A DNA stretch of 64,000 nt from NCBI GenBank assembly GCA_017860345.1, contig JAFNAV010000006.1, positions 1 to 64,000 on the forward strand, read 5' to 3'. The DNA comes from Bacteroidota bacterium (GTDB lineage Bacteria; Bacteroidota; Bacteroidia; Bacteroidales; Paludibacteraceae). A program made the position numbers and the translations under genes. The notes below the pieces were generated by a model that saw only the letters and a program-made list of their open reading frames with translations, was not told the origin of the DNA and ran no database searches. Shown here piece by piece: positions 1 through 64,000 of the stretch (position 1 is the first letter of the stretch; each line of letters begins with the position of its first letter).

Positions 1-37
1 CCGTGCATATCAATTAAATCAGCTATATCCGCGTTTC
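1..37 (-). repeat. Truncated copy of a dispersed repeat arm
   Basis: Read on the minus strand this begins GAAACGCGGATATAGC and matches, with a handful of mismatches, the arm beginning at 5151 and the inverted arm ending near 5371. It lies just past the 3' end of proS and is cut by the window edge, so its full length is unknown. Confidence 0.6.
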
Positions 38-55
38 AATTTTTGACCTCCATCA

Positions 56-1528
56 TCAATAAGCCCTGGCAAACACAACTCTTTGAGCCGAAGGCTTGCC
101 GGTGACCATACATACACCCGGAGTGGTATCGCCATCTATGGGTATACAGCGGATGGTTGCTTTGGTATCGTCTTTGATTTTTTCTTCTGTTTCGGGGGTG
201 CCGTCCCAGTGACAAAGCAGGAATCCGCCTTTTTCTATCTCTACTTTAAATTCGTCGTAGGAGTTTACTTCGCGGGTAACCGAGGTACGGTAATCGTATG
301 CCTTTTTAAATATATTGTTCTGAATTTCCTGCAGTAAACCGGCAATATAGTTTTCTATTCCTTCGATGGAAACGGTTTCTTTCGTAAGGGTGTCGCGGCG
401 AGCTACTTCTACAGTGCCGTTTTCAAGGTCGCGAGCGCCCAATGCCAAACGTACAGGCACACCTTTCAGTTCGTATTCGGCAAACTTCCATCCTGGTTTT
501 TTGGTGTCGTTATTGTCAAATTTTACGCTAATGCCGGCGGCTTTTAGTTTGGGCAAAATCTCGTCCACTTTAGTGCTGATAGCAGCCAGTTGTTCCTCGT
601 TTTTGTAAATAGGAACAATTACTACCTGAAAAGGAGCCAGGTTGGGAGGAAGCACTAATCCGTTATCGTCGGAATGTGTCATGATAAGGGCACCCATCAA
701 ACGGGTAGAAACCCCCCAGGAGGTAGCCCATACATAATCCTGCTGATTGTTTTTGTCTACAAAAGTTACATCAAAAGCTTTAGCAAAATTCTGTCCAAGG
801 AAGTGCGAAGTTCCGGCCTGCAATGCTTTACCATCCTGCATCAAAGCTTCAATACAGAAGGTTTCTATAGCGCCGGCAAAACGTTCGTTGGCCGATTTGA
901 TACCTTTGAGTACCGGCATAGCCATAAAACGTTCGGCAAAGTCGGCGTAAACTTCCAGCATTTTACGTGCTTCTACAAGTGCTTCGGCTTCGGTGGCATG
1001 CGCTGTATGTCCTTCCTGCCACAAAAACTCGGCTGTACGCAGGAAAAGGCGCGTACGCATTTCCCAGCGAACCACATTGGCCCATTGGTTACACAATATG
1101 GGAAGGTCGCGATAGGACTGTATCCAGTTTTTGTATGTACTCCAGATAATGGTTTCGGAAGTAGGACGTACAATCAGTTCTTCTTCGAGTTTGGCCTCGG
1201 GGTCAACCACTACGCCTTTACCATCAGGACTGTTTTTGAGCCGGTAGTGCGTAACTACGGCACATTCTTTGGCAAAGCCTTCGACATGATTGGCTTCTTT
1301 ACTCAAAAACGATTTAGGAATAAATAATGGGAAATAGGCGTTAACATGCCCTGTTTCTTTAAACATACGATCCAGCTCAGCCTGCATCTTTTCCCAAATT
1401 GCATATCCGTAGGGTTTTATTACCATACATCCGCGAACGGCAGAGTTTTCAGCCAGATCCGCTTTAATCACCAAATCGTTATACCATTGCGAGTAATTTT
1501 CGCTACGTGAAGTAAGTTCTTTAGCCAT
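56..1528 (-). CDS. proS: Prolyl-tRNA synthetase, archaeal/eukaryote type
   Basis: Charges tRNA-Pro with proline in the cytoplasm. The 490-residue product has the class II core: the motif RPTSET at residues 121-126, the arginine-rich motif 2 (VVRWEMRTR) with [15 protein letters not shown] just after it, and the anticodon-binding and C-terminal domains ending in VFARAY. There is no bacterial-type editing insertion between motifs 2 and 3, which marks it as the shorter archaeal/eukaryote-like ProRS usual in Bacteroidota. Length is normal for that type. It is transcribed alone towards the window start; a TAnnTTTG -7 box lies about 40 nt upstream. Confidence 0.97.
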
Positions 1529-1567
1529 ATTTATTTAAACGTTATATCAGAATTTTTTTTCGGACTA

Positions 1568-1575
1568 CAAAGATA
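1568..1575 (-). promoter_or_regulatory. Putative -7 box for proS
   Basis: The minus strand reads TATCTTTG, matching the Bacteroidota -7 consensus TAnnTTTG, about 40 nt before the proS start. No clean TTTG -33 element is seen at the usual spacing. Confidence 0.5.
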
Positions 1576-1848
1576 ATCAAAACAAGTTTAATAATGAACA
1601 ATTGTTAGGATAACTATGTCTTAGTTTTGTGGTGTAACCGGATTTTTTGAGGAGTGAGAAGCGGGTAGGGTAAAAAGACTGTGTCTGGCAATTATGTTTG
1701 GAACATAATACAGCACTTACCGGCGCGAAAAAGGAGATTTCAGAAATAACGCGCTGCCGCCTTAGTAAGCGGGTCGATTTTCAATATTCTTTGTCGTGTT
1801 CTGATTTTTTTGTCTAAATTTGAACTCAAAATAAAAATATTTTAGTCA

Positions 1849-1902
1849 TGACAAAAATTCTATTTTGTCTATAATTCATGGATGTGAATAGTGATTCATG
1901 TG
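1849..1902 (+). repeat. 54-bp inverted-repeat partner of 5376-5429
   Basis: Begins TGACAAAAATTCTATTTTG and ends GAATAGTGATTCATGTG. The reverse complement of 5376-5429 matches it at 52 of 54 positions (mismatches at 1868 and 1880). It contains the small palindrome TGAATAGTGATTCA. The two copies point towards each other around three genes. Confidence 0.9.
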
Positions 1903-1974
1903 TTTTAAAATATGATATTGTTTTCTTTCTATTACTTAAGCTTGTAAATGCAATTTTTTAAACGAATTTAATTG

Positions 1975-2964
1975 ATGCAGAAAAATATAAGATGGGGCAT
2001 ACTTGGCACAGGCTGGATAGCGCGAAAGTTTGCCGACGCGCTGGCAGTGGCTCAGGGATGTGAATTGTATGCGGTGGGGTCGCGTAATGCGAAGCAAGCT
2101 TCGGACTTTGCTGCTGAATATAAGATACCCAAATCATATGGTTCGTATCTGGAACTGGTTAAGAATGCTGAGGTTGATGTTATTTATATAGCTACACCTC
2201 ATAACCTGCATTTTGATAATACTGTGCTGGCACTAAACCATGGCAAGCATGTGCTTTGCGAAAAACCCATCGGGGTAAATAAACGTGAAGCTGCCGAAAT
2301 GTACAGGATAGCCGCTGAAAAAGGCCTTTTTCTGATGGAAGCCATGTGGAGCAGGTTTTTACCTCATATTATTAAAACAAAAGAACTGATAGATGAGGGT
2401 GTTATTGGTGATATTACTTTGCTTACGGCTACGTTCTGTGTAAGATCCGAGCATGGGCCGGAGCACAGACATTATAACATTGATTTATGTGGCGGTACTA
2501 TTCTGGATATTGGTATCTACAACATCTTTTTATCACTTTTTTTATTGGGCAAGCCTGCCGGATTTACAGCATCGGCTACCTTGAGCAATCAGGGTATCGA
2601 TACGAATTGTAGTTATAACTTTACGTATCCCGACGGTAAAATGGCCGTTATGTATTCGTCGTTTTTGGCTAACCCGGATGTGGTAGCCGAAGTTCATGGT
2701 ACAAAAGGTAGTATTTCGTTGGAACATATGTGGTTTTGTCCCGGACGTGTAAGGCTGAAAACCAAGGATGGAGTGGAGACTGTGCTTAGCTTTGATGTGC
2801 GCGGTAACGGGTACGAACTCGAAGCGGAGGAAGTGGCTGAGTGCCTCCATGCGGGCAGGCTAACCAGCCGGTTGTGGACTCCCGATGATAGTTTGATGCT
2901 TGCCGGAATGATGGATGAAATACGTTTAACATGTGGGGTGGTTTATCCGGCTCATGATTTTTGA
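1975..2964 (+). CDS. Gfo/Idh/MocA family oxidoreductase
   Basis: A predicted NAD(P)-dependent sugar or dihydrodiol dehydrogenase of 329 residues. The N-terminal Rossmann fold shows the nucleotide-binding GILGTGWIA motif at residues 8-16, and the family signature CEKPIG appears near residue 95-100. The C-terminal alpha/beta domain has the family's usual length. I chose the ATG at 1975 over the TTG one codon upstream. It is followed 38 bp later by the lactonase-fold gene on the same strand, a possible two-gene unit for oxidising sugars or polyols. The substrate cannot be deduced from sequence. Confidence 0.88.
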   Translation: MQKNIRWGILGTGWIARKFADALAVAQGCELYAVGSRNAKQASDFAAEYKIPKSYGSYLELVKNAEVDVIYIATPHNLHFDNTVLALNHGKHVLCEKPIGVNKREAAEMYRIAAEKGLFLMEAMWSRFLPHIIKTKELIDEGVIGDITLLTATFCVRSEHGPEHRHYNIDLCGGTILDIGIYNIFLSLFLLGKPAGFTASATLSNQGIDTNCSYNFTYPDGKMAVMYSSFLANPDVVAEVHGTKGSISLEHMWFCPGRVRLKTKDGVETVLSFDVRGNGYELEAEEVAECLHAGRLTSRLWTPDDSLMLAGMMDEIRLTCGVVYPAHDF

Positions 2965-3002
2965 AAAACAATTTTTTATAAACAGATTTATTGATAAAGA
3001 TA

Positions 3003-4106
3003 ATGAATAAAACAATGTTATTGGTAGCTGCGATAGTGTTATCGGGCGGTATTTTGAAAGCCGACAATGCCTATCGTTTTTTGGTTGGAACTTATACTTC
3101 CGGCACTTCAAGTCAGGGAATTTATTCGCTCGGTATAGATATGGGCACTGGAAAAACAGATATAAAGGTTGCCACTACCGATGCTCAGGATCCAAGTTAT
3201 CTGGCTCTGACGCCCGACAAGAAATTCGCTTACTCCATTAGCGAAAGGGGTGAGAATAATACTTTGAGCGCCTATGCTTTCGCGTCGGAATCAGGGAAAC
3301 TGACTTTGATAAACACCGTGTATGCAGGGGGAGAAGCGCCCTGTTATGTAGCGGTGAGCGCAAATCATGCTTTTTGTGCCAATTACTTGGGCGGTAGCTT
3401 GAGTGCTTTTGCACGCAAAGCTGATGGTGCTTTATCCGACACTGTTCAGGTGATCCGTCATACGGGCAGCAGCATAGATCCTGAGCGACAAACGAAGCCT
3501 TATGTACATCAGGTGATGCTCGCACCCGATGGACGCTTCCTGCTTGTGAATGATTTGGGTACAGATTATGTAACCAGCTATGCCTATAACCCGAATACAG
3601 AAAAAGCCCCACTTCAATTATACAACAGGATAAAACTGAAAAACGGAAGTGGCCCCCGGCATCTGACTTTTAGTAAAGACGGTAAGTATGTATACGTGTT
3701 GCAGGAGATTGATGGCAGCTTAAGTACGCTTTCGTATAAAAAAGGGAAACTGAAGCTGCTGGCGGTAACTACGGTTATACGCAACAGCACTGCAACGGCT
3801 GGAGCTGCGGATATACATATTTCGCCCGATGGTAAATTTCTTTATGCTACCAATCGGGGTACAGCCAATGATATAAGCTGTTTTTCAATAGGTAGAAAGG
3901 GCAAGCTCAGTTTTGTAGAGCAGGTATCGGTACAGGGTGTGGGTCCGCGCAATTTTACGGTTACGGCCGACGGAAAATACATTCTTGTAGGCAATCAGCG
4001 AACCAACCAGATTGTGGTTTTCGGCAGAGATGAAACCACCGGTAAGCTTAAAGACACAGGTTTTCGCGCAGATATTCCTGCACCGGTTTGTCTTGTAGAA
4101 TATTGA
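3003..4106 (+). CDS. Secreted lactonase, seven-bladed beta-propeller family
   Basis: A 367-residue protein of the 6-phosphogluconolactonase-like (YbhE/Pgl) beta-propeller family. An N-terminal signal peptide (MNKTMLLVAAIVLSGGILKA) suggests export, unlike cytoplasmic Pgl, so a role in the pentose phosphate pathway is doubtful. Repeated propeller-strand motifs of the type SPDGKFLYATNRG and FSKDGKYVYVLQE recur along the chain, and the C-terminal GPRNFTVTADGKYILVGNQ block is typical. The start is ATG 3003; a TTG four codons upstream would weaken the signal peptide. Substrate is unknown. It sits behind the Gfo/Idh/MocA gene and converges on the ZIP transporter. Confidence 0.85.
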   Translation: MNKTMLLVAAIVLSGGILKADNAYRFLVGTYTSGTSSQGIYSLGIDMGTGKTDIKVATTDAQDPSYLALTPDKKFAYSISERGENNTLSAYAFASESGKLTLINTVYAGGEAPCYVAVSANHAFCANYLGGSLSAFARKADGALSDTVQVIRHTGSSIDPERQTKPYVHQVMLAPDGRFLLVNDLGTDYVTSYAYNPNTEKAPLQLYNRIKLKNGSGPRHLTFSKDGKYVYVLQEIDGSLSTLSYKKGKLKLLAVTTVIRNSTATAGAADIHISPDGKFLYATNRGTANDISCFSIGRKGKLSFVEQVSVQGVGPRNFTVTADGKYILVGNQRTNQIVVFGRDETTGKLKDTGFRADIPAPVCLVEY

Positions 4107-4133
4107 TTTTTCTCAGGTAAACCGAAATTGCAA

Positions 4134-4886
4134 TTAATGGGCGTGATGCTGTGTGGATAAGAAAATTACAAACACCCCGAGAAGTATAAGCAGAAACTGA
4201 ATGACCGATTCTTTCGGTTTGGTTTCCTTGTGCATTTCCGGTATAAGGTCGGCCATGGCAATATACAGAAAACTGGCGGCTGCGATAGCAATGGTGTAGG
4301 GGATAACTGCCTGCACATAATCGAGCAAAAAATAAGCGGCTATACCAGCTGCCAGCGAACTACTTCCGGAAAGCAGGTTATAAAACATTGCTTTTTTACG
4401 AGAGTAACCACTTTTGATAAGAATGCCAAAATCACCAAGTTCCTGAGGTATTTCGTGCAGAATCACAGAAATAGTGACAAACACTCCGAGTTCTACAGAA
4501 CTTAAAAACGATGCGGCTATCACCACGCCATCAATGGCATTGTGAAAAGCATCACCTATGATAATCATGGGAGCTGCTGCATGATTTTGACGTTCGCAGT
4601 CTTTATTATGGCAGGTGCGCCAGAGGATAATTTTTTCAAGAACAAAAAAAAGTAAAATACCAATCAGTACCCAGATTAATGCAGTGTGTGTGCCGATTGT
4701 TTCGGTAGCTTCGGGAATGAGTCCGAGCAATGCAGAGCCAAGCAAAGTACCTCCAGCCAGATAAAGCAGATAACCGGAGATTTTTTCCAACCATTTATTA
4801 TTCAGCAGCAACAAACTTCCGCTTAATAGTACGCTGCCCACACTGGCTGCTGTAAGGGCTATTATTGTATATATAAGTACGATCAT
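4134..4886 (-). CDS. ZIP family divalent metal transporter
   Basis: An integral inner-membrane protein of 250 residues with about eight hydrophobic segments. The two metal-binding helices are clear: HNAIDGVVIAASF (TM4 type) and HEIPQELGDFGIL (TM5 type), with the HNxxD and HExPxExGD signatures. It probably imports zinc or another divalent cation. The cytoplasmic loop contains a short CHNKDCERQNH stretch that could bind metal, and the C-terminus ends QHHAH. It converges on the lactonase gene with only 27 bp between, and no clear terminator is visible there. Confidence 0.93.
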   Translation of the reverse strand: MIVLIYTIIALTAASVGSVLLSGSLLLLNNKWLEKISGYLLYLAGGTLLGSALLGLIPEATETIGTHTALIWVLIGILLFFVLEKIILWRTCHNKDCERQNHAAAPMIIIGDAFHNAIDGVVIAASFLSSVELGVFVTISVILHEIPQELGDFGILIKSGYSRKKAMFYNLLSGSSSLAAGIAAYFLLDYVQAVIPYTIAIAAASFLYIAMADLIPEMHKETKPKESVIQFLLILLGVFVIFLSTQHHAH

Positions 4887-5445
4887 ATTTTTGTTTTTGT
4901 ATTGAGGTGTTTTTTTAGGGGGATTTAATAAACGGCTTCATTTAAACGGTATTTTATGTATAAGGTTCATTTTGCCGCCTTTTTTCTGTAAAAAAAAACA
5001 GATATTCTTTTTTGCAAAGTTATGCAATGAAGGCGTAATACACAAATTTTTATCAGAAGCTCTTTACTGTATCTTCAATTTGTAGTGACATCTAAATGTA
5101 ATTTCCAACCATTTTTTGTATAATAATCTTAAGTACATGACAAAAAAATAGAAACGCGAATGTAGCGGATTTAACTGATATGCACTGATTTATTGTAGAA
5201 ATAAAACGGATTTTAATTCTGATTTATTTACTACGTAAATGACGGATTAGTGCTCGCAGTTGAAAATCAGTCGACTTCACTTGTGAAGTCTAAAATCTGT
5301 AATGTAATCCGTGTTAGAATAACTTTTGAGTTTACAGCGAAAATCTGTTTAATCCGCTATATCCGCGTTTCTATTCACATGAATCACTATTCACATCGAT
5401 GAATTATAGGCAAAATAGAATTTTTGTCAACTCCTAAAATAATAA
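4887..5445. other. Gene-free region holding a palindromic repeat element
   Basis: About 560 bases between the ZIP gene and the flippase. The first 250 bases are A+T-rich leader of the ZIP gene with no clear signal. The rest is the 292-bp element described at 5138-5429. No open frame here looks coding. Confidence 0.7.
5138..5429. repeat. MITE-like palindromic element
   Basis: The ends are inverted: TGACAAAAA at 5138-5146 and TTTTTGTCA at 5421-5429. Inside are longer inverted arms, GAAACGCGAATGTAGCGGAT from 5151 against its imperfect reverse complement ending at 5371, and a perfect central hairpin GACTTCAC-TT-GTGAAGTC at 5273-5290. The right 54 bp recur in inverted orientation at 1849-1902, and the arm recurs at 1-37. 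There is no transposase gene, so if it moved it did so in trans. Confidence 0.65.
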
Positions 5446-6699
5446 TCAGAGCATTTTCTTCTTTTTGACAATCAGGTAGCAAAATATAATTTCGCATAAC
5501 CCTGAAAAACTCAGCGATAATGCCACCATACGAATGTCGGAAAAGATAAATACAAACGGTAGGCACAGGGCTAAAAAAGCTGTGAGCGCAATAATCTGAT
5601 TCAGCGTAACATAGTAGTATTTTTGGTGAGGAACAAACACGTAGTTGATATAGCTCTCTGAGATAAGCCATGCAATTATTGTAAAACTAAGTATAAGCGA
5701 TATTGGATAGGCGCCTGTCATCTGGCTTCCACCAAGCACTAAAATTATCCAGTAACCAAACACTGCAATAAATACCATCACTGCCAATCCGATAAAGATT
5801 TGATACTTCAGGATTTTTTTTACGATGGAACTTTGCGGGTTTTCAATCATTTTTGGAAACAGAGCAGGATTTATGCTTTTGGTAAGCATATTGGGTATAC
5901 TTACCAGTTTATTGGCTAAATCGTACAGGGCAACCTGACTCATGCCGAAGAATGATCCAATGATAAGGGTAACGCTTTCGCTTTTTAGGGTGTCAATAAT
6001 CGAAGTCCAGAAAAAGGGCATGGCTTCTTTAAAGAAAACGTATGTTTTGATTGGCGATACCAGTCGAATGCGAATACCTTCGGTGCGAATTAAGTAAGTG
6101 AAAAGCAAAAAAGCTGCCGATACAAAGGTGACGGAGTTTATCAGGGAATAAACGTGGCAGTCGTCGGGCGATTTTACGAGGATAAATATAAAAGGAACCG
6201 AGAGAATGCGCATAGCCAGTTGTATATAAGTCACTATTTTCATTTTCTGTATACCCTGAAAATACCAGAGTGGAAAAATAATTTCGCTCAGTACGCGGAT
6301 ATAAGCAAACCCGAATACCAATTGATTGGCTTTCAGAAATGGAACTTTGTTGAGAAGAATAACGAAAATAATTGTGCTGACAACTCCCAGATAAAACTTA
6401 GCACTGGTAATTTCGGAGAGAACCCTGCTTTTTGTTTCACTGTCGGTTTTATTGAGCGAGATATATTTCAGACCGGGCAGATTGAACCCGAAACTAATAA
6501 ACGTAACAAAATACATGGTAACTGACACTGCAAACACATATAATCCGTAGCTTTCGCTCCCCATTACCCGTATCAGATAGGGATAAATAATCAAGCCGAA
6601 GGCCGAACTGATAATTTGCAACGCAATCATAAAAAAGTAGTTTTCGGCTACTTTTTTGTTTCTGCTAATTACGGATTTTATTTTTTCTGAAAAACTCAT
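5446..6699 (-). CDS. Polysaccharide flippase (Wzx/MATE-like)
   Basis: A 417-residue polytopic membrane protein of the polysaccharide-transport (Polysacc_synt) family, with about 12 predicted hydrophobic segments and an early SSAFGLIIYPYLIRVMGSESYG block that is characteristic of Wzx-like O-antigen and capsule flippases. It should move undecaprenyl-linked repeat units across the inner membrane. It is the last of three genes read on the minus strand (FemAB-like, glycosyltransferase, flippase) with a 4-bp gap to the gene upstream, so the three are almost certainly co-transcribed. A wzy polymerase is not seen in the window. Confidence 0.88.
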   Translation of the reverse strand: MSFSEKIKSVISRNKKVAENYFFMIALQIISSAFGLIIYPYLIRVMGSESYGLYVFAVSVTMYFVTFISFGFNLPGLKYISLNKTDSETKSRVLSEITSAKFYLGVVSTIIFVILLNKVPFLKANQLVFGFAYIRVLSEIIFPLWYFQGIQKMKIVTYIQLAMRILSVPFIFILVKSPDDCHVYSLINSVTFVSAAFLLFTYLIRTEGIRIRLVSPIKTYVFFKEAMPFFWTSIIDTLKSESVTLIIGSFFGMSQVALYDLANKLVSIPNMLTKSINPALFPKMIENPQSSIVKKILKYQIFIGLAVMVFIAVFGYWIILVLGGSQMTGAYPISLILSFTIIAWLISESYINYVFVPHQKYYYVTLNQIIALTAFLALCLPFVFIFSDIRMVALSLSFSGLCEIIFCYLIVKKKKML

Positions 6700-6703
6700 T
6701 GTA

Positions 6704-7864
6704 TCAGCAGGATTTGAAAAGTATGTGGTTGTAAATATCCGTTAGTTTCCGGCCTACAGCATCGTAAGAATACATTTCACCGGCTTTTTCCGAAATTTCG
6801 CCGGAGTTATAGTTTTCGCTGTTATCAAGCATATAATTTATGGCCTTGTATAATGCAGCCTCGTCGCCCCGCGAAATCAACAAACCATTGGAGTTGTTGA
6901 TATGTTCGGAAATACCACCCACATTCGTAGATATAACGGGTTTTCCGCAAACCAGACTCTCGGAAATTACCACGGGAATGTTTTCGTAGTTGGAGAACAA
7001 CACCACAAAGCTGCAATGCCTGTAAAAATTGGCCAATTCCTTTCCCTGAAGCATGCCAGTGAAAACAAGTTTATCCTCGTTGAGTCCGAGTGTAAGAGCC
7101 TTTTCACGTATCAAATCAAAATCTCTTCCGGTACCAATCAGGTAAAAACAAAAATCGTTAAGTACCCCGCTTAATTTGTGTATGGTGTTGAGTATGCCGG
7201 TCAGGTTTTTCTGGTCGTCGTCGAAACAGCTTACATGGAGTATCATTTTTTTATCGCTCACATTTGTTTTGTTACCAGCCCCAAAGAAATCATCTACTAC
7301 ATTGTTGATTACTATATAATTGTCGTTTTCTAAGCCGTGGCTTTTCATGCAATTTTCTAAATGGCTGGTAACCGGCATAATAGCTCCGGCCTTGCGAGCT
7401 ACAACTTTAGTAATCAGCAGATGTAGTTTGTTGCTAAAAGTATCTGGCCTGAAATAACGGGTCCAGTGTTCAATAACCACATAGGGTACTTTGTATACGA
7501 GTTTGTAAATCAGAGCAATTACAGCAGTGCGCGTAAATACGTTAGCCTGTACGATATTGGGTTTGCCCCACTGGCGATGTAAAAAAGTAAAGCCTCGCAG
7601 GTAGGCATTTAAGTATTTACAGGCTCTTTTTACCTTATTCTTTTCGGTTTTTTTTCCGGGATAATAAACAATAGCTTCATAGAAATTGCCGTTTTTGTTT
7701 GCTACAATTTCCGTTTTATCAATATTTTCATCCATAACCACATAGAGCGCAGCAACTTCTTCGGCAAATCTGCTTACAGCTTCTGCGTGTTTCCGAACAA
7801 ACAAACCGTACATCGGATCGTTGCGGTGAGGATACCAGGCCGATAAAAATAAAACTTTCAGCAT
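6704..7864 (-). CDS. Glycosyltransferase family 4
   Basis: A 386-residue GT-B fold transferase. The N-terminal half opens with MLKVLFLSAWYPHRNDPMYG, typical of the acceptor domain, and the C-terminal half has the donor-binding domain with ENIPVVISESLVCGKPVIST, the E-x7-E region of GT4 enzymes. It probably adds a sugar to a lipid-linked surface polysaccharide. It lies 4 bp before the flippase and 6 bp after the FemAB-like gene. Donor and acceptor sugars cannot be told. Confidence 0.88.
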   Translation of the reverse strand: MLKVLFLSAWYPHRNDPMYGLFVRKHAEAVSRFAEEVAALYVVMDENIDKTEIVANKNGNFYEAIVYYPGKKTEKNKVKRACKYLNAYLRGFTFLHRQWGKPNIVQANVFTRTAVIALIYKLVYKVPYVVIEHWTRYFRPDTFSNKLHLLITKVVARKAGAIMPVTSHLENCMKSHGLENDNYIVINNVVDDFFGAGNKTNVSDKKMILHVSCFDDDQKNLTGILNTIHKLSGVLNDFCFYLIGTGRDFDLIREKALTLGLNEDKLVFTGMLQGKELANFYRHCSFVVLFSNYENIPVVISESLVCGKPVISTNVGGISEHINNSNGLLISRGDEAALYKAINYMLDNSENYNSGEISEKAGEMYSYDAVGRKLTDIYNHILFKSC

Positions 7865-7870
7865 ATATAA

Positions 7871-8755
7871 TTAAAATTTACCTACCAGAAATGAAGGACG
7901 GAAACGTTTCAGATTATAATAAGGCCTGTATTGGGCGCCAAAACCACGATAAAACCGGGCTACACCTTCTATACGCGAGCCTTCAAAATCCAGAATTTGA
8001 GCGCTGCCGGCATGTACACTTATCAGATTGTTGATGAGTTTGAACATGGCGCTTTTGTTTTTTCCTTCCCGGCTCGATGCGGCCATCAGGTAAATCAGGC
8101 GGTTGCCACATGTGAACAAGCAAACCGATGCAACAATATTGTTCTCGCTGTTGTATACGGCCGGCAACTGAACAGATTGCTTTTCGGTCATTGTTACGAG
8201 TAAATCCCGCAATAATTTTTCCACCTCTTCAGTCAGATTCTTCGTTTTAGCGTAGAACAACACAAAGTCATCAATGCTGATATTCTCAACAAGCGTCAGT
8301 TGATTTTTATTCGCTTTCTCAATGTTGCGGAGGGTGTTTTTTGTAAACCCGGAAGCTAATTGCTCATAATCTTGCTGCAAATTAAGAATATAGTTTGGCC
8401 GCTCCATAATTCTTTTGTCTACAAGGCGGTTTTTTTCATTCAGGTTAAATTCATAGCTCAGATAAGGTATTTTCTGAACAAAACGTTCAACAATTGCATC
8501 GTCGATATCCGAGGCAGAGAATATTCCCAACTGCTGCGTAAAGTAGGGTTGCACGATGTAACTGATACCAAGTTTTTGCTTTACCGTCAGAGGCATAACA
8601 TACTCATAACCATCGCTGATGAGCGCTTCCCATCCGGGCGAAACCACATCGAGAAACCACGAAAAGGCGTAACCTAAATTGGTCTCCGAGCGCAAAACAG
8701 CTTTATCCCACAGTTTGAAATCTATATCGGTATGCTTAAAATGCTTAATCTGCAT
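7871..8755 (-). CDS. FemAB/GNAT-like acyltransferase
   Basis: A 294-residue protein resembling the FemAB/peptidoglycan-bridge group of double-GNAT proteins often found in polysaccharide loci. Near residues 220-260 it has LIYLMAASSREGKNKSAMFK and further on DFEGSRIEGVARFYRGFGA, the 'G..FK..FG' pattern of this family. The frame is open further upstream, but that extension would overlap the divergent bactofilin gene and is low-complexity. The ATG at 8755 (MQIKHFKH) starts the conserved sequence, so I use it. It is the first gene of the flippase unit. Exact substrate unknown; an amino-acyl or acyl transfer to a surface glycan is an inference. Confidence 0.7.
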   Translation of the reverse strand: MQIKHFKHTDIDFKLWDKAVLRSETNLGYAFSWFLDVVSPGWEALISDGYEYVMPLTVKQKLGISYIVQPYFTQQLGIFSASDIDDAIVERFVQKIPYLSYEFNLNEKNRLVDKRIMERPNYILNLQQDYEQLASGFTKNTLRNIEKANKNQLTLVENISIDDFVLFYAKTKNLTEEVEKLLRDLLVTMTEKQSVQLPAVYNSENNIVASVCLFTCGNRLIYLMAASSREGKNKSAMFKLINNLISVHAGSAQILDFEGSRIEGVARFYRGFGAQYRPYYNLKRFRPSFLVGKF

Positions 8756-8889
8756 AAATCCTGACTTATTGAAAACATAGCAAAAGTAACTTTTTTTTGC
8801 AAAAAATACAGTCTTTGAGCCTGAATTGTTCGGCTTAATGATAAAATAAACGCATGTTTTGATGATTTGTGATATTTTCAAATAATTAA

Positions 8890-8921
8890 TTTGTTTATTT
8901 ACAAAGAATGCAGTAATTTTG
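8890..8921 (+). promoter_or_regulatory. Promoter of the bactofilin gene
   Basis: TTTG at 8890-8893, a 20-nt spacer, and TAATTTTG at 8914-8921 match the Bacteroidota -33/-7 promoter. The start codon at 8944 follows an A-rich leader of about 16 nt. Confidence 0.7.
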
Positions 8922-8943
8922 GTCATCAAAAAAAAATAATCAC

Positions 8944-9309
8944 ATGGCAAAGGAAGTTGTGTATAACTCGGGTGCAACCTATAACGCCCTTACTAATGGA
9001 AGTAAAATTGTTGGAAAAATCATTGCCGACAGCGATTTCAGGATTGATGGGGAAGTAGAAGGCGATATTATCTGTAACGGTAAAGTGGTAATTGGCCCTA
9101 ATGGAGTGCTGAAAGGAACTATCTCCTGTACAAACGCCGAAATTGTAGGACGTGTAGTTGGTGATATTGTGGTTTCGGAATCGCTAACGCTGAAAGGTAC
9201 AGCCAATATTGAGGGCGAAGTTAAAACCCGTATATTGATTATTGAGCCCAATGCAATATTTAACGGCACTTGTTCCATGCGGGATACGGTAAAAGTTGAT
9301 AACGTATAA
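8944..9309 (+). CDS. Bactofilin family cytoskeletal protein
   Basis: A 121-residue polymer-forming protein. The central right-handed beta-helix is plain from its repeating six-residue turns (GEVEGDIICNGKVVIGPNGV, then AEIVGRVVGDIVVSESL). Short polar tails flank the helix, as in the family. Bactofilins self-assemble without nucleotide into filaments at the inner membrane and help place cell-wall or surface-structure enzymes. It is divergent from the polysaccharide operon and has its own strong promoter. No peptidase partner (LmdC/M23 type) is next to it. Confidence 0.93.
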   Translation: MAKEVVYNSGATYNALTNGSKIVGKIIADSDFRIDGEVEGDIICNGKVVIGPNGVLKGTISCTNAEIVGRVVGDIVVSESLTLKGTANIEGEVKTRILIIEPNAIFNGTCSMRDTVKVDNV

Positions 9310-9422
9310 CTATTTGCTGTTTCAGGTGTTATAAAATAAATGTAACGTTGAAGTTTGTTTGCTTCGACGTTTTTTTGTTTTCCCTGTTTTTTAAAAATAA
9401 TAATTGTTTAAACAAACAGTAT

Positions 9423-10415
9423 ATGCAATACAAAGCATTTGTTGCCGACGAAACTGAGAGCGGATTTCTACAGTCGGTAAAAATTCTGGATACAGATAAA
9501 CTGCCCGAAGGGGAGTTGCTGGTAAAGGTACATTATTCGTCGTTGAACTACAAAGATGCACTGTCGGCTACCGGCAACAAAGGTGTTACCAAAAATTATC
9601 CGCATACCCCCGGCATTGATGCTGCGGGTGTGGTGGTGAAATCGGATGTGGCTGAGTATTCGGCGGGCGATGAGGTAATTGTAACCGGATACGATTTGGG
9701 TATGAATACACCCGGAGGATACGGCGTATATATCAGCGTACCTGCCGAGTGGGCTGTGAAACTTCCGGCAGGACTTACGCTCAAAGAATCCATGATTATT
9801 GGTACAGCAGGATTTACTGCTGCCATTTCACTTTCGCGCCTTTCGCAATTGGTAAAACCTGCCGATGGAAAAGTACTTGTAACCGGTGCCACCGGAGGAG
9901 TAGGGTCGGTAGCCTTATCATTACTGTCGAAACTCGGATACCAAACCGTAGCAGTTTCGGGTAAAGAAACAGAATATGAATTTCTTAAAGAACTGGGGGC
10001 TACTGAAATAATAGCCCGATCTGTATTTCAGGAAGCTGATAAGCGACCTTTGTTGTCGGCCACCTTTGCAGGAGCCATCGATACTGTGGGCGGCCCCATA
10101 CTTGAGAAAATTCTCAAACAGCTTCATCCGCTGGGTGCAGTTACCACTTGTGGTAGCGTGTCATCTACTCAGTTGAACATGACGGTGTTCCCGTTTATTT
10201 TACGTGGCATATCTCTGATAGGTATTTCGGCGCAGAATTATCCTACGGCTTTGCGAAAACCATTATGGGAAAAGCTGGCCGCCGTATGGAAGCCTGATCA
10301 CCTGCTCGAAATTTACAACGAAATAACCCTGGATGACCTGCAAAGTGCCATCGGAGATATTCTTCAGGGAAAGCTCAGAGGAAGAACAATAGTGCGACAT
10401 GATGCGATAATTTAA
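9423..10415 (+). CDS. YhdH/AcuI-like quinone oxidoreductase (acryloyl-CoA reductase type)
   Basis: A zinc-free medium-chain dehydrogenase/reductase of 330 residues. The GroES-like N-domain has the family block SSLNYKDALSATGNKGVTKN and PHTPGIDAAGVV. The Rossmann motif VTGATGGVGSVA is at about residues 152-163. It is close in length to E. coli YhdH (324). Family members reduce acryloyl-CoA to propionyl-CoA with NADPH, but the physiological substrate here is not shown. The frame opens further upstream; the ATG at 9423 matches the family N-terminus and follows a long A+T-rich leader. Confidence 0.88.
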   Translation: MQYKAFVADETESGFLQSVKILDTDKLPEGELLVKVHYSSLNYKDALSATGNKGVTKNYPHTPGIDAAGVVVKSDVAEYSAGDEVIVTGYDLGMNTPGGYGVYISVPAEWAVKLPAGLTLKESMIIGTAGFTAAISLSRLSQLVKPADGKVLVTGATGGVGSVALSLLSKLGYQTVAVSGKETEYEFLKELGATEIIARSVFQEADKRPLLSATFAGAIDTVGGPILEKILKQLHPLGAVTTCGSVSSTQLNMTVFPFILRGISLIGISAQNYPTALRKPLWEKLAAVWKPDHLLEIYNEITLDDLQSAIGDILQGKLRGRTIVRHDAII

Positions 10416-10549
10416 AAATGTTATTGTGACTGAGATGTGTTTTTTGTACAAAAATGCTTTCGGTTGTCAGAAAAAAGATGCATTTTTGCATTTTATATAT
10501 TAGTAGTATTTATATACAAACAATATCTCGATATATTACACACACACGA

Positions 10550-11776
10550 ATGGCTTTAGCGAACGAGAATTACCTGAAAACTCCAGAAATCTATTGTTTC
10601 GACGAGATAGAGAAACGCGTTAACGCCTACAAAGTTCTCCATCCTGTCTCTAAAATCATCCGTTTGGGAGTGGGCGATGTTACACGCCCCATACCTGGCG
10701 AAGCCCTGAAAGCTATGCACGCTGCTATTGATGAGATGGGTAAAGCCGAAACCTTTAGAGGATATAGTCCGCCACAGGGTTATGATTTTTTGATAGAAAA
10801 AATTGTTAAAGAATATCGTTCGCTTGGAGTGAGTATTGATAAAGATTCGGTATTTATAAACGATGGAGCCAAATCGGATATAGGTAACATCGGACATGTA
10901 CTTGGCCGGGATAATATTATTGCTATTGCTGAGCCGGTATATCCGGTTTACGAAAATGCAACGATTATGAGCGGTCGTGCCGGATTTTTGACCGACGAAC
11001 AAAAGTGGAGTAACGTAGTGTACCTGCGCTGTAGCGAAGATACTGGTTTCTTGCCTGAACTTCCAACCGAAAAGGTTGATATAATTTATTTATGCAACCC
11101 AAACAATCCTACAGGTACAACGTTAAATAAAGCGGAACTGAAAAAATGGGTGGATTATGCCATTGAACATGATAGTATAATTGTGTACGATGCTGCATAT
11201 CAGTCGTATATAACTCAGTCTGATGTGCCTCACAGCATTTACGAAATAAAAGGAGCCCGCAAGGTGGCAGTAGAAATAAAAAGCTACTCCAAAACAGCCG
11301 GTTTCACGGGTTTACGGTGTGGTTTTTCAGTATTTCCGCCCGAGCTGATGGTTTACACACTGAATGGTGATAAGGTACCGCTGATTAAGCTTTGGAGTCG
11401 CCGGAATGCCAATTATACCAACGGAGTATCGTATGTGGTACAGCGTGGTGCCGAGTCCCTGTACTCGCGCAAAGGCAAGGCCGAGGTGCACGAACTTGTT
11501 GACTATTACCTGACCAATGCTGCTATAATACGAAAAGAATTGATAGATGCCGGATTAAGCGTATATGGTGGAGTTAATTCACCTTATGTCTGGTTTAAAA
11601 CTCCGGGCGAACAGGCTTCCTGGAAATTTTTTCAGCAGCTGTTGTACGAATTTCAGATAGTGGCTACTCCGGGTGTTGTATTTGGGCAGTCGGGCGAGGG
11701 ATATATGAGATTTACCGGCTTTAGCAGTCGCGAAGGCACGCTGATGGCCATGGACAGAATCAGGGGAAATCTCTGA
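10550..11776 (+). CDS. dapL: LL-diaminopimelate aminotransferase
   Basis: A 408-residue PLP enzyme of fold type I. It converts tetrahydrodipicolinate directly to LL-diaminopimelate in the aminotransferase variant of lysine/peptidoglycan synthesis, bypassing DapC/D/E. The PLP-lysine motif KSYSKTAGFTGLRCGF is present, with upstream YLCNPNNPTGT and downstream SPYVWFKTP, all DapL signatures. The start is ATG 10550 (MALANENYLK), the family N-terminus; the frame extends upstream but that segment is hydrophobic leader sequence unlike the family. dapF, its usual neighbour, is not in the window. glmS follows 73 bp later. Confidence 0.96.
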   Translation: MALANENYLKTPEIYCFDEIEKRVNAYKVLHPVSKIIRLGVGDVTRPIPGEALKAMHAAIDEMGKAETFRGYSPPQGYDFLIEKIVKEYRSLGVSIDKDSVFINDGAKSDIGNIGHVLGRDNIIAIAEPVYPVYENATIMSGRAGFLTDEQKWSNVVYLRCSEDTGFLPELPTEKVDIIYLCNPNNPTGTTLNKAELKKWVDYAIEHDSIIVYDAAYQSYITQSDVPHSIYEIKGARKVAVEIKSYSKTAGFTGLRCGFSVFPPELMVYTLNGDKVPLIKLWSRRNANYTNGVSYVVQRGAESLYSRKGKAEVHELVDYYLTNAAIIRKELIDAGLSVYGGVNSPYVWFKTPGEQASWKFFQQLLYEFQIVATPGVVFGQSGEGYMRFTGFSSREGTLMAMDRIRGNL

Positions 11777-11849
11777 TAAACAAATTTAATTGAAAAATTT
11801 TTTATTAAAACTAAATAAAGAAACGTACATTAAATAAATTATAATTTTT

Positions 11850-13691
11850 ATGTGTGGAATAGTTGGATATATCGGCAAGCGTCAGGCTTACCCGATTTTA
11901 ATTAAAGGTCTTCAGCGTTTGGAATATCGTGGATACGATAGCGCTGGAATAGCTCTGATAGATAATGAAAAACTGAATATTTATAAAGCCAAGGGAAAGG
12001 TGTCTGACCTGGTGCGTTTTGCCGAACAACAGAATATAAACGGAACTTTAGGTATTGCTCATACCCGCTGGGCTACTCACGGCGAGCCCAATCAGATTAA
12101 TGCGCATCCACACTCTTCTCAGTCCGAAACTCTTGCTCTTATCCACAACGGGATTATTGAAAATTATGCAGTATTAAAACAAGGATTGAAAGAACAGGGA
12201 TATACGTTTGTTAGCGATACCGATACCGAAGTACTTGTACAGCTTATCGAGTATGTAAAAGCATCAAATCATGTTGACCTTACCAGCGCCGTGCAACTGG
12301 CCTTGAATCAGGTGGTGGGCGCTTATGCTATTGCTGTAATCGAAAAAAACAACCCCGATGTGATAGTGGCAGCCCGCAAAGGCAGCCCGCTGGTAGTTGG
12401 TATTGGCGAAGATGAATTTTTTCTGGCTTCGGATGCTACACCAATTGTGGAATATACCAATAAGGTAGTTTATGTAGGAGATGAAGAAATAGTTACGCTC
12501 AAAAGAGGTGAAGAAATAAAAATTAAAACTATTTCCAATGTAGAAAAAACGCCTCAGATTAAAGAACTTGAAATGACGCTAAGTCAGCTCGAAAAGGGTG
12601 GCTTTCCGCATTTTATGCTGAAGGAAATTTTTGAGCAACCTACCACCCTGAGCGATAGTATGCGTGGCCGTGTACTTACCGAAGAGTTGAAAATAAAATT
12701 ATCGGGCTTCATTCAGCACAAGGATAAATTTATGAATGCCAACAGGATTATCATTACTGCCTGTGGTACTTCGTGGCATGCGGGACTGATAGGAAAATAT
12801 GCTATCGAAGAGTTTGCCCGCATACCGGTAGAGGTTGAGTATTCATCAGAGTTTCGTTACCGCAAGCCGGTAATTAACGAGAACGATTTGGTAATTGCTA
12901 TTTCCCAGTCGGGCGAAACGGCCGATACCCTTGCTGCGGTAGAACTGGCCAAATCTCACGGTGCATTTATTTTTGGTATTTGCAATGTGGTAGGCTCATC
13001 CATTCCACGCAATACCGATTCGGGTTGCTACACCCATGCCGGTCCTGAAATAGGGGTGGCATCTACCAAAGCTTTTACAGCTCAGGTAACAGTGCTTACC
13101 ATGCTGGCTTTGATTATGGGTAAGGAAAAAGGAACTCTCTCAGCTACTCAGTACGAGAAAACCGTAAATGAGTTGGCTTTAATCCCTACCAAAATTAAAT
13201 CTATTCTTAATCAAAACGATGCAATTGCTCAATTTGCCAAAACATTTACTTACGCACAGAATTTTATTTATCTGGGTCGTGGGTACAACTATCCTGTAGC
13301 ACTGGAGGGAGCACTTAAGCTTAAAGAAATATCATACATTCATGCCGAAGGATATCCGGCTGCCGAAATGAAACACGGGCCTATAGCTTTGATAAGTCAT
13401 GAAATGCCCGTTGTAGTTATCGCTCCAAGCGCCGGCATGTACGAAAAAGTGGTGAGCAACATTCAGGAAATTAAAGCCCGAAAAGGAAAAATTATCTCGA
13501 TAGTTACTGAGGGTGATGTGGTGGTCAAGAATCTATCCGATTATACCATCAGTATCCCCGATACAGAGGAATGTCTGGTGCCCTTGCTGGCGGCAATACC
13601 TTTACAATTAATGGCTTATCATATAGCTGTAGTGAAGGGATGCGACGTAGACCAGCCTCGTAATCTGGCCAAGTCGGTAACCGTTGAATAA
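11850..13691 (+). CDS. glmS: Glutamine--fructose-6-phosphate aminotransferase (isomerising)
   Basis: Makes glucosamine-6-phosphate for peptidoglycan and lipopolysaccharide. The 613-residue protein begins MCGIVGYIG with the Ntn nucleophile Cys2, followed by the class II glutaminase domain (RLEYRGYDSAGIAL, HTRWATHGEPN, NGIIENY). Two SIS isomerase domains follow, with SQSGETADTLAA and CNVVGSSIPR, and the chain ends in PRNLAKSVTVE. Length and motifs are standard. A terminator hairpin lies 9 bp after the stop. No glmS riboswitch is visible in the short leader, as expected for this phylum. Confidence 0.98.
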   Translation: MCGIVGYIGKRQAYPILIKGLQRLEYRGYDSAGIALIDNEKLNIYKAKGKVSDLVRFAEQQNINGTLGIAHTRWATHGEPNQINAHPHSSQSETLALIHNGIIENYAVLKQGLKEQGYTFVSDTDTEVLVQLIEYVKASNHVDLTSAVQLALNQVVGAYAIAVIEKNNPDVIVAARKGSPLVVGIGEDEFFLASDATPIVEYTNKVVYVGDEEIVTLKRGEEIKIKTISNVEKTPQIKELEMTLSQLEKGGFPHFMLKEIFEQPTTLSDSMRGRVLTEELKIKLSGFIQHKDKFMNANRIIITACGTSWHAGLIGKYAIEEFARIPVEVEYSSEFRYRKPVINENDLVIAISQSGETADTLAAVELAKSHGAFIFGICNVVGSSIPRNTDSGCYTHAGPEIGVASTKAFTAQVTVLTMLALIMGKEKGTLSATQYEKTVNELALIPTKIKSILNQNDAIAQFAKTFTYAQNFIYLGRGYNYPVALEGALKLKEISYIHAEGYPAAEMKHGPIALISHEMPVVVIAPSAGMYEKVVSNIQEIKARKGKIISIVTEGDVVVKNLSDYTISIPDTEECLVPLLAAIPLQLMAYHIAVVKGCDVDQPRNLAKSVTVE

Positions 13692-13699
13692 TATAATAT

Positions 13700-13727
13700 A
13701 CCCCTGCGCATCTGCGTCGGGGTTTTT
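13700..13727 (+). terminator. Terminator after glmS
   Basis: ACCCC at 13700-13704 and GGGGT at 13719-13723 enclose a GCGC/GCG inner stem, followed by a T run. It separates glmS from the PurF-like gene. Confidence 0.7.
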
Positions 13728-13836
13728 AATTTTTTAAAAAGAACAATTATTCTGAAATTAAATATGCGCGTATCCCCGATACCCGTATTGCTAAAAAATT
13801 TTTTTTACTAAAAATACTTTCAACCCCCAAATTCTT

Positions 13837-15636
13837 ATGTGCGGTATAGCAATGATCAGGCTACTAAAGCCTTTGGATTACTATCAGGAAAAATACGGAA
13901 CATGGCAGTATGGTCTGCAAAAAATGTATCTCCTTATGGAGAAACAACATAATCGTGGTCAGGAAGGGGCAGGGCTTGCAACCGTAAAACTGGATACTCC
14001 TCCCGGCGAAGAGTACATCTGGCGCGACAGGGTGGAGGGCAAAAACGCCATACAGGAAATTTTTGCCGATATCAATGCAACTATGGCTAAAGCAAACGGT
14101 GATGTGCTGCAAAACCCGGATGTGGCTAAGCAGGAACTTCCTTTTGCCGGAGAGCTTTATCTGGGGCACTTGCGCTACAGTACTACCGGCCGAAGTGGCT
14201 TGTCTTATGTTCATCCTTTTCTGCGTCGTCATAACTGGAAAAACAGAACGATGGTACTGGCCGGAAACTTTAACCTGACCAATGTGGATGAATTGTTTAA
14301 TCATCTGACACTTAAGGGACAGCATCCTCGTGATAAGGGTGATACGTTTCTGATGCTCGAATCGCTCGGTTTTATGCTCGACAAAGAGGTGCAGAAAGAG
14401 TACGATATGATTAAACAACGTTACACCAACGATGTAGCTATAACGCATAAAATTGAAGAAAATCTGGATATTGCCTCGTTTATCCGAAAATCGGAGAAGC
14501 TCTGGGATGGCGGATATGCTATCTGTGGCATGTTGGGACATGGCGATTCGTTTATTTTTCGCGACCCGAAAGGAATACGGCCTGCTTTTTATTTTGCCAA
14601 TGATGAAATAGTGGTTACCGCGTCGGAACGTCCTGTAATACAGACGGCCATGAATGTGAAAGAGGAAGATGTAAAGGAACTTGAACCCGGACAGGCATTA
14701 ATTATTAAACGAAACGGTAGCATTAGGTTTGAAACCATTAGACCAGCTGCTCAGGAACTGAAAAAGTGTTCTTTTGAACGGATTTATTTTTCGAGGGGTA
14801 GCGATGTGGATATTTATAAGGAAAGAAAAAAACTTGGTGAGTCGCTGGCTCAGCCTATTCTTAAAGCGGTTAATGGTGAGGTGGATAATACCGTTTTTTC
14901 ATTTATACCTAATACTGCCGAAGTGGCTTTTTATGGTATGACTGATGGTATACAGGAGGTAACCAAAAAAGCTCCAAGGGTGGAAAAAGTGCTGATTAAA
15001 GATATTAAACTGCGTACTTTTATATCTACCAATAATGAGCGCGACGATTTGGCAACACACGTGTACGATGTTACTTACGGTTCTATTCGTAGGGGTAAAG
15101 TGGATAATCTGGTGGCAATTGACGATTCTATCGTAAGAGGTACAACCCTGAAACAGAGTATTCTGAAAATTCTGAACAGACTCGAACCTAAAAAGATTAT
15201 CATCGTTTCGTCGTCGCCTCAGGTTCGTTTTCCCGACTATTACGGAATTGATATGGCGCGTATGAGCGAGTTTTGTGCTTTCAGAGCTGCCATTCAGTTA
15301 CTTAAAGATACCGGACGTCAGCATATTATCGACGAAGTTTATCGCAAATCAAAAGCTCAGGAAAATAAGCCAAAAGAAGAAATTGTTAATTATGTAACCG
15401 AAATTTATGAACCATTTACGCAGGAAGAAGTTTCGGTGCAAATAAGTAAAATGCTTACGCCTGCCGAGGTGGATTGTCCGGTCGAACTTGTATATCAAAC
15501 TATTGATGGCCTTCATGCTGCCTGTCCTAATCACAAGGGTGATTGGTATTTTACCGGAAATTATCCTACGCCGGGGGGCAACCGATTGGTAAACAAGGCT
15601 TTTATAAACTATTACGAGGGCATTGATAAAATTTAA
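13837..15636 (+). CDS. PurF-like class II amidotransferase/phosphoribosyltransferase
   Basis: A 599-residue protein beginning MCGIAMI with the Ntn nucleophile Cys2, a class II glutaminase domain (QHNRGQEGAGLAT, GHLRYSTTGRSG), and a type I PRTase domain whose PRPP loop is NLVAIDDSIVRGTT at about residue 422-435. These are the two halves of amidophosphoribosyltransferase, the first step of purine synthesis. It is about 100 residues longer than canonical PurF, with a long insert around residues 150-220 (DKEVQKEYDMIKQRYTND) and an extended C-terminus. The FeS-ligand cysteines cannot be assigned. It may be the true PurF or a paralogue with another acceptor. Confidence 0.8.
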   Translation: MCGIAMIRLLKPLDYYQEKYGTWQYGLQKMYLLMEKQHNRGQEGAGLATVKLDTPPGEEYIWRDRVEGKNAIQEIFADINATMAKANGDVLQNPDVAKQELPFAGELYLGHLRYSTTGRSGLSYVHPFLRRHNWKNRTMVLAGNFNLTNVDELFNHLTLKGQHPRDKGDTFLMLESLGFMLDKEVQKEYDMIKQRYTNDVAITHKIEENLDIASFIRKSEKLWDGGYAICGMLGHGDSFIFRDPKGIRPAFYFANDEIVVTASERPVIQTAMNVKEEDVKELEPGQALIIKRNGSIRFETIRPAAQELKKCSFERIYFSRGSDVDIYKERKKLGESLAQPILKAVNGEVDNTVFSFIPNTAEVAFYGMTDGIQEVTKKAPRVEKVLIKDIKLRTFISTNNERDDLATHVYDVTYGSIRRGKVDNLVAIDDSIVRGTTLKQSILKILNRLEPKKIIIVSSSPQVRFPDYYGIDMARMSEFCAFRAAIQLLKDTGRQHIIDEVYRKSKAQENKPKEEIVNYVTEIYEPFTQEEVSVQISKMLTPAEVDCPVELVYQTIDGLHAACPNHKGDWYFTGNYPTPGGNRLVNKAFINYYEGIDKI

Positions 15637-15653
15637 AATTTTTCTGAATGGTT

Positions 15654-15690
15654 ATAGAGGAGTCATATTTTTGATTCCTCTATTTTTTTT
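15654..15690 (+). terminator. Terminator after the PurF-like gene
   Basis: ATAGAGGAGTCA (15654-15665) pairs with TGATTCCTCTAT (15672-15683) with one G-T wobble, followed by eight T. It can also end the convergent YdeI-like gene. Confidence 0.85.
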
Positions 15691-15701
15691 GAAAACATTG
15701 C

Positions 15702-16259
15702 TCAAAAAAGCTTTTTACCTTCCGACGCAGCCTGAATTAATTTCTCCAAGCGGTTTAGTTGTGTTTGTTCCTGCTTGGCCGACATAATCCAGTATATATG
15801 TACTTTACGGTACGATGGACTTTGCCTGCTAAAGAATTCCCAGGCCTGCACATTTGCTTTGAACCGTTTTTCATATGTTTCACTCAGGTTTTGCAAGCCA
15901 TTTTCAAAGCTGTATATGCCCGATTTTTCATCGTTTCTTTTGCTGTAGGCTTCCAAACCGGCATCAGTCATCCATCCTTCCTGAATCAACTTTTCCACTT
16001 TTGCAATATTGATTTTGCTCCATGCACTTTTGGGATTGCGGGGCGTAAATCTGATACAGTAACTTTCAGTATCAATGGATCTTCTGATACCATCAATCCA
16101 ACCATAGCAAAGCGCTACATCTACCGACTCACTCCAGGTCATCGAGGGTTTGCCGGTACTTACCTTATAAAATCCGACAACAGCTTCTTTTTCGGTTTTG
16201 TAGTTTTGGGACAGCCACTGACGAAATTCTGTTGTAGATAGAAAAAATAATACGTGCAT
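15702..16259 (-). CDS. YdeI/OmpD-associated family protein
   Basis: A 185-residue cytoplasmic protein of the YdeI/OmdA family (bacteriocin-protection-like). The marks are SMTWSESVDVALCYGWIDGIRR and RFTPRNPKSAWSKINIAKVEKL, followed by a helical tail ending in EGKKLF. E. coli YdeI is linked to antimicrobial-peptide resistance, but the molecular function is unknown. It stands alone, converging on the PurF-like gene and divergent from nothing close. The start ATG at 16259 gives the usual family length. Confidence 0.82.
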   Translation of the reverse strand: MHVLFFLSTTEFRQWLSQNYKTEKEAVVGFYKVSTGKPSMTWSESVDVALCYGWIDGIRRSIDTESYCIRFTPRNPKSAWSKINIAKVEKLIQEGWMTDAGLEAYSKRNDEKSGIYSFENGLQNLSETYEKRFKANVQAWEFFSRQSPSYRKVHIYWIMSAKQEQTQLNRLEKLIQAASEGKKLF

Positions 16260-16305
16260 GATAAATGTACTTTTTTGTGAGATTTAAAAAAGATGTTTCC
16301 GATTC

Positions 16306-16971
16306 TTACACCAAGAGGTCGCGTAGCTTTTTGCTGTTTAAAATTCTGTATTCTTTTTTATTTACTTCAATGATGTTATCTTCAATCATTTCGGACAAAC
16401 TGCGTGCTAACGATGGGCGCGCTACACCAAAAAAATCGGCTAACTCAGTCTGATTACGCTTGATTACAAACGGATTTCCCTGCAAGCTTGTTTGCTCAAG
16501 CAGAAAGTGAGCAATTTTTCCTTTGATGGTTTTGATGGAAAGCAGTTGTAGCCTATTGGTAAGAAACTGGGTACGGTTGGCATTGTGAGTCAGAAACTGG
16601 CGCATAAAATCCGGCTGAACCGACATTAACCTCAGAACTTCATCTTTAGGTATCCTGAGTATTTCGCACTCTTCTAAGGTGGTAACATCCACCGGAAAAC
16701 GGTTGTTGTCCGAAAATATAAAAGCGGGAGCAAGAGGGCGTGGCGCCGATATAATTTCTATACCCAGCAAATTACCGTTTTCAGTAATCATCTCGGTTTT
16801 TACCGAGCCCGATACAAGTATGTTCAGAGCATCGCACAAATCACCCTGCCTGAAAATCAGGATATTTTTTCCATAATTTTTGATTGTGTACTTCAAATCG
16901 TCAGGAAATACCTCATTTTTATTGTTCGGATTCCCAAAACTATTCCATTCAGGATTGGTATTTATGCTCAT
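16306..16971 (-). CDS. hcpR: Crp/Fnr-family regulator, HcpR-like
   Basis: A 221-residue regulator with an N-terminal cyclic-nucleotide-binding-like beta-barrel (residues ~25-125) and a C-terminal winged helix with recognition region NQTELADFFGVARPSLARSLSEM. It has no N-terminal Cys cluster of the FNR type. It is divergent from a cupin-ferredoxin-hcp unit, and a perfect 8+8 palindrome lies between them. HcpR proteins of Bacteroidota, best studied in Porphyromonas gingivalis, activate hcp in response to nitric oxide. Assignment as HcpR is by context and domain, so moderately sure. The palindrome 33 nt before its start also suggests self-control. Confidence 0.8.
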   Translation of the reverse strand: MSINTNPEWNSFGNPNNKNEVFPDDLKYTIKNYGKNILIFRQGDLCDALNILVSGSVKTEMITENGNLLGIEIISAPRPLAPAFIFSDNNRFPVDVTTLEECEILRIPKDEVLRLMSVQPDFMRQFLTHNANRTQFLTNRLQLLSIKTIKGKIAHFLLEQTSLQGNPFVIKRNQTELADFFGVARPSLARSLSEMIEDNIIEVNKKEYRILNSKKLRDLLV

Positions 16972-17003
16972 TATATCTATTAATAAATCAATCTTTTTTT
17001 TAT

Positions 17004-17021
17004 GTGTAACAACTGTTACAC
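17004..17021. promoter_or_regulatory. HcpR/FNR-type operator
   Basis: A perfect inverted repeat, GTGTAACA-AC-TGTTACAC. This is the TGTAAC-GTTACA type bound by FNR/HcpR-family proteins. Its centre is about 42 nt before the start expected from the -7 box at 17042-17049, the usual class II activator position. Confidence 0.82.
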
Positions 17022-17041
17022 TTTAAAAGTTTCAGCTTACC

Positions 17042-17049
17042 TACTTTTG
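17042..17049 (+). promoter_or_regulatory. -7 box of the cupin-ferredoxin-hcp unit
   Basis: TACTTTTG matches TAnnTTTG. At the -33 position there is no TTTG; the end of the palindrome lies there instead, which fits an activator-dependent promoter. Confidence 0.6.
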
Positions 17050-17102
17050 CATTGTCAAACAACTACTGCCTTATAACGGTAAGTGGATAAAGCAATACAA
17101 AT

Positions 17103-17474
17103 ATGAACAATAAATTTCAATTTGACAAGCAGAAGTCTGCTTCTTTAGGTGCTAAAGCATCTTTTCCAGTGGCTGAAAATTTCAGTATGACCGAAAAAGT
17201 TCAATATGCCGAGTCGTCGGTAGTGAGTAGAATAATTATCCGAAACGAAAGAGGAAATGTCACTTTATTTGCTTTTGATAAAGGCGAATTTTTGAGCGAA
17301 CACACAGCTCCGTTCGATGCTCTGGTTCAGATTATTGATGGGGTAGGACAGGTGGTTATTTCCGGAAAAGTGTTCGACCTCAAAACAGGCGAAAGCATCA
17401 TCATGCCGGCCAACGTACCGCATGCGGTGAACGCGGTGGAAAGATTTAAAATGTTGCTAACCATGATTAAGTAA
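17103..17474 (+). CDS. Small cupin-domain protein
   Basis: A 123-residue single-domain cupin: FDALVQIIDGVGQVVISGKVFDLKTGESIIMPANVPHAVNAVERFKML covers both conserved barrel motifs. Only some of the usual metal ligands are evident (H58 region, PHAV), so catalysis is uncertain. It is the first gene after the HcpR operator, 8 bp before the ferredoxin gene, so it should be induced with Hcp. Similar cupins often accompany hcp in Bacteroidota; a sensing or sulfur/nitrogen-oxide role is possible but not shown. Confidence 0.85.
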   Translation: MNNKFQFDKQKSASLGAKASFPVAENFSMTEKVQYAESSVVSRIIIRNERGNVTLFAFDKGEFLSEHTAPFDALVQIIDGVGQVVISGKVFDLKTGESIIMPANVPHAVNAVERFKMLLTMIK

Positions 17475-17482
17475 TTGAATTG

Positions 17483-18376
17483 ATGAAAAGAACTATAATT
17501 AAAATAGACGAAGAACTTTGCAACGGATGCGAAGCTTGTGTACAGGGTTGCCACGAGGGCGCTTTGCAAATGATTGATGGTAAGGCGCGTATGGTGAGTG
17601 AGCTTTTCTGCGACGGTTTAGGGGCTTGTATCGGCGAATGTCCCGTAGGCGCCATAACGCTCGAAGAGCGCGAAGCTGAGCCTTACGACGAAATTGCTAC
17701 AATTCAGCGCATGATACCCAAGGGCGAAAAAACAATTCTGGCTCACCTGAAACACCTGAAAGACCATGGCGAAACCGAATACCTGAAACAGGGTGTAAGT
17801 TTTTTGAAAGCCCATGGTGTACAGATCAATTTTGCTGAGGTACACAACCATGGTGGTGCCGGCTGTGCTTCCAAATCTGCTGAACATGCGCATCATGGCG
17901 GCGGTTGTCCCGGAAGTCGCGAGATGTCTTTCTCACAGCCACAGCCGGTAGCTTCCGGTTTCAGATTAGCTGATAAACCGGCATCTGAAGTACAATCACA
18001 ACTTCGTCAGTGGCCGGTGCAGCTGCATTTACTAAATCCGGCAGCAGGGTATTTCAAAGGCGCCGATGTGGTACTGGCTGCCGATTGTGTTGCGTTTAGT
18101 TATGGCGATTTTCATAACCGTTTTCTGGCCGGAAAGACCCTGGCTATTGCTTGTCCAAAGCTTGATACGAATAAAGATAATTATGTAGAAAAACTAAAGC
18201 GCATGATTACGGAATCTCGTATTAACACCCTGACGGTGGTTATTATGGAAGTACCGTGTTGCGGAGGATTATTAGGTTTAGCCCAAAAAGCAGTGACCGA
18301 AAGTGGGCGAAAAATTCCGGTAAAAGTAGTGGTGGTGAGTGTGCAGGGCCAAATAATTGAGGAAGAATGGGTGTAG
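17483..18376 (+). CDS. Double 4Fe-4S ferredoxin-like protein with His-rich linker
   Basis: A 297-residue protein. Residues ~10-60 form a two-cluster ferredoxin: CNGCEACVQGC plus C-x5-C-x3-CP (FCDGLGACIGECP). Residues ~110-145 form a linker rich in His, Gly and Cys (HNHGGAGCASKSAEHAHHGG, then GCPG) that could bind metal. The C-terminal half (~165-297) is a separate domain with ACPKLDTNKDNYVEKL and MEVPCCGGL, carrying more Cys. It is likely an electron carrier for Hcp, which follows after 151 bp. I start it at ATG 17483, 8 bp after the cupin stop, rather than the TTG just before. Homologues often sit beside hcp, but their function is not established. Confidence 0.85.
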   Translation: MKRTIIKIDEELCNGCEACVQGCHEGALQMIDGKARMVSELFCDGLGACIGECPVGAITLEEREAEPYDEIATIQRMIPKGEKTILAHLKHLKDHGETEYLKQGVSFLKAHGVQINFAEVHNHGGAGCASKSAEHAHHGGGCPGSREMSFSQPQPVASGFRLADKPASEVQSQLRQWPVQLHLLNPAAGYFKGADVVLAADCVAFSYGDFHNRFLAGKTLAIACPKLDTNKDNYVEKLKRMITESRINTLTVVIMEVPCCGGLLGLAQKAVTESGRKIPVKVVVVSVQGQIIEEEWV

Positions 18377-18527
18377 ATTCTAAACTGAAGAAATATAAGC
18401 ATTATAAATATTTAGAAAGTTATGAGCGAACTAATCAATAATTTAAGAATAAGAAATATATAATTTTAAAAAAAACAAAATATATCCGGCTTAATTCAGA
18501 CGGAAAAATTCTAAAAAATAAAAGTAT

Positions 18528-20189
18528 ATGAACATGTTTTGCTTTCAATGTCAGGAAGCAGCCAAGGGAACTGGTTGCGAAATTAAAGGGGTCTGCGGAA
18601 AAACTCCCGAAGTTGCTGTTTTGCAGGATTTATTAGTATATCAGCTTAAAGGTATATCAGTATTAACTAATGAATTGCGGAAGATGGGTGTAGAGGATGA
18701 AAAGGTAAACCGTTTTATAGTTGATGGACTTTTTATGACCATCACTAACGCTAATTTTGATAATCAGCGTTTCGTTGACACCATACGCGAAGGTTTTAAA
18801 CTGAGATCTATGCTCAAAATGGTTTTGGCTTCAAAAGGTGTTGACCCGGAACCGTCGGAACTTACCGACTGGACGGCACTTACACTGACCGAGATGGAGA
18901 CTAAAGCGGCTCAGGTAGGGGTTTTATCTACTAAAAACGAAGATATTCGTTCTTTGCGCGAGCTGGTTATTTACGGATTGAAAGGAATGGCTGCCTATGC
19001 TGAACATGCTTTTAATCTGGGGTATGAAGACCCTGAAATTTACGCTTTTATGCAAAAAGCATTGGTGGATACTACCGATGATACCCTGAGTGCCGAACAG
19101 CTTACTGCGTTGGTTCTCGAAACGGGTAGGGTTGGGGTTACGGCTATGGCCTTATTGGACAATGCTAATACTACTACCTACGGACATCCTGAGATTACCA
19201 AAGTGAGTCTGAATGTACGTAATAATCCGGGGATATTGATTAGCGGTCACGACTTGAAAGATATGGAAGAACTCCTGAAACAAACCGAAGGCACAGGGGT
19301 AGATGTATACACTCACAGCGAGATGCTTCCTGCTAATTATTACCCGGCATTTAAAAAATATGCGCACTTCGCTGGTAATTATGGTGGTGCATGGTGGAGC
19401 CAAACTGCTGATTTTGAAACTTTCAATGGGGTGATACTATTTACAACCAATTGTATAGTTCCGCCCAAAAGCAGTGCTACTTATGCCGACCGTGTATATA
19501 CTACCGGAGCATCGGGTTTTCCGGGATTCAAACATATTGAACATGGTATAAATGGCCAACCCAAAGATTTTTCGTATATGATAGCTCATGCTAAACAATG
19601 TGCTGCTCCAACTCCGATTGAATCGGGCGAGATTGTAGGTGGTTTTGCTCATGAGCAGGTTTTTGCGCTGGCCGATAAGGTGGTTGATGCTGTAAAATCG
19701 GGTGCTATACGTAAGTTCTTTGTTATGGCCGGTTGCGACGGACGCATGAAAAGCCGTAGTTATTATACCGAATTTGCCGAAAAACTACCTAAAGATACGG
19801 TAATATTAACGGCTGGTTGTGCTAAATATCGCTATAATAAATTGCCTTTAGGCGATATAGGTGGCATACCGCGTGTGCTTGATGCCGGACAGTGTAACGA
19901 TAGTTATTCGCTGGCTTTGATTGCGCTAAAACTGAAAGAGGTTTTTGAATTGAACGATATCAATGAACTTCCTATTGCTTACAACATTGCCTGGTACGAA
20001 CAAAAAGCGGTGATTGTGTTGCTTGCGCTTCTTTATTTGGGTGTGAAGAATATTCATCTCGGACCTACATTGCCTGCATTTCTATCACCTAACGTAGCTA
20101 AAGTATTGGTTGATAATTTTGGAATTGCACCTATTGGTAGTGTCGATGAGGATATGAAATTGTTCCTGCCTGAAATGGAGGTGGCGTAA
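18528..20189 (+). CDS. hcp: Hydroxylamine reductase (hybrid-cluster protein)
   Basis: A 553-residue Hcp. The N-terminal cubane ligands are C5, C8, C17 and C23 ([20 protein letters not shown] then C), the spacing of the class I protein of anaerobes such as Desulfovibrio. Later Cys/Glu/His ligands of the hybrid 4Fe-2S-2O cluster are present, for example [14 protein letters not shown] and [12 protein letters not shown]. It reduces hydroxylamine in vitro and nitric oxide to N2O in vivo, protecting against nitrosative stress. It is preceded by its probable electron donor and ended by a strong bidirectional hairpin. Confidence 0.97.
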
Positions 20190-20210
20190 TTAATAACTGA
20201 TTTAAAACAA

Positions 20211-20253
20211 AGAGGCAGTATCCACGTAATGTGCGATACTGCCTCTGATTTTT
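20211..20253. terminator. Bidirectional terminator between hcp and oadB
   Basis: AGAGGCAGTATC (20211-20222) and GATACTGCCTCT (20235-20246) are perfect complements, flanked by T on one side and A on the other. It can serve both convergent units. Confidence 0.9.
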
Positions 20254-20267
20254 TATAGAATAATTCC

Positions 20268-21578
20268 TTACGATAGCATGGTAAGTAATATACCAGCAGC
20301 AACTGCCGAGCCAATAACTCCAGCCACGTTTGGTCCCATGGCGTGCATAAGCAGGAAGTTGCCCGGGTCGGTTTCCTGACCCACCACCTGCGATACGCGA
20401 GCTGCCATTGGTACTGCCGATACACCTGCCGAACCGATAAGCGGATTAACTTTGTCTTTGGTAAACAGGTTCATCAGCTTGGCCAATAATACACCACCAG
20501 CAGTACCAAACGAAAACGCTACGATACCGATAGCCAGAATTTCAATGGTCTTCATATTGAGGAAGGCAGATGCTGTAGCTGTAGCCCCAACTGTTATCCC
20601 CAAAAATATGGTGGTTATATTCATTAACTCATTCTGAACGGTTTTGCTCAATCGCTCTACCACACCGCTTTCTTTCAGTAAGTTACCCAACATAAGACTG
20701 CCGATAAGTGGCGCAGCCGGCGGTAACAGAAGCGATACAAAAGCTGTAGCAAAAATCGGGAAAATGATTTTTTCTTTCTTTGATACGATACGCAACTGTT
20801 TCATCCGGATGGCACGTTCTTTTTTGGTGGTAAGTGCCCGCATAATTGGAGGTTGAATAACCGGAACTAATGCCATGTACGAATATGCGGCCACTGCAAT
20901 AGGTCCTAATAGTTCGGGAGCTAACCTGCTCGTTAAGAAAATAGCTGTAGGACCATCTGCTCCACCAATAATACCGATAGATGCAGCTTCGTTAGGCATA
21001 AATCCTAAGCCGATAGCACCAAGATAGGTGGCAAATATACCTAACTGGGCGGCTGCTCCGAGAAGTAAACTTTTGGGGTTGGCAAGCATAGGGCCAAAGT
21101 CGGTCATTGCACCTACACCAATAAAGATGATACAAGGGTAAATTCCTAATTTAACACCTAAATAAAGGTAATCCAGCAAACCGGCGTTGTTTACAAATAT
21201 ATCCCAATGTACATGTCCTCCTTCGAACAATGAGGGATTGTAAAGCCCGGCACCTGGCAGATTTGTAAGCAACATCCCAAACGCAATTGGTAGTAGCAAT
21301 AAAGGCTCAAACTGCTTTACAATAGCCAGATACAAAAGCAGACACGCCACAAATATCATAAGCAACGTCTGCCAGTTAAGATTTGCAAAGCCTGTGCCAT
21401 CAACAAAATTTATAAAACTTTCTTCGATAAATGCTAATCCTGACGTTGGTTCCTGCACCTGAGTATTAGTTACGGTGGTGGTATCGGAGGCTACAGGAGC
21501 CTCCTGAGCCCAAACCCTTGTCGTAATACTTGTCGACAGGAAAGCAATCAGTATAAAAATATATTTAATTGTCTTCAT
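20268..21578 (-). CDS. oadB: Na+-translocating decarboxylase beta subunit
   Basis: A 436-residue membrane subunit that uses decarboxylation of carboxybiotin to export Na+. The core signature [20 protein letters not shown], with the essential Asp, lies at about residues 200-220, followed by [13 protein letters not shown]. Several hydrophobic segments fit the OadB/MmdB/GcdB fold. The N-terminus is odd: about 25 residues resembling a cleavable signal peptide (ending RVWAQ), then a polar segment of about 25 residues before the first family helix. It is the last gene of the mce-mmdA-oadG-carrier operon, 27 bp after the carrier. Confidence 0.95.
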
Positions 21579-21605
21579 TATTCATTTTCTGTTTTTAACA
21601 AGTAA

Positions 21606-22331
21606 TTACTCCATGTCGAACAGTACATCGTCCTGCATCACCGTTTGTCCGGGTTGAACATGCACGGTTTTTACCACAGCATCTCTTTCGGAAAGAATAT
21701 TGTTTTCCATTTTCATGGATTCAAGTGTCATTAGCAGGTCGCCACGCTTTACGCTTTGTCCGGCTTTAACGGCTACTTTCAATACACTTCCGGGCAGCGG
21801 CGATTTTACTGCTTTAGTTCCACCCTGCGATTTTGCCGGAGCTGGTGTAGCGGGAGCTGGAGCCGGTTCTGCTTTGGCAGCTACCGGTGCAGCTGGTGCG
21901 GCTACTACTGCTTCTTCAGTACCTTCAAAGTCGATAAGTACATCGTCCTGCATCACTGTTTGTCCAGGCTGAACATGTACATTGCGGATTATTCCATCAT
22001 TTTCAGCCAAAATGTTGTTCTCCATCTTCATCGACTCCATGGTCATCAGCAGATCTCCACGTTTTACATTTTGCCCTGCTTTTACCAACACCTTCATAAT
22101 GCTTCCGGGTAGCGGAGCTTTGATGGCACTTGCCATCACCGTGCTTTTAGGCGAAACTATTGGTGCTACTTTACCGGCTGGTTTACGGTTGATGGTTGAT
22201 ACTTTTTCTTGCTTTTCAATCTCTACCGTAAAAGGAGTGCCATTTACTTCAATTTCGGCAACGTTTTTTTCTATCTCGTTTACAGATACTTCGAATTCGC
22301 TTCCGTTTATTTTAAATTTGAATTTCTTCAT
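21606..22331 (-). CDS. Biotin carrier with two tandem biotinyl domains
   Basis: A 241-residue carrier subunit. Residues ~70-137 and ~175-241 are two near-identical biotinyl domains. Each has the target ESMKMEN, so K102 and K207 should be biotinylated, and each ends with HVQPGQTVMQDDVL. An Ala/Pro-rich flexible linker (residues ~144-168) joins them, and residues 1-60 form the usual N-terminal region. Carriers of this family normally have one such domain. It should shuttle carboxyl groups from the carboxyltransferase to OadB. Six bp separate it from oadG upstream. Confidence 0.95.
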   Translation of the reverse strand: MKKFKFKINGSEFEVSVNEIEKNVAEIEVNGTPFTVEIEKQEKVSTINRKPAGKVAPIVSPKSTVMASAIKAPLPGSIMKVLVKAGQNVKRGDLLMTMESMKMENNILAENDGIIRNVHVQPGQTVMQDDVLIDFEGTEEAVVAAPAAPVAAKAEPAPAPATPAPAKSQGGTKAVKSPLPGSVLKVAVKAGQSVKRGDLLMTLESMKMENNILSERDAVVKTVHVQPGQTVMQDDVLFDME

Positions 22332-22336
22332 AATGA

Positions 22337-22711
22337 TTATTTTACCAAGTTATTTAAACCATAAATTTTTGAACTCCACGGCGAATAGCGTCTCTCTACG
22401 GTTTTAATCGTTATTACCGTGCTTTCTTCGTCGTGCACTTCGGCATAATACAAGTGCAATGCCATAGCGATGGCTGCACTGTAATTGGCCGACAGGTGAT
22501 CTTCTTCATATTCCTCTTCCTGCTCAATAGCTTCGGGGTTCTGAATTGTTTCATTGGTTTTCTTTTGCTTTGGTACCCTGACCTTTGGAGCCACGGCTTT
22601 GCTGAACAAACTCAGCACAATTACAAGCATGATAAGCAATACGAAAACCATTCCAAGTCCGAAACCTACTATATCGAGGGCATTTGCCCAATCAATTTTT
22701 GTTAAAATCAT
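22337..22711 (-). CDS. oadG: OadG-family decarboxylase gamma subunit
   Basis: A 124-residue single-pass membrane protein. One hydrophobic helix (residues ~14-38, GFGLGMVFVLLIMLVIVLSL) is followed by a basic stretch and a charged acidic linker (EQEEEYEEDH), then a C-terminal segment with YSPWSSKIYGL. The gamma subunit anchors and assembles the decarboxylase at the membrane. The conserved C-terminal part AAIAMALHLYYAEVHDEES resembles the family in Bacteroidota. It lies 9 bp after mmdA and 5 bp before the carrier gene. Confidence 0.9.
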   Translation of the reverse strand: MILTKIDWANALDIVGFGLGMVFVLLIMLVIVLSLFSKAVAPKVRVPKQKKTNETIQNPEAIEQEEEYEEDHLSANYSAAIAMALHLYYAEVHDEESTVITIKTVERRYSPWSSKIYGLNNLVK

Positions 22712-22720
22712 GGTTCTGAA

Positions 22721-24280
22721 TTATAAAGGAATATTTGAATGTTTCTTAAGCGGATTAACCACTTTCTTGGTTTGAAGTGCCTGGAACGCACGAATTACGC
22801 GGAAGCGTGTATTTCTTGGTTCTATTACATCGTCGATATAACCATAAGAAGCTGCCATGTAAGGATTTGCGAATTTCACTTTGTATTCTGTAACCTTTTC
22901 GTCGATAAATTTGGCTTTTTCTTCGGCGTCGGTGATGGCGGCTATTGCACGTCCTTCGAGTACTTCGATAGCTCCGGCAGCGCCCATTACCGCAATTTCG
23001 GCTGTTGGCCATGCATAGTTAAAGTCGCCACGTAATTGTTTACAGCTCATCACATCATGAGCACCTCCGTACGATTTACGAAGCGTTACGGTAACCTTTG
23101 GCACGGTAGCTTCGCCGTATGCGAACATCAGCTTTGCTCCGTGAGTAATGATACCTGCATATTCCTGACCCGAGCCCGGGAGAAAGCCGGGTACATCTAC
23201 AAGCGTAAGAATAGGGATATTGAAAGCGTCGCAGAAGCGTACAAACCGAGCTGCTTTACGCGATGCATCACAGTCGAGAACTCCTGCCAGAAAGTTTGGC
23301 TGGTTAGCAATAATCCCTGTAGATATACCGTTGAAGCGCGCAAATCCTACTATGATATTTCGGGCATAATCGGCATGTACTTCGAGGAATTTTCCGCAAT
23401 CTACAATTCCGGAAATTATCGACTTCATGTCGTAAGGCATATTCGGATTATCCGGTATTATCGTGTTTAGCGCATCTTCCAGTCGGTTAATTGGGTCGTT
23501 GCAATCTTCAATCGGAGCTTCTTCCAGGTTGTTTTGAGGTAGATAAGAAATAAGCTCGCGAATGGTTTGAATACCGGTTTGTTCGTCGGGTACCCGGAAG
23601 TGTGACACTCCTGATTTGCGGGCATGTACATCAGCACCACCCAGATTTTCGGTAGTGATATCTTCGCCGGTTACCGATTTTACAACTTTAGGTCCGGTAA
23701 CAAACATGTACGCATTTTCTTCGCTCATCAGGATAAAGTCGGTCAGGGCAGGGGAATATACTGCTCCACCGGCACAAGGACCAAAAATGGCCGAAATCTG
23801 GGGAATAACTCCCGATGCCAGGATATTGCGTTCAAAAATTTCGGCATATCCGGCCAGCGAAGTAACACCTTCCTGTATACGTGCGCCTCCCGAGTCGTTG
23901 ATACCTACCACCGGAGCGCCCATTTTCATGGCCATATCCATAACTTTGCAAATTTTCAAAGCCATGGTTTCCGACAGCGAACCACCGAATACGGTAAAGT
24001 CCTGCGCAAACACAAAAACTGTGCGGCCATCAATAGTTCCGTGACCGGTAATTACACCATCGCCCAGATATTTCTCTTTTTCCAGTCCGAAGTTGTTGCA
24101 ACGGTGTGTAACGAACATATCCAGTTCTTCAAAACTGCCTTCATCCAACAACATATGGATACGTTCGCGGGCTGTGAATTTACCTTTGGCATGCTGAGCC
24201 GCAATTCTTTTCTCTCCACCACCTAACTTGGCCTGTACACGCAGGTCAATCAGATTTTTTACTTTTTTTTGATTTTCCAT
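22721..24280 (-). CDS. mmdA: Methylmalonyl-CoA decarboxylase/propionyl-CoA carboxylase carboxyltransferase subunit
   Basis: A 519-residue acyl-CoA carboxyltransferase with two crotonase-like halves. The acyl-CoA-binding oxyanion motif is GPCAGGAVYSPAL in the N-half, and the carboxybiotin motif is near SYGGAHDVM in the C-half, with VDVPGFLPG and AVMGAAGAIEVL between and after. With Mce upstream and OadG, carrier and OadB downstream, it most likely takes the carboxyl from (S)-methylmalonyl-CoA, giving propionyl-CoA. It is 93 bp after mce. No biotin carboxylase gene is in this operon, which favours the decarboxylase role. Confidence 0.96.
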   Translation of the reverse strand: MENQKKVKNLIDLRVQAKLGGGEKRIAAQHAKGKFTARERIHMLLDEGSFEELDMFVTHRCNNFGLEKEKYLGDGVITGHGTIDGRTVFVFAQDFTVFGGSLSETMALKICKVMDMAMKMGAPVVGINDSGGARIQEGVTSLAGYAEIFERNILASGVIPQISAIFGPCAGGAVYSPALTDFILMSEENAYMFVTGPKVVKSVTGEDITTENLGGADVHARKSGVSHFRVPDEQTGIQTIRELISYLPQNNLEEAPIEDCNDPINRLEDALNTIIPDNPNMPYDMKSIISGIVDCGKFLEVHADYARNIIVGFARFNGISTGIIANQPNFLAGVLDCDASRKAARFVRFCDAFNIPILTLVDVPGFLPGSGQEYAGIITHGAKLMFAYGEATVPKVTVTLRKSYGGAHDVMSCKQLRGDFNYAWPTAEIAVMGAAGAIEVLEGRAIAAITDAEEKAKFIDEKVTEYKVKFANPYMAASYGYIDDVIEPRNTRFRVIRAFQALQTKKVVNPLKKHSNIPL

Positions 24281-24373
24281 TTGATAAAATATTTATAATA
24301 TCCGTAGCAACCACAACAGGATCACGTGCCGTATTGCTTCGCAACGAATGATTTTTTTTTCAGTGTGGATTGA

Positions 24374-24784
24374 TTATTTTCCGGGGTCTTCGCAGAGTTC
24401 TGTAAGCACTCCGAAGGTTGATTTTGGATGAAGAAATGCGATGTTTAAACCTTCAGCGCCTTTGCGGGGTGCTTTGTCGATAAGCGCAACGCCTTTTTCT
24501 GCTACCAAATCCAGAGTTTCCTGCAAACCTTGTACGGCAAATGCTACATGGTGAACTCCTTCGCCTTTTTTCTCGATAAATTTGCCAACAGGTCCTTCTG
24601 GATCGGTCGATTCAAGCAATTCTATCTTGGTTTGTCCAACTTTGAAGAATGCAGTTTTTACTTTTTGCTCGGCTACTTCTTCTACTGCGTAACATTTTAA
24701 ACCTAATACATTTTCGTAATAAGGAATTGCAGTTTCAAGGCTTTTTACGGCTATTCCCAGGTGTTCGATGTGAGTTAAATTCAT
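24374..24784 (-). CDS. mce: Methylmalonyl-CoA epimerase
   Basis: A 136-residue protein of the glyoxalase/vicinal-oxygen-chelate fold. It interconverts (R)- and (S)-methylmalonyl-CoA. Metal ligands are visible in THIEHLGIAVKS (His8), EGVHHVAFAV and the C-terminal LTELCE. Length is standard. It is the first gene of the decarboxylase operon, directly behind a promoter and a 24-bp palindrome, so it links methylmalonyl-CoA mutase (not in the window) to the Na+ pump. Confidence 0.96.
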   Translation of the reverse strand: MNLTHIEHLGIAVKSLETAIPYYENVLGLKCYAVEEVAEQKVKTAFFKVGQTKIELLESTDPEGPVGKFIEKKGEGVHHVAFAVQGLQETLDLVAEKGVALIDKAPRKGAEGLNIAFLHPKSTFGVLTELCEDPGK

Positions 24785-24831
24785 AATTTCTTTATTTTAT
24801 TTTGTGATTAATACAATTGTGAAAATCGATC

Positions 24832-24855
24832 AATTAAAGAAATATTTCTTTAATT
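24832..24855. promoter_or_regulatory. Palindromic operator of the mce-mmd operon
   Basis: A perfect 24-bp palindrome, AATTAAAGAAAT followed by ATTTCTTTAATT. It sits just downstream of the expected transcription start, a repressor-like place. The same sequence with one change lies before the oadA-like gene at 61635-61658. Confidence 0.75.
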
Positions 24856-24868
24856 TTTTATTTTGCCG

Positions 24869-24900
24869 CAAAATTACTACAAATATTCTTCATTATCAAC
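24869..24900 (-). promoter_or_regulatory. Promoter of the mce-mmd operon
   Basis: On the minus strand GTTG (24900-24897), a 20-nt spacer and TAATTTTG (24876-24869) fit the Bacteroidota promoter, with one mismatch in the -33 box. Confidence 0.6.
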
Positions 24901-25185
24901 GAAATATGCAATTAATTTTGATATTTTTTCTTGATATTGATAATCAATATGATAGCAAAATTGTGAAAATTTTTAAATTATTTTAACTGCACAATGTCTG
25001 TTGAGATGTGCAGCTAAATGTGTTATTTAGGGTAATTTTTTTTGCTGGAATTAACAAGCAGGAAACTGAGGACTATTTTTAGTTTTAATGTGCTATAAAG
25101 TTACTAAAAATGATGGGAAAGATGTAAGCTCGAAAATATAAAATTATGAAAGAATGCTTAATATTATGTGAGGATGGCCTGAAAT

Positions 25186-25545
25186 TTATTGTATCAAAAC
25201 TTTTAAGGCTTCGTCAGTGGTAGAAACAAAATTTATGAATTTTCTTTTATTGCTCTCATAGATAAAATCGGTCAGACTTTTTGACTCATATTGTTCAAAA
25301 TGGCCAACAATGGCCAATCGTACTCCGTAGGTAGTAAATTTCTGGAGAATTTCGCCTGCCATGCCTGTGCGCAAATCAAAAAAGAGAGGGTGAATGTTTT
25401 TGGCATACAAAATCACAGCATCAGCATCCTGATACCGGCAGTTTATCATAATGTCGAACGCATCATCGGTAGTGTTAATAAGAAGCGTCTCAGATTCTAA
25501 TAAGGCTATTTTGGGGTTATTCTCGTTAATAAATGATATCTCCAT
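25186..25545 (-). CDS. DUF4180 family protein
   Basis: A 119-residue protein of unknown function. The block FFDLRTGMAGEILQKFTTYGVRLAIVGHF and the ending LTDFIYESNKRKFINFVSTTDEAL are the family signature. It has no signal peptide or membrane segment. Family members are cytoplasmic and scattered in many bacteria; no activity is established. It is followed upstream by the SRPBCC gene on the same strand with an 81-bp gap, so the two may be co-expressed. Confidence 0.85.
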   Translation of the reverse strand: MEISFINENNPKIALLESETLLINTTDDAFDIMINCRYQDADAVILYAKNIHPLFFDLRTGMAGEILQKFTTYGVRLAIVGHFEQYESKSLTDFIYESNKRKFINFVSTTDEALKVLIQ

Positions 25546-25626
25546 ACAATGATATTTATAGAACTAATTTTCAATTATTTACACTTTGCCAACCAGGTCT
25601 TAAAAAAAAACAATACACGATAAAGA

Positions 25627-26169
25627 TTATTCGTTTTCCAGAATTGTTTTTAATTTATTTAATCCGAATTCAAAATCGCCTCCTATCATTTTATCAAAAT
25701 CAAGAAACAGAAGCATAATATTGGTTGGGTAGGGCATTTTGCCATCGAAACCCCACTTTACAAGCGTTTTGTTTGTGCCGATGCTGTCGATAGTCATGTG
25801 AGCCATATTGGTATCTTCCATTGGTTCTTTAAATCGCAATTCGTAATCAATGCGTTTTCCGGGTTGAATTCTGATAATTTCCTGTTCGCCTGCTCCTACG
25901 TTTTTATCTTTACTTTTCCATGCCGAAACAAAGCCTACTGTACCATCCACACCTCTGAAAGTTTTTTCCATGGCAGGGTCAGAATTAGCCCATTTACTAT
26001 AGTTGTTTTGATTTTTGAGTAATACCACATAGTTGTATACTTCATGCGCAGATTTGTTTATGACAATTTGTTTTTCAACTGCATAATCAGATTTTACAAA
26101 CAATGCAACAACTAACGCCAACGCTATAGCAGATGCTACAACAATTAAAATCCATTTAAGTGTTTTCAT
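25627..26169 (-). CDS. Membrane-anchored SRPBCC/START-like protein
   Basis: A 180-residue protein. One N-terminal hydrophobic helix (residues ~5-26) is followed by a START-like lipid- or ligand-binding domain with KSAHEVYNYVVLLKNQNNYSKWA and later KTLVKWGFDGKMPYPTNIMLL. Such SRPBCC proteins are often called polyketide cyclase-like, but few have known ligands. The helix probably anchors it facing the periplasm. The hairpin repeat at 26253-26292 separates it from the first toxin-antitoxin module. Confidence 0.82.
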   Translation of the reverse strand: MKTLKWILIVVASAIALALVVALFVKSDYAVEKQIVINKSAHEVYNYVVLLKNQNNYSKWANSDPAMEKTFRGVDGTVGFVSAWKSKDKNVGAGEQEIIRIQPGKRIDYELRFKEPMEDTNMAHMTIDSIGTNKTLVKWGFDGKMPYPTNIMLLFLDFDKMIGGDFEFGLNKLKTILENE

Positions 26170-26252
26170 AAATACCAGTTTAATTCATTAATAATGTGTT
26201 TGTTTTATAACAAAATGATTTCCAAATATGTTCAGGTGCCTTTTTGTAAACC

Positions 26253-26292
26253 AAAAACTCCCCGATAAGCCATTAGCCTACCGGGGAGTTTT
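26253..26292. repeat. Hairpin repeat, copy 1
   Basis: AAAACTCCCCG and CGGGGAGTTTT form the stem, with the loop ATAAGCCATTAGCCTAC. The loop as well as the stem matches the copies at 27579-27616 and 29155-29193. This copy can also terminate the AbiEii-like gene. Confidence 0.9.
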
Positions 26293-26307
26293 AGTGTAAT
26301 TGTGTTT

Positions 26308-26958
26308 TTATAATCTGCCCTCAATCATTTCCTCTAAATCGAGTTTTATTATTTCCCAGTATTTGCCACGAAGGCAAATCGGGTCAGGTTCATTGTCGGC
26401 GTACGTGAAGTTTGTTAGTTGACTTACAACGGAATTCGTATCAAAATACGGGTATTTTTGGAGGTATAGTTCAAGCATTGTATCAAAATTGATATGGTAT
26501 AATAATTCAGACAGATCCCAAAAATCTTTTTTTCTACCACCGTTCGAAATTATTTCTAATTTCATAAGCACCACATCTTTTATATCAGCCATTCTGATGT
26601 GGTCAATTTCCACAGGAGGGAAAATAAACGAGTCGCAATAAAATAAATCCAGCTTCACCAGCTCTGCGGCAGAATGGCCTACCAAATAGGAAAGTCCAAA
26701 CCCTTTGTTGTCGGGCTTGTTTCCAATAACAACCGGATAGTTTTTAACGAGTTTGTTATAAACAGGAATAAAATCAATACTTCCGTATTCAGCATCAGTA
26801 AACAAATCAATATCTACCGAAACTCTATGACCAAGTTGCAAACTAAGGGCTGTTCCACCTACCAGCCGGAAAGCATCTAATTCGTCCCACGTGATTATTT
26901 CACGGAGGATGTGTAGTAGGGTCGCTGAGGTGGTTTCTGTATGGAGTTTTGATAGCAT
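26308..26958 (-). CDS. AbiEii-like nucleotidyltransferase toxin
   Basis: A 216-residue protein of the AbiEii/AbiGii nucleotidyltransferase family. The polymerase-beta-like signature is clear: VGGTALSLQLGHR followed by SVDIDLF, with D49 and D51 as the probable metal ligands. A later KDVVLMKLEIISNGGRKKDFWDL segment is also typical. Such proteins are toxins of abortive-infection or type IV toxin-antitoxin systems. Its start overlaps the end of the XRE gene by 64 bp in another frame, which implies translational coupling. Function as a toxin is inferred from family and pairing. Confidence 0.87.
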   Translation of the reverse strand: MLSKLHTETTSATLLHILREIITWDELDAFRLVGGTALSLQLGHRVSVDIDLFTDAEYGSIDFIPVYNKLVKNYPVVIGNKPDNKGFGLSYLVGHSAAELVKLDLFYCDSFIFPPVEIDHIRMADIKDVVLMKLEIISNGGRKKDFWDLSELLYHINFDTMLELYLQKYPYFDTNSVVSQLTNFTYADNEPDPICLRGKYWEIIKLDLEEMIEGRL

Positions 26959-27482
26959 GATATAGAGTTTTTATCAATACCAAGATATGTTTCGGCGTTC
27001 TCAATGGCGGTATAAAGCAAACTATGAGCTGTTTGTATTGTATTTATAACCTCTTTTTTTCCATAAAACCGAATAATTTCGTCAATATCGCTTTCGCTAC
27101 CCCGCTCAAAAACCCGTTGTATAATTGCTTTTTTATAGCGTATCCAGTCCATTTTTCCAAAGTCGGTATCCCAGAAAATAGCTTTACTGATTGTTGGCAA
27201 ATCCGAATTTGGTGCAAACTGACGGTTACTTTTTTCTTTGGTTATATCATAATAAGTTTGTAAAACCATAAAATAACCATCTTCCATTCCAAAGTACCTA
27301 TCAAGTTTCAGCGATAATTTTGGAGTAATAGCGCGCGTACCTTTGCAAATATAACTAATCATTTGAGGCAATTCGTTTATTGATGCTGCCAATTCTGCTT
27401 TTTTTATTTTTCGCAAACGCAGTTCACGCTCCAAAATTACTCCCGGAGGAACGCCTTTTATTTTATTTATTGGAGGTAACAT
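26895..27482 (-). CDS. XRE-HTH protein with DUF6922-like C-terminus, putative antitoxin
   Basis: A 195-residue protein. Residues ~10-65 hold a HigA-like helix-turn-helix (PPGVILERELRLRKIKKAEL, then AASINELPQMISYICKGTR). Residues ~95-145 (FWDTDFGKMDWIRYKKAIIQ, then RVFERGSESDIDEIIRFYG) resemble the DUF6922 segment that accompanies AbiEii-like toxins. It is probably antitoxin and self-repressor of the pair. I start at ATG 27482, preceded by a purine-poor leader of about 30 nt; the frame is open to a TTG at 27530, but that lies within the promoter. Confidence 0.8.
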   Translation of the reverse strand: MLPPINKIKGVPPGVILERELRLRKIKKAELAASINELPQMISYICKGTRAITPKLSLKLDRYFGMEDGYFMVLQTYYDITKEKSNRQFAPNSDLPTISKAIFWDTDFGKMDWIRYKKAIIQRVFERGSESDIDEIIRFYGKKEVINTIQTAHSLLYTAIENAETYLGIDKNSISCYQNSIQKPPQRPYYTSSVK

Positions 27483-27519
27483 ATTAGTATCTAAACGAAA
27501 AACATTCTGTACTGAAGTA

Positions 27520-27550
27520 CAAATGTACAAAACTTATTTAAATCAACAAA
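27520..27550 (-). promoter_or_regulatory. Promoter of the XRE-AbiEii module
   Basis: TTTG (27550-27547), a 19-nt spacer and TACATTTG (27527-27520) on the minus strand match the Bacteroidota consensus well. Short GTAC repeats around 27510-27528 could be an operator for the XRE protein. Confidence 0.72.
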
Positions 27551-27578
27551 TTTGTTTAGTAATTTGTTGGGGTAAACA

Positions 27579-27616
27579 CAAAACTCCCCGATAAGCCTTA
27601 GCCCATAGGAGATTTT
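27579..27616. repeat. Hairpin repeat, copy 2 (degenerate)
   Basis: Shares the first 18 bases (AAAACTCCCCGATAAGCC) with copies 1 and 3 and continues TTAGCCCAT, but the right arm is worn (AGGAGATTTTA). It lies between two divergent promoters, where a terminator has no use. Confidence 0.88.
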
Positions 27617-27733
27617 AGATTTATTATCTTCAATGGAGCATTTTAAGTCCTAACAGATAAAATGAATTAAAATAAACTTTAAAGAATAATAAATCATATT
27701 TTTTGTGTTATTTTAAACTTTATCATTTAAATA

Positions 27734-27764
27734 TTTGTTGTTTAACTGAATTCATATATCTTTG
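27734..27764 (+). promoter_or_regulatory. Promoter of the MqsR-like/Panacea module
   Basis: TTTG at 27734-27737, a 19-nt spacer and TATCTTTG at 27757-27764 match the consensus fully. The leader to the ATG at 27782 would be only about 10 nt and A-rich. Confidence 0.75.
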
Positions 27765-27781
27765 TGGCATAAACAAAAAAA

Positions 27782-28153
27782 ATGAGTGAAAATGTCGCAA
27801 ATATAGAAGATGTACAGCGGTTTTTAGATGACTTTCATTTAAAAACCAAAATTTTTGATATTGTGTTTATCGATAGCAGGCATAAAAACTTAAAATCATT
27901 ACTTGCTTTAGAGATCAGTGCTTCACGGCGTAAAGAAATTATTGCCGGATTACGTGCCGGGGATTACTCGGAAGGTCCATTGCCTGATACACTACATCAC
28001 ATTTCGGAAATGTGGGTGTTCGGTAAAAAAATAAAAAAACAGGAGATTTACATAAAAATTTCGATGGGTAGACCCGGTAGCAATACAATATGTATCTCCT
28101 TTCATATTGCTGAAAAGAGTATGAAATTTCCTTTCAAAACAAAAACAACATGA
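27782..28153 (+). CDS. MqsR-family toxin-like protein
   Basis: A 123-residue small basic protein. The sequence KNLKSLLALEISASRRKEII, then GLRAGDYSEGPLPD and MWVFGKKIKKQEIYIKISMG, ending in CISFHIAEKSMKFPF, matches the MqsR-like group of putative RelE-fold mRNA interferases found in Bacteroidota. It is about 25 residues longer than E. coli MqsR. Its stop overlaps the start of the Panacea gene by 4 bp (ATGA), the usual layout of a toxin-antitoxin pair with toxin first, as in mqsRA. Toxicity is inferred. Confidence 0.75.
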   Translation: MSENVANIEDVQRFLDDFHLKTKIFDIVFIDSRHKNLKSLLALEISASRRKEIIAGLRAGDYSEGPLPDTLHHISEMWVFGKKIKKQEIYIKISMGRPGSNTICISFHIAEKSMKFPFKTKTT

Positions 28154-29151
28154 CAAGTCCATTTACAGGAGGCGAAGCCATACTGATAAAAGAACCAAAA
28201 GAAGTAGAATTTCGCGGTTCAAAATTTCACATCGTTCATCATAGTTATCGGTGCGTCGATACAGGTGAGAAATTTACCGATACCCGCTCGGATGAGCTGA
28301 ACCTGAATCAGGTGTATAATCAATATCGGGAAAAAGAAGGAATTCCTTTCCCTGATGAAATAGTTGCATATCGTAAACAATACGATTTGGGTGCGACTAA
28401 AATGTCGCAGATACTTGGTTTTGGTGTAAATATGTACGGGCGTTACGAATCAGGCGAAATGCCTAATGTGTCGAATGGTAGATTAATTACGATTTGTAAA
28501 GATCCTGATTTCTTTAAAAATTATTTCGAAAGAAGTGCGTCGCATCAATTTTCAACCAAAGACAAAGAATCAATATTAAAAAAAATCACGAAAGCTATTG
28601 AGCATAAACAAGAAGATGTTAAGCGCAAATTTGAAGAATATGCTGCTCTTGGAAATGTAGAAAGAGGTGAATTTACGGGTTATAAAGCCCCAAATCTTGA
28701 TAAGGCCAGAGAAATCGTGGTTTATTTTGCCGATTTATGTCAGCCTTTTACGACGAAAATGAATAAACTTCTTTTTTATGCTGATTTTTTAAACTACAAG
28801 CGCACGAGCTATTCTATAAGTGGAATGGCTTATCAGGCTATTCAACGTGGTCCTGTTCCATTGCGCTATGATGGACTTTATGGTAACGTATCGGATGTCG
28901 TAGAGCGAAAAGATGAGTTTTTCTCAAACGATGTTTCTGGTGAGCGGTTAGTGGCAAAAGGTAAATTTAATTCTTCCTTATTTTCCGAAGAAGAGCTGAA
29001 AACTCTTGAGAAAGTGGCTAATCGATTTAGAAACACACCTACAAAAGATATAGTTTTGATAAGTCATGCTGAACCAGCATGGATTGATAACGAAAGAACC
29101 GAAAATGAGATATCCTATCAATATGCATTCGAATTGAAAGCTTTTGAATAA
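28150..29151 (+). CDS. HTH-Panacea fusion, putative antitoxin
   Basis: A 333-residue protein in three parts. Residues 1-45 look like a worn MqsA zinc domain: the expected first CxxC is SPFTGG and the second pair is CVDTGE, so only one Cys is left. Residues ~65-110 form an XRE-type HTH (PDEIVAYRKQYDLGATKMSQ, then ILGFGVNMYGRYESG). Residues ~190-315 form a SocA/Panacea (DUF4065) domain with KMNKLLFYADFLNYKR, GMAYQAIQRGPVPLRYDGLY. Panacea is a known interchangeable antitoxin domain. It probably neutralises the MqsR-like protein and represses the promoter. Confidence 0.82.
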   Translation: MTSPFTGGEAILIKEPKEVEFRGSKFHIVHHSYRCVDTGEKFTDTRSDELNLNQVYNQYREKEGIPFPDEIVAYRKQYDLGATKMSQILGFGVNMYGRYESGEMPNVSNGRLITICKDPDFFKNYFERSASHQFSTKDKESILKKITKAIEHKQEDVKRKFEEYAALGNVERGEFTGYKAPNLDKAREIVVYFADLCQPFTTKMNKLLFYADFLNYKRTSYSISGMAYQAIQRGPVPLRYDGLYGNVSDVVERKDEFFSNDVSGERLVAKGKFNSSLFSEEELKTLEKVANRFRNTPTKDIVLISHAEPAWIDNERTENEISYQYAFELKAFE

Positions 29152-29154
29152 TGA

Positions 29155-29193
29155 CAAAACTCCCCGATAAGCCATCAGTCTATCGGGGAGTTT
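29155..29193. repeat. Hairpin repeat, copy 3
   Basis: AAAACTCCCCGATA and TATCGGGGAGTTT pair around the loop AGCCATCAGTC. It follows the Panacea stop by 3 bp and can act as its terminator. The sequence, loop included, is homologous to copies 1 and 2 in the same direction. Confidence 0.92.
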
Positions 29194-29200
29194 CTATCTT

Positions 29201-29228
29201 AAGTCCCCTTTAGGGGATTTAGGGGGCG
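29201..29228. repeat. AAGTCCCCTTTAGGGG dispersed-type repeat
   Basis: AAGTCCCCTTTAGGGGATTT followed by AGGGGGCG. The CCCC-TTTA-GGGG core is a hairpin. Sequences of this type are scattered through many Bacteroidota genomes; this is the only copy I found in the window. It ends 2 bp before the GGGtGRT stop codon. Confidence 0.6.
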
Positions 29229-29230
29229 TT

Positions 29231-30223
29231 TTACTTCGCCATTTCAATAGCCACAGCCACTTGTACAGTAGCTCCTACCATTGGGTTATTACCCATTCCG
29301 AGGAATCCCATCATTTCTACGTGAGCAGGAACTGATGAAGAACCTGCGAACTGAGCATCACCGTGCATACGTCCCATGGTGTCGGTCATACCGTAAGAGG
29401 CAGGCCCGGCAGCCATGTTGTCGGGGTGAAGTGTACGGCCGGTACCACCACCTGAAGCTACTGAGAAGTATTTTTTGCCTTGTTCCATACATTCTTTTTT
29501 GTATGTACCTGCTACAGGGTGTTGGAAACGGGTAGGGTTGGTAGAGTTACCGGTGATGGATACGTCAACACCTTCGGCACGCATGATAGCCACACCTTCG
29601 CGTACGTCATCGGCACCGTAGCATTTTACAGCTGCGCGAGGTCCGTCAGAGTATGATTTTGAGCGAACTACGTTCAATTCGCCTGTAGCGTAATCGAAGT
29701 CGGTTTGCACATACGTAAATCCGTTGATACGGGAAATAATCATGGCAGCGTCTTTTCCAAGACCATTCAGGATAACGCGCAATGGTTCTTTGCGCACTTT
29801 GTTGGCCGACTGAGCAATACCGATTGCACCTTCAGCAGCAGCAAATGATTCGTGTCCGGCAAGGAAAGCAAAACATTTAGTTTCGTTGCGAAGCAACATG
29901 GCAGCCAGGTTACCATGACCAAGACCTACTTTGCGGTCTTCGGCAACTGAACCGGGAATACAGAATGCCTGCAAACCGATACCGATAGCTTCGGCAGCGT
30001 CAGCAGCTGTGGTACAGCCTTTTTTGATAGCGATAGCAGCGCCTACTACGTAAGCCCATTTAGCGTTTTCGAAGGCGATGTTCTGGATAGATTCGCAAAT
30101 TTGGTAAGGGTCGATGCCTTTGGCAGCACAAATGGCCTTGGCTTCGTCGATATCTTTGATACCGTATGTATTAAGTGCCGCGTTTACTTTATTGATACGA
30201 CGGTCATAACTTTCAAATAACAT
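29231..30223 (-). CDS. GGGtGRT family protein
   Basis: A 330-residue protein named for the motif at residues 258-264 (GGGTGRT), followed by LHPDNMAAGPASYGMTDTMG and a Gly/Met-rich end (MMGFLGMGNNPMVGATVQVA). Other conserved parts are AYVVGAAIAIKKGCTTAADA and LAGHESFAAAEGAIGIAQSA. No enzymatic activity has been established for the family as far as I know. It is the usual partner of the NifU-like protein encoded upstream, which hints at a role with an Fe-S or metal cofactor. Here the pair is split by the S23 gene. It has no signal peptide. Confidence 0.9.
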   Translation of the reverse strand: MLFESYDRRINKVNAALNTYGIKDIDEAKAICAAKGIDPYQICESIQNIAFENAKWAYVVGAAIAIKKGCTTAADAAEAIGIGLQAFCIPGSVAEDRKVGLGHGNLAAMLLRNETKCFAFLAGHESFAAAEGAIGIAQSANKVRKEPLRVILNGLGKDAAMIISRINGFTYVQTDFDYATGELNVVRSKSYSDGPRAAVKCYGADDVREGVAIMRAEGVDVSITGNSTNPTRFQHPVAGTYKKECMEQGKKYFSVASGGGTGRTLHPDNMAAGPASYGMTDTMGRMHGDAQFAGSSSVPAHVEMMGFLGMGNNPMVGATVQVAVAIEMAK

Positions 30224-30234
30224 AACTTTTTTTG

Positions 30235-30269
30235 AATTAAAAATTAATAATTAAGAATTAATAATTGAG
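30235..30269. repeat. AATTAAT heptad repeats, left of S23 gene
   Basis: Five successive heptads: AATTAAA, AATTAAT, AATTAAG, AATTAAT, AATTGAG. A shorter piece recurs at about 30286-30299. The reverse complement of the same array lies on the other side of the S23 gene. Confidence 0.8.
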
Positions 30270-30302
30270 CGTATAATCAGAGTGTAATAATTAATAATAC
30301 AG

Positions 30303-30665
30303 TTATTTGTTATCGTTTTCGTTTGTTGAATTGATTATTGAAATAAGAATCTTTTTTAGTTCCACACAATCTGTATGGATGCTGTCGAATTCTTTTTGAG
30401 TCAAATAATCTGTTTCAACCAATAATTCAAGCCAAAATTCAGTTTCGTTTGTTTCTTTCAGCGCAATTTTAAGTTTTGAAATAAAATCTTTCGTGCTTTG
30501 AGCATATACAGATTCTCTTACGTTTGCACCGATACTTGTTCCGCTTCTGAGTAATTGTTTTAGAAGAGCAAATCCTTTGAACTGAATCTCAAGATGCTGA
30601 TATAATCTGATAATTCTTATTCCAAAGGTTTTACTTTTTTCAGCAATTACGTTTTCAGCTTTCAT
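30303..30665 (-). CDS. Four-helix-bundle protein (S23/Avd-like)
   Basis: A 120-residue all-helical protein of the S23/IVP family, first found in intervening sequences of 23S rRNA and structurally related to the Avd protein of diversity-generating retroelements. Marks are FGIRIIRLYQHLEIQFKGFA, RSGTSIGANVRESVYAQSTKDFISKLKIALKETNETEFWLEL (given here in two parts: residues ~40-60 and ~60-82), and the acidic C-terminus. There is no reverse transcriptase or variable repeat nearby. It lies between the NifU-like and GGGtGRT genes in the same direction, with inverted heptad repeats on both sides, like an inserted unit. Function unknown. Confidence 0.88.
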   Translation of the reverse strand: MKAENVIAEKSKTFGIRIIRLYQHLEIQFKGFALLKQLLRSGTSIGANVRESVYAQSTKDFISKLKIALKETNETEFWLELLVETDYLTQKEFDSIHTDCVELKKILISIINSTNENDNK

Positions 30666-30671
30666 AACCGG

Positions 30672-30706
30672 GAATTATTAATTATTAATTCTTAATTATT
30701 AATTAC
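30672..30706. repeat. Inverted heptad repeats, right of S23 gene
   Basis: AATTATT, AATTATT, AATTCTT, AATTATT, AATTACT: the reverse complement of the array at 30235-30269. The NifU-like stop codon (30703-30705) falls inside the repeat. Confidence 0.8.
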
Positions 30707-31395
30707 TCATGTCGTGGGTCGATATATTTAGCAGCATTTGCAAAGCGACCGTAAGTGCTTGTGCATTTTTTCAGTGCTTCGTTGGCATCTACACCTTTTT
30801 TGATCATGTCCATCATAGGGCCCATGCGAACAAATTCGTATCCGCAAGCTTCGCCATCTTCGTCTAACGCCATGCGGTTGATGTAACCTTCGGCCATTTC
30901 GAGGTAACGAACACCTTTGGCTTTGGTGCCGAACATGGTACCAACCTGCGAGCGCAAACCTTTGCCTAAGTCTTCAAGCCCGGCGCCAATAGGAAGTCCG
31001 CCTTCAGAGAAAGCAGATTGTGTACGTCCGTAAACAATTTGCAGGAACAGCTCACGCATTGCTACGTTGATAGCATCACATACCAGGTCGGTATTTAAGG
31101 CTTCGAGAAGCGTTTTGCCGGAAAGTATTTCGGCAGCCATGGCAGCAGAGTGAGTCATACCCGAACAGCCGATAGTTTCAACCAGCGCTTCTTCGATAAT
31201 TCCATCTTTTACATTCAGAGTAAGCTTACATGCACCTTGCTGAGGAGCACACCAGCCCACACCGTGAGTTAAGCCCGAAATGTCTTTAATTTCTTTTGAT
31301 TTTACCCATTTGCCTTCTTCGGGTATTGGAGCAGGTCCATGATCAGGACCTTTTTTTACAACACACATGTGTTCTACTTCGTGAGAATAAATCAT
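30703..31395 (-). CDS. NifU-like Fe-S scaffold protein, GGGtGRT partner
   Basis: A 230-residue protein with an IscU/NifU N-domain-like fold. Candidate cluster ligands are in VGWCAPQQGACKLTL and TIGCSGMTHSAAMAAEIL, with further Cys near the C-terminus (LKKCTSTYGRFANA). It is longer than IscU (~128) and has an extra conserved region GGLPIGAGLEDLGKGLRSQV. Such proteins pair with GGGtGRT proteins in anaerobes; the pair's job is not known. It is the first gene of a minus-strand unit with the S23 and GGGtGRT genes and has its own promoter. Confidence 0.87.
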   Translation of the reverse strand: MIYSHEVEHMCVVKKGPDHGPAPIPEEGKWVKSKEIKDISGLTHGVGWCAPQQGACKLTLNVKDGIIEEALVETIGCSGMTHSAAMAAEILSGKTLLEALNTDLVCDAINVAMRELFLQIVYGRTQSAFSEGGLPIGAGLEDLGKGLRSQVGTMFGTKAKGVRYLEMAEGYINRMALDEDGEACGYEFVRMGPMMDMIKKGVDANEALKKCTSTYGRFANAAKYIDPRHE

Positions 31396-31455
31396 ACTTT
31401 TGTTATTTAGTTAGTATAAAAATAGTTTGACATTTATTTCTTGTTTTTTCGTGTG

Positions 31456-31487
31456 CAAAAGTACTTCTTTTTTACTGCTTGCCCAAA
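31456..31487 (-). promoter_or_regulatory. Promoter of the NifU-like gene
   Basis: TTTG (31487-31484), a 20-nt spacer and TACTTTTG (31463-31456) on the minus strand. The leader to the start at 31395 is about 55 nt. Confidence 0.7.
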
Positions 31488-31646
31488 CATTATTATCGTT
31501 AAGCTGAGGTTTTTCATAAACTTTTTTGTTTCTTATTTGTTGCCAAAAATAAATGGAATTTTTATGCGGATTTATGATTGTTTTTTGCTTTAATTTTTCT
31601 TATTTTGTAAGCAAATTTTATTTGATATTTTTTAATTGATATTATT

Positions 31647-32198
31647 ATGCTTAATTTCCTTAAGATTGACAATGTATATGACGAAATGTTTGAGGGTGTT
31701 TTTAGCCTCTATACCGAGTCTTTTCCTAAGGAAGAGCGGCGTAGTTGGGCTGCTCTCGAAAATGTTCTGAACTCAGATAAGCGATTTAACTTGTTTGCGC
31801 TATTTTGCGAGAATAATTTTGCCGGTTTTATAGCTTACTGGAAGTTTGAACATTTTTACTTCCTTGAGCATTTTGCAATTTTACCTGCTTACCAAAACAA
31901 AAATCTGGGTTCGGAAACCATTACTACTTTGCTTGCTCAGGTAAACCTGCCTGTGGTGCTCGAAGCTGAGCCTCCCAAAAATATCGAGGCCGAAAGACGG
32001 ATTCATTTTTACGAGAGGTTAGGTTTCTCGGTGATGACCGATTTTTATATGCAGCCTCCTTATGATAATCATTCTTTTCTGATTCCAATGATTATCATGT
32101 GTAATGACTTTCATTACGCCAAACGGCATTTTAATGCCATAAGAGATACTTTATATTCAGAAGTGTATCATTATAAGAAAGAAGCCGAAGAGGAATAA
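31647..32198 (+). CDS. GNAT family N-acetyltransferase
   Basis: A 183-residue protein with a GNAT core. FYFLEHFAILPAYQNKNLGSETI holds strand 4 and the acetyl-CoA pyrophosphate loop (Q-N-K-N-L-G in place of Q/RxxGxG/A), and FYERLGFSVM is the usual C-terminal motif. The acceptor is unknown. It is divergent from the NifU-like gene and ended by a strong hairpin. The C-terminal 30 residues after the core are charged. Confidence 0.85.
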   Translation: MLNFLKIDNVYDEMFEGVFSLYTESFPKEERRSWAALENVLNSDKRFNLFALFCENNFAGFIAYWKFEHFYFLEHFAILPAYQNKNLGSETITTLLAQVNLPVVLEAEPPKNIEAERRIHFYERLGFSVMTDFYMQPPYDNHSFLIPMIIMCNDFHYAKRHFNAIRDTLYSEVYHYKKEAEEE

Positions 32199-32203
32199 TA
32201 AAC

Positions 32204-32246
32204 AACAAACCCCGCTGACTGTGAGTCGGTCGGGGTTTGTTTTTAT
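32204..32246. terminator. Bidirectional terminator between GNAT and CCA genes
   Basis: AAACCCCG...TGACT and AGTC...CGGGGTTT form a stem between 32207 and 32238, followed by T5. It overlaps the last bases of the convergent CCA-enzyme gene. Confidence 0.85.
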
Positions 32247-33658
32247 TTACTATCGGGAATGGTGAGCCCGAATTCAGGTGCTATTTTGAACATATACTCG
32301 CGGGCAGCGTCATGTTCATTGGGAATAATTCCGTCCAGAATGGCATCCTTAATTTTGATTTTTATATCACCAACTATGGAGCAGGCCGGCAAATCAAATG
32401 TTTCCATAATTTCTTTACCATCTACCGGTGGCTGAAAATTCCGAACGCGATCTTTTTCTTCAATTTCTTTCAACTTTTTTCTGACAAGCTGAAAATTATT
32501 CCGGTATCGTTTTACCTTCTCCGGATTTTTGGATGTAATATCTGCTTCGCACAGTGTCATCAGATTTTCAATATCGTTGCCGGCATCAAAAAGCAGGCGG
32601 CGTACAGCAGAGTCTGTTACTTCGTCTTCGCTCAAAACTATGGGGCGCATGTGTAACGACACCATTTTTTGAACAAATTTCATTTTGTCGTTGGTGGGTA
32701 GTTTCATGCGTTTGAAAATCTCTGGTATCATTTTCTCGCCCACATAGTTGTGGTTATGAAATGTCCACCCTAACCGTTTATCGAAGCGTTTGGTACGCGG
32801 CTTACCAATGTCGTGCAGCAAAGCAGCCCAGCGCAACCATAAATTGTCGGTGTGCAGGCAAATTTCGTCGAGCACAGCCAGCGTGTGATAAAAATTGTCT
32901 TTATGCCCGATACCATCTTTGGTTTCGGCACCTTTCAGAGCCAATAGTTCCGGGAAAATAAGCTCAAGCAGACCGGTTTTTTCGAGTAAAATAAAACCAA
33001 CAGAGGGTTTTCGCGACATCATGATTTTGTTCAACTCGTCGGCAATTCGTTCGCGCGATATGATATTTATCCTTTCGCGGTTACGGGTTATGGCATCAAA
33101 AGTGTTGGTTTCGAGAAAAAAACTCAGTTGCGCTGAGAAACGAATACCACGCATCATCCGCAGCGGGTCGTCAGAGAATGTGATATCAGGATTGAGTGGG
33201 GTGCGAAGAACAAAATTCTGCAGGTCATTCAATCCATTGAATGGATCAACAAGTTCACCAAACCTGTTTTTATTCAGGCATATAGCTAAAGCATTAATCG
33301 TAAAATCACGTCTGTTCTGGTCATCTTCCAGAGTGCCGTCTTCTACAATCGGTTTGCGCGAATTACGTTGGTACGATTCTCTGCGGGCGCCAACAAACTC
33401 AACCTCCAAATCCTTATGTTTTACCTGAGCTGTGCCAAAATTCTTAAATACAGTAAGTTGTGCTTTTTTGCCAAGTTGTTTGGCTACTTCTTCGGCCAGT
33501 TCTATACCACTGCCAACGGTAACAATGTCGATGTCTTTCGATTCTCTTTTAAGAAAAATATCGCGTACAAAGCCGCCAATCACATAACATTCTTTCCCCT
33601 GATTATCGGCAGCTTCCGATACGATTTTAAAAATATCTTGTTTTAAATACTCAAGCAT
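32243..33658 (-). CDS. cca: CCA-adding tRNA nucleotidyltransferase with HD domain
   Basis: A 471-residue class II nucleotidyltransferase. The head has YVIGGFVRD and KDIDIVTVG (metal-binding D-x-D), then RRDFTINAL and the nucleotide-recognition stretch [12 protein letters not shown]. An HD domain follows (HDIGKP at about residue 275). It adds or repairs the 3' CCA of tRNAs, or only part of it if the organism has split A- and CC-adding enzymes; sequence alone does not decide this. It has its own promoter. Confidence 0.94.
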
Positions 33659-33997
33659 TCAAAAAATTTGTTTAGTTCAGCAAAATTACTGCAAATTATC
33701 CGATTAGCCAAAAATCAATCATTTGGCATTACTAAAGTCTATATTTGATTTATGTAAATATTCATTGATTTGTGTGTAAATATCATGATGATTTATTCAT
33801 CAGTTCAATGAATCAAAAAATTACAGTTTTTTTATAATATTCTAACATATTTGTACATAACAATGACATTTAAGTTTTCTTTCTACAAAAAAAAATCAAT
33901 TTTTGGAATTATTACTACAAAAAAAAGATGAATAATCAATTATATTTGCAGTTGTCATAAAGTTGGAGTTTAAATATTGATTGTAAAAAATATACCA
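33659..33997. other. Divergent intergenic region, cca and TPR regulator
   Basis: About 340 A+T-rich bases. It holds the cca promoter at 33681-33712 and, at 33941-33948, TATATTTG, a likely -7 box for the TPR gene about 50 nt before its start. I see nothing else with support. Confidence 0.6.
33681..33712 (-). promoter_or_regulatory. Promoter of the CCA-enzyme gene
   Basis: TTTG (33712-33709), a 20-nt spacer and TAATTTTG (33688-33681) on the minus strand, about 25 nt before the start codon. Confidence 0.7.
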
Positions 33998-35851
33998 ATG
34001 ACTAAAGCCTCTACAATATACTACTCGATATTTATCGTTATTTTTTTAGGAGCATGTACGCCATCTTCCCAAAAAAAAGAATTGCTACTTGTTTACGATA
34101 AGTTAATTTCCGATGCAAGTTCTAATCAGGAACCGGCTGAAAAAAGAATTGCTTTACTTGATTCTGCCTGTTTGTTGGCTAATCAGCTGCAACTTCACGA
34201 TAGTTCCTTCTATCATTTATATTACATTAAATCAAATGTTTATATTGATTCGGACAATGCTGACTCTGCCCTGTTGTATATCAATAAAATGGATTCATTG
34301 GCCTCAATAAATCAGGATTCGTTATACGTAGGGCTTTCGCAAATGTTGCTTGGACGGATTCAACTTAACAAAGGCAATGTTTTTGTGGCTGAGAAATATT
34401 ATTTCAGTGCGCTTCGCATTCTCGAAAAACAAAATGACCCGTTTTATTTAGCCCGCATTTATAATTACTGTGGCACGCTTTTGTACGATAAAGGAGAGTA
34501 CAAGGAGTCGCAAAAGCTCTTGTTAAAATGCTATGAGATTAACCGCAGTATGAACGATTCGAATGGAATAGCTTCTACCTGTATTAATCTGGCTAATAAC
34601 TATATGGAGATTGGTAGTAACAAGGAAGCGTTGAGCTATTATCATAAAGCTTTGCAAATTGCTAAAAAAATCAAAAATCTGGAACTTGAATTATCCTGTT
34701 ATAACGATCTTGGGATCATTAATCGTAAAACGAATCCTGATAGCGCTCTTTTTTATTATAAATTGGCTTTAAAATCGATGCCCCGTGAAAATGCCTATAT
34801 TATGTACCGAATTAAAACGGAATACAATCTGGCCAATATTTACGTTGATAAAAAACAACTTAACATGGCTTTGCCAATTTACAAACGCCTTTTAGCTGAG
34901 TGTGAAAGCAGAGGTATTGGTTATGGACAGGCTATTATTTACAGTGGGCTATCGGCAGTTTACTCGCATCAAAATAAGTTTCAGGAGGCCATAACCTCTC
35001 TTCAAAATGCTATCGATATTCTGGAAAAAGAAGGTGCAAGCAAGTACTCGCACGACATTAAAAAACAATTAAAAGAGACTTATCAGGAAATTGGCGATTA
35101 CAAAAACGCTCTTTTGTTGTCAGATGTTTTAAAAAATGAGAGTGATTCGCTCAATAGCTATAATAAGCAATTGGCAATTCACGATATGGAATTGTATTAT
35201 CAGTCCGAAAAAATTAAACTTGAGAATGCTAAGCTCAATGCTGAAGTACAAAACAACAAACTGAACCTGATTCTCAGAATGATAATTATTCTCTTTTTGC
35301 TTATTTCCATAATTTCAATGGTTGTTGTTTTTCAGAAAAAAAATAAAATGAAGCAACAAATTATCAAAGACCTGGAAGAGAAAAACGAGATTGAAAGACA
35401 GCTGAAAGAGACCAAAGCCAATCAGAGCGAATGGTTCAGGCGGATTATCAAGCAACAGCAGAATGAGTGGTTGCAACTATCGAAGGAAAATGAAGAAATT
35501 CGCCACCATCTATCCGGTATAGATAATACTACAGCCCGCAAAGATAATGATGAAGTGAATTCCGGCTCAAAGAAAACTGTAAATCAACTTTACAGAAAAA
35601 ATATGATGCAAAGATTTAATCTGATGTATCCCGATTTTACTGATAATCTGAAAAATAATTTCTCTACGCTTACCGAACAGGACATCTTATTTTGCATTCT
35701 TGTAAAAACCAATATTCCAATGCTGGATATTGCCTCTATTTTGAATACAAATTCGACATCCCTGACCAAGCGCCGACGAAAAATTGAAGAAATAATTAAT
35801 TCTGATGGGTCGGTTGAAGGTTTATATAAAAAAATACAGGAAATGAATTAG
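33998..35851 (+). CDS. Membrane TPR lipoprotein with C-terminal helical regulator-like domain
   Basis: A 617-residue protein. The N-terminus is a lipoprotein signal with lipobox LGAC (MTKASTIYYSIFIVIFLGAC). Residues ~75-385 hold tetratricopeptide repeats (for example EALSYYHKALQIAKKIKNLE). One transmembrane helix lies at ~422-446, followed by a coiled coil (QQIIKDLEEKNEIERQLKET) and, at ~570-612, a segment like the HTH end of Bacteroidota TPR regulators (DIASILNTNSTSLTKRRRKI). It probably senses a periplasmic signal and acts on DNA or a partner in the cytoplasm. Start ATG 33998 gives the best signal peptide. No target operon is obvious. Confidence 0.8.
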   Translation: MTKASTIYYSIFIVIFLGACTPSSQKKELLLVYDKLISDASSNQEPAEKRIALLDSACLLANQLQLHDSSFYHLYYIKSNVYIDSDNADSALLYINKMDSLASINQDSLYVGLSQMLLGRIQLNKGNVFVAEKYYFSALRILEKQNDPFYLARIYNYCGTLLYDKGEYKESQKLLLKCYEINRSMNDSNGIASTCINLANNYMEIGSNKEALSYYHKALQIAKKIKNLELELSCYNDLGIINRKTNPDSALFYYKLALKSMPRENAYIMYRIKTEYNLANIYVDKKQLNMALPIYKRLLAECESRGIGYGQAIIYSGLSAVYSHQNKFQEAITSLQNAIDILEKEGASKYSHDIKKQLKETYQEIGDYKNALLLSDVLKNESDSLNSYNKQLAIHDMELYYQSEKIKLENAKLNAEVQNNKLNLILRMIIILFLLISIISMVVVFQKKNKMKQQIIKDLEEKNEIERQLKETKANQSEWFRRIIKQQQNEWLQLSKENEEIRHHLSGIDNTTARKDNDEVNSGSKKTVNQLYRKNMMQRFNLMYPDFTDNLKNNFSTLTEQDILFCILVKTNIPMLDIASILNTNSTSLTKRRRKIEEIINSDGSVEGLYKKIQEMN

Positions 35852-35862
35852 ATGTAAAGCAA

Positions 35863-35905
35863 AAAACGGAATGAACGATTTATGCGTCACATTCCGTTTT
35901 GTATT
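35863..35905. terminator. Terminator between TPR regulator and GH57 genes
   Basis: AAAACGGAATG (35863-35873) and CATTCCGTTTT (35890-35900) are perfect complements. It can serve both convergent genes. Confidence 0.85.
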
Positions 35906-35924
35906 TATAGTTTTTTTTTGAAAT

Positions 35925-37199
35925 TTAAACTTCTTTTGCGGCTTTTCTGGCCCGGAGTTTCTTAATCTCCTTTTCGAGCTCTTCAATTTCCTTTTCCTGA
36001 TTATTGATGGTTTTGAGCAACTCGTTTAATTCTTCGTTATCAATCGATGTTGGATACTGAGCATCAACTCTTTCCAGAAAATCGGCCAGAATGTTCATGT
36101 AATTCATAAAAGCATCGTAGGGCGACTCAAAATTGGTTCCATACGGGTCTTTGTGGCTCATATAGCGGAAATGATCCGAGGTTTGAAGCATAAGCCAGTC
36201 GTGCTGCAAAGGCTTGTCGGAGCATAAATTCACACGCTCACTTACCGCATAGAGTTTAGCCAGCGCTTCCTGCTGAAGGTCGTTGCCTGTCCATGGCGTG
36301 AGGTCTTTGTCATTTCCCACCCAACTTATCGGATAGGTAACGGTAAGATTCTCAGCTGTATCAGCTTTTTTTGTGTATTCCGAAGGTAATGTAAAGCCCA
36401 TTTGTTGCTCCATAGCGTGGTATGGCAATGCTTTCAGAAATTCAAAAATTCCGGTGTAAGCTGGCTGATTTATTCCTAACGAAGAATAATCCAGACCAAT
36501 GTTTATTATTTTCTCGTTTTCGGGCAAAGCTGCTATCCAACCAATATACTGATCGGCAGTAATGGATAGTGATGAGAATCGGAAAGCAATATCATCGCTT
36601 AATTTATTGTTTCTGACCAATAGCTTTAACTTAGAGATATACGGATGACTGTAAACGTAATTAGGGCTTTTCCATCCCATAATGTGTTTAGCTTCGTCAA
36701 TTAGTATAGATTTGAATCCTAAACGGGAAACTATTTCGCCTATTTCGTCGGAATATATGAGCTCAGTGTTGAAAAAAGATGTCGGTCTCACTCCAAACAA
36801 TTCTTCTAACTTATCAGCGTGAAATTTTATCTGTCGCTCAAACTCGTTGGCGTCAAAAACCGAGGCTAACGAGTAAGCGTAAGGTTGTGCCATAAATTCC
36901 ACACCGCCGGTTTTTAATAATTCCTTGAAACTATCTATCACTTCGGGTGCATATTGCTCAAGTTGTTCAATGGTTGTTCCGGAAATGGCAAATGCACATT
37001 TAAACTTTTTGTTCGAACTGCGAATCATCTCGGCTATGGTGCGGTTGGCAACCAGATATGATTGCTCAACAGCTTGTCTGATGCGATCTTCTGTTTGAAA
37101 ATCATCATAATAATAATGATCTTGTCCAATGTCAAAAAAACGGTATCGTTTCAGTCGTAAAGGCTGGTGTATTCTGAAATAAAAACAAATGTTGCGCAT
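35925..37199 (-). CDS. Glycoside hydrolase family 57 (alpha-amylase type)
   Basis: A 424-residue cytoplasmic enzyme acting on alpha-glucans. The start NICFYFRIHQPLRLKRYRFF is the GH57 opening motif (HQP). The nucleophile Glu is expected in SFFNTELIYSDEIG, and the acid Asp in MLQTSDHFRYM. The fourth region, normally DYETFGEH, is LDYSSLGINQP. The last 40 residues are a predicted coiled coil (NNQEKEIEELEKEIKKLRAR). It is the third gene of the glycogen operon, 68 bp after the glycosyltransferase, and likely trims or rearranges glycogen. Confidence 0.9.
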   Translation of the reverse strand: MRNICFYFRIHQPLRLKRYRFFDIGQDHYYYDDFQTEDRIRQAVEQSYLVANRTIAEMIRSSNKKFKCAFAISGTTIEQLEQYAPEVIDSFKELLKTGGVEFMAQPYAYSLASVFDANEFERQIKFHADKLEELFGVRPTSFFNTELIYSDEIGEIVSRLGFKSILIDEAKHIMGWKSPNYVYSHPYISKLKLLVRNNKLSDDIAFRFSSLSITADQYIGWIAALPENEKIINIGLDYSSLGINQPAYTGIFEFLKALPYHAMEQQMGFTLPSEYTKKADTAENLTVTYPISWVGNDKDLTPWTGNDLQQEALAKLYAVSERVNLCSDKPLQHDWLMLQTSDHFRYMSHKDPYGTNFESPYDAFMNYMNILADFLERVDAQYPTSIDNEELNELLKTINNQEKEIEELEKEIKKLRARKAAKEV

Positions 37200-37267
37200 A
37201 TATGTCTAAGGATTAAATTTTCTGTATTTTTTAAAATTAAAAAGAATCGTAATTTGGGTTACTTGTG

Positions 37268-38530
37268 TTAATGGTTTCGGCCAATTACGCCATCGTATAT
37301 TGCCCTGACTTTAAGCCCTGCATCATACCATTTGATGTTGTTTACTTCGTCGGTACCCAGTTCGCGAAGGCTTTTGTACATGGCAGGGTTTTTTACTATT
37401 GAATAAATGGCATCTGCCATGGCGTCAATATCCCAATAATCTGTTTTGATAGCGTGATTAAGAATTTCGGCACATCCCGATTGTTTCGATATAATTGTAG
37501 GGGTGCCCACCTGCATGGCTTCAAGCGGCGATATTCCAAACGGTTCCGAAACCGATGGCATGATATAAACATCGCTTTCGGCCAGCATTTCGTGTACCTG
37601 ACGTCCTTTAAGAAAGCCTGTAAAATGGAAGCGGTCGGCTATTCCACGTTTGGCTACAAGGTCTATCATGGCATTCATCATATCGCCACTTCCTGCCATA
37701 ACAAACCTTACTCCGTCGGTTTTTTGCAGTACTCTGTGGGCGGCTTCTACAAAGTATTCAGGTCCTTTTTGCATGGTTATGCGTCCAAGGAAAGTTACAA
37801 TTTTATCTTGTCGCTGAGTCTTGGTGAAAGTTTCAACATCGGGCAGAGGTTCCACTGCATTATGTACTGTGGTAACTTTTCGTGGATCCTGATGGTATTT
37901 TTCAATCACAATGTTCCGGGTCAGATTGCTAACAGTCATGATATGGTCGGCCGCATCCATCCCTCTTTTCTCAATGCTGTACACGGTGGGATTTACCTGT
38001 CCGCGACTCCGGTCAAAGTCGGTAGCATGTACGTGAATTACAAGCGGTTTCCCGCTTATTTGCTTGGCAAAAACTCCCGCCGGATAAGTTAACCAGTCGT
38101 GAGAGTGGATGATGTCAAACTCCAGCTGATGAGCCAAAACACTTGCTACAGCCTCGTAGTTGGATATTTCTTCAATCAGGTTATCGGGGTATCTGCCCGA
38201 GAAATCGATACAGCCCAAATCATTGGTGTGTATCCTTCTGAAATCGTACCTGATACCATTGCGTAGCCCAAAATACTCATCGGGCTGCATAATCCATCCC
38301 AGTCGGTGACTAACGTGCTCCCAGCTATTCTCTTTCCATACAACGGGAACGTTGCAGGCGCCCATAATTTTCAGGAAACTCTGATCTTCATCGCCATGAG
38401 GTTTAGGTATCACAAAGGTTATCTGCATATCAGGTTGCATGGCCATACCTTTGGTCAAACCATAACTTGCAGTTCCCAATCCACCCAGTATATGTGGCGG
38501 AAATTCCCAGCCAAACATTAAAGCTTTCAT
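37268..38530 (-). CDS. Glycosyltransferase family 4, glycogen/alpha-glucan synthase-like
   Basis: A 420-residue GT-B enzyme. The N-terminal MFGWEFPPHILGGLGTASYG holds the glucan-synthase-like GGLG loop, DIIHSHDWLTYPAG is typical, and the C-half has FLGRITMQKGPEYFVEAA and EPFGISPLEAMQVGTP with the E-x7-E pair. It lies 6 bp after the debranching-enzyme gene and before GH57, a common Bacteroidota arrangement for storage-glucan metabolism. Probably elongates an alpha-glucan from a nucleotide sugar; donor not determined. Confidence 0.9.
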   Translation of the reverse strand: MKALMFGWEFPPHILGGLGTASYGLTKGMAMQPDMQITFVIPKPHGDEDQSFLKIMGACNVPVVWKENSWEHVSHRLGWIMQPDEYFGLRNGIRYDFRRIHTNDLGCIDFSGRYPDNLIEEISNYEAVASVLAHQLEFDIIHSHDWLTYPAGVFAKQISGKPLVIHVHATDFDRSRGQVNPTVYSIEKRGMDAADHIMTVSNLTRNIVIEKYHQDPRKVTTVHNAVEPLPDVETFTKTQRQDKIVTFLGRITMQKGPEYFVEAAHRVLQKTDGVRFVMAGSGDMMNAMIDLVAKRGIADRFHFTGFLKGRQVHEMLAESDVYIMPSVSEPFGISPLEAMQVGTPTIISKQSGCAEILNHAIKTDYWDIDAMADAIYSIVKNPAMYKSLRELGTDEVNNIKWYDAGLKVRAIYDGVIGRNH

Positions 38531-38536
38531 CTTTTC

Positions 38537-40477
38537 TTATTCGTTTTCATATTTTTTCAAACTCTCCAGCACTCTCAAAACTTCGGCCACACTCATGGCA
38601 AATGACATCCCACCGTGCCCTTTAAATGGCGGATTGCCGTCGAATAATTCGGGCAGAGTTCCAATACATAGTTCTGTCATTTCGGCTTCAAAGCCTATCA
38701 GCATACGTTCAATAAACGATTTTCCGCTTTTTTTGTAAATGCGCAGATATGCAGCCGAAAAAGCACCAAAAGTGCAGGGCCATACCGGTCCGTTGTGGTA
38801 ATTCCGGTTTCGTTCAAGCATACCCCCTACATAATTAGGTCGGTACGAGCCACTTTTCGGACTGAGGCTTCGCAAGCCTTTGGGAGTAAGTAGTTCTCTG
38901 GTGGTAATATCCAATACCGATTTTTGTTGTTGCTTATCCAAAGGCGAATATTCCAGCCCTACAGACAGTATCATGTTGGGGCGTACTTCGCAGTCTTTGT
39001 ATCCACCATCAACATAGTCGTACAGATATGTTCCGTTCCAGAAAGTATGTATAAAAGCTTCGCGGGCAATTTCAGCCTGATAATCGAGCAGGTCTGCTGT
39101 GTGTTCGTTACCGGCAAAGCGTGTGAGCTCAGCTGTAAATTTGAGGGCATTGTACCAAAGCGAGTTAATTTCCACCACATAACCGGTGCGGGGAGTGATG
39201 GGTCGTCCATCTTCAACGGCATTCATCCAGGTGGCAGGTTTCTCAGTACCGTTGATATACAGCAAGCCATTGGGGTGTACAAAAAGATTGGGATGATTGT
39301 TCTTTCGTATAAATGCAATAATCTTCGTAGTTATATCTTCGTAACGTTTGGCAGCATCTTCCAGCGACACATGCTTGGCATATTGCTGCAATACCCATAT
39401 AAACCATAATAGCACATCCGGGTCATCAAGTCCCTGTAATTTAATATCTTCATTTCTGTTTTCCAGAAAAGCATCAACTTCTTCAAGCGAGGTTTTTATA
39501 ATGGCCTCAAAATAGTCCATCCTATCAATAGCCAGTGTACAACCGGGCAAAGCTACGAACTGATCGCGTGCTCTGGCGCCAAACCAGGGGTAGCCGGCAA
39601 GCAAATATGTACGGTCGTTTTCTCTTTTGTAGAGCTGTTGCGCCGAGTTCTTCAAGCAGTTGTACATATCTGTTCTTGCGTTACGCCTTTTCAGTTCATT
39701 GTCCCACAATTCCTGAAGCTTGCGTGGCGAAGTTTCGGATACTCCTGCCGAAAAAATGATGCTTTCACCTTTTTTTACAGGCATTTCAAAGTACCCCGGT
39801 ACCAGCAAGTCTTCTTTAAATTCGTAACCACGTTCCTGCTCTTTGTAATACTCAATATTTTTGTACCACACAGGGTTGTGGCTGTAGTGGTTGGTTTTAG
39901 AGAATTGCATATACAAGCCCGGATATCCTTCATAAAGACACATACTGATGCCTTGCTTGGTTTCCTGATAAGAAGTGTTGGCCCGGCTGTTTTCATGAGT
40001 CAGTTCATTTACGCTTCTGAATGCCAAAAAAGGCTTAAATCTCAGTGTGGTAGGAGAGTGGGCTTCAATAAGCGTATATTTAATCAGTACACGTGGCTCA
40101 AAGGAAACCAACATGCGTTCTTTGGAGAGTATAACCCCACCTACACGGTATGTGGTTCGCGATATTACATCGCAATCGAACTGGCGAATATATTTATGTC
40201 CGTTAGGACTAAAATTATTGCCTTCGTATTTATGTATTCCAAGATTGAACTCGGCACCATGCTGAATTACAGTTTCGTCCAGTGAGGAAAGAAGCACGTG
40301 GTTTGAATCGTCAATTTCGGGAAGCGGTACTACAAGCTGGCCATGGTACTTTCGGGTGTTGCAGTCAATCAGAGTGGTACTGTTATAGGCACCTGCTCTG
40401 TTGGTTCTTATCATTTCTTTCGATAGTGATTTCTCCAGATTTATCAACAGCGTTTTATCAAAGTTCAGATAACTCAT
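38537..40477 (-). CDS. Glycogen debranching enzyme (amylo-alpha-1,6-glucosidase, GH133 type)
   Basis: A 646-residue protein. The N-terminal part (residues 1-270) matches the bacterial debranching-enzyme N-domain (NRAGAYNSTTLIDCNTRKYHG). The C-terminal (alpha/alpha)6 catalytic domain has AGYPWFGARARDQFVALPG, ATWMNAVEDGRPITPRTG followed by YVVEINSLWYNAL, and HNGPVWPCTFGAFSAAYLR. It removes alpha-1,6 branches of glycogen in the cytoplasm. First gene of a three-gene operon with a 6-bp gap to the next. No signal peptide. Confidence 0.94.
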   Translation of the reverse strand: MSYLNFDKTLLINLEKSLSKEMIRTNRAGAYNSTTLIDCNTRKYHGQLVVPLPEIDDSNHVLLSSLDETVIQHGAEFNLGIHKYEGNNFSPNGHKYIRQFDCDVISRTTYRVGGVILSKERMLVSFEPRVLIKYTLIEAHSPTTLRFKPFLAFRSVNELTHENSRANTSYQETKQGISMCLYEGYPGLYMQFSKTNHYSHNPVWYKNIEYYKEQERGYEFKEDLLVPGYFEMPVKKGESIIFSAGVSETSPRKLQELWDNELKRRNARTDMYNCLKNSAQQLYKRENDRTYLLAGYPWFGARARDQFVALPGCTLAIDRMDYFEAIIKTSLEEVDAFLENRNEDIKLQGLDDPDVLLWFIWVLQQYAKHVSLEDAAKRYEDITTKIIAFIRKNNHPNLFVHPNGLLYINGTEKPATWMNAVEDGRPITPRTGYVVEINSLWYNALKFTAELTRFAGNEHTADLLDYQAEIAREAFIHTFWNGTYLYDYVDGGYKDCEVRPNMILSVGLEYSPLDKQQQKSVLDITTRELLTPKGLRSLSPKSGSYRPNYVGGMLERNRNYHNGPVWPCTFGAFSAAYLRIYKKSGKSFIERMLIGFEAEMTELCIGTLPELFDGNPPFKGHGGMSFAMSVAEVLRVLESLKKYENE

Positions 40478-40819
40478 ATTATCTTTTTATTTTAAAAGGT
40501 ATATATAATGATAAATTTTTACAAATAAAGGTTTGTTCAAAAACAAAAAAAGATGAGTTTTCATTCTTCATCAATATGTTGTTTTTTCGTTCGCAATTTA
40601 ATTAAAAAATGTGTATGTAGCAAATAATATGATTTAAAAATTTAAACTGTTTTTTTATGTTTTACGACATGAAATTATCTTTAAATTCTGACAAAATGTA
40701 AATCCAAGCAGTTTATGCGTCTTAGCATATTTTTATTCATAGCATGCGGATTTCCATGTCTCTAAATATGATTTATTATTCATAAATTTGTAAAAGTTTC
40801 AACTTGTAATTCCATAAAA
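40478..40819. other. Divergent intergenic region, debranching enzyme and rhomboid
   Basis: About 340 A+T-rich bases. TAAATTTG at 40783-40790 is a likely -7 box for the rhomboid gene, about 30 nt before its start. I see no clear promoter for the debranching operon and no RNA or repeat. Confidence 0.55.
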
Positions 40820-41497
40820 ATGATATTTAACGATCGACTTTCGCCTGAGAAAAGGAAATTTTATCACGCAGTATTTGTTCCCCTGATAGTTTCTGTCATG
40901 ATGATTCTTGTGTTTGTTCTCGAAAAAGGGATGGAGTGGGATTTTAGTGCAGGAGGTATTATGCCGCGTGATTTCACACATTTGAGCGGAATACTTACTT
41001 ATGTATTTGTTCACGCCGATGTCGGGCACTTATTTAATAATGTATTTTCGTTCATATTACTCTCTACCTGCCTGTATTATTTTTATAATGAACTGGCATA
41101 TAAAATTATGTTTCTCTCTTATTTATTTAGCGGAGTGCTATTGTGGACGATAGGGCGCGAAAGCTGGCACATTGGCGCTAGCGGATGGATTTATGCGCTG
41201 GCATTTTTTCTGTTTTTTAGTGGTTTGATAAGACGGCATGTACCATTAATAGCCATGTCATTGATAATTACATTTTTATATGGTAGTATGGTTTGGCATA
41301 TTTTCCCGTGGAAGGTAAATGATCCTATTTCGTGGGAAGGGCATCTCTCAGGAGGCATAGCCGGATTGCTCCTCTCGGTAATCTATCGCAAAGAAGGTCC
41401 TCAGCGTGAGGAACCGGATTGGGATGAAGATGAAGATGCTGACGAGGATGCTGAAAGCGATGCTGAGTATAAAGATGAAAATTATCTCAGTAATTGA
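40820..41497 (+). CDS. Rhomboid family intramembrane serine protease
   Basis: A 225-residue membrane protein with about six helices. The catalytic Ser is in GASGWIYAL (GxSG motif) and the catalytic His in WEGHLSGGIAGLLL; the HLFNNVFSF segment gives the conserved His and Asn of TM2. It cleaves membrane proteins within the bilayer; substrates unknown. The cytoplasmic C-terminus is a striking acidic tail (PDWDEDEDADEDAESDAEYK). It precedes the ribosomal-protein operon but is separated from it by that operon's own promoter. Confidence 0.9.
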   Translation: MIFNDRLSPEKRKFYHAVFVPLIVSVMMILVFVLEKGMEWDFSAGGIMPRDFTHLSGILTYVFVHADVGHLFNNVFSFILLSTCLYYFYNELAYKIMFLSYLFSGVLLWTIGRESWHIGASGWIYALAFFLFFSGLIRRHVPLIAMSLIITFLYGSMVWHIFPWKVNDPISWEGHLSGGIAGLLLSVIYRKEGPQREEPDWDEDEDADEDAESDAEYKDENYLSN

Positions 41498-41576
41498 TGA
41501 GCTTGTGTTTTTAGTTTCATGAGTAAATTCAAACCTTAAAGGTGACTTACTGTGTTGAAAAAAGCGCTTACACCTC

Positions 41577-41607
41577 TTTGTCAATCAAATAATTATTTGT
41601 ATCTTTG
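41577..41607 (+). promoter_or_regulatory. Promoter of rpsF-rpsR-rplI
   Basis: TTTG at 41577-41580, a 19-nt spacer and TATCTTTG at 41600-41607: a full match to the Bacteroidota promoter. The leader of about 45 nt is A-rich. Confidence 0.82.
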
Positions 41608-41658
41608 TGCCGCTTTAAAAAAATAGAATTATAAATTTTAAAAAAGTAAGTAAACAGT

Positions 41659-42009
41659 ATGTTAAATCATTATGAAACCGTTTTCATTTTAACTCCCGTT
41701 TTGTCTGATGTTCAGATGAAGGAAGCGGTAGAAAAGTTTAAAGCACTTTTGACAGAAAGTGGTGCGACTATCACCAATGAGGAGAACTGGGGGCTGCGCA
41801 AGCTGGCTTACCCAATCCAGAAAAAATCCACTGGTTTTTATTCATTACTTCAGTTCGATGCTGAGCCATCGGTAATTGCTAACTTGGAAACCAACTATCG
41901 TCGTGACGAGCGCGTGCTTCGTTTCTTAACTTTCCGTTTGGATAAGTATGCTTACGAATACGCTGAAAAAAGAAAAAGTGTAAAATCTAAAGAAGTAAAG
42001 GAGAACTAA
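41659..42009 (+). CDS. rpsF: 30S ribosomal protein S6
   Basis: A 116-residue S6 beginning [17 protein letters not shown], with [20 protein letters not shown] and a basic/polar tail ([11 protein letters not shown]). It binds 16S rRNA with S18 in the platform of the small subunit. First gene of the usual S6-S18-L9 operon; rpsR follows after 4 bp. Confidence 0.97.
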
Positions 42010-42013
42010 AATC

Positions 42014-42283
42014 ATGGCTGCAAACAACGGAGATATCAGATATCTTACCCCTCCATCGGTAGATGTAAAAAAGAAAAAATACTGTCGTTTCAAAAAAAGC
42101 GGTATCAAGTATATTGATTACAAAGATCCTGAGTTTTTGAAAAAGTTCCTTAACGAACAGGGAAAAATTCTTCCCCGTCGTCTTACCGGTACTTCGCTGA
42201 AATACCAGCGTAAAGTAGCTCAGGCTGTAAAAAGAGCTCGCCACATTGCGTTGCTTCCTTATGTAACCGATATGCTTAAATAA
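42014..42283 (+). CDS. rpsR: 30S ribosomal protein S18
   Basis: An 89-residue S18. The core [20 protein letters not shown] and [20 protein letters not shown] are diagnostic, with one Cys left at the N-terminal CRF position. It pairs with S6 on 16S rRNA. It lies between rpsF (4-bp gap) and rplI. Confidence 0.97.
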
Positions 42284-42302
42284 TTAAGAAGGAGGAATTT
42301 AT

Positions 42303-42746
42303 ATGGAAATTATATTGAAAGAAGATGTAATCAATCTTGGTTACAAGGGTGATATTGTAAAGGTAAAAGATGGTTACGGACGTAACTTCCTGATACCTAC
42401 CCAAAAAGCGGTATTGGCTACTGCTTCGGCTAAAAAAGTTCTTGCTGAAGACTTGAAACAACGTGCTCATAAACTGGAGCGCCTGAAAAATGAAGCTATC
42501 GAACTGGCTGAAAAAGTAAAAGACCTGACATTACAGGTGGGTGCCAAAACAAGTACTACCGGCAAAATTTTCGGTGCTGTTGGTCCTATTCAGATTGCCG
42601 ATGCATTTGAAAAAGCTGGATTTACAGTTGACCGTAAAGTTATTGTGCTTAAAGAGCCGGTTAAAGAAATTGGTTCTTATAAAGCTACTCTCAAACTTCA
42701 TAAAGAGGTTACTGTTGAAGTTGCATTTGAAGTTGTAGCTGAATAA
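42303..42746 (+). CDS. rplI: 50S ribosomal protein L9
   Basis: A 147-residue L9. The N-domain MEIILKEDVINLGYKGDIVK and GYGRNFLIPTQKAV, the long connecting helix and the C-domain (FGAVGPIQIADAFEKAGF) are all present. It binds 23S rRNA at the base of the L1 stalk. An AGGAGG-like site (AAGGAGGAAT) lies before its start, one of few strong Shine-Dalgarno sites in the window. Ends at a perfect hairpin. Confidence 0.97.
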   Translation: MEIILKEDVINLGYKGDIVKVKDGYGRNFLIPTQKAVLATASAKKVLAEDLKQRAHKLERLKNEAIELAEKVKDLTLQVGAKTSTTGKIFGAVGPIQIADAFEKAGFTVDRKVIVLKEPVKEIGSYKATLKLHKEVTVEVAFEVVAE

Positions 42747-42767
42747 GCCGGTCAATTCAAAATCAAT

Positions 42768-42807
42768 AAAAAACCGATACGCTTGATAGAAAGCGTATCG
42801 GTTTTTT
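42768..42807 (+). terminator. Terminator of rpsF-rpsR-rplI
   Basis: AAAACCGATACGC and GCGTATCGGTTTT are perfect complements with a 10-nt loop, followed by T. It also reads as a terminator for the convergent GHL10 gene. Confidence 0.92.
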
Positions 42808-42836
42808 GCTTTTGGGTGCAGTGTCCACTCGGGAGC

Positions 42837-44354
42837 TTACAACTTTCTGGTTACTCCATAAGTTGGAGTGCTTTCCATTTTGTAACGATTTACAGAGGTT
42901 ACTACCATGGTATAATGTCCCTTTAGTTTCTTGTCTACTTCACGCAAATTGATGCAGTTTTCTGTGGTGCGCGCTATAATGGCCGAGGCATCGTTGAGGT
43001 CGCCTACCTTTTTGCCCTTAAAAGCATATACCACATAGTAAGCTATAGCATTCCCCCCGTCGCCATATACATCGTCCCAAACCAAATAAGCTTCATTCCC
43101 ATCTTTGAGTGTTTTGATGTTTGCAGGCTGCATAGCAGCAGGTTGATTTTTTATATTCCTGTTGATAGGGCATAAGGCCGGATATTTGTAATAGTTGTTT
43201 TTCAAGCTGTCGTTCAATCCCTGTTTGTTTTTTACAAACTCTTTAGCGCTGAAATAAGCTACTCCATCTACTTTGGGATAGAACTTGTTCATCGCTACTT
43301 GTCGTATCAGTTCATTGCCTTTTCTCCAGGCTTCGGCGGCTTTGGGGTTGCCCAGTTGCGAAGCATACAGGCCAATATACAAATTTTTACCGAACGAATT
43401 GTCGCTCCACCACTTTACAAGTATTTCGTAGTCGGCCACTTTTTTACCAATTTCCCAGTACAGTTGTGGCATTACATAGTCAATCGTACCTTCGCCCAAC
43501 CATTTGAGTATGTCTGCATAGAGGTCGTCGTAGTTCTGAACTCCGGCTTTAGTTGCCGACCCACGCGGATCTACATCGTTATTGCGCCAAACTCCAAAAG
43601 GCGAAATACCAAATTCAACCCACGGTTTAATGTTCTTAATGGTTTGGTTCAGTTCAGATATTACCATGTTTACATTATTCCTGCGCCAGTCGGCTTTATT
43701 GGTAAAACCCCGCGGATTGTTCCGAAACGTTTTGTCGTCAGCAAATTCTTCATCATTTACTTTATAAGGGTAAAAGTAATCGTCGAAATGCACGGCATCA
43801 ATATCATATCGTTCTACAATATCTTCTACTACCTGATTCAAAAATTGTCGGGTTTCGTCCATTCCCGGATCAAAATAATATTTATCGGCATATTTTACGA
43901 AAAGATTCTGATTTTTGTAAAATAAATGATCTTTGCTGAGGATGTTGGTGTTTTCACCATTGGTTACACGGTAGGGGTTGAGCCAGACATGCACTTCGAT
44001 ACAACGTTTATGCGCCTCATCGATAATGAACTGCAAAGGATCATAGTAATCGTTAGGGCGTTGGCCTTGTTTGCCAGCTAAGTATTGCGACCAGGGTTCG
44101 AGCGACGACGGATAAAAGGCATCGGCCGTAGGGCGTATCTGTACGATAATGGCATTGATATTATTGTCTGATAATTTGTCGAGAAGGGTTCTCATTTCTT
44201 CGCGTTGTGTTTTGGATGTTAGATTACGCTGGCTCGGCCAGTCGATATTAGCAACCGTAGCAATCCAGACAGCACGCATTTCGCGTTTAGGAGATTGGCT
44301 GTGTAATGTGGTATAAAAACCAGCAATGATTAAAATAAATAGTAGTTTTTTCAT
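42837..44354 (-). CDS. Family 10-like glycosyl hydrolase (GHL10/DUF187), secreted
   Basis: A 505-residue exported protein. The signal peptide is MKKLLFILIIAGFYTTLHSQ. Residues ~25-330 form the GHL10 (YngK-type) TIM barrel with REMRAVWIATVANIDWPSQ, IVQIRPTADAFYPS, VHFDDYFYPY (probable acidic catalytic residues) and YVMPQLYWEIGK. The C-terminal ~90 residues resemble a fibronectin III-like domain (AYLVWDDVYGDGGNAIAYYV). Members hydrolyse peptidoglycan glycans or polysaccharides; the substrate here is not known. Monocistronic. Confidence 0.9.
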   Translation of the reverse strand: MKKLLFILIIAGFYTTLHSQSPKREMRAVWIATVANIDWPSQRNLTSKTQREEMRTLLDKLSDNNINAIIVQIRPTADAFYPSSLEPWSQYLAGKQGQRPNDYYDPLQFIIDEAHKRCIEVHVWLNPYRVTNGENTNILSKDHLFYKNQNLFVKYADKYYFDPGMDETRQFLNQVVEDIVERYDIDAVHFDDYFYPYKVNDEEFADDKTFRNNPRGFTNKADWRRNNVNMVISELNQTIKNIKPWVEFGISPFGVWRNNDVDPRGSATKAGVQNYDDLYADILKWLGEGTIDYVMPQLYWEIGKKVADYEILVKWWSDNSFGKNLYIGLYASQLGNPKAAEAWRKGNELIRQVAMNKFYPKVDGVAYFSAKEFVKNKQGLNDSLKNNYYKYPALCPINRNIKNQPAAMQPANIKTLKDGNEAYLVWDDVYGDGGNAIAYYVVYAFKGKKVGDLNDASAIIARTTENCINLREVDKKLKGHYTMVVTSVNRYKMESTPTYGVTRKL

Positions 44355-44496
44355 CAGTTATTTTTAAATTTCAATAAATGCAAATATAGTGAAAAAAATT
44401 AAATAATCAGAACCGCCAAAGCTCATCTCTGTTTTCATATTGCACCCCAGCTACCTTGCAATATTTAGAAACAGGTATTAAAAATTCATATAAATG

Positions 44497-44528
44497 ATTG
44501 GGCAGGTGGAACAAAATAACTAATTTTG
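44497..44528 (+). promoter_or_regulatory. Promoter of mgsA
   Basis: ATTG at 44497-44500 (one mismatch to TTTG), a 20-nt spacer and TAATTTTG at 44521-44528, about 25 nt before the start codon. Confidence 0.6.
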
Positions 44529-44553
44529 TGAAAAACAAAAAAAACAGGAAAAT

Positions 44554-44997
44554 ATGGACAAACAATTGACAATTGCTCTTGTAGCACACGATAACCGTAA
44601 GGCAGATATGGTGGAATGGGCTTTGCATAATGCAGAGTTGTTATCTAAACATAAGCTTATTTGCACAGGAACAACGGGAAGTCTTATCCAAAAGGCTTTT
44701 GAGGAAAAGGGAATTCAGGCCGATATAACCTGCATGAACTCGGGTCCCATGGGGGGCGATGCCGAAATAGCTGCTCTGGTGGTTCGCAAACAGATTAGTC
44801 TTGCTATTTTTCTGATCGACGATCTCAATCCTCAGCCTCACGAAGCTGATATTCAGATGTTATTGCGTCAGTGCAGGGTGCATAATGTGCCCATTGCCTG
44901 TAATCGTTATAGCGCCGATTTGATGATAACCAGCTCGTTGTGGGAGCATGAGGATTATGTTCCGTCTATGCCACGATATGTGAAGTTTCAAAGATAA
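44554..44997 (+). CDS. mgsA: Methylglyoxal synthase
   Basis: A 147-residue enzyme that turns dihydroxyacetone phosphate into methylglyoxal and phosphate, a relief valve when sugar phosphates pile up. Phosphate-binding CTGTTGSLI, the catalytic-Asp motif SGPMGGDAEIA and IDDLNPQPHEADIQML are all present, followed by VPIACNRYSADLMITS. Standard length. Single gene with own promoter and terminator. Confidence 0.96.
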   Translation: MDKQLTIALVAHDNRKADMVEWALHNAELLSKHKLICTGTTGSLIQKAFEEKGIQADITCMNSGPMGGDAEIAALVVRKQISLAIFLIDDLNPQPHEADIQMLLRQCRVHNVPIACNRYSADLMITSSLWEHEDYVPSMPRYVKFQR

Positions 44998-45014
44998 TTC
45001 CTAATTAACTTGTA

Positions 45015-45053
45015 CAAAAAACATCCTGATAACACTTCAGGATGTTTTTTTTT
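45015..45053. terminator. Terminator after mgsA
   Basis: AAAACATCCTGA and TCAGGATGTTTT pair across a 7-nt loop, followed by a T run. It can serve the convergent gene too. Confidence 0.9.
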
Positions 45054-45075
45054 GTTATTTGCTGATTTTCAATAA

Positions 45076-46476
45076 TTAATGCGATTCAAGGAAAGAGGTT
45101 AAATCATTGAACTTTTTGTTTTTAGTCCCAAAAAATGGTTTGTACATCAGCATTTTGTTTAAAGCGTCTTTCCAGTTTTGTGTTTCAATATCTGGTTGAA
45201 CCATTTTTTGCAAAGCAGCAAATGCTTTGTCGCGAGGTGCAGCCAAACGGATAAACTGATCGTATTTCATGTACTCAGCCTGAGAGTAAGGCTGTTGCAA
45301 CTGTAGTTTTTCGGCCATCGTAACTAACTCGTAGTCTTTTATCTTTACATCCCGTAGTATTTCATCATCAAACTTTTGGTAAAACATATCTAAAGTGAAT
45401 TTTTCGCCATCCATGGTGAAAATTTCGTGATAGAGCAGCAGTGCATTATTTCTTTTATCGCCTTTGAAATTATCGATACAGAAAGTTAATACATCAATAT
45501 TCCGGCTTGCGATGGCTATTTGGTATATACTGTCGAGCGCAGCTGTTTTTAGCGAATTTTCAGGAAAGCCTGAAATAAAGTTCTTAAAACTCACCCAATC
45601 TCCGGTTTTTACATTTTCCTGAAACTGCGTTTTCTCAAATAATCCAAAAGCTTTCTCGGTAAGCTTGTTTTTCGGATACGTATCGATGAACTTTTTGTAG
45701 GAAGCTGATTTATTTGTTCTGGCAACTTCGTCGAAGGCGAGTTCATAGATTCGTTCCCGGGCTAAGGGCACTTCTTCTGCTTTGGTGTAAGTATCGATAA
45801 AATTTTGATATACACTAATTTTATCCTGAATCTTTGCTTGAGCAAAAGCCAGTGCGTTTCGTTTGCCTGTTGCTTCGGTTATTTGAGCTGCACCGTTGTA
45901 TTTTTCAATAAAATAATCGTACGATGCCACCGAGTTAGTATCGCAGGCAAATTTATAGGCCTCGGAGTTGCGTTTCGCAATAATTTCGTTGATGTGAGCG
46001 GCAGGTGCTTTCAGGTAGTAGCTTAGATATTTATTGTAGGCATTTATGGTATTCTGTTCCAAAGCATCATTTTTGGCTAACAGACAGATTGTGTCCGACG
46101 CACTTTGCAGTATATTGGCATCGATAGGTATTTTGCTCAGTTTTTTAAGCTCTTTGGGTTCGGTTACTGTATTAAAAATACGAATTGATTTCTGGATATA
46201 ATTATAGGCTTTTCCTGCATTGTAGTCCTTAAATTTTCTCTGCATATAAAGATATGCGGCATTGTAATTCAGTTCAATATCAGTACTGTCTTTTACAAGC
46301 GATTTTTGCAGTTTTTCTTCGGCTTTAGCGTATTCTCCTTTCTGAATTGATTTTACGATAGAGTTTTGACCTGCTAATTCGGCTATTGCTTTAAAGAAAG
46401 AACCCTGAGCCATTAACCCGGAAAACAAGAATAAAAGACACAGGGCTAATGCTGTTTTTACTATACTAGTTTTCAT
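45076..46476 (-). CDS. Exported helical-repeat protein of unknown function
   Basis: A 466-residue protein that I do not recognise as a named family. The signal peptide is MKTSIVKTALALCLLFLFSG followed by LMAQ. The rest is almost all helical, with TPR/Sel1-like pieces (KGEYAKAEEKLQKSL, ELNYNAAYLYMQRKFKDYNA) and several 'YxxFIDTYPKNKLTEKAF'-like repeats about 30-50 residues apart, resembling outer-membrane TPR proteins. It probably works in the periplasm as a protein-binding scaffold. It stands alone between two terminators. Confidence 0.7.
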   Translation of the reverse strand: MKTSIVKTALALCLLFLFSGLMAQGSFFKAIAELAGQNSIVKSIQKGEYAKAEEKLQKSLVKDSTDIELNYNAAYLYMQRKFKDYNAGKAYNYIQKSIRIFNTVTEPKELKKLSKIPIDANILQSASDTICLLAKNDALEQNTINAYNKYLSYYLKAPAAHINEIIAKRNSEAYKFACDTNSVASYDYFIEKYNGAAQITEATGKRNALAFAQAKIQDKISVYQNFIDTYTKAEEVPLARERIYELAFDEVARTNKSASYKKFIDTYPKNKLTEKAFGLFEKTQFQENVKTGDWVSFKNFISGFPENSLKTAALDSIYQIAIASRNIDVLTFCIDNFKGDKRNNALLLYHEIFTMDGEKFTLDMFYQKFDDEILRDVKIKDYELVTMAEKLQLQQPYSQAEYMKYDQFIRLAAPRDKAFAALQKMVQPDIETQNWKDALNKMLMYKPFFGTKNKKFNDLTSFLESH

Positions 46477-46639
46477 AAAACTAAGTTTTTTATTTTATCA
46501 TAAAATATGGAGCTAAATTACACTTTTTTTATTAAAATATCATTTTTGTAAGCAATTTTTTTAATCAGAGCTGTTTTTTGTAAGCAGGTAAAGATCTGGA
46601 TTTATTTCCAGTTTTTAAGGCTCTACAGCATAAAAACAC

Positions 46640-46669
46640 AAAACGCTGATGTTTAGACACCAGCGTTTT
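46640..46669 (-). terminator. Terminator of the amino acid permease gene
   Basis: AAAACGCTG (46640-46648) and CAGCGTTTT (46661-46669) form the stem, followed on the minus strand by a T-rich stretch. Confidence 0.85.
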
Positions 46670-46702
46670 CAGTAGAATTAATTAAATGTGAACTTTGCTT
46701 TA

Positions 46703-48163
46703 TTAGCCATTTTGATTACGTTGCTGACGGGCTTTACTGTGTTTTATACCGTAGGTAAAATATATTACAAAGCCAATAGCCATCCAGACTAAAAGCCTTA
46801 TCCATGTATCGAAAGGCAGCGACGCCATTTCGACAATACAAATAAGTGCTCCCATGATTGGTACAAAAGGTACCCACGGGGTACGAAACGTTCTTGGGGC
46901 GTCAGGTTCCGACTTGCGAAGTATTATAATGCCGATACTTACTATTACAAACGCCAAAAGTGTACCTATGGAAACCAACTCACCTAATAAGCCTATTGGA
47001 AATAACCCTGCTACAATGCCAGCAACAGTGCCGGTGACAATTGTGGTTACGTGTGGAGTTTTAAATTTTGGATGAATTTTAGCAAAACTTTTCCATAGCA
47101 GCCCGTCGTGAGCCATGATGTAGAAAACGCGGGATTGTCCCATGAGCAATACCAAAACTACAGAACTTAATCCGGCTATGGCGCCAATTTCGATGATGGG
47201 AGTGAGCCAGTTAAGCGAAGGGCCGAATTTGTCGATGGCTGCAGATATGGGAGCCGGGACGTTCAACTCTTTATAATTTACAATTCCTGTTAGCACAAGA
47301 CTTACCGCTATATATAAAATGGTACATACTGCCAACGAAACCAGGATGCCGATAGGCATATCCCGTTTAGGATTAACGGCTTCCTGAGAAGCTGTGGAAA
47401 CGGCATCAAAACCAATATAGGCGAAAAAAACAACGCCAGCCGCCGTAAGTATGCCGGTAAAGCCGAAATGCTGAAATTGTCCGGTATTTTCAGGAATAAA
47501 CGGATGCCAGTTTGCAGTATCGATATACGAAACTCCAAAACCAATAAATAACAGAATAACAACTACTTTTACAATAACAATAATGTTGTTGAATTTGGCC
47601 GATTCTTTGATACCAACAACAAGGAGGGAAGTAAGAACAGCTACAATAAACATAGCCGGAAAATTGATGATAGCTCCTGATACATGAAGTCCGTTTGTGT
47701 CGTAAATAAAAGGGCTTTGACTTATTTTTTCAGGAATATGTATGCCAAAATAGTTCAAAAAACTTACCACATAGCCGCTCCATCCTACAGCCACAGTGGC
47801 CGAACCGAATAGGTATTCAAGAATAAGATCCCAACCTATTATCCAGGCGATAAATTCGCCCATGGTGGCATATCCATAGGTATATGCGCTTCCCGAAATG
47901 GGTATCATGGAGGCAAACTCGGCATAACACAAACCTGCAAACATACAGCCAATAGCCGATATGGCAAACGATATGGATACAGCCGGCCCGGCATATATGG
48001 CTGCAGCCGAACCTGTTAGAACAAAGATTCCCGCTCCTATAACACAACCGATGCCCAGCAGTACAAGGTTCATGGCTGTCAGGTGTCGCTTGAGCGAGTT
48101 CTGATTTTTGGCCTCAATTTCAAGTTCGGCTAATGTTTTTTTGATAAATAAGTTTTTAATCAT
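46703..48163 (-). CDS. APC-family amino acid permease
   Basis: A 486-residue inner-membrane transporter of the cationic-amino-acid type (YfnA/CAT-like). The N-terminus NSLKRHLTAMNLVLLGIGCV leads into IGAGIFVLTGSAAA, the substrate-binding unwound helix, and later FFAYIGFDAVSTASQEAVNP is diagnostic of the group. Twelve hydrophobic segments are predicted and the C-terminus is short and basic. The amino acid is not predictable. Single gene with a long leader. Confidence 0.92.
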   Translation of the reverse strand: MIKNLFIKKTLAELEIEAKNQNSLKRHLTAMNLVLLGIGCVIGAGIFVLTGSAAAIYAGPAVSISFAISAIGCMFAGLCYAEFASMIPISGSAYTYGYATMGEFIAWIIGWDLILEYLFGSATVAVGWSGYVVSFLNYFGIHIPEKISQSPFIYDTNGLHVSGAIINFPAMFIVAVLTSLLVVGIKESAKFNNIIVIVKVVVILLFIGFGVSYIDTANWHPFIPENTGQFQHFGFTGILTAAGVVFFAYIGFDAVSTASQEAVNPKRDMPIGILVSLAVCTILYIAVSLVLTGIVNYKELNVPAPISAAIDKFGPSLNWLTPIIEIGAIAGLSSVVLVLLMGQSRVFYIMAHDGLLWKSFAKIHPKFKTPHVTTIVTGTVAGIVAGLFPIGLLGELVSIGTLLAFVIVSIGIIILRKSEPDAPRTFRTPWVPFVPIMGALICIVEMASLPFDTWIRLLVWMAIGFVIYFTYGIKHSKARQQRNQNG

Positions 48164-48681
48164 AACGTTCTTAATCCTACTTTTTTTTGGTATAAAAATA
48201 TTGTGTCAAATTGAATACTTTTTTTTAAGCCACATGCCATAAATGTATGTTTTGCCGGTTTTATAATTTCTCTAATGGTGAAAAACTCTTTTCTACTTTA
48301 ATGGTGTGTTTGATTAAATAATGCACAAAAATACAAAAAATAAGTTTGATTTTGTCAGTCTAATGCCTCGGATTCTGATTTTTTTGATTTTGATTTCCCG
48401 TTTTTTTTCGGACTATAAGCTCGAAGGATTATTTTTTTTTGCTTTGTTGAGTGATTTCTAAGGTTAAATAGTGTTAACATTTATTTTAAGTAAAATAATA
48501 TTAATTCACTTAAATAAATATGTGTTTGGTTATTAGTAATTTATATGTTGTTGTGTAGAAAATAATATCCAAAAATCGCTTTTTAGTGTGGTGCAAAATA
48601 ATTGCGAAAAAAGAATAAGAATTGATTTTTTTGTATTTCCTTTGCACCGTTTTTTTGAGCTTAAAAATTCAAAAATAGTTT
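48164..48681. other. Divergent intergenic region, permease and nuo operon
   Basis: About 520 A+T-rich bases. On the minus strand TATTTTTG (48333-48326) is a possible -7 box for the permease, giving a leader of about 155 nt. For the nuo operon I see only a weak TTCCTTTG at 48637-48644. There is no convincing small gene, RNA or repeat. Confidence 0.5.
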
Positions 48682-49035
48682 ATGAGCAATTTATCACTGT
48701 TTTTAGCAGTTTTTCTCACAGGTATTGTCCTTGTGGTAGCCGGACTTGGTTTGGCTTTACTACTTTCACCAAAGTCATTCAATCCTCAGAAAGGGGAACC
48801 TTACGAATGCGGAATTCCCACCCATGGTACTTCATGGATGCAGTTTAAGGCCGGTTATTATCTTTATGCCATTTTGTATTTAATGTTCGATGTGGAAGCT
48901 ATTTTTCTGTTTCCATGGGCAACTATTGTGCGCGATCTTGGTATGAATGGATTGGTGAGTATTTTATTTTTCTTGTTAATTCTGTCGTTGGGTTTGGCCT
49001 ACGCATGGAGAAAAGGAGTGTTGAAATGGAAGTAA
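48682..49035 (+). CDS. nuoA: NADH-quinone oxidoreductase subunit A
   Basis: A 117-residue membrane subunit with three helices. [30 protein letters not shown] and [12 protein letters not shown] (quoted in parts: residues ~37-66 and ~69-80) are the family core, including the conserved Cys-bearing loop and the acidic TM2. First gene of the nuo operon; its last 10 bp overlap nuoB. Confidence 0.95.
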
Positions 49036-49586
49036 AGAATATACATATTAAGGGTATTCCCAACGAAGAATTTAATGATAACGAATATCTTGAAAAATAC
49101 GTTGAGGAACTGAAAGCCAACGGAGTAAATGTGGTATTGAGTACGCTGGATGATATGATTAACTGGGGACGTTCAAACTCAATATGGCCGCTTATTTTTG
49201 CAACCAGTTGCTGCGGTATCGAGTTTATGTCGGCGGCCTCGGCACATCACGATATTTCGCGTTTTGGCATGGAGGTGACCCGGAATAGTCCGAGGCAGGC
49301 CGATTTGATGGTTGTGGCCGGAACTATTGTTCATAAAATGGCACCATTGCTTAAGCGTGTGTACGATCAAATGGCTGAGCCCAAGTATGTACTGGCCATG
49401 GGTGGTTGTGCTATATCGGGTGGCCCGTTTGTGGACTCATACCACGTGGTGAAGGGAGTTGATGAAATTTTTCCGGTTGATGTATATGTTCCCGGTTGCC
49501 CTCCCAGGCCCGAATCGCTTTTTTATGGCTTGATGCAGCTGCAACGAAAAATTAAGGTGGAGCAATTCCTGAAACCAAATAAATAA
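49026..49586 (+). CDS. nuoB: NADH-quinone oxidoreductase subunit B
   Basis: A 186-residue peripheral subunit that holds the N2 4Fe-4S cluster next to the quinone site. Ligands are the adjacent Cys pair in [11 protein letters not shown], the Cys in [11 protein letters not shown], and [10 protein letters not shown]. The frame is open further upstream into nuoA; I start at ATG 49026 because an AGGAG site lies 8-10 nt before it and the protein then matches the family. Confidence 0.95.
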
Positions 49587-49628
49587 AAATCAAAAATAAC
49601 GTTTACAGAAAAACAGGTACAAGTACCG

Positions 49629-51260
49629 ATGGAAAAGATTAAACAAATAGTATTAGATACGGTGAAAGAGGCCGTTTTTGACGAGCAGGAGAGGCTGATT
49701 GTCACTGTCAGTCCCAAAGAGCTTCATCCCTTGATAAAAAGGCTTAAAGAGAACAACGATTTACCTTTTGATTTTCTGGTTTACCTGATTGGAACTGATG
49801 ATGGTGAACAGCTTACCGTTACTTACCTTATTTCTTCTTCAAAAAATCCTTCTGTAGAGATCATTCTCAAAACAGCTACAGCCGACCGCGAAAACCCTCT
49901 CCTGTATTCTGTTACCGATTTATACGAAACTGCGCACTTCAACGAACGCGAGATATATGCTTTGCTGGGTATCCGTTTTATCAACAACCCGGATATGAGA
50001 CGCTTTTTACTTAGCGACGAATGGGTGGGCTTTCCGCTACGTAAAGACTATAATGCCAATCCGGCTCTTAACCCGATTTCTGTAGAAAGTCGCGATATTG
50101 TTGACCTTGCTCCCCGGATTATGGAAACAGAAAACGGAGAGCTGGTTGAAGAAATTGTCAAAATATTTGAAGATGATGATTATATTATCAACATCGGCCC
50201 GCAACATCCGTCAACTCACGGTGTTATGCACTTTCGTACAGCACTCGATGGCGAAATTGTAAAAAAAATAGATATACACAGCGGTTATATTCATCGGGGA
50301 ATTGAGAAATTGAGCGAAAGTCTTACTTACCCGCAGATTCTGCATTTTACCGACAGGCTTGATTATTTGTCGGCCAATATAAACCGTCATGCGCTTTGTA
50401 TGTGCGTAGAAAAAGCTGCCGGAATAGAAGTACCTGAAAGGGCGCAGTACATCCGTACTATTATGGATGAGATGAACCGTATTGACTCACATTTGCTGGC
50501 CTGGTCGGCTCAAACCAACGACCTGGGAGCTACTACAGCTTTTATTTACGGCATGCGCGAACGGGAAATTATTCTGGATATTTTTGAAAAAACCTGTGGA
50601 GGACGTCTTATTATCAATCAGAATGTAATAGGCGGAGTGATGTTTGATATTTATGCTGATTTTCAGAAAGATGTAAAAGCTTTTATACCTTACATGCGCG
50701 AAAAGCTGAAAGAGTATGACCGGTTTTTCTCTCACAATGTTATAGCGCTTGGCAGGATGGTATACATTGGCAATTTGAGTAAAGATGATGCCATCAGTTA
50801 TGCGGTGACAGGACCCGCCGGTCGTGCATCGGGCTGGTCGTGCGATGTGCGTAAACATCATCCTTATGCGCTTTATGGTCAAGTTGATTTTAAGGAAATT
50901 GTACGATTTCAGGGCGACTCTTATGCCCGTTATCTCAACAGGCTTGACGAAATAGAGGAGTCGTTGCATATTATTGAACAACTGATAGATAATATACCTG
51001 ATGGCGATTTTTGCGCTAAAACCAAAGCGATAATTAAGTTGCCCGAAGGTGAGTTTTATCAGCATGTAGAAGCTTCCAAAGGTGTTTTTGGAGTGTATAT
51101 TGAAAGCCGGGGCGACAAAACACCCTACAGGCTTAAATTCAGATCGCCATCTATGGCATTGGTATCGGTGATGCCACTGATATGCCGTGGCGAAAAAATT
51201 TCGGATTTTATAGGTATTGGTGGTTCTATGGATTATGTAATTCCTGATATCGACAGGTAA
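49629..51260 (+). CDS. nuoCD: Fused NADH-quinone oxidoreductase subunits C and D
   Basis: A 543-residue fusion. Residues ~1-155 are NuoC (30 kDa type; LYETAHFNEREIYALLGIRF, LRKDYNANP). Residues ~165-543 are NuoD (49 kDa type; IINIGPQHPSTHGVMHFRTA, IHRGIEKLSESLTYPQ, quinone-site DRLDYLS). The C-terminus PLICRGEKISDFIGIGGSMD and VIPDIDR is complete. Fusion of C and D also occurs in enterobacteria. It carries the Q-module with NuoB and NuoI. Confidence 0.95.
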   Translation: MEKIKQIVLDTVKEAVFDEQERLIVTVSPKELHPLIKRLKENNDLPFDFLVYLIGTDDGEQLTVTYLISSSKNPSVEIILKTATADRENPLLYSVTDLYETAHFNEREIYALLGIRFINNPDMRRFLLSDEWVGFPLRKDYNANPALNPISVESRDIVDLAPRIMETENGELVEEIVKIFEDDDYIINIGPQHPSTHGVMHFRTALDGEIVKKIDIHSGYIHRGIEKLSESLTYPQILHFTDRLDYLSANINRHALCMCVEKAAGIEVPERAQYIRTIMDEMNRIDSHLLAWSAQTNDLGATTAFIYGMREREIILDIFEKTCGGRLIINQNVIGGVMFDIYADFQKDVKAFIPYMREKLKEYDRFFSHNVIALGRMVYIGNLSKDDAISYAVTGPAGRASGWSCDVRKHHPYALYGQVDFKEIVRFQGDSYARYLNRLDEIEESLHIIEQLIDNIPDGDFCAKTKAIIKLPEGEFYQHVEASKGVFGVYIESRGDKTPYRLKFRSPSMALVSVMPLICRGEKISDFIGIGGSMDYVIPDIDR

Positions 51261-51323
51261 GCGTATGTTTGATTACTACTTTGCCATTTAAAAATGAAAA
51301 TATACCATTGATAAATCAGATAT

Positions 51324-52439
51324 ATGATTTTAAATTATTCGCAACCATTGGAATTGTCGAAACTTACGAGTTGGATTGACACTGCATTGCAATCGGCCTT
51401 GCCCGGTTTTTGGGTCTTGTTTATTGAACTATTGCTGGTGGGTATAGCCTTGCTGGCTGCATATGCGGTTATTGCTATAATTCTGATATATGTTGAGCGT
51501 AAAGTAACTGCGTTTTTTCAGGCGCGTGTAGGGCCTAACCGTGTAGGAAAGTATGGCATTTTTCAAACCATAGCCGATGTACTTAAGATATTAATCAAAG
51601 AGATAATTCAAATCAACAGGGTTGATAAGTTCCTTTTTTTTACAGCGCCATTTTTTATGGTTGTGGCCTCGATGCTCACATTTGGGGTTATTCCGTTCGG
51701 ACAGGGGCTACAGGCAATTGATTTTAATATCGGTGTGTTGTATGTAACTGCTGTTTCGTCGCTGGGTATTATTGGGGTGCTGCTGGCCGGGTGGTCGAGC
51801 AACAACAAGTATTCTATGATTGGAGCCATGCGTAGTGGAGCTCAGTTTGTAAGTTATGAATTATCGGCAGGGTTTGCTCTGATGACTATGGTGGTGCTTT
51901 CGGGCACTATGCAACTGGGTGAGATGGTGGAAACGCAGCGATATTGCTGGAATATTTTTAACGGACATCTTGCGTCGTTGGTGGCTTTTGTAATTTATCT
52001 GATTTCGGGGCATGCCGAAACCAATCGTGGCCCGTTTGACTTACCCGAAGCAGAATCGGAGCTTACAGCCGGATACCATACAGAATATTCGGGTTTGCAG
52101 TTCGGGTTCTTTTATCTGGCTGAATATCTGAATATGTTTATCATAGCTGCTATAGCTGCTACTGTTTTTTTGGGAGGATGGATGCCCGTTCAGATTTGGG
52201 GATGGGATGCCTTTAATCAATTGATGTGGTATATTCCGTCATATGTTTGGTTTTTTGGCAAAGTAGGTGTACTGATATTTTTTAGCTTATGGGTACGTTG
52301 GTCTTTCCCCAGGTTACGTATCGATCAGCTGCTTAATCTGGAATGGAAGTACCTGCTGCCTATCAATTTGGTGAATATACTAATCATGGTACTGATTGTA
52401 CTTTCAGGGCTTACGCTCACCGATATATTCGGGAAGTAA
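51324..52439 (+). CDS. nuoH: NADH-quinone oxidoreductase subunit H
   Basis: A 371-residue membrane subunit with eight predicted helices. [20 protein letters not shown] and [20 protein letters not shown] are the signatures of the quinone-pocket subunit; the acidic loop follows directly. It joins the peripheral and membrane arms. 63 bp after nuoCD. Confidence 0.96.
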
Positions 52440-52506
52440 GCAAACCGGTTGTTGTTTTATCGATTCAAAATATAGTTTACGAGATTTTTTTAAGATATAA
52501 AAACAA

Positions 52507-52995
52507 ATGAGAAGTTTTCCGCAATATTTTTCCGACTTATTCGGGGGCATCAGGTCGTTGCTTACAGGCTTATCGGTTACATGGATGGAGTTGTGGACGA
52601 AAAAGGTTACGCAGCAGTATCCCGAAAACCGCAAGACTTTGGTCATATCTGATAGATTCAGAGCTGAGCTTAGCATGCCTCACGATGATAATAATGAGCA
52701 TGCCTGTACTGCTTGTGGTATTTGTCAGATGAACTGCCCGAATGGTACTATCAGGGTGATTTCACGTACTTTAGAAACTGACGATGGCAAAAAGAAACGT
52801 GAACTCGACAGATATATTTACGATTTGGGTACGTGCACGTTTTGTAACTTATGTGTTATCAGTTGTCCTTCCGATGCTATTAAGTTTACAAATAATTTTG
52901 AAAATGCCACTTTTACCAGAAGTAAACTTGTGCAGCAGTTGAACAAGGAGGGGTCGAAACTGAGAGCTAAAAAGCCTGTTGCAAAAGCAGAGTAG
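52507..52995 (+). CDS. nuoI: NADH-quinone oxidoreductase subunit I
   Basis: A 162-residue subunit with two 4Fe-4S clusters (N6a, N6b): CTACGICQMNCPNGTI and CTFCNLCVISCPSDAI. An N-terminal amphipathic region (SLLTGLSVTWMELWTKKVT) binds the membrane. It passes electrons to NuoB. The C-terminus has a short basic tail. In complexes without NuoEFG this subunit is the likely entry point for electrons from ferredoxin or a similar donor. Confidence 0.95.
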   Translation: MRSFPQYFSDLFGGIRSLLTGLSVTWMELWTKKVTQQYPENRKTLVISDRFRAELSMPHDDNNEHACTACGICQMNCPNGTIRVISRTLETDDGKKKRELDRYIYDLGTCTFCNLCVISCPSDAIKFTNNFENATFTRSKLVQQLNKEGSKLRAKKPVAKAE

Positions 52996-53049
52996 GGGGG
53001 AGACGTTTTAAAAATTAAGAATTAAGAAAAATCAGAATATAAGATTTTT

Positions 53050-53553
53050 ATGGCTGAACAAATTATATTTTACATACTTGCGGCAATTATAGCTGTATTC
53101 TCAGTGATGGCTGTTACCTCTACGCGACTAATACGTTCTGCGCTTTATCTGCTTTTCGTGTTATTGGCCACCGCCGGACTTTATTTGTTGCTGGGCTATC
53201 ATTATTTATTTGCGGTGCAAACGGCTGTGTACGCAGGAGGCATTATGGTGTTGTTCATTTTTGCGATACTGCTCACGCAAAAGCCCGGCGAGAGAATTAC
53301 TCCCGAACCGCTGAAGCAGCGTGTGCTTGCTATTGTTTTGTCGGTAGCAGGGATAGCGTTCTGCGGACATATTGTTTATTATAACTTCAACAGGGTTTAC
53401 AGCTTTGTGAAAGAGGCTGAGTTGCCCACCAAACAATTGGGGATGACACTGATGGGAACTGAAAAGTTTCAGTACCTGTTGCCGTTTGAGTCAATCAGTA
53501 TTCTTTTGCTGGCTTGTATTGTAGGTGCTATTATGATTGCCCGTAAGAGATAG
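53050..53553 (+). CDS. nuoJ: NADH-quinone oxidoreductase subunit J
   Basis: A 167-residue membrane subunit with five helices. LLLGYHYLFAVQTAVYAGGIMVLFIFAIL (residues ~45-75) is the conserved TM3 with its pi-bulge, and SISILLLACIVGAIMIARK ends the protein. Part of the proton-pumping arm. It is followed by 167 bp containing heptad repeats before nuoK, a larger gap than elsewhere in the operon. Confidence 0.94.
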   Translation: MAEQIIFYILAAIIAVFSVMAVTSTRLIRSALYLLFVLLATAGLYLLLGYHYLFAVQTAVYAGGIMVLFIFAILLTQKPGERITPEPLKQRVLAIVLSVAGIAFCGHIVYYNFNRVYSFVKEAELPTKQLGMTLMGTEKFQYLLPFESISILLLACIVGAIMIARKR

Positions 53554-53565
53554 GGGATTTTTGAG

Positions 53566-53593
53566 AATTAATAATTAATAATTAATAATTAAT
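53566..53593. repeat. AATTAAT heptad repeat in the nuo operon
   Basis: Four perfect tandem copies of AATTAAT, then AA. This is the same heptad as on both sides of the S23 gene at 30 kb. It lies between nuoJ and nuoK. Confidence 0.88.
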
Positions 53594-53720
53594 AAATACG
53601 GTGGATTTTGGAATTGTTAAAATATGTTTGTTTGACTTTTTGATAGATGTTTTTTGATGATTTATCATTCTGATATACATTGAGATAATTATAAACAATC
53701 ATCCATTCAACTTTAAATAT

Positions 53721-54083
53721 ATGGGTTCGATTTTAGAAAATTTTACGTCGGGAATAATTCCTATGGAGGCCTACATTTTTGTAAGCTTTATTATGTTTTT
53801 TTCGGGCATTTATGGTTTCCTCTCGCGTAAGAGCTTGCTGATGGTGCTTATATCTATTGAATTGATTCTCAATTCGGCGGATATAAATTTTGCTGTTTTC
53901 AACAGGTATTTGTATCCTGAACATTTCGAGGGTTTTTTCTTTGCCATGTTCACTATAGCCATTTCGGCCTGCGAAACTGCTGTGGCCATCGCCATTGTTA
54001 TTAATATATACCGAAATCTGAATAATGTAGAAGTGGATAGTCTGGATGAACTGAAAGAACCGGAAGCTTCTGATGAAAAATGA
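53721..54083 (+). CDS. nuoK: NADH-quinone oxidoreductase subunit K
   Basis: A 120-residue, three-helix membrane subunit. The two key acidic residues are in LMVLISIELILNSADINFAV (TM2 Glu) and FFAMFTIAISACETAVAIAI (TM3 Glu). The C-terminus has a longer acidic tail (DSLDELKEPEASDEK) than many NuoK. 167 bp after nuoJ, 30 bp before nuoL. Confidence 0.94.
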   Translation: MGSILENFTSGIIPMEAYIFVSFIMFFSGIYGFLSRKSLLMVLISIELILNSADINFAVFNRYLYPEHFEGFFFAMFTIAISACETAVAIAIVINIYRNLNNVEVDSLDELKEPEASDEK

Positions 54084-54113
54084 TTAAATTATACTGATCT
54101 AATTTAAAAAACA

Positions 54114-56015
54114 ATGCAATATACCTTACTTATACTGCTTTTGCCTTTGCTCAGTTTTGTTGTACTCGGGCTGATGGATACTAAATGGAAAGCCCGTGTG
54201 GCAGGAAGTGTTGGCACATTGGTACTTTCTGTGGTTGCTGCGTTATCGTACTATACAGCCTGGGCGTATTTCTCAACGGCTAATGTGGGCGGAATTTATC
54301 AAAAAATAGTACCATTGCAAACTGTATGGATGCAGTTTAGCGGGCAATTGCATATTGATCTGGGCATTTTGCTCGACCCTATTTCGGTGATGATGCTGGT
54401 GGTTATCAGTACTGTATCTTTGATGGTTCACATTTATAGTCTGGCTTATATGAAAGGTGAAAAGGGATTTGAGCGTTATTACGCTTTTCTATCGCTTTTC
54501 ACGTTTTCGATGCTTGGACTGGTGGTGGCTACCAATATCTTTCAAATGTATATCTTTTGGGAATTGGTAGGGGTTTCATCTTATTTACTTATAGGTTTTT
54601 ACTACACAAAACCTGAGGCGGTAGCAGCTTCTAAAAAAGCGTTTATCGTAACCCGTTTTGCCGACCTGGGTTTTCTTATCGGCATACTCATATTATCGTT
54701 TTATACCCAAACATTTGATTTTGGAGTTCTTAATTCGGGCAATGCCGGTATTTTTGCCTCCGCTTCGGGCGTTACGTTTATGGGAGCATCAGTTTTGAGT
54801 TGGGCTATGGCGCTTATATTCATTGGCGGAGCCGGTAAGTCGGCCATGTTTCCACTTCATATTTGGTTGCCCGATGCTATGGAAGGTCCTACTCCGGTTT
54901 CGGCGCTTATACATGCAGCTACTATGGTGGTAGCAGGGGTATATCTGGTAGCCCGGTTGTTCCCGGTATACGTTACCTATACCCCCGATGTGTTGCATGG
55001 TATTGCTTATGTGGGTGCGTTTACCTCGTTGTTTGCGGCTGTAATTGCCTGTACGCAAACAGATATAAAGCGTGTGCTGGCTTTTTCAACCATCTCGCAG
55101 ATTGGCTATATGATGGTGGGGCTTGGTGTATCCGGTTATGGAGGACACGAGGGTACGGGATATATGGCTTCGATGTTTCACCTGTTTACACATGCCATGT
55201 TCAAGGCATTGTTGTTTCTGGGTGCAGGTTCGGTAATTCATGCCGTACACAGCAACGAAATGCAGAAAATGGGCGGACTCAGAAAATATATGCCGGTTAC
55301 CCATCTGGTTTTCCTGATTGGTTGTTTAGCTATTGCCGGTATTTTCCCCTTATCAGGATTTTTTAGTAAAGATGAAATTTTGGCAGCTACGTATATGTAC
55401 AGTACTGGTTTAGGTATAGGGATGAGCTTTATTGCAGGTCTTACAGCATTTTATATGTTTCGGCTTTATTTTAATATCTTTTGGGGTAAAGAAAATTCTT
55501 ATGAACACAGTCCGCACGAATCGCCACTCGCTATGACTATTCCACTTGTTGTGCTTGCCTTCTTCTCATTTTTTGGCGGACTTATTCCATTCGGGAAATT
55601 TGTAACTTCCGATGGTGCAGCCTATACGGGCGAAACAAATTATGTGCTGGCTATCGTAAGTGTTCTAATAGGCATTACAGGTATTCTGCTGGCTGCGGCC
55701 ATGTATCGTAAAAAAACGATGCTACCCGACAGAGTTAGCCAAAGCCTCGGCTTTATTTATCAGTTGGCGCGCAATAAGTTTTATGTGGATGAGCTATACC
55801 TGTTTATCACCAAAAATGTATTTTTCAAAGGCATGGCTTCGCCGGTTTCGTGGTACGACCGCCATGTGGTGAATGGTTCGGTCAACGGACTTGCTGTAGT
55901 TACCCAGTGGGTTTCGGTAAAGATAAAAGGAATACAAACCGGTAAGGTGCAGCAATATGCATGGGTTTTCCTGCTCGGAACCTTGCTTATGGCGTTTCTG
56001 ATTCTGTTTTTATAA
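54114..56015 (+). CDS. nuoL: NADH-quinone oxidoreductase subunit L
   Basis: A 633-residue antiporter-like subunit, the distal proton pump. IFWELVGVSSYLLIGFYYTK, GGAGKSAMFPLHIWLPDAME and GPTPVSALIHAATMVVAGVY are diagnostic and include the conserved Glu and Lys of the channel. The C-terminal lateral helix and last membrane segment are present. 31 bp before nuoM. Confidence 0.96.
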   Translation: MQYTLLILLLPLLSFVVLGLMDTKWKARVAGSVGTLVLSVVAALSYYTAWAYFSTANVGGIYQKIVPLQTVWMQFSGQLHIDLGILLDPISVMMLVVISTVSLMVHIYSLAYMKGEKGFERYYAFLSLFTFSMLGLVVATNIFQMYIFWELVGVSSYLLIGFYYTKPEAVAASKKAFIVTRFADLGFLIGILILSFYTQTFDFGVLNSGNAGIFASASGVTFMGASVLSWAMALIFIGGAGKSAMFPLHIWLPDAMEGPTPVSALIHAATMVVAGVYLVARLFPVYVTYTPDVLHGIAYVGAFTSLFAAVIACTQTDIKRVLAFSTISQIGYMMVGLGVSGYGGHEGTGYMASMFHLFTHAMFKALLFLGAGSVIHAVHSNEMQKMGGLRKYMPVTHLVFLIGCLAIAGIFPLSGFFSKDEILAATYMYSTGLGIGMSFIAGLTAFYMFRLYFNIFWGKENSYEHSPHESPLAMTIPLVVLAFFSFFGGLIPFGKFVTSDGAAYTGETNYVLAIVSVLIGITGILLAAAMYRKKTMLPDRVSQSLGFIYQLARNKFYVDELYLFITKNVFFKGMASPVSWYDRHVVNGSVNGLAVVTQWVSVKIKGIQTGKVQQYAWVFLLGTLLMAFLILFL

Positions 56016-56046
56016 AATATTTTGTGATAGTTACAATTGAAATAAT

Positions 56047-57528
56047 ATGAGCCCCTTGTTAATTTTTGTATTAATTCCGCTTCTGATGATGATTGCTTTG
56101 TTTTTTACAAACAATCGTAAGCAAGTGAACCTGATATCGCTTAGCGGAAGCTTACTATTGCTCTTATCTGCCATTGCGCTGGTAGTATTGTTCTGGCGCG
56201 AACGTACAGCGGGAAATACAGCACAAATGCTCTTCGCTGCCGATACTGTTTGGTATCGGGAGTTTAATATACACATAGCCACCGGGGTTGATGGTATTTC
56301 GGTGCTTATGGTGTTGCTTTCAGCCATTATTGTGTTTACTGCATCGTTGGTATCTTGGCGTATAGAGTCGATGCCCAAAGAGTTTTATACATGGTTTAGT
56401 TTTCTGGCTGCCGGCGCCTTTGGCTTCTTTATCTCCATTGATTTGTTTACGATGTTTTTCTTTTTGGAAATGTCGGTGGTCCCCAAGTTTCTGTTAATAG
56501 GGGTGTGGGGCAGTGGACGTAAAGATTACAGCGCAATGAAATTGGTGCTTATGCTTATGGGTGGTTCGGTGCTGGTGCTTACCGGTATCTTGGGAATTTA
56601 TTATTTAACAGGAGCTGAAACACTCAATATTGTAGAGCTTGCGCACAAAAATATTGAACAGCCGGCACAGAGCATATTATTTGCACTGTTGTTTACAGGT
56701 TTTGGTATAATCGGGGCGCTTTTTCCGTTCCACGTTTGGGTACCCGACGGACACTCGTCTGCTCCAACATCAGTCTCGATGTTCTTGTCAGGTATATCCA
56801 TGAAACTGGGGGCTTACGGAGCATTTCGGGTAGCTATTTGCCTCTTGCCCGAAGGCGCTCACCAGCTGGCCTGGATTTTTCTGATCTTATCCGGTTTTAG
56901 TGTTGTTTATGGTGCTTTTGCTGCTTTGGGACAATCTGATTTGAAATATATTAATGCCTATGCATCTATAAGTCATTGTGGACTCATGTTCTTTGCATTT
57001 CTTATTTTTAATGAAACTGCACTTACGGGAGCTTTTCTTCAGATGATATCACACGGATTAATTACCGCCTTGTTTTTTGCATGTATCGGTATGATTTATA
57101 GTCGTACACATACACGTTTGGTTTCCGAAATGGGAGGCCTTATGAAAGTGATGCCATTTATTGGGGTAGGTTTTATAATTGCAGGTTTGGCATCGTTGGG
57201 TTTGCCCGGCTTTAGTGGTTTTGTTGCCGAAATGACAATTTTTATAGGAGCATTCCAAAACTCAGGCGAACTTCAACGCTGGTTTACAATTTTTGCCACG
57301 GCATCGATAGTTATCACAGCGGTTTACATATTAAGGGTAGTGGGCAAAGTGCTTTACGGCAAGCAGGAACATCAGGCTTACGACTCGCTTGCCGATGCTT
57401 ACTGGTGGGAGCGTGTAACCATGATTACGCTGATAGCAGCGGTTGTACTTGTTGGTACAATGCCTTCCTGGTTTAGTAATATGATACAGGATGGGCTGGC
57501 TCCGTTAGTTGCCGGTCTGGTGAAATAA
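56047..57528 (+). CDS. nuoM: NADH-quinone oxidoreductase subunit M
   Basis: A 493-residue antiporter-like pump subunit. FFLEMSVVPKFLLIGVWG (conserved Glu), ALFPFHVWVPDGHSSAPTSV and QSDLKYINAYASISHCGLMF are its signature blocks, with the central Lys and His residues of the proton path in place. 72 bp before nuoN. Confidence 0.96.
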   Translation: MSPLLIFVLIPLLMMIALFFTNNRKQVNLISLSGSLLLLLSAIALVVLFWRERTAGNTAQMLFAADTVWYREFNIHIATGVDGISVLMVLLSAIIVFTASLVSWRIESMPKEFYTWFSFLAAGAFGFFISIDLFTMFFFLEMSVVPKFLLIGVWGSGRKDYSAMKLVLMLMGGSVLVLTGILGIYYLTGAETLNIVELAHKNIEQPAQSILFALLFTGFGIIGALFPFHVWVPDGHSSAPTSVSMFLSGISMKLGAYGAFRVAICLLPEGAHQLAWIFLILSGFSVVYGAFAALGQSDLKYINAYASISHCGLMFFAFLIFNETALTGAFLQMISHGLITALFFACIGMIYSRTHTRLVSEMGGLMKVMPFIGVGFIIAGLASLGLPGFSGFVAEMTIFIGAFQNSGELQRWFTIFATASIVITAVYILRVVGKVLYGKQEHQAYDSLADAYWWERVTMITLIAAVVLVGTMPSWFSNMIQDGLAPLVAGLVK

Positions 57529-57600
57529 GATTTCGCTTTTTTGGGGAGTTTCAATAAAAAATAAAAAAGTATTTTGCTATAAAAAAACAAGCATAATTTA

Positions 57601-59022
57601 ATGAACTATTCTGCATTTTTACAGTTGCATAACGAAATGACATTATTAGCGGTAATCGTTATACTGCTTGTTATTGATGTTTTTTCGAGCGAAAAGGGTT
57701 ACCGTTTTTTTCAAACCTTAGCTCTTATTCTGTTTTCAATACATACGCTCCTCAATTGCGTACCGGGCGAACCATTTGAAGTTGCCGGGGGCATGTATAT
57801 GTATTACCCGATACACACTTATATTAAAACGATTCTGAATGTCGGAACACTTATCGTTCTGTTGCAGGCACATCGCTGGCTCAATACCGAAGAAAATATA
57901 ATACGTCGCGGTGAGTTTTATTTTCTCACCTTATCTACCTTATTCGGTATGTATCTGATGATTTCTGCCGGACATTTTCTGATGTTCTTTATTGGTATCG
58001 AAACGGCTGCTTTGCCAATGGCTACACTGGTGGCGTTTAATAAGTTCAACAATAAATCGGCCGAAGCCGGAGCCAAATATATTCTGTCGTCGGTATTTGC
58101 CTCGGGCTTGTCTCTCTTTGGTTTATCGCTGGTGTATGGTGCTACCGGGTCGTTGTACTTCGATGATATTGCAAAAATCATGACCGCTTCTCAAATAGAG
58201 CTTATCGGTTTTGCATTTTTTGCGGTAGGTTTGTTTTTCAAAATTTCGCTGGTACCGTTTCATCTCTGGACACCCGATGTGTACGAAGGGGCGCCAACAA
58301 GCATCACGGCTTATCTTTCGGTCATTTCCAAAGGTACAGCTGTTTTCGTTGTTTTTACAATTTTTGTCAAGGTTTTCGGGGTGATGATAGCGCAATGGCA
58401 GATATTGTTATACATAATCATTGTACTTAGTATTACCGTAGCTAATCTATTTGCTATTCGGCAGCAAAATATCAAACGCTTCCTGGCTTTTTCCTCTATC
58501 TCGCAGGCCGGCTATATTATGCTGGGCGTAATTAGTGGTACTGCGTTAGGGATGAGCTCACTGGTATATTATGTGCTGGTTTATATGTTTTCCAATCTTG
58601 CTGTATTCGGGGTGGTTACCATCATCGAAAATCATGCTGATAAAACCTCTATCCGCGATTATACCGGCTTGTATTACACTAATCCCAAGCTGAGTATTGT
58701 GATGGCCCTTGCTCTTTTTTCTCTGGCCGGGATTCCTCCTTTCTCAGGTTTTTTCAGCAAATACTTTATATTCTCGGCTGCGTTTAAAGAAGGGTTTTAC
58801 GTACTGGTATTTATTGCGCTGGCCAATACAGTGGTATCGCTGTATTTTTATCTGAAAGTGGTAAAAATCATGTTTTTCAATCAGAGTGAAAATCCGATAG
58901 AAAGAATTTCAACTGATATACCTTCAAAAATTAGCCTGATCATTTGTACTTTAGCTATTGTATTTGTAGGATTAGTCAGCAGTATTTTTGAACAAATATC
59001 CGTTTTGGGATTTGGTATTTAA
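57601..59022 (+). CDS. nuoN: NADH-quinone oxidoreductase subunit N
   Basis: A 473-residue antiporter-like subunit next to NuoK. FFIGIETAALPMATLVAF holds the conserved Glu; SLVPFHLWTPDVYEGAPTSI and QQNIKRFLAFSSISQAGYIM are the other channel blocks. It is the last gene of the operon, closed by a strong hairpin. No nuoE, nuoF or nuoG gene is seen before or after. Confidence 0.96.
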   Translation: MNYSAFLQLHNEMTLLAVIVILLVIDVFSSEKGYRFFQTLALILFSIHTLLNCVPGEPFEVAGGMYMYYPIHTYIKTILNVGTLIVLLQAHRWLNTEENIIRRGEFYFLTLSTLFGMYLMISAGHFLMFFIGIETAALPMATLVAFNKFNNKSAEAGAKYILSSVFASGLSLFGLSLVYGATGSLYFDDIAKIMTASQIELIGFAFFAVGLFFKISLVPFHLWTPDVYEGAPTSITAYLSVISKGTAVFVVFTIFVKVFGVMIAQWQILLYIIIVLSITVANLFAIRQQNIKRFLAFSSISQAGYIMLGVISGTALGMSSLVYYVLVYMFSNLAVFGVVTIIENHADKTSIRDYTGLYYTNPKLSIVMALALFSLAGIPPFSGFFSKYFIFSAAFKEGFYVLVFIALANTVVSLYFYLKVVKIMFFNQSENPIERISTDIPSKISLIICTLAIVFVGLVSSIFEQISVLGFGI

Positions 59023-59052
59023 AAAAACGGTTTTATCGCTATATGTGATTAT

Positions 59053-59112
59053 ATTCCCCGGGAATAATTTCTGCTTGACCAGAGATTGCTCCCGGGGAAT
59101 AATTGTTTTTTT
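59053..59112. terminator. Terminator of the nuo operon
   Basis: ATTCCCCGGGA (59053-59063) and TCCCGGGGAAT (59090-59100) pair perfectly, followed by a T run to 59111. Confidence 0.92.
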
Positions 59113-59144
59113 AGATGAACTGTTGTTGCCTGCAATTGTATGCA

Positions 59145-59615
59145 CTACTCCTCAATGAGCTCCTGAATTTCGTTCAAATGCAGGTTAAGATGCCATAAAT
59201 ATCCTTCAATCATTTCATGTAAAGTAACTCTTGTACCTTCAAAATCATGCCAGTAGTTGCCAAGTTTTGTTTTGTCTACTGAGCGTATCACCTGAATGAT
59301 GTGCAGGTTGTAGAATTTCCACAGTTGTATCAGCTCGTTCCATTCGGCATGCTGATAATCCTGAATAGCTATCCACAGGTCGTTATCCTGTCTGTAGTCA
59401 GGAAACACCAGCTCAGGATTATATTGCAGGCGCACCATACGCTGATGGTTGTTCGATGCCGAATCAACCAAATGTCCCAGTATTTGTTTTATGGTTCTGT
59501 TTTGTTTGTTGCGTCTCTCTGTAATTACACTGATGTTTAATTCATTAAGTTTAAGTTCCCATGTGTCCACAGCACTCTGAATGCCCAAAATTGTTTTTGT
59601 AAAGTCCATAATCAT
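59145..59615 (-). CDS. DinB-like (YfiT/DinB superfamily) protein
   Basis: A 156-residue four-helix protein of the DinB/YfiT superfamily. The family's metal-binding His are likely in KQILGHLVDSASNNHQRMVR and the C-terminal GYLWHLNLHLNEIQEL. Members are putative metal-dependent hydrolases or thiol transferases; the role here is unknown. It stands alone between the nuo terminator and the oadA-like unit. Confidence 0.85.
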   Translation of the reverse strand: MIMDFTKTILGIQSAVDTWELKLNELNISVITERRNKQNRTIKQILGHLVDSASNNHQRMVRLQYNPELVFPDYRQDNDLWIAIQDYQHAEWNELIQLWKFYNLHIIQVIRSVDKTKLGNYWHDFEGTRVTLHEMIEGYLWHLNLHLNEIQELIEE

Positions 59616-59664
59616 TTAATTTAAAAAGTTGGTATTTTTATAAATAAAGCACCATAACTTATAG

Positions 59665-59706
59665 CTATAAAAAAAAGAGGATATCCGACCTGAATCGGAT
59701 ATCCTC
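59665..59706 (-). terminator. Terminator of the oadA-like gene
   Basis: GAGGATATCCGA (59677-59688) and TCGGATATCCTC (59695-59706) are perfect complements; on the minus strand a run of eight T follows. Confidence 0.92.
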
Positions 59707-59731
59707 GGTATAAGGAACTTTTCGGTCGTTT

Positions 59732-61489
59732 CTAATTTTGCTGTATATAAGCAATTACATCACCTTTTGAGGCCATTTCGCCCTGTTTTTTCTCAATACC
59801 TACAATTCGTCCGTTGCAGAAGCTGTTCACCTGCTCCAGCCCGTAGCGGGTTTGAAGTACGCAAAGCATGTCCTTTTCTTTTACAGCTTTTCCATGTACT
59901 GGTTCTTTCGATACGTCTTCGTAATCAATTTCCCACAACACTCTGCCGGTAGCAGGCGCTACAACCGGTTCGGCGTTCGGATATTTCAGCATTCTGATAT
60001 CGGGAATTTCGATATTCTGTTTTGCATATTTCTCCGAAATAGCTGTTTCAAGTTCGGCATTGAAGCGTTTTTTTGCGTCGCCCGATTTATAATCGCGGTA
60101 TTGTTTTTCGTGCATGGCAAATTCAAACAGTTCTTCATCGTCCTGACCTCTGTCCCAGCCTTTTTCTTCCATTTCCTTGATAAAACGATCCAGTTCATTC
60201 GGATAGTTTTCCTGAGGGTCGCCTTCGTAAAATTCGTAGTTATTCTTTTTGGCCAGCTCAATTATTTCAGGTGCAAGCGTTCCCGGAAGTTTGCCTGCTT
60301 TGCCCAGAATCATGTCCCAGGTGTTTTTGTCGATCATGCTCCAGCGAGGCTGACCTTTTACCATAAACATCACATTCATCAGGGCAATATTTTTTACGTA
60401 CTGACTGAAAGGTGTCACCAATGGTGGATTGCCCAATTTTGGCCAAATATATTTCACTTCGTCGAAAAGCATCACAAGTAAATCGTCGGTGCTGAGTTCT
60501 TTTTTACCATTGTCTTTCAGGTAACTGTTGATACCGGCATGCACGCCTTTGAGGTCGGCCATAAGCGAACCCATCATACCGCCCGGTAAACCACAGCCTA
60601 CGAGCAACGAAGTCATAAACCGATTGCGTTCATCGATAAAATATCCCAGAAAATCATCGATGAAGCTTTGGGTAAGCCTGCGGGCTTCCATATAAGCTTT
60701 CATGTTGATTTCCGGTACTTTAAATCCTGCATCTTTCAACATAGCCTGAATGGTGATTACATCGGGATGAACCATACCCCACGACAGCGGTTCCATAGCC
60801 ACATCTAAATAATCGCCGCCGGCTTTGGCCACTTCAAGCATCGAAGCCACAGAAAAACCAGGTCCGGTATGGCCATGATATTGTATGATAATATCCGGAT
60901 GAGCAGTTTTTATTGCTTTTACAATTTGACCAAGCATAACAGGACGTCCAACGCCAGCCATATCTTTCAGACAAATTTCTTTAGCTCCGGCGGCTATCAG
61001 TTGCTCCGACAGATTTACGTAATACTCCACAGTATGCACATCCGAATAGGTGATACACATGGTTGCTTGTGGAATCATCCCGGCTGCATTGGCATATTGA
61101 ATAGATGGAATGATATTGCGCGGGTCGTTCAGTCCGCAAAAAATACGGGTAATATCTACTCCCTGCGATTTTTTTACTTTATACATCAATTCGCGTACAT
61201 CGGCAGGCACGGGGTTCATGCGTAATCCGTTCAGTCCGCGGTCGAGCATGTGAGTTTGTATGCCCACTTCATTAAATGGCTTTGTAAACGTACGCACAGC
61301 ATCGTTAGGATTTTCGCCAAAAAGCAGGTTTACCTGTTCCGATGCACCACCATTGGTTTCTACACGTGCAAAACAGCCCATATCGATAATTACGGGAGCT
61401 ATTTGCTCTAACTGGTCTTTCCGGGGAACATATTTCCCCGACGATTGCCACATATCGCGATAAACGAGGCTGAACTTAATTTCTTTCAT
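59732..61489 (-). CDS. OadA/pyruvate carboxylase B-like carboxyltransferase with biotinyl-like domain lacking the Lys
   Basis: A 585-residue protein. Residues 1-~290 form the HMGL-like TIM barrel with the metal site R11-D12, carbamyl-Lys candidate K175 (CLKDMAG) and H205/H207 (HGHTGPG). The conserved carboxylase (PYC_OADA) domain follows. Residues ~510-585 form a biotinyl/lipoyl-like domain, but where others have EAMKM this reads QTRYG, so Tyr549 sits at the biotinyl-Lys position. It cannot carry biotin itself and must use a separate carrier if active. It should work on oxaloacetate or pyruvate. The promoter region shares a palindrome with the mmd operon. Confidence 0.9.
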   Translation of the reverse strand: MKEIKFSLVYRDMWQSSGKYVPRKDQLEQIAPVIIDMGCFARVETNGGASEQVNLLFGENPNDAVRTFTKPFNEVGIQTHMLDRGLNGLRMNPVPADVRELMYKVKKSQGVDITRIFCGLNDPRNIIPSIQYANAAGMIPQATMCITYSDVHTVEYYVNLSEQLIAAGAKEICLKDMAGVGRPVMLGQIVKAIKTAHPDIIIQYHGHTGPGFSVASMLEVAKAGGDYLDVAMEPLSWGMVHPDVITIQAMLKDAGFKVPEINMKAYMEARRLTQSFIDDFLGYFIDERNRFMTSLLVGCGLPGGMMGSLMADLKGVHAGINSYLKDNGKKELSTDDLLVMLFDEVKYIWPKLGNPPLVTPFSQYVKNIALMNVMFMVKGQPRWSMIDKNTWDMILGKAGKLPGTLAPEIIELAKKNNYEFYEGDPQENYPNELDRFIKEMEEKGWDRGQDDEELFEFAMHEKQYRDYKSGDAKKRFNAELETAISEKYAKQNIEIPDIRMLKYPNAEPVVAPATGRVLWEIDYEDVSKEPVHGKAVKEKDMLCVLQTRYGLEQVNSFCNGRIVGIEKKQGEMASKGDVIAYIQQN

Positions 61490-61612
61490 TTTGTTTGAAT
61501 TTTTCAGTGAAAATTTCTTTATGTTTATAGTTTTATCTCTCTCTAATTTATTGATAATTCAATACTTGCAAGTGTTTAATTCAAAGCTGTCAGGCAGTAT
61601 TGTTTTATAGTG

Positions 61613-61620
61613 CAAATATA
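61613..61620 (-). promoter_or_regulatory. -7 box of the oadA-like gene
   Basis: TATATTTG on the minus strand matches TAnnTTTG and gives a leader of about 115 nt. The palindrome at 61635-61658 covers the -33 region. Confidence 0.6.
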
Positions 61621-61634
61621 ATACAAATTCTTTC

Positions 61635-61658
61635 AATTAAAGAAATTTTTCTTTAATT
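61635..61658. promoter_or_regulatory. Palindromic operator before the oadA-like gene
   Basis: AATTAAAGAAA-TT-TTTCTTTAATT: 11-bp perfect arms. Over 30 bp (61633-61662) it differs at only two places from 24830-24859 before mce. It covers the -33 area, so a bound protein would block or replace RNA polymerase contacts. Confidence 0.75.
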
Positions 61659-61872
61659 TATTTTACTGAAAATCAATTTGTTGAATTTTGATTGTAATTA
61701 TTTTTGCCTTAAAATTTATGATGTAAAACTTTATAGCTCTAAAAGTAAAAAAATTGAAGAACAGAGCCGCTTATTGTTTTAAAATATAATTTTTAATCTC
61801 GTACATGAAGTCTTTTTTAAATATAAAAACTCCCCTGAATAATGAACTTTTTCATGACTTCAGGCTTTATAC

Positions 61873-61880
61873 TATCTTTG
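61873..61880 (+). promoter_or_regulatory. -7 box of lipA
   Basis: TATCTTTG, a full match to TAnnTTTG, 27 nt before the lipA start. No good TTTG at the -33 spacing. Confidence 0.6.
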
Positions 61881-61907
61881 TAATCGATAAGATAAAAATC
61901 AATATTT

Positions 61908-62753
61908 ATGACATATTTAAAGAAACCGGAATGGCTTCGGACCAAACTCTATAGTGAGTCGAAATTTTCGCATGTAAGTCAGGTTATCAAAGACCATGGT
62001 TTGCATACGATTTGCACCAGCGGGCGTTGTCCTAATCAGAGCGAATGCTGGAGCAAAGGTACTGCTACATTAATGATAGCGGGCGATATATGTACCCGTG
62101 CTTGTAAATTTTGCAATACAATCACCGGCAGACCGCTTCCTTTAGATGCGGATGAACCACGCAAAGTGGCTGAGTCTATCCGGCTTATGAAACTTCGCCA
62201 CGCGGTAATTACCTCTGTAGACAGAGATGATCTTAAGGATCATGGTGCCGGACATTGGGCTGAAACAATCAGAATGGTAAAAAAGCTAAATCCTGAAACT
62301 ACGCTCGAAGTACTTATTCCCGACTTTATTGGCAGGGAGGAGTTAATAGATATGGTGATTAACGAGCAACCGAATATTATTTCGCATAATCTGGAAACCG
62401 TTCGGCGATTGACCCCCGAGATACGTACGCGTGCCAAATATGATGTAAGCCTTAAAGTGCTGCAATATATTGCTTCTAAAGGTATTGTGGCCAAAACAGG
62501 TATTATGCTTGGTTTGGGCGAAACGGAGGAGGAAGTGCTACAGCTGATGGATGATGCTTTGGCGCATGGGTGCAGTATTATTACCATCGGGCAATATATG
62601 CAACCGTCGCGAAACAATGTGGCGGTTACTGAGTATATCCACCCCGACAAATTTGCCGAATATAAGGAGATAGCATTGAAGAAAGGATTCAGGCAGGCTG
62701 AGAGCGGGCCGTTTGTGCGCTCATCTTATTGTGCCGAGAAGCATGTTTTATAG
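61908..62753 (+). CDS. lipA: Lipoyl synthase
   Basis: A 281-residue radical SAM enzyme that inserts two sulfurs into protein-bound octanoate. The auxiliary cluster ligands are in CTSGRCPNQSEC (C-x4-C-x5-C) and the SAM cluster in CTRACKFC (C-x3-C-x2-C). The C-terminal GPFVRSSYCAEKHVL supplies the conserved RSSY Ser. Normal length. lipB is not next to it. Ends at a perfect hairpin. Confidence 0.97.
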   Translation: MTYLKKPEWLRTKLYSESKFSHVSQVIKDHGLHTICTSGRCPNQSECWSKGTATLMIAGDICTRACKFCNTITGRPLPLDADEPRKVAESIRLMKLRHAVITSVDRDDLKDHGAGHWAETIRMVKKLNPETTLEVLIPDFIGREELIDMVINEQPNIISHNLETVRRLTPEIRTRAKYDVSLKVLQYIASKGIVAKTGIMLGLGETEEEVLQLMDDALAHGCSIITIGQYMQPSRNNVAVTEYIHPDKFAEYKEIALKKGFRQAESGPFVRSSYCAEKHVL

Positions 62754-62760
62754 TGTATAG

Positions 62761-62808
62761 AAATCAATTGGGTTGATTTTCTTCAACCCAATTGATTCCA
62801 TTTTTTTT
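62761..62808. terminator. Terminator after lipA
   Basis: AATCAATTGGGTTGA (62761-62775) and TCAACCCAATTGATT (62782-62796) pair perfectly, followed by a T run. Also placed to end the convergent NfeD gene. Confidence 0.92.
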
Positions 62809-62809
62809 G

Positions 62810-64000
62810 TCAATTGGCATCTGTTTTTACAACATAAATCTGACCGGTTTCATACCGAACTACTTTTACCAAAGTACCTTTTTCGATAAATCCATCCTCC
62901 GAAAAGGCGTCGTAAACTTTGCCTTCAATCATAACTTTTCCCGATAAGCGCAATACAGTAGAGGCAATACCGGTTTTACCCACTACCTCGCGTACTTCAA
63001 CAGGAACACCCAAATATCCCGAACTGTTTTCCATGGTGGTTTCCAAAGCCATTTTCCTGAAAATACCTTTAGAACCTATCCGGCTACTCAGGTATATTGT
63101 AAGCCCAAAACCCACAGTGAGTCCACCAATAACTGTCAATAATGCTTTGCTTACAGCACTGCCCTGTACCGGTTCAAAATTAAAATCAATATTCCCAAGC
63201 AAACTCAGGGTAAGTCCTGCCACAATAAGAATGATACCGGAAATACCCGCCACACCAAAGCCGGGAATTACAAATATCTCCACAGCCAGCAAGATAAGTC
63301 CGATTATGAAAATCAGAATCTCCCAATTGGCAGCCAAACCATCCATATACAAAGGTGCAAAATACAAAATTGCAGCCACTATAGCCAGTCCCAAAGGAAA
63401 ACCAATGCCCGGCGTTTGAAGTTCAAAATATATTCCTCCGATAATAAGCATAATAAGTAAACCCTGAATAACCGAACTCATCAGAAAACCCTTGATGTTG
63501 TCCCACGAAGAAGGCTCAAATGTAACGAGCTTATAATCATTTATTTTGAGTTGCTTTACGATTAATTCATCCACATTTTCGGCCATTCCTTCGCAATAAT
63601 GATATTTGATGGCCTCCTGAGCAGTAAAGGTAAGCGTTTTACCGGAGTCAATAATTCCCGGAATTACGGTGCGGTCGTCTACCATGGCTTCGGCTATCAT
63701 CGGGTCGCGTTTCCATCGGTAAGTGGTGTCTTTTCCGTTCACAACGGTGTCTTTGCCATGTGCTTCGGCAGTAGCCCGCATAGTGGCGCGCATATACGAC
63801 TGATATTTGTCAGGCATTTGTTCGCCCGTATTATTAACCACTGTGGCAGCGCCTATGCTCGACCCCGGACGCATGAAAATTTTATCGCACGATATGGCTA
63901 TCAAAGCACCTGCCGATGCAGCGTTGTTGTCAACAAACACATACACCGGAATCCTGGTGTTCAGAATTTTTGTGCGGATAGAATCGGCATATAAAACCTC
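62810..64000 (-). CDS. NfeD-family protein with ClpP-like domain, partial
   Basis: The 3' part of a long-form NfeD gene; the frame stays open to the window edge at 64000, so the start lies outside. The visible part opens within a ClpP-class serine protease domain (VYVFVDNNAASAGALIAIS, with the Ser of the nucleophile loop), then has several membrane helices (GLLIMLIIGGIYFELQTPGI, later LAVEIFVIPGFGVAGISGI) and a C-terminal OB-fold NfeD domain (GYLGVPVEVREVVGKTG). Long NfeD proteins are thought to work in membrane quality control, often with a stomatin/flotillin-like partner next door, which may lie beyond the window. Confidence 0.92.
   Translation of the reverse strand, partial: EVLYADSIRTKILNTRIPVYVFVDNNAASAGALIAISCDKIFMRPGSSIGAATVVNNTGEQMPDKYQSYMRATMRATAEAHGKDTVVNGKDTTYRWKRDPMIAEAMVDDRTVIPGIIDSGKTLTFTAQEAIKYHYCEGMAENVDELIVKQLKINDYKLVTFEPSSWDNIKGFLMSSVIQGLLIMLIIGGIYFELQTPGIGFPLGLAIVAAILYFAPLYMDGLAANWEILIFIIGLILLAVEIFVIPGFGVAGISGIILIVAGLTLSLLGNIDFNFEPVQGSAVSKALLTVIGGLTVGFGLTIYLSSRIGSKGIFRKMALETTMENSSGYLGVPVEVREVVGKTGIASTVLRLSGKVMIEGKVYDAFSEDGFIEKGTLVKVVRYETGQIYVVKTDAN

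Follow-up and report, generated by a model that had tools for sequence, protein, structure and literature searches.

The window, by which we mean the whole 64-kb stretch of DNA that was analysed, carries two copies of a palindrome that is very probably the operator of a Bacteroidales form of Rex, an NAD(H)-responsive winged-helix repressor, in which the DNA-reading surface has changed. The sites, the genes beside them, their conservation, their co-occurrence with one Rex subfamily and the match of changed residues to changed bases are computed results, and from them we infer that Rex binds the operator, represses and is released by NADH. If Rex reads these operators, which precede nearly every step from phosphoenolpyruvate (PEP) to succinate and propionate in these gut and sediment bacteria, the NADH/NAD+ ratio would set the whole propionate pathway as one unit. 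In gut and anaerobic fermentation, the succinate and propionate formed by Bacteroidales rank among the major products. The system would also offer a natural example of joint change in a repressor and its operator and would allow predictions at the level of single residues and bases. Rex itself is already recognised in these genomes by existing models, and the operator, the regulon, the changed helix and the changed switch in Bacteroidales appear to be the new part. In the open-licence literature searched, neither a Rex operator of Bacteroidales, its regulon, nor the changed helix or switch is reported, and no regulator of the propionate pathway was found there; there may be a prediction in RegPrecise or an article in a subscription journal. 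In PMC12578642, Rex occurs with Bacteroides as the name of an author, and a review (PMC8063818) that mentions Porphyromonas does so for OxyR and as an abbreviation in a table.

Copies of the proposed operator in the window and across the genome

Operator 1, a putative Rex site in the form of a perfect 24-bp palindrome (AATTAAAGAAATATTTCTTTAATT, positions 24832–24855), is located 5′ of the mce-mmd operon and 3′ of its −7 box, and operator 2, likewise a putative Rex site (AATTAAAGAAATTTTTCTTTAATT, 61635–61658), lies between a pycB-like gene and the divergent lipA. The initial annotation had described identical 11-bp arms, two differences over 30 bp and no third copy in the window, and all of this was reproduced: the two 24-bp sites share their arms and differ at one position, the surrounding 30-bp stretches (24830–24859 and 61633–61662) differ at two, and a search of the window at up to three mismatches returned two sites. 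A degenerate 22-mer at up to four mismatches found the same two and no third copy in the window. In dinucleotide shuffles of the window (n = 100), the mean number of matches at up to three mismatches was 0.01, and none of the 100 shuffles contained two or more. Putative −7 boxes were assigned at both loci by the Bacteroidota −7 promoter consensus. The box of the mce-mmd operon (TAATTTTG, 24869–24876, minus strand) has the centre of operator 1 lying 33 bp downstream of its start, and operator 2 is centred 26 bp upstream of the start of the box assigned to the pycB-like gene (TATATTTG, 61613–61620, minus strand). The positions originally given to the two sites, downstream of the expected start of mce transcription and over the −33 region, therefore hold.

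The operon behind operator 1 is encoded on the minus strand and consists of mce for methylmalonyl-CoA epimerase (24374–24784; TIGR03081, 148.9 bits, cut-off 114.95), an mmdA-like carboxyltransferase of the methylmalonyl-CoA decarboxylase alpha type (22721–24280; 771.5 bits against TIGR01117, below the cut-off of 998.8, and 645 bits against PF01039), an OadG-like gamma subunit (22337–22711; PF04277, 49.5 bits, cut-off 27), a biotin carrier with two biotin/lipoyl domains (21606–22331; two stretches matching PF00364) and the beta subunit of a sodium-pump decarboxylase (20268–21578; TIGR01109, 530 bits, cut-off 190.6). The pycB/oadA-like carboxyltransferase at the other site (59732–61489, minus strand) scores 224.5 bits against PRK09282, below the cut-off of 402, and 65.2 bits against PF02436. 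Its C-terminal stretch, EPVHGKAVKEKDMLCVLQTRYGLEQV, gives a weak alignment to the biotin/lipoyl domain, with no recognisable MKM-like biotinylation lysine motif in the translation, and the protein may use a carrier encoded elsewhere, for example the two-domain carrier of the mmd operon. The divergent neighbour of operator 2 is lipA, which encodes lipoyl synthase (61908–62753, plus strand; TIGR00510, 356.6 bits, cut-off 310.25) and may or may not be controlled by this site.

Across the source genome (113 contigs, 3.27 Mb, 86% complete), the 24-mer matched eight sites at up to three mismatches and its reversed-pattern control matched none, and the degenerate 22-mer ATTAVRGAAAWWTTTCYBTAAT matched nine sites at up to two mismatches, with a control count of 0. 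Five more sites with exactly three mismatches to the 22-mer are regarded as noise because they equal the control count (5). The nine sites precede pckA (TIGR00224, 783 bits), mdh, a class I fumarase gene (913 bits, below the full-length cut-off of 1094, with the protein cut at the locus end), frdC-frdA-frdB, a CoA transferase of the succinate/acetate type (above cut-off in succinate and butyryl/acetate CoA transferase models), mutA-mutB (TIGR00642, 650 bits; PRK09426, 1309 bits), mce-mmd, the pycB-like gene and a type-2 NADH dehydrogenase (NDH-2; Pyr_redox_2 and NDH2_C). The route to propionate starts at PEP, has oxaloacetate, malate, fumarate, succinate, succinyl-CoA and methylmalonyl-CoA as its intermediates and leads to propionyl-CoA, and the set of sites is this succinate-propionate route from PEP together with an NADH dehydrogenase. 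The initial annotation had proposed a decarboxylase regulon, along with a whole-genome scan for the palindrome as a check, to see whether matches precede propionate genes. The scan found sites before mutAB, mce-mmd, the pycB-like gene and the rest of the route, and the proposed regulon proved too narrow; a decarboxylase-only regulon is rejected, since the majority of the targets are not decarboxylases. A weak pair of sites in the same genome (C23:5252 and 5277; L298 and L299), with three mismatches and 25 bp apart, lies directly 5′ of a DsrE-like gene and, being at control level, is possibly due to chance.

The complete genome G016, from the same genus, has 11 sites, and all nine units of the source genome also carry sites there. 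The other two G016 sites (L330:1507 and L327:1525) have two mismatches; one lies by a Fur-family gene (PF01475), and the remaining one adjoins a 230-aa gene, NifU-like by eye, and another gene, so that the Fur-family and NifU-like genes are possible extra targets. In G056, which belongs to another family, six sites precede pycB, mdh, frdC, nqrA, mce and pckA. A pattern scan in which each of 84,980 species was represented by a single genome matched at least 116 stretches, of which 80 were listed as loci (L044–L123). The pattern had been loosened after an earlier scan, so this result depends in part on the sites already known, and the listed loci say nothing about absence elsewhere. Among the 80 listed loci, 78 come from Bacteroidales groups, Marinifilum or unresolved Bacteroidetes/Bacteroidia, and the remaining two from Maribacter (Bacteroidota, another class) and Nostoc. 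An energy-metabolism gene is found beside the site in 71 of the 80 listed loci, as judged by sequence clusters whose names rest on one or few representatives each and with NhaD and RseC-like genes counted: pckA (38 loci), nuoA (5), pycB (5), mdh (4), nqrA (3, one shared with pckA), frdC (3), RseC-like genes (3), HoxE/NuoE-like genes (2), nhaD (2), pfl (2), fumarase (2), and mutA, CoA transferase and NDH-2 (one each). The other nine listed loci lie by lysS, lipA or unassigned genes or are the Maribacter and Nostoc matches. Putative further targets in other Bacteroidales loci are nuoA, nqrA, pfl, NhaD and the HoxE/NuoE-like and RseC-like genes. The source genus takes in genomes deposited as Paludibacter (G022 and G063).

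Co-occurrence of the sites with one Rex subfamily

Rex was proposed from the register in which the palindrome lies about its dyad. The source genome has one Rex, and its gene is located on another contig (C45:3317–3988, L161). Both the winged-helix domain (PF06971, 56.7 bits) and the Rossmann domain (PF02629, 63.6 bits) score above cut-off, the equivalog model NF003994 gives 301.9 bits (cut-off 130), and the best match to a solved Rex has an E value of 5.7e-32. Within the source genus, all 47 genomes hold 4–18 sites and 44 of them have a Rex; the three genomes with no Rex match (75–87% complete) hold 8–15 sites. Among 35 genomes chosen for a motif locus, Rex was found in 27, with Ala48 in every one of them, and no Rex was found in Maribacter, in Nostoc or in six motif-bearing MAGs (by label, five from Bacteroidales groups and one from Bacteroidetes). 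Assembly incompleteness is the likely cause of the missing Rex in these six MAGs and in the three genomes of the source genus.

To relate the sites to the form of Rex, genomes were compared in two tables. In the first table, which draws on the same 100 relatives as the counts for the source genus and has 52 genomes representing 52 other genera, the 14 genomes with a Rex carrying Ala or Thr at residue 48 held 45 sites against 2 in the control (the helix was read in all 14, in G076 after the test), the 15 with other Rex only held 10 against 8, and the 23 with no Rex held 14 against 19 (p = 6.8e-6, a value that, like the other p-values given here, overstates independence because the co-occurrence and site-loss statistics count related genomes). 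For the second table 247 genomes of the order were drawn, 206 of them absent from the first, and the Rex class was assigned by at least 50% identity. The 31 genomes with a Rex at this level held 130 sites against 8 in the control, whereas the 89 with other Rex held 46 against 56 and the 79 with no Rex 75 against 86, together 121 against 142 in 168 genomes (31 versus 168 genomes, p = 1.2e-17 for these related genomes). Genomes with other Bacteroidales Rex only show no operator excess in either table. A site count of three or more that also exceeded double the control was reached in 25 of the 31 genomes with the subfamily Rex versus 7 of the 168 without it; G181 has a subfamily Rex and zero sites. 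Seven genomes with a Rex of 39–46% identity were left out of the second-table test and gave a mixed result (18 sites, 12 in the control). In nine families with both states, the subfamily-Rex genomes were richer in sites in eight and equal in one. Five more family contrasts, which involve Rex of 39–46% identity, showed clearly more sites in two cases, 2 versus 0 at control level in one, fewer in one and 0 versus 0 in one.

The loss of sites was followed at pckA in a subset of 28 genomes chosen from the 52, comprising 12 with the subfamily Rex and 16 with no Rex, of which 20 have an orthologous pckA and 18 a start that could be placed. A site with 0–3 mismatches lies within 400 bp upstream in 7 of the 8 genomes with the subfamily Rex versus none of the 10 without it, where at least five mismatches are present (Fisher p = 0.00025); G082 has a subfamily Rex and a pckA without a site. 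Loss of the site in close relatives with the same operons had been put forward at the outset as an observation that would count against a shared regulator. Such loss does occur for pckA within the same family and order, yet it coincides with the absence of the subfamily Rex. The original claim of one regulator common to both units, with repressor-like site positions, is supported. The candidates named with it, TetR, GntR and MarR proteins, give way to Rex on evidence gathered for Rex itself, namely co-occurrence, site loss and the recognition helix. The divergent gene of ~219 aa beside pckA was also considered as a regulator and rejected, as its cluster reads as uracil phosphoribosyltransferase (named by eye, not by HMM). 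Autoregulation of rex is rare, a site at two to three mismatches being present at 6 of 58 rex loci.

Recognition helix, operator bases and switch residues

The Bacteroidales 22-mer aligns base for base, about the same dyad, with the operator of Thermotoga maritima Rex (PDB 7WB3, operator ATTTGAGAAATTTATCACAAAA). The two systems share the protein family, the 22-bp operator length, the dyad, GAA at positions 7–9 and a regulon of NADH-linked central metabolism. In T. maritima Rex, according to PMC8836258, Arg48 reads Gua5 and Lys49 reads Gua7 and Ade8, and minor-groove contacts are made between Arg60 and Thy4 and between Gly61 and Thy3. The Bacteroidales form differs in having Ala or Thr in place of Arg48, Thr at residue 60 and a replaced pair at Tyr100 and Asp191, and the outer half of its operator is ATTA(A/C)(A/G), as opposed to the TTTG type of T. 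maritima. Arg48 is present in all four solved Rex proteins aligned. Among the 31 Rex proteins of the second table, which were selected on identity only, Ala occupies residue 48 in 26 and Thr in 5, with no Arg, and there is Lys49 and Thr60 in 31/31. A set of 60 rows was sorted by Ala or Thr at residue 48, so that the residue-48 counts in it are definitional, as is Arg in 17/17 of the Arg48 class; the claim about the helix rests on the motif-picked Rex (Ala in 27/27) and on the identity-picked Rex (Ala in 26 and Thr in 5 of 31). In the 60 rows Lys49 and Thr60 are each present in 60/60, residue 61 is Arg in 59 and Lys in one, and the GxGxxG motif (Gly89, Gly91 and Gly94) is kept in 60/60. Residue 49 is variable among other Rex, and Arg/Lys61, unlike the solved Rex, is common to other Bacteroidales Rex. 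Because Arg48 is replaced though Lys49 is kept, we regard this form as a variant and not an ordinary member of the family.

On the operator side, 36 half-sites (18 sites from two genomes) have T3, G7, A8 and A9 in 36/36 each and A4 in 35, whereas position 5 carries A in 17, C in 13, G in 5 and T in one; this conservation is biased because the sites were collected with a pattern, in which two to three mismatches were allowed anywhere. Judged from these alignments, conservation is lost at the very base (G5) whose reader, Arg48, is gone. In a rapid tree from which the diagnostic columns had been left out, the 60 Ala/Thr48 Rex proteins form one group, requiring one change, with a moderate support of 77. 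Other Bacteroidales Rex proteins, from the same order and by sequence of the same family, are mostly of the QVRRDLMLIGYSG type; 20 lower-scoring loci comprise 17 with Arg48, one with Val and two of the Ala/Thr type, and Tyr100 is kept in all 17 with Arg48. Seven second-table Rex proteins of 39–46% identity (G136, G148, G222, G226, G256, G261 and G270) have Thr or Val at residue 48 and Pro60, with Tyr100 kept, and may represent steps toward the rewired form. G226 and G270, both with Val48, have 7 sites against 1 in the control each, and the other five intermediates are without excess. The Rex of G094, likewise of 39–46% identity and perhaps another such step, combines Ala48 and Thr60 with a kept Tyr100, and this genome has no site excess.

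The operator of Staphylococcus aureus and Streptomyces Rex, given as TTGTGAAW4TTCACAA in PMC2883068, is likewise a palindrome with GAA-N4-TTC placed alike about the dyad, and its outer TTGT is missing from the Bacteroidales operator. A pattern of this canonical TTGTGAA-N4-TTCACAA type has 0 matches in the source genome. A reciprocal scan for the canonical operator, as exact TTGTNAAWWWWTTNACAA sites, gave 1 site and 0 in the control for the 14 Ala/Thr48 genomes, 4 and 2 for nine genomes of the source genus, 7 and 1 for the 15 other-Rex genomes (5 of the sites in G047) and 13 and 3 for the 23 no-Rex genomes. These counts show no clear contrast between the groups and no enrichment of the canonical sites in genomes with the subfamily Rex.

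The residues that form the NADH switch have changed as well. With NADH bound, Tyr100 of T. maritima Rex stacks on the nicotinamide and bonds Asp191, as described in PMC8836258. In the 60 Ala/Thr48 rows, residue 100 is Asp in 58 and Tyr in 2, residue 191 is Ser in 60/60 and residue 193 is Tyr in 59 and Phe in one; the 31 second-table Rex proteins have Asp in 30 and Tyr in one, Ser in 29 and Thr in 2, and Tyr in 30 and Phe in one at these three positions. The change at Tyr100 and Asp191 is possibly a swap of partners between residues 100 and 193. A wider proposal, which we put forward tentatively and consider doubtful, is that the Bacteroidales Rex has been rewired at both ends, the Arg–guanine contact having been lost for an AT-flanked operator and the switch pair rebuilt with Asp in place of Tyr100, Ser in place of Asp191 and Tyr at 193, so that the protein may sense a different NADH range, another ligand or the opposite sense and would set the succinate and propionate output of a dominant gut order.

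Promoter geometry and alternative readings

Spacings are given between the centre of the operator and the first base of TAnnTTTG. They are +37/38 at most pckA loci, +36/37 at frdC (6/6), +23 to +28 at mdh (9/9), +25/26 at four pycB loci and +49 at CoA transferase (3/3, two with a second box at +40), and the three mutA spacings are +49, +49 and +58. A spacing of +7 was found at 3/4 fumarase, 4/5 nuoA and both pfl loci, and here the right operator arm (TAAT) together with TTTG is the −7 box itself. The fused operator-promoter (TAATTTTG) is seen at L050, L062, L096 and L100 (nuoA), L071 and L123 (pfl) and L289, L320 and L091 (fumarase). Sites 3′ of the promoter occur at mce in the source genome (−33) and in G016 (−31), at nqrA in L085 (−34) and at pycB in L111 (−25); the mce site of G056 lies upstream of the −7 box at +25, and no TAnnTTTG box was found downstream of the NDH-2 site in the source genome. 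Sites over or 3′ of the −7 box suit a repressor, and those at about +49 (mutA and CoA transferase) are not in an obvious blocking position.

A Rex dimer at ATTAMRGAAAWWTTTCYKTAAT would block the promoter from over the −7 box at fumarase, nuoA and pfl, from over the −33 region at mdh and pycB and from the early transcribed region at mce-mmd. When NADH rises, Rex would leave the operator, and its release would turn on PEP carboxykinase, malate dehydrogenase, fumarase and fumarate reductase as well as CoA transferase, methylmalonyl-CoA mutase, the epimerase, the decarboxylase and the NADH dehydrogenases. As the route and the NADH dehydrogenases would be induced jointly, reducing power would be disposed of as succinate and propionate. 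It is rather unlikely that Rex binds these sites but mainly activates, or has an altered ligand response, in place of acting as a classical NADH-relieved repressor. The replaced switch residues (Tyr100 to Asp in 58/60, Asp191 to Ser in 60/60, with Tyr or Phe at 193 in 60/60) and the spacings near +25, +37/38 and +49 besides +7 would be consistent with such a change, but a blocking role, and not activation, suits the sites over the −7 box (nuoA, pfl and fumarase) and those 3′ of the promoter (mce and one locus each of nqrA and pycB), and the pathway consumes NADH, as expected of NADH-released genes.

CRP/FNR proteins govern anaerobic metabolism elsewhere, and a regulator of this family, for example one like Cur or HcpR, might bind the palindrome and control fumarate respiration and propionate formation. 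Proteins of this kind are common here, with an HTH_Crp_2 match in 50/52 genomes; however, they are present with or without sites, and at the family level their copy number is not higher in genomes with the motif. The operator core GAAAWWTTTC is also without the TGTGA or TTGAT of the usual CRP/FNR half-sites, and the changes in the Rex helix account for the operator bases. A CRP/FNR regulator is accordingly very improbable and, at the family level and on present evidence, rejected. Without any common regulator, the two sites could also have arisen by chance or belong to a structural repeat, either as AT-rich palindromes or as copies of a mobile repeat. They are indeed AT-rich, and some unrelated AT-rich genomes match often (9 matches and 12 in the control for G171, 10 and 4 for G275), but the reversed-pattern controls, the intergenic placement, the recurrence of the same genes in separate families and the loss together with Rex make this explanation exceedingly remote.

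In unrelated genes the operator-to-promoter spacings cluster near +7, +25, +37/38 and +49, in 12-bp steps. Paired operators 51–56 bp apart are present by pycB and/or lipA in L065 (1834 and 1888), L070 (5317 and 5373), L111 (2708 and 2759) and L074 (47 and 98), compared with one operator in the pycB–lipA region of the window, and cooperative binding is possible at such pairs.
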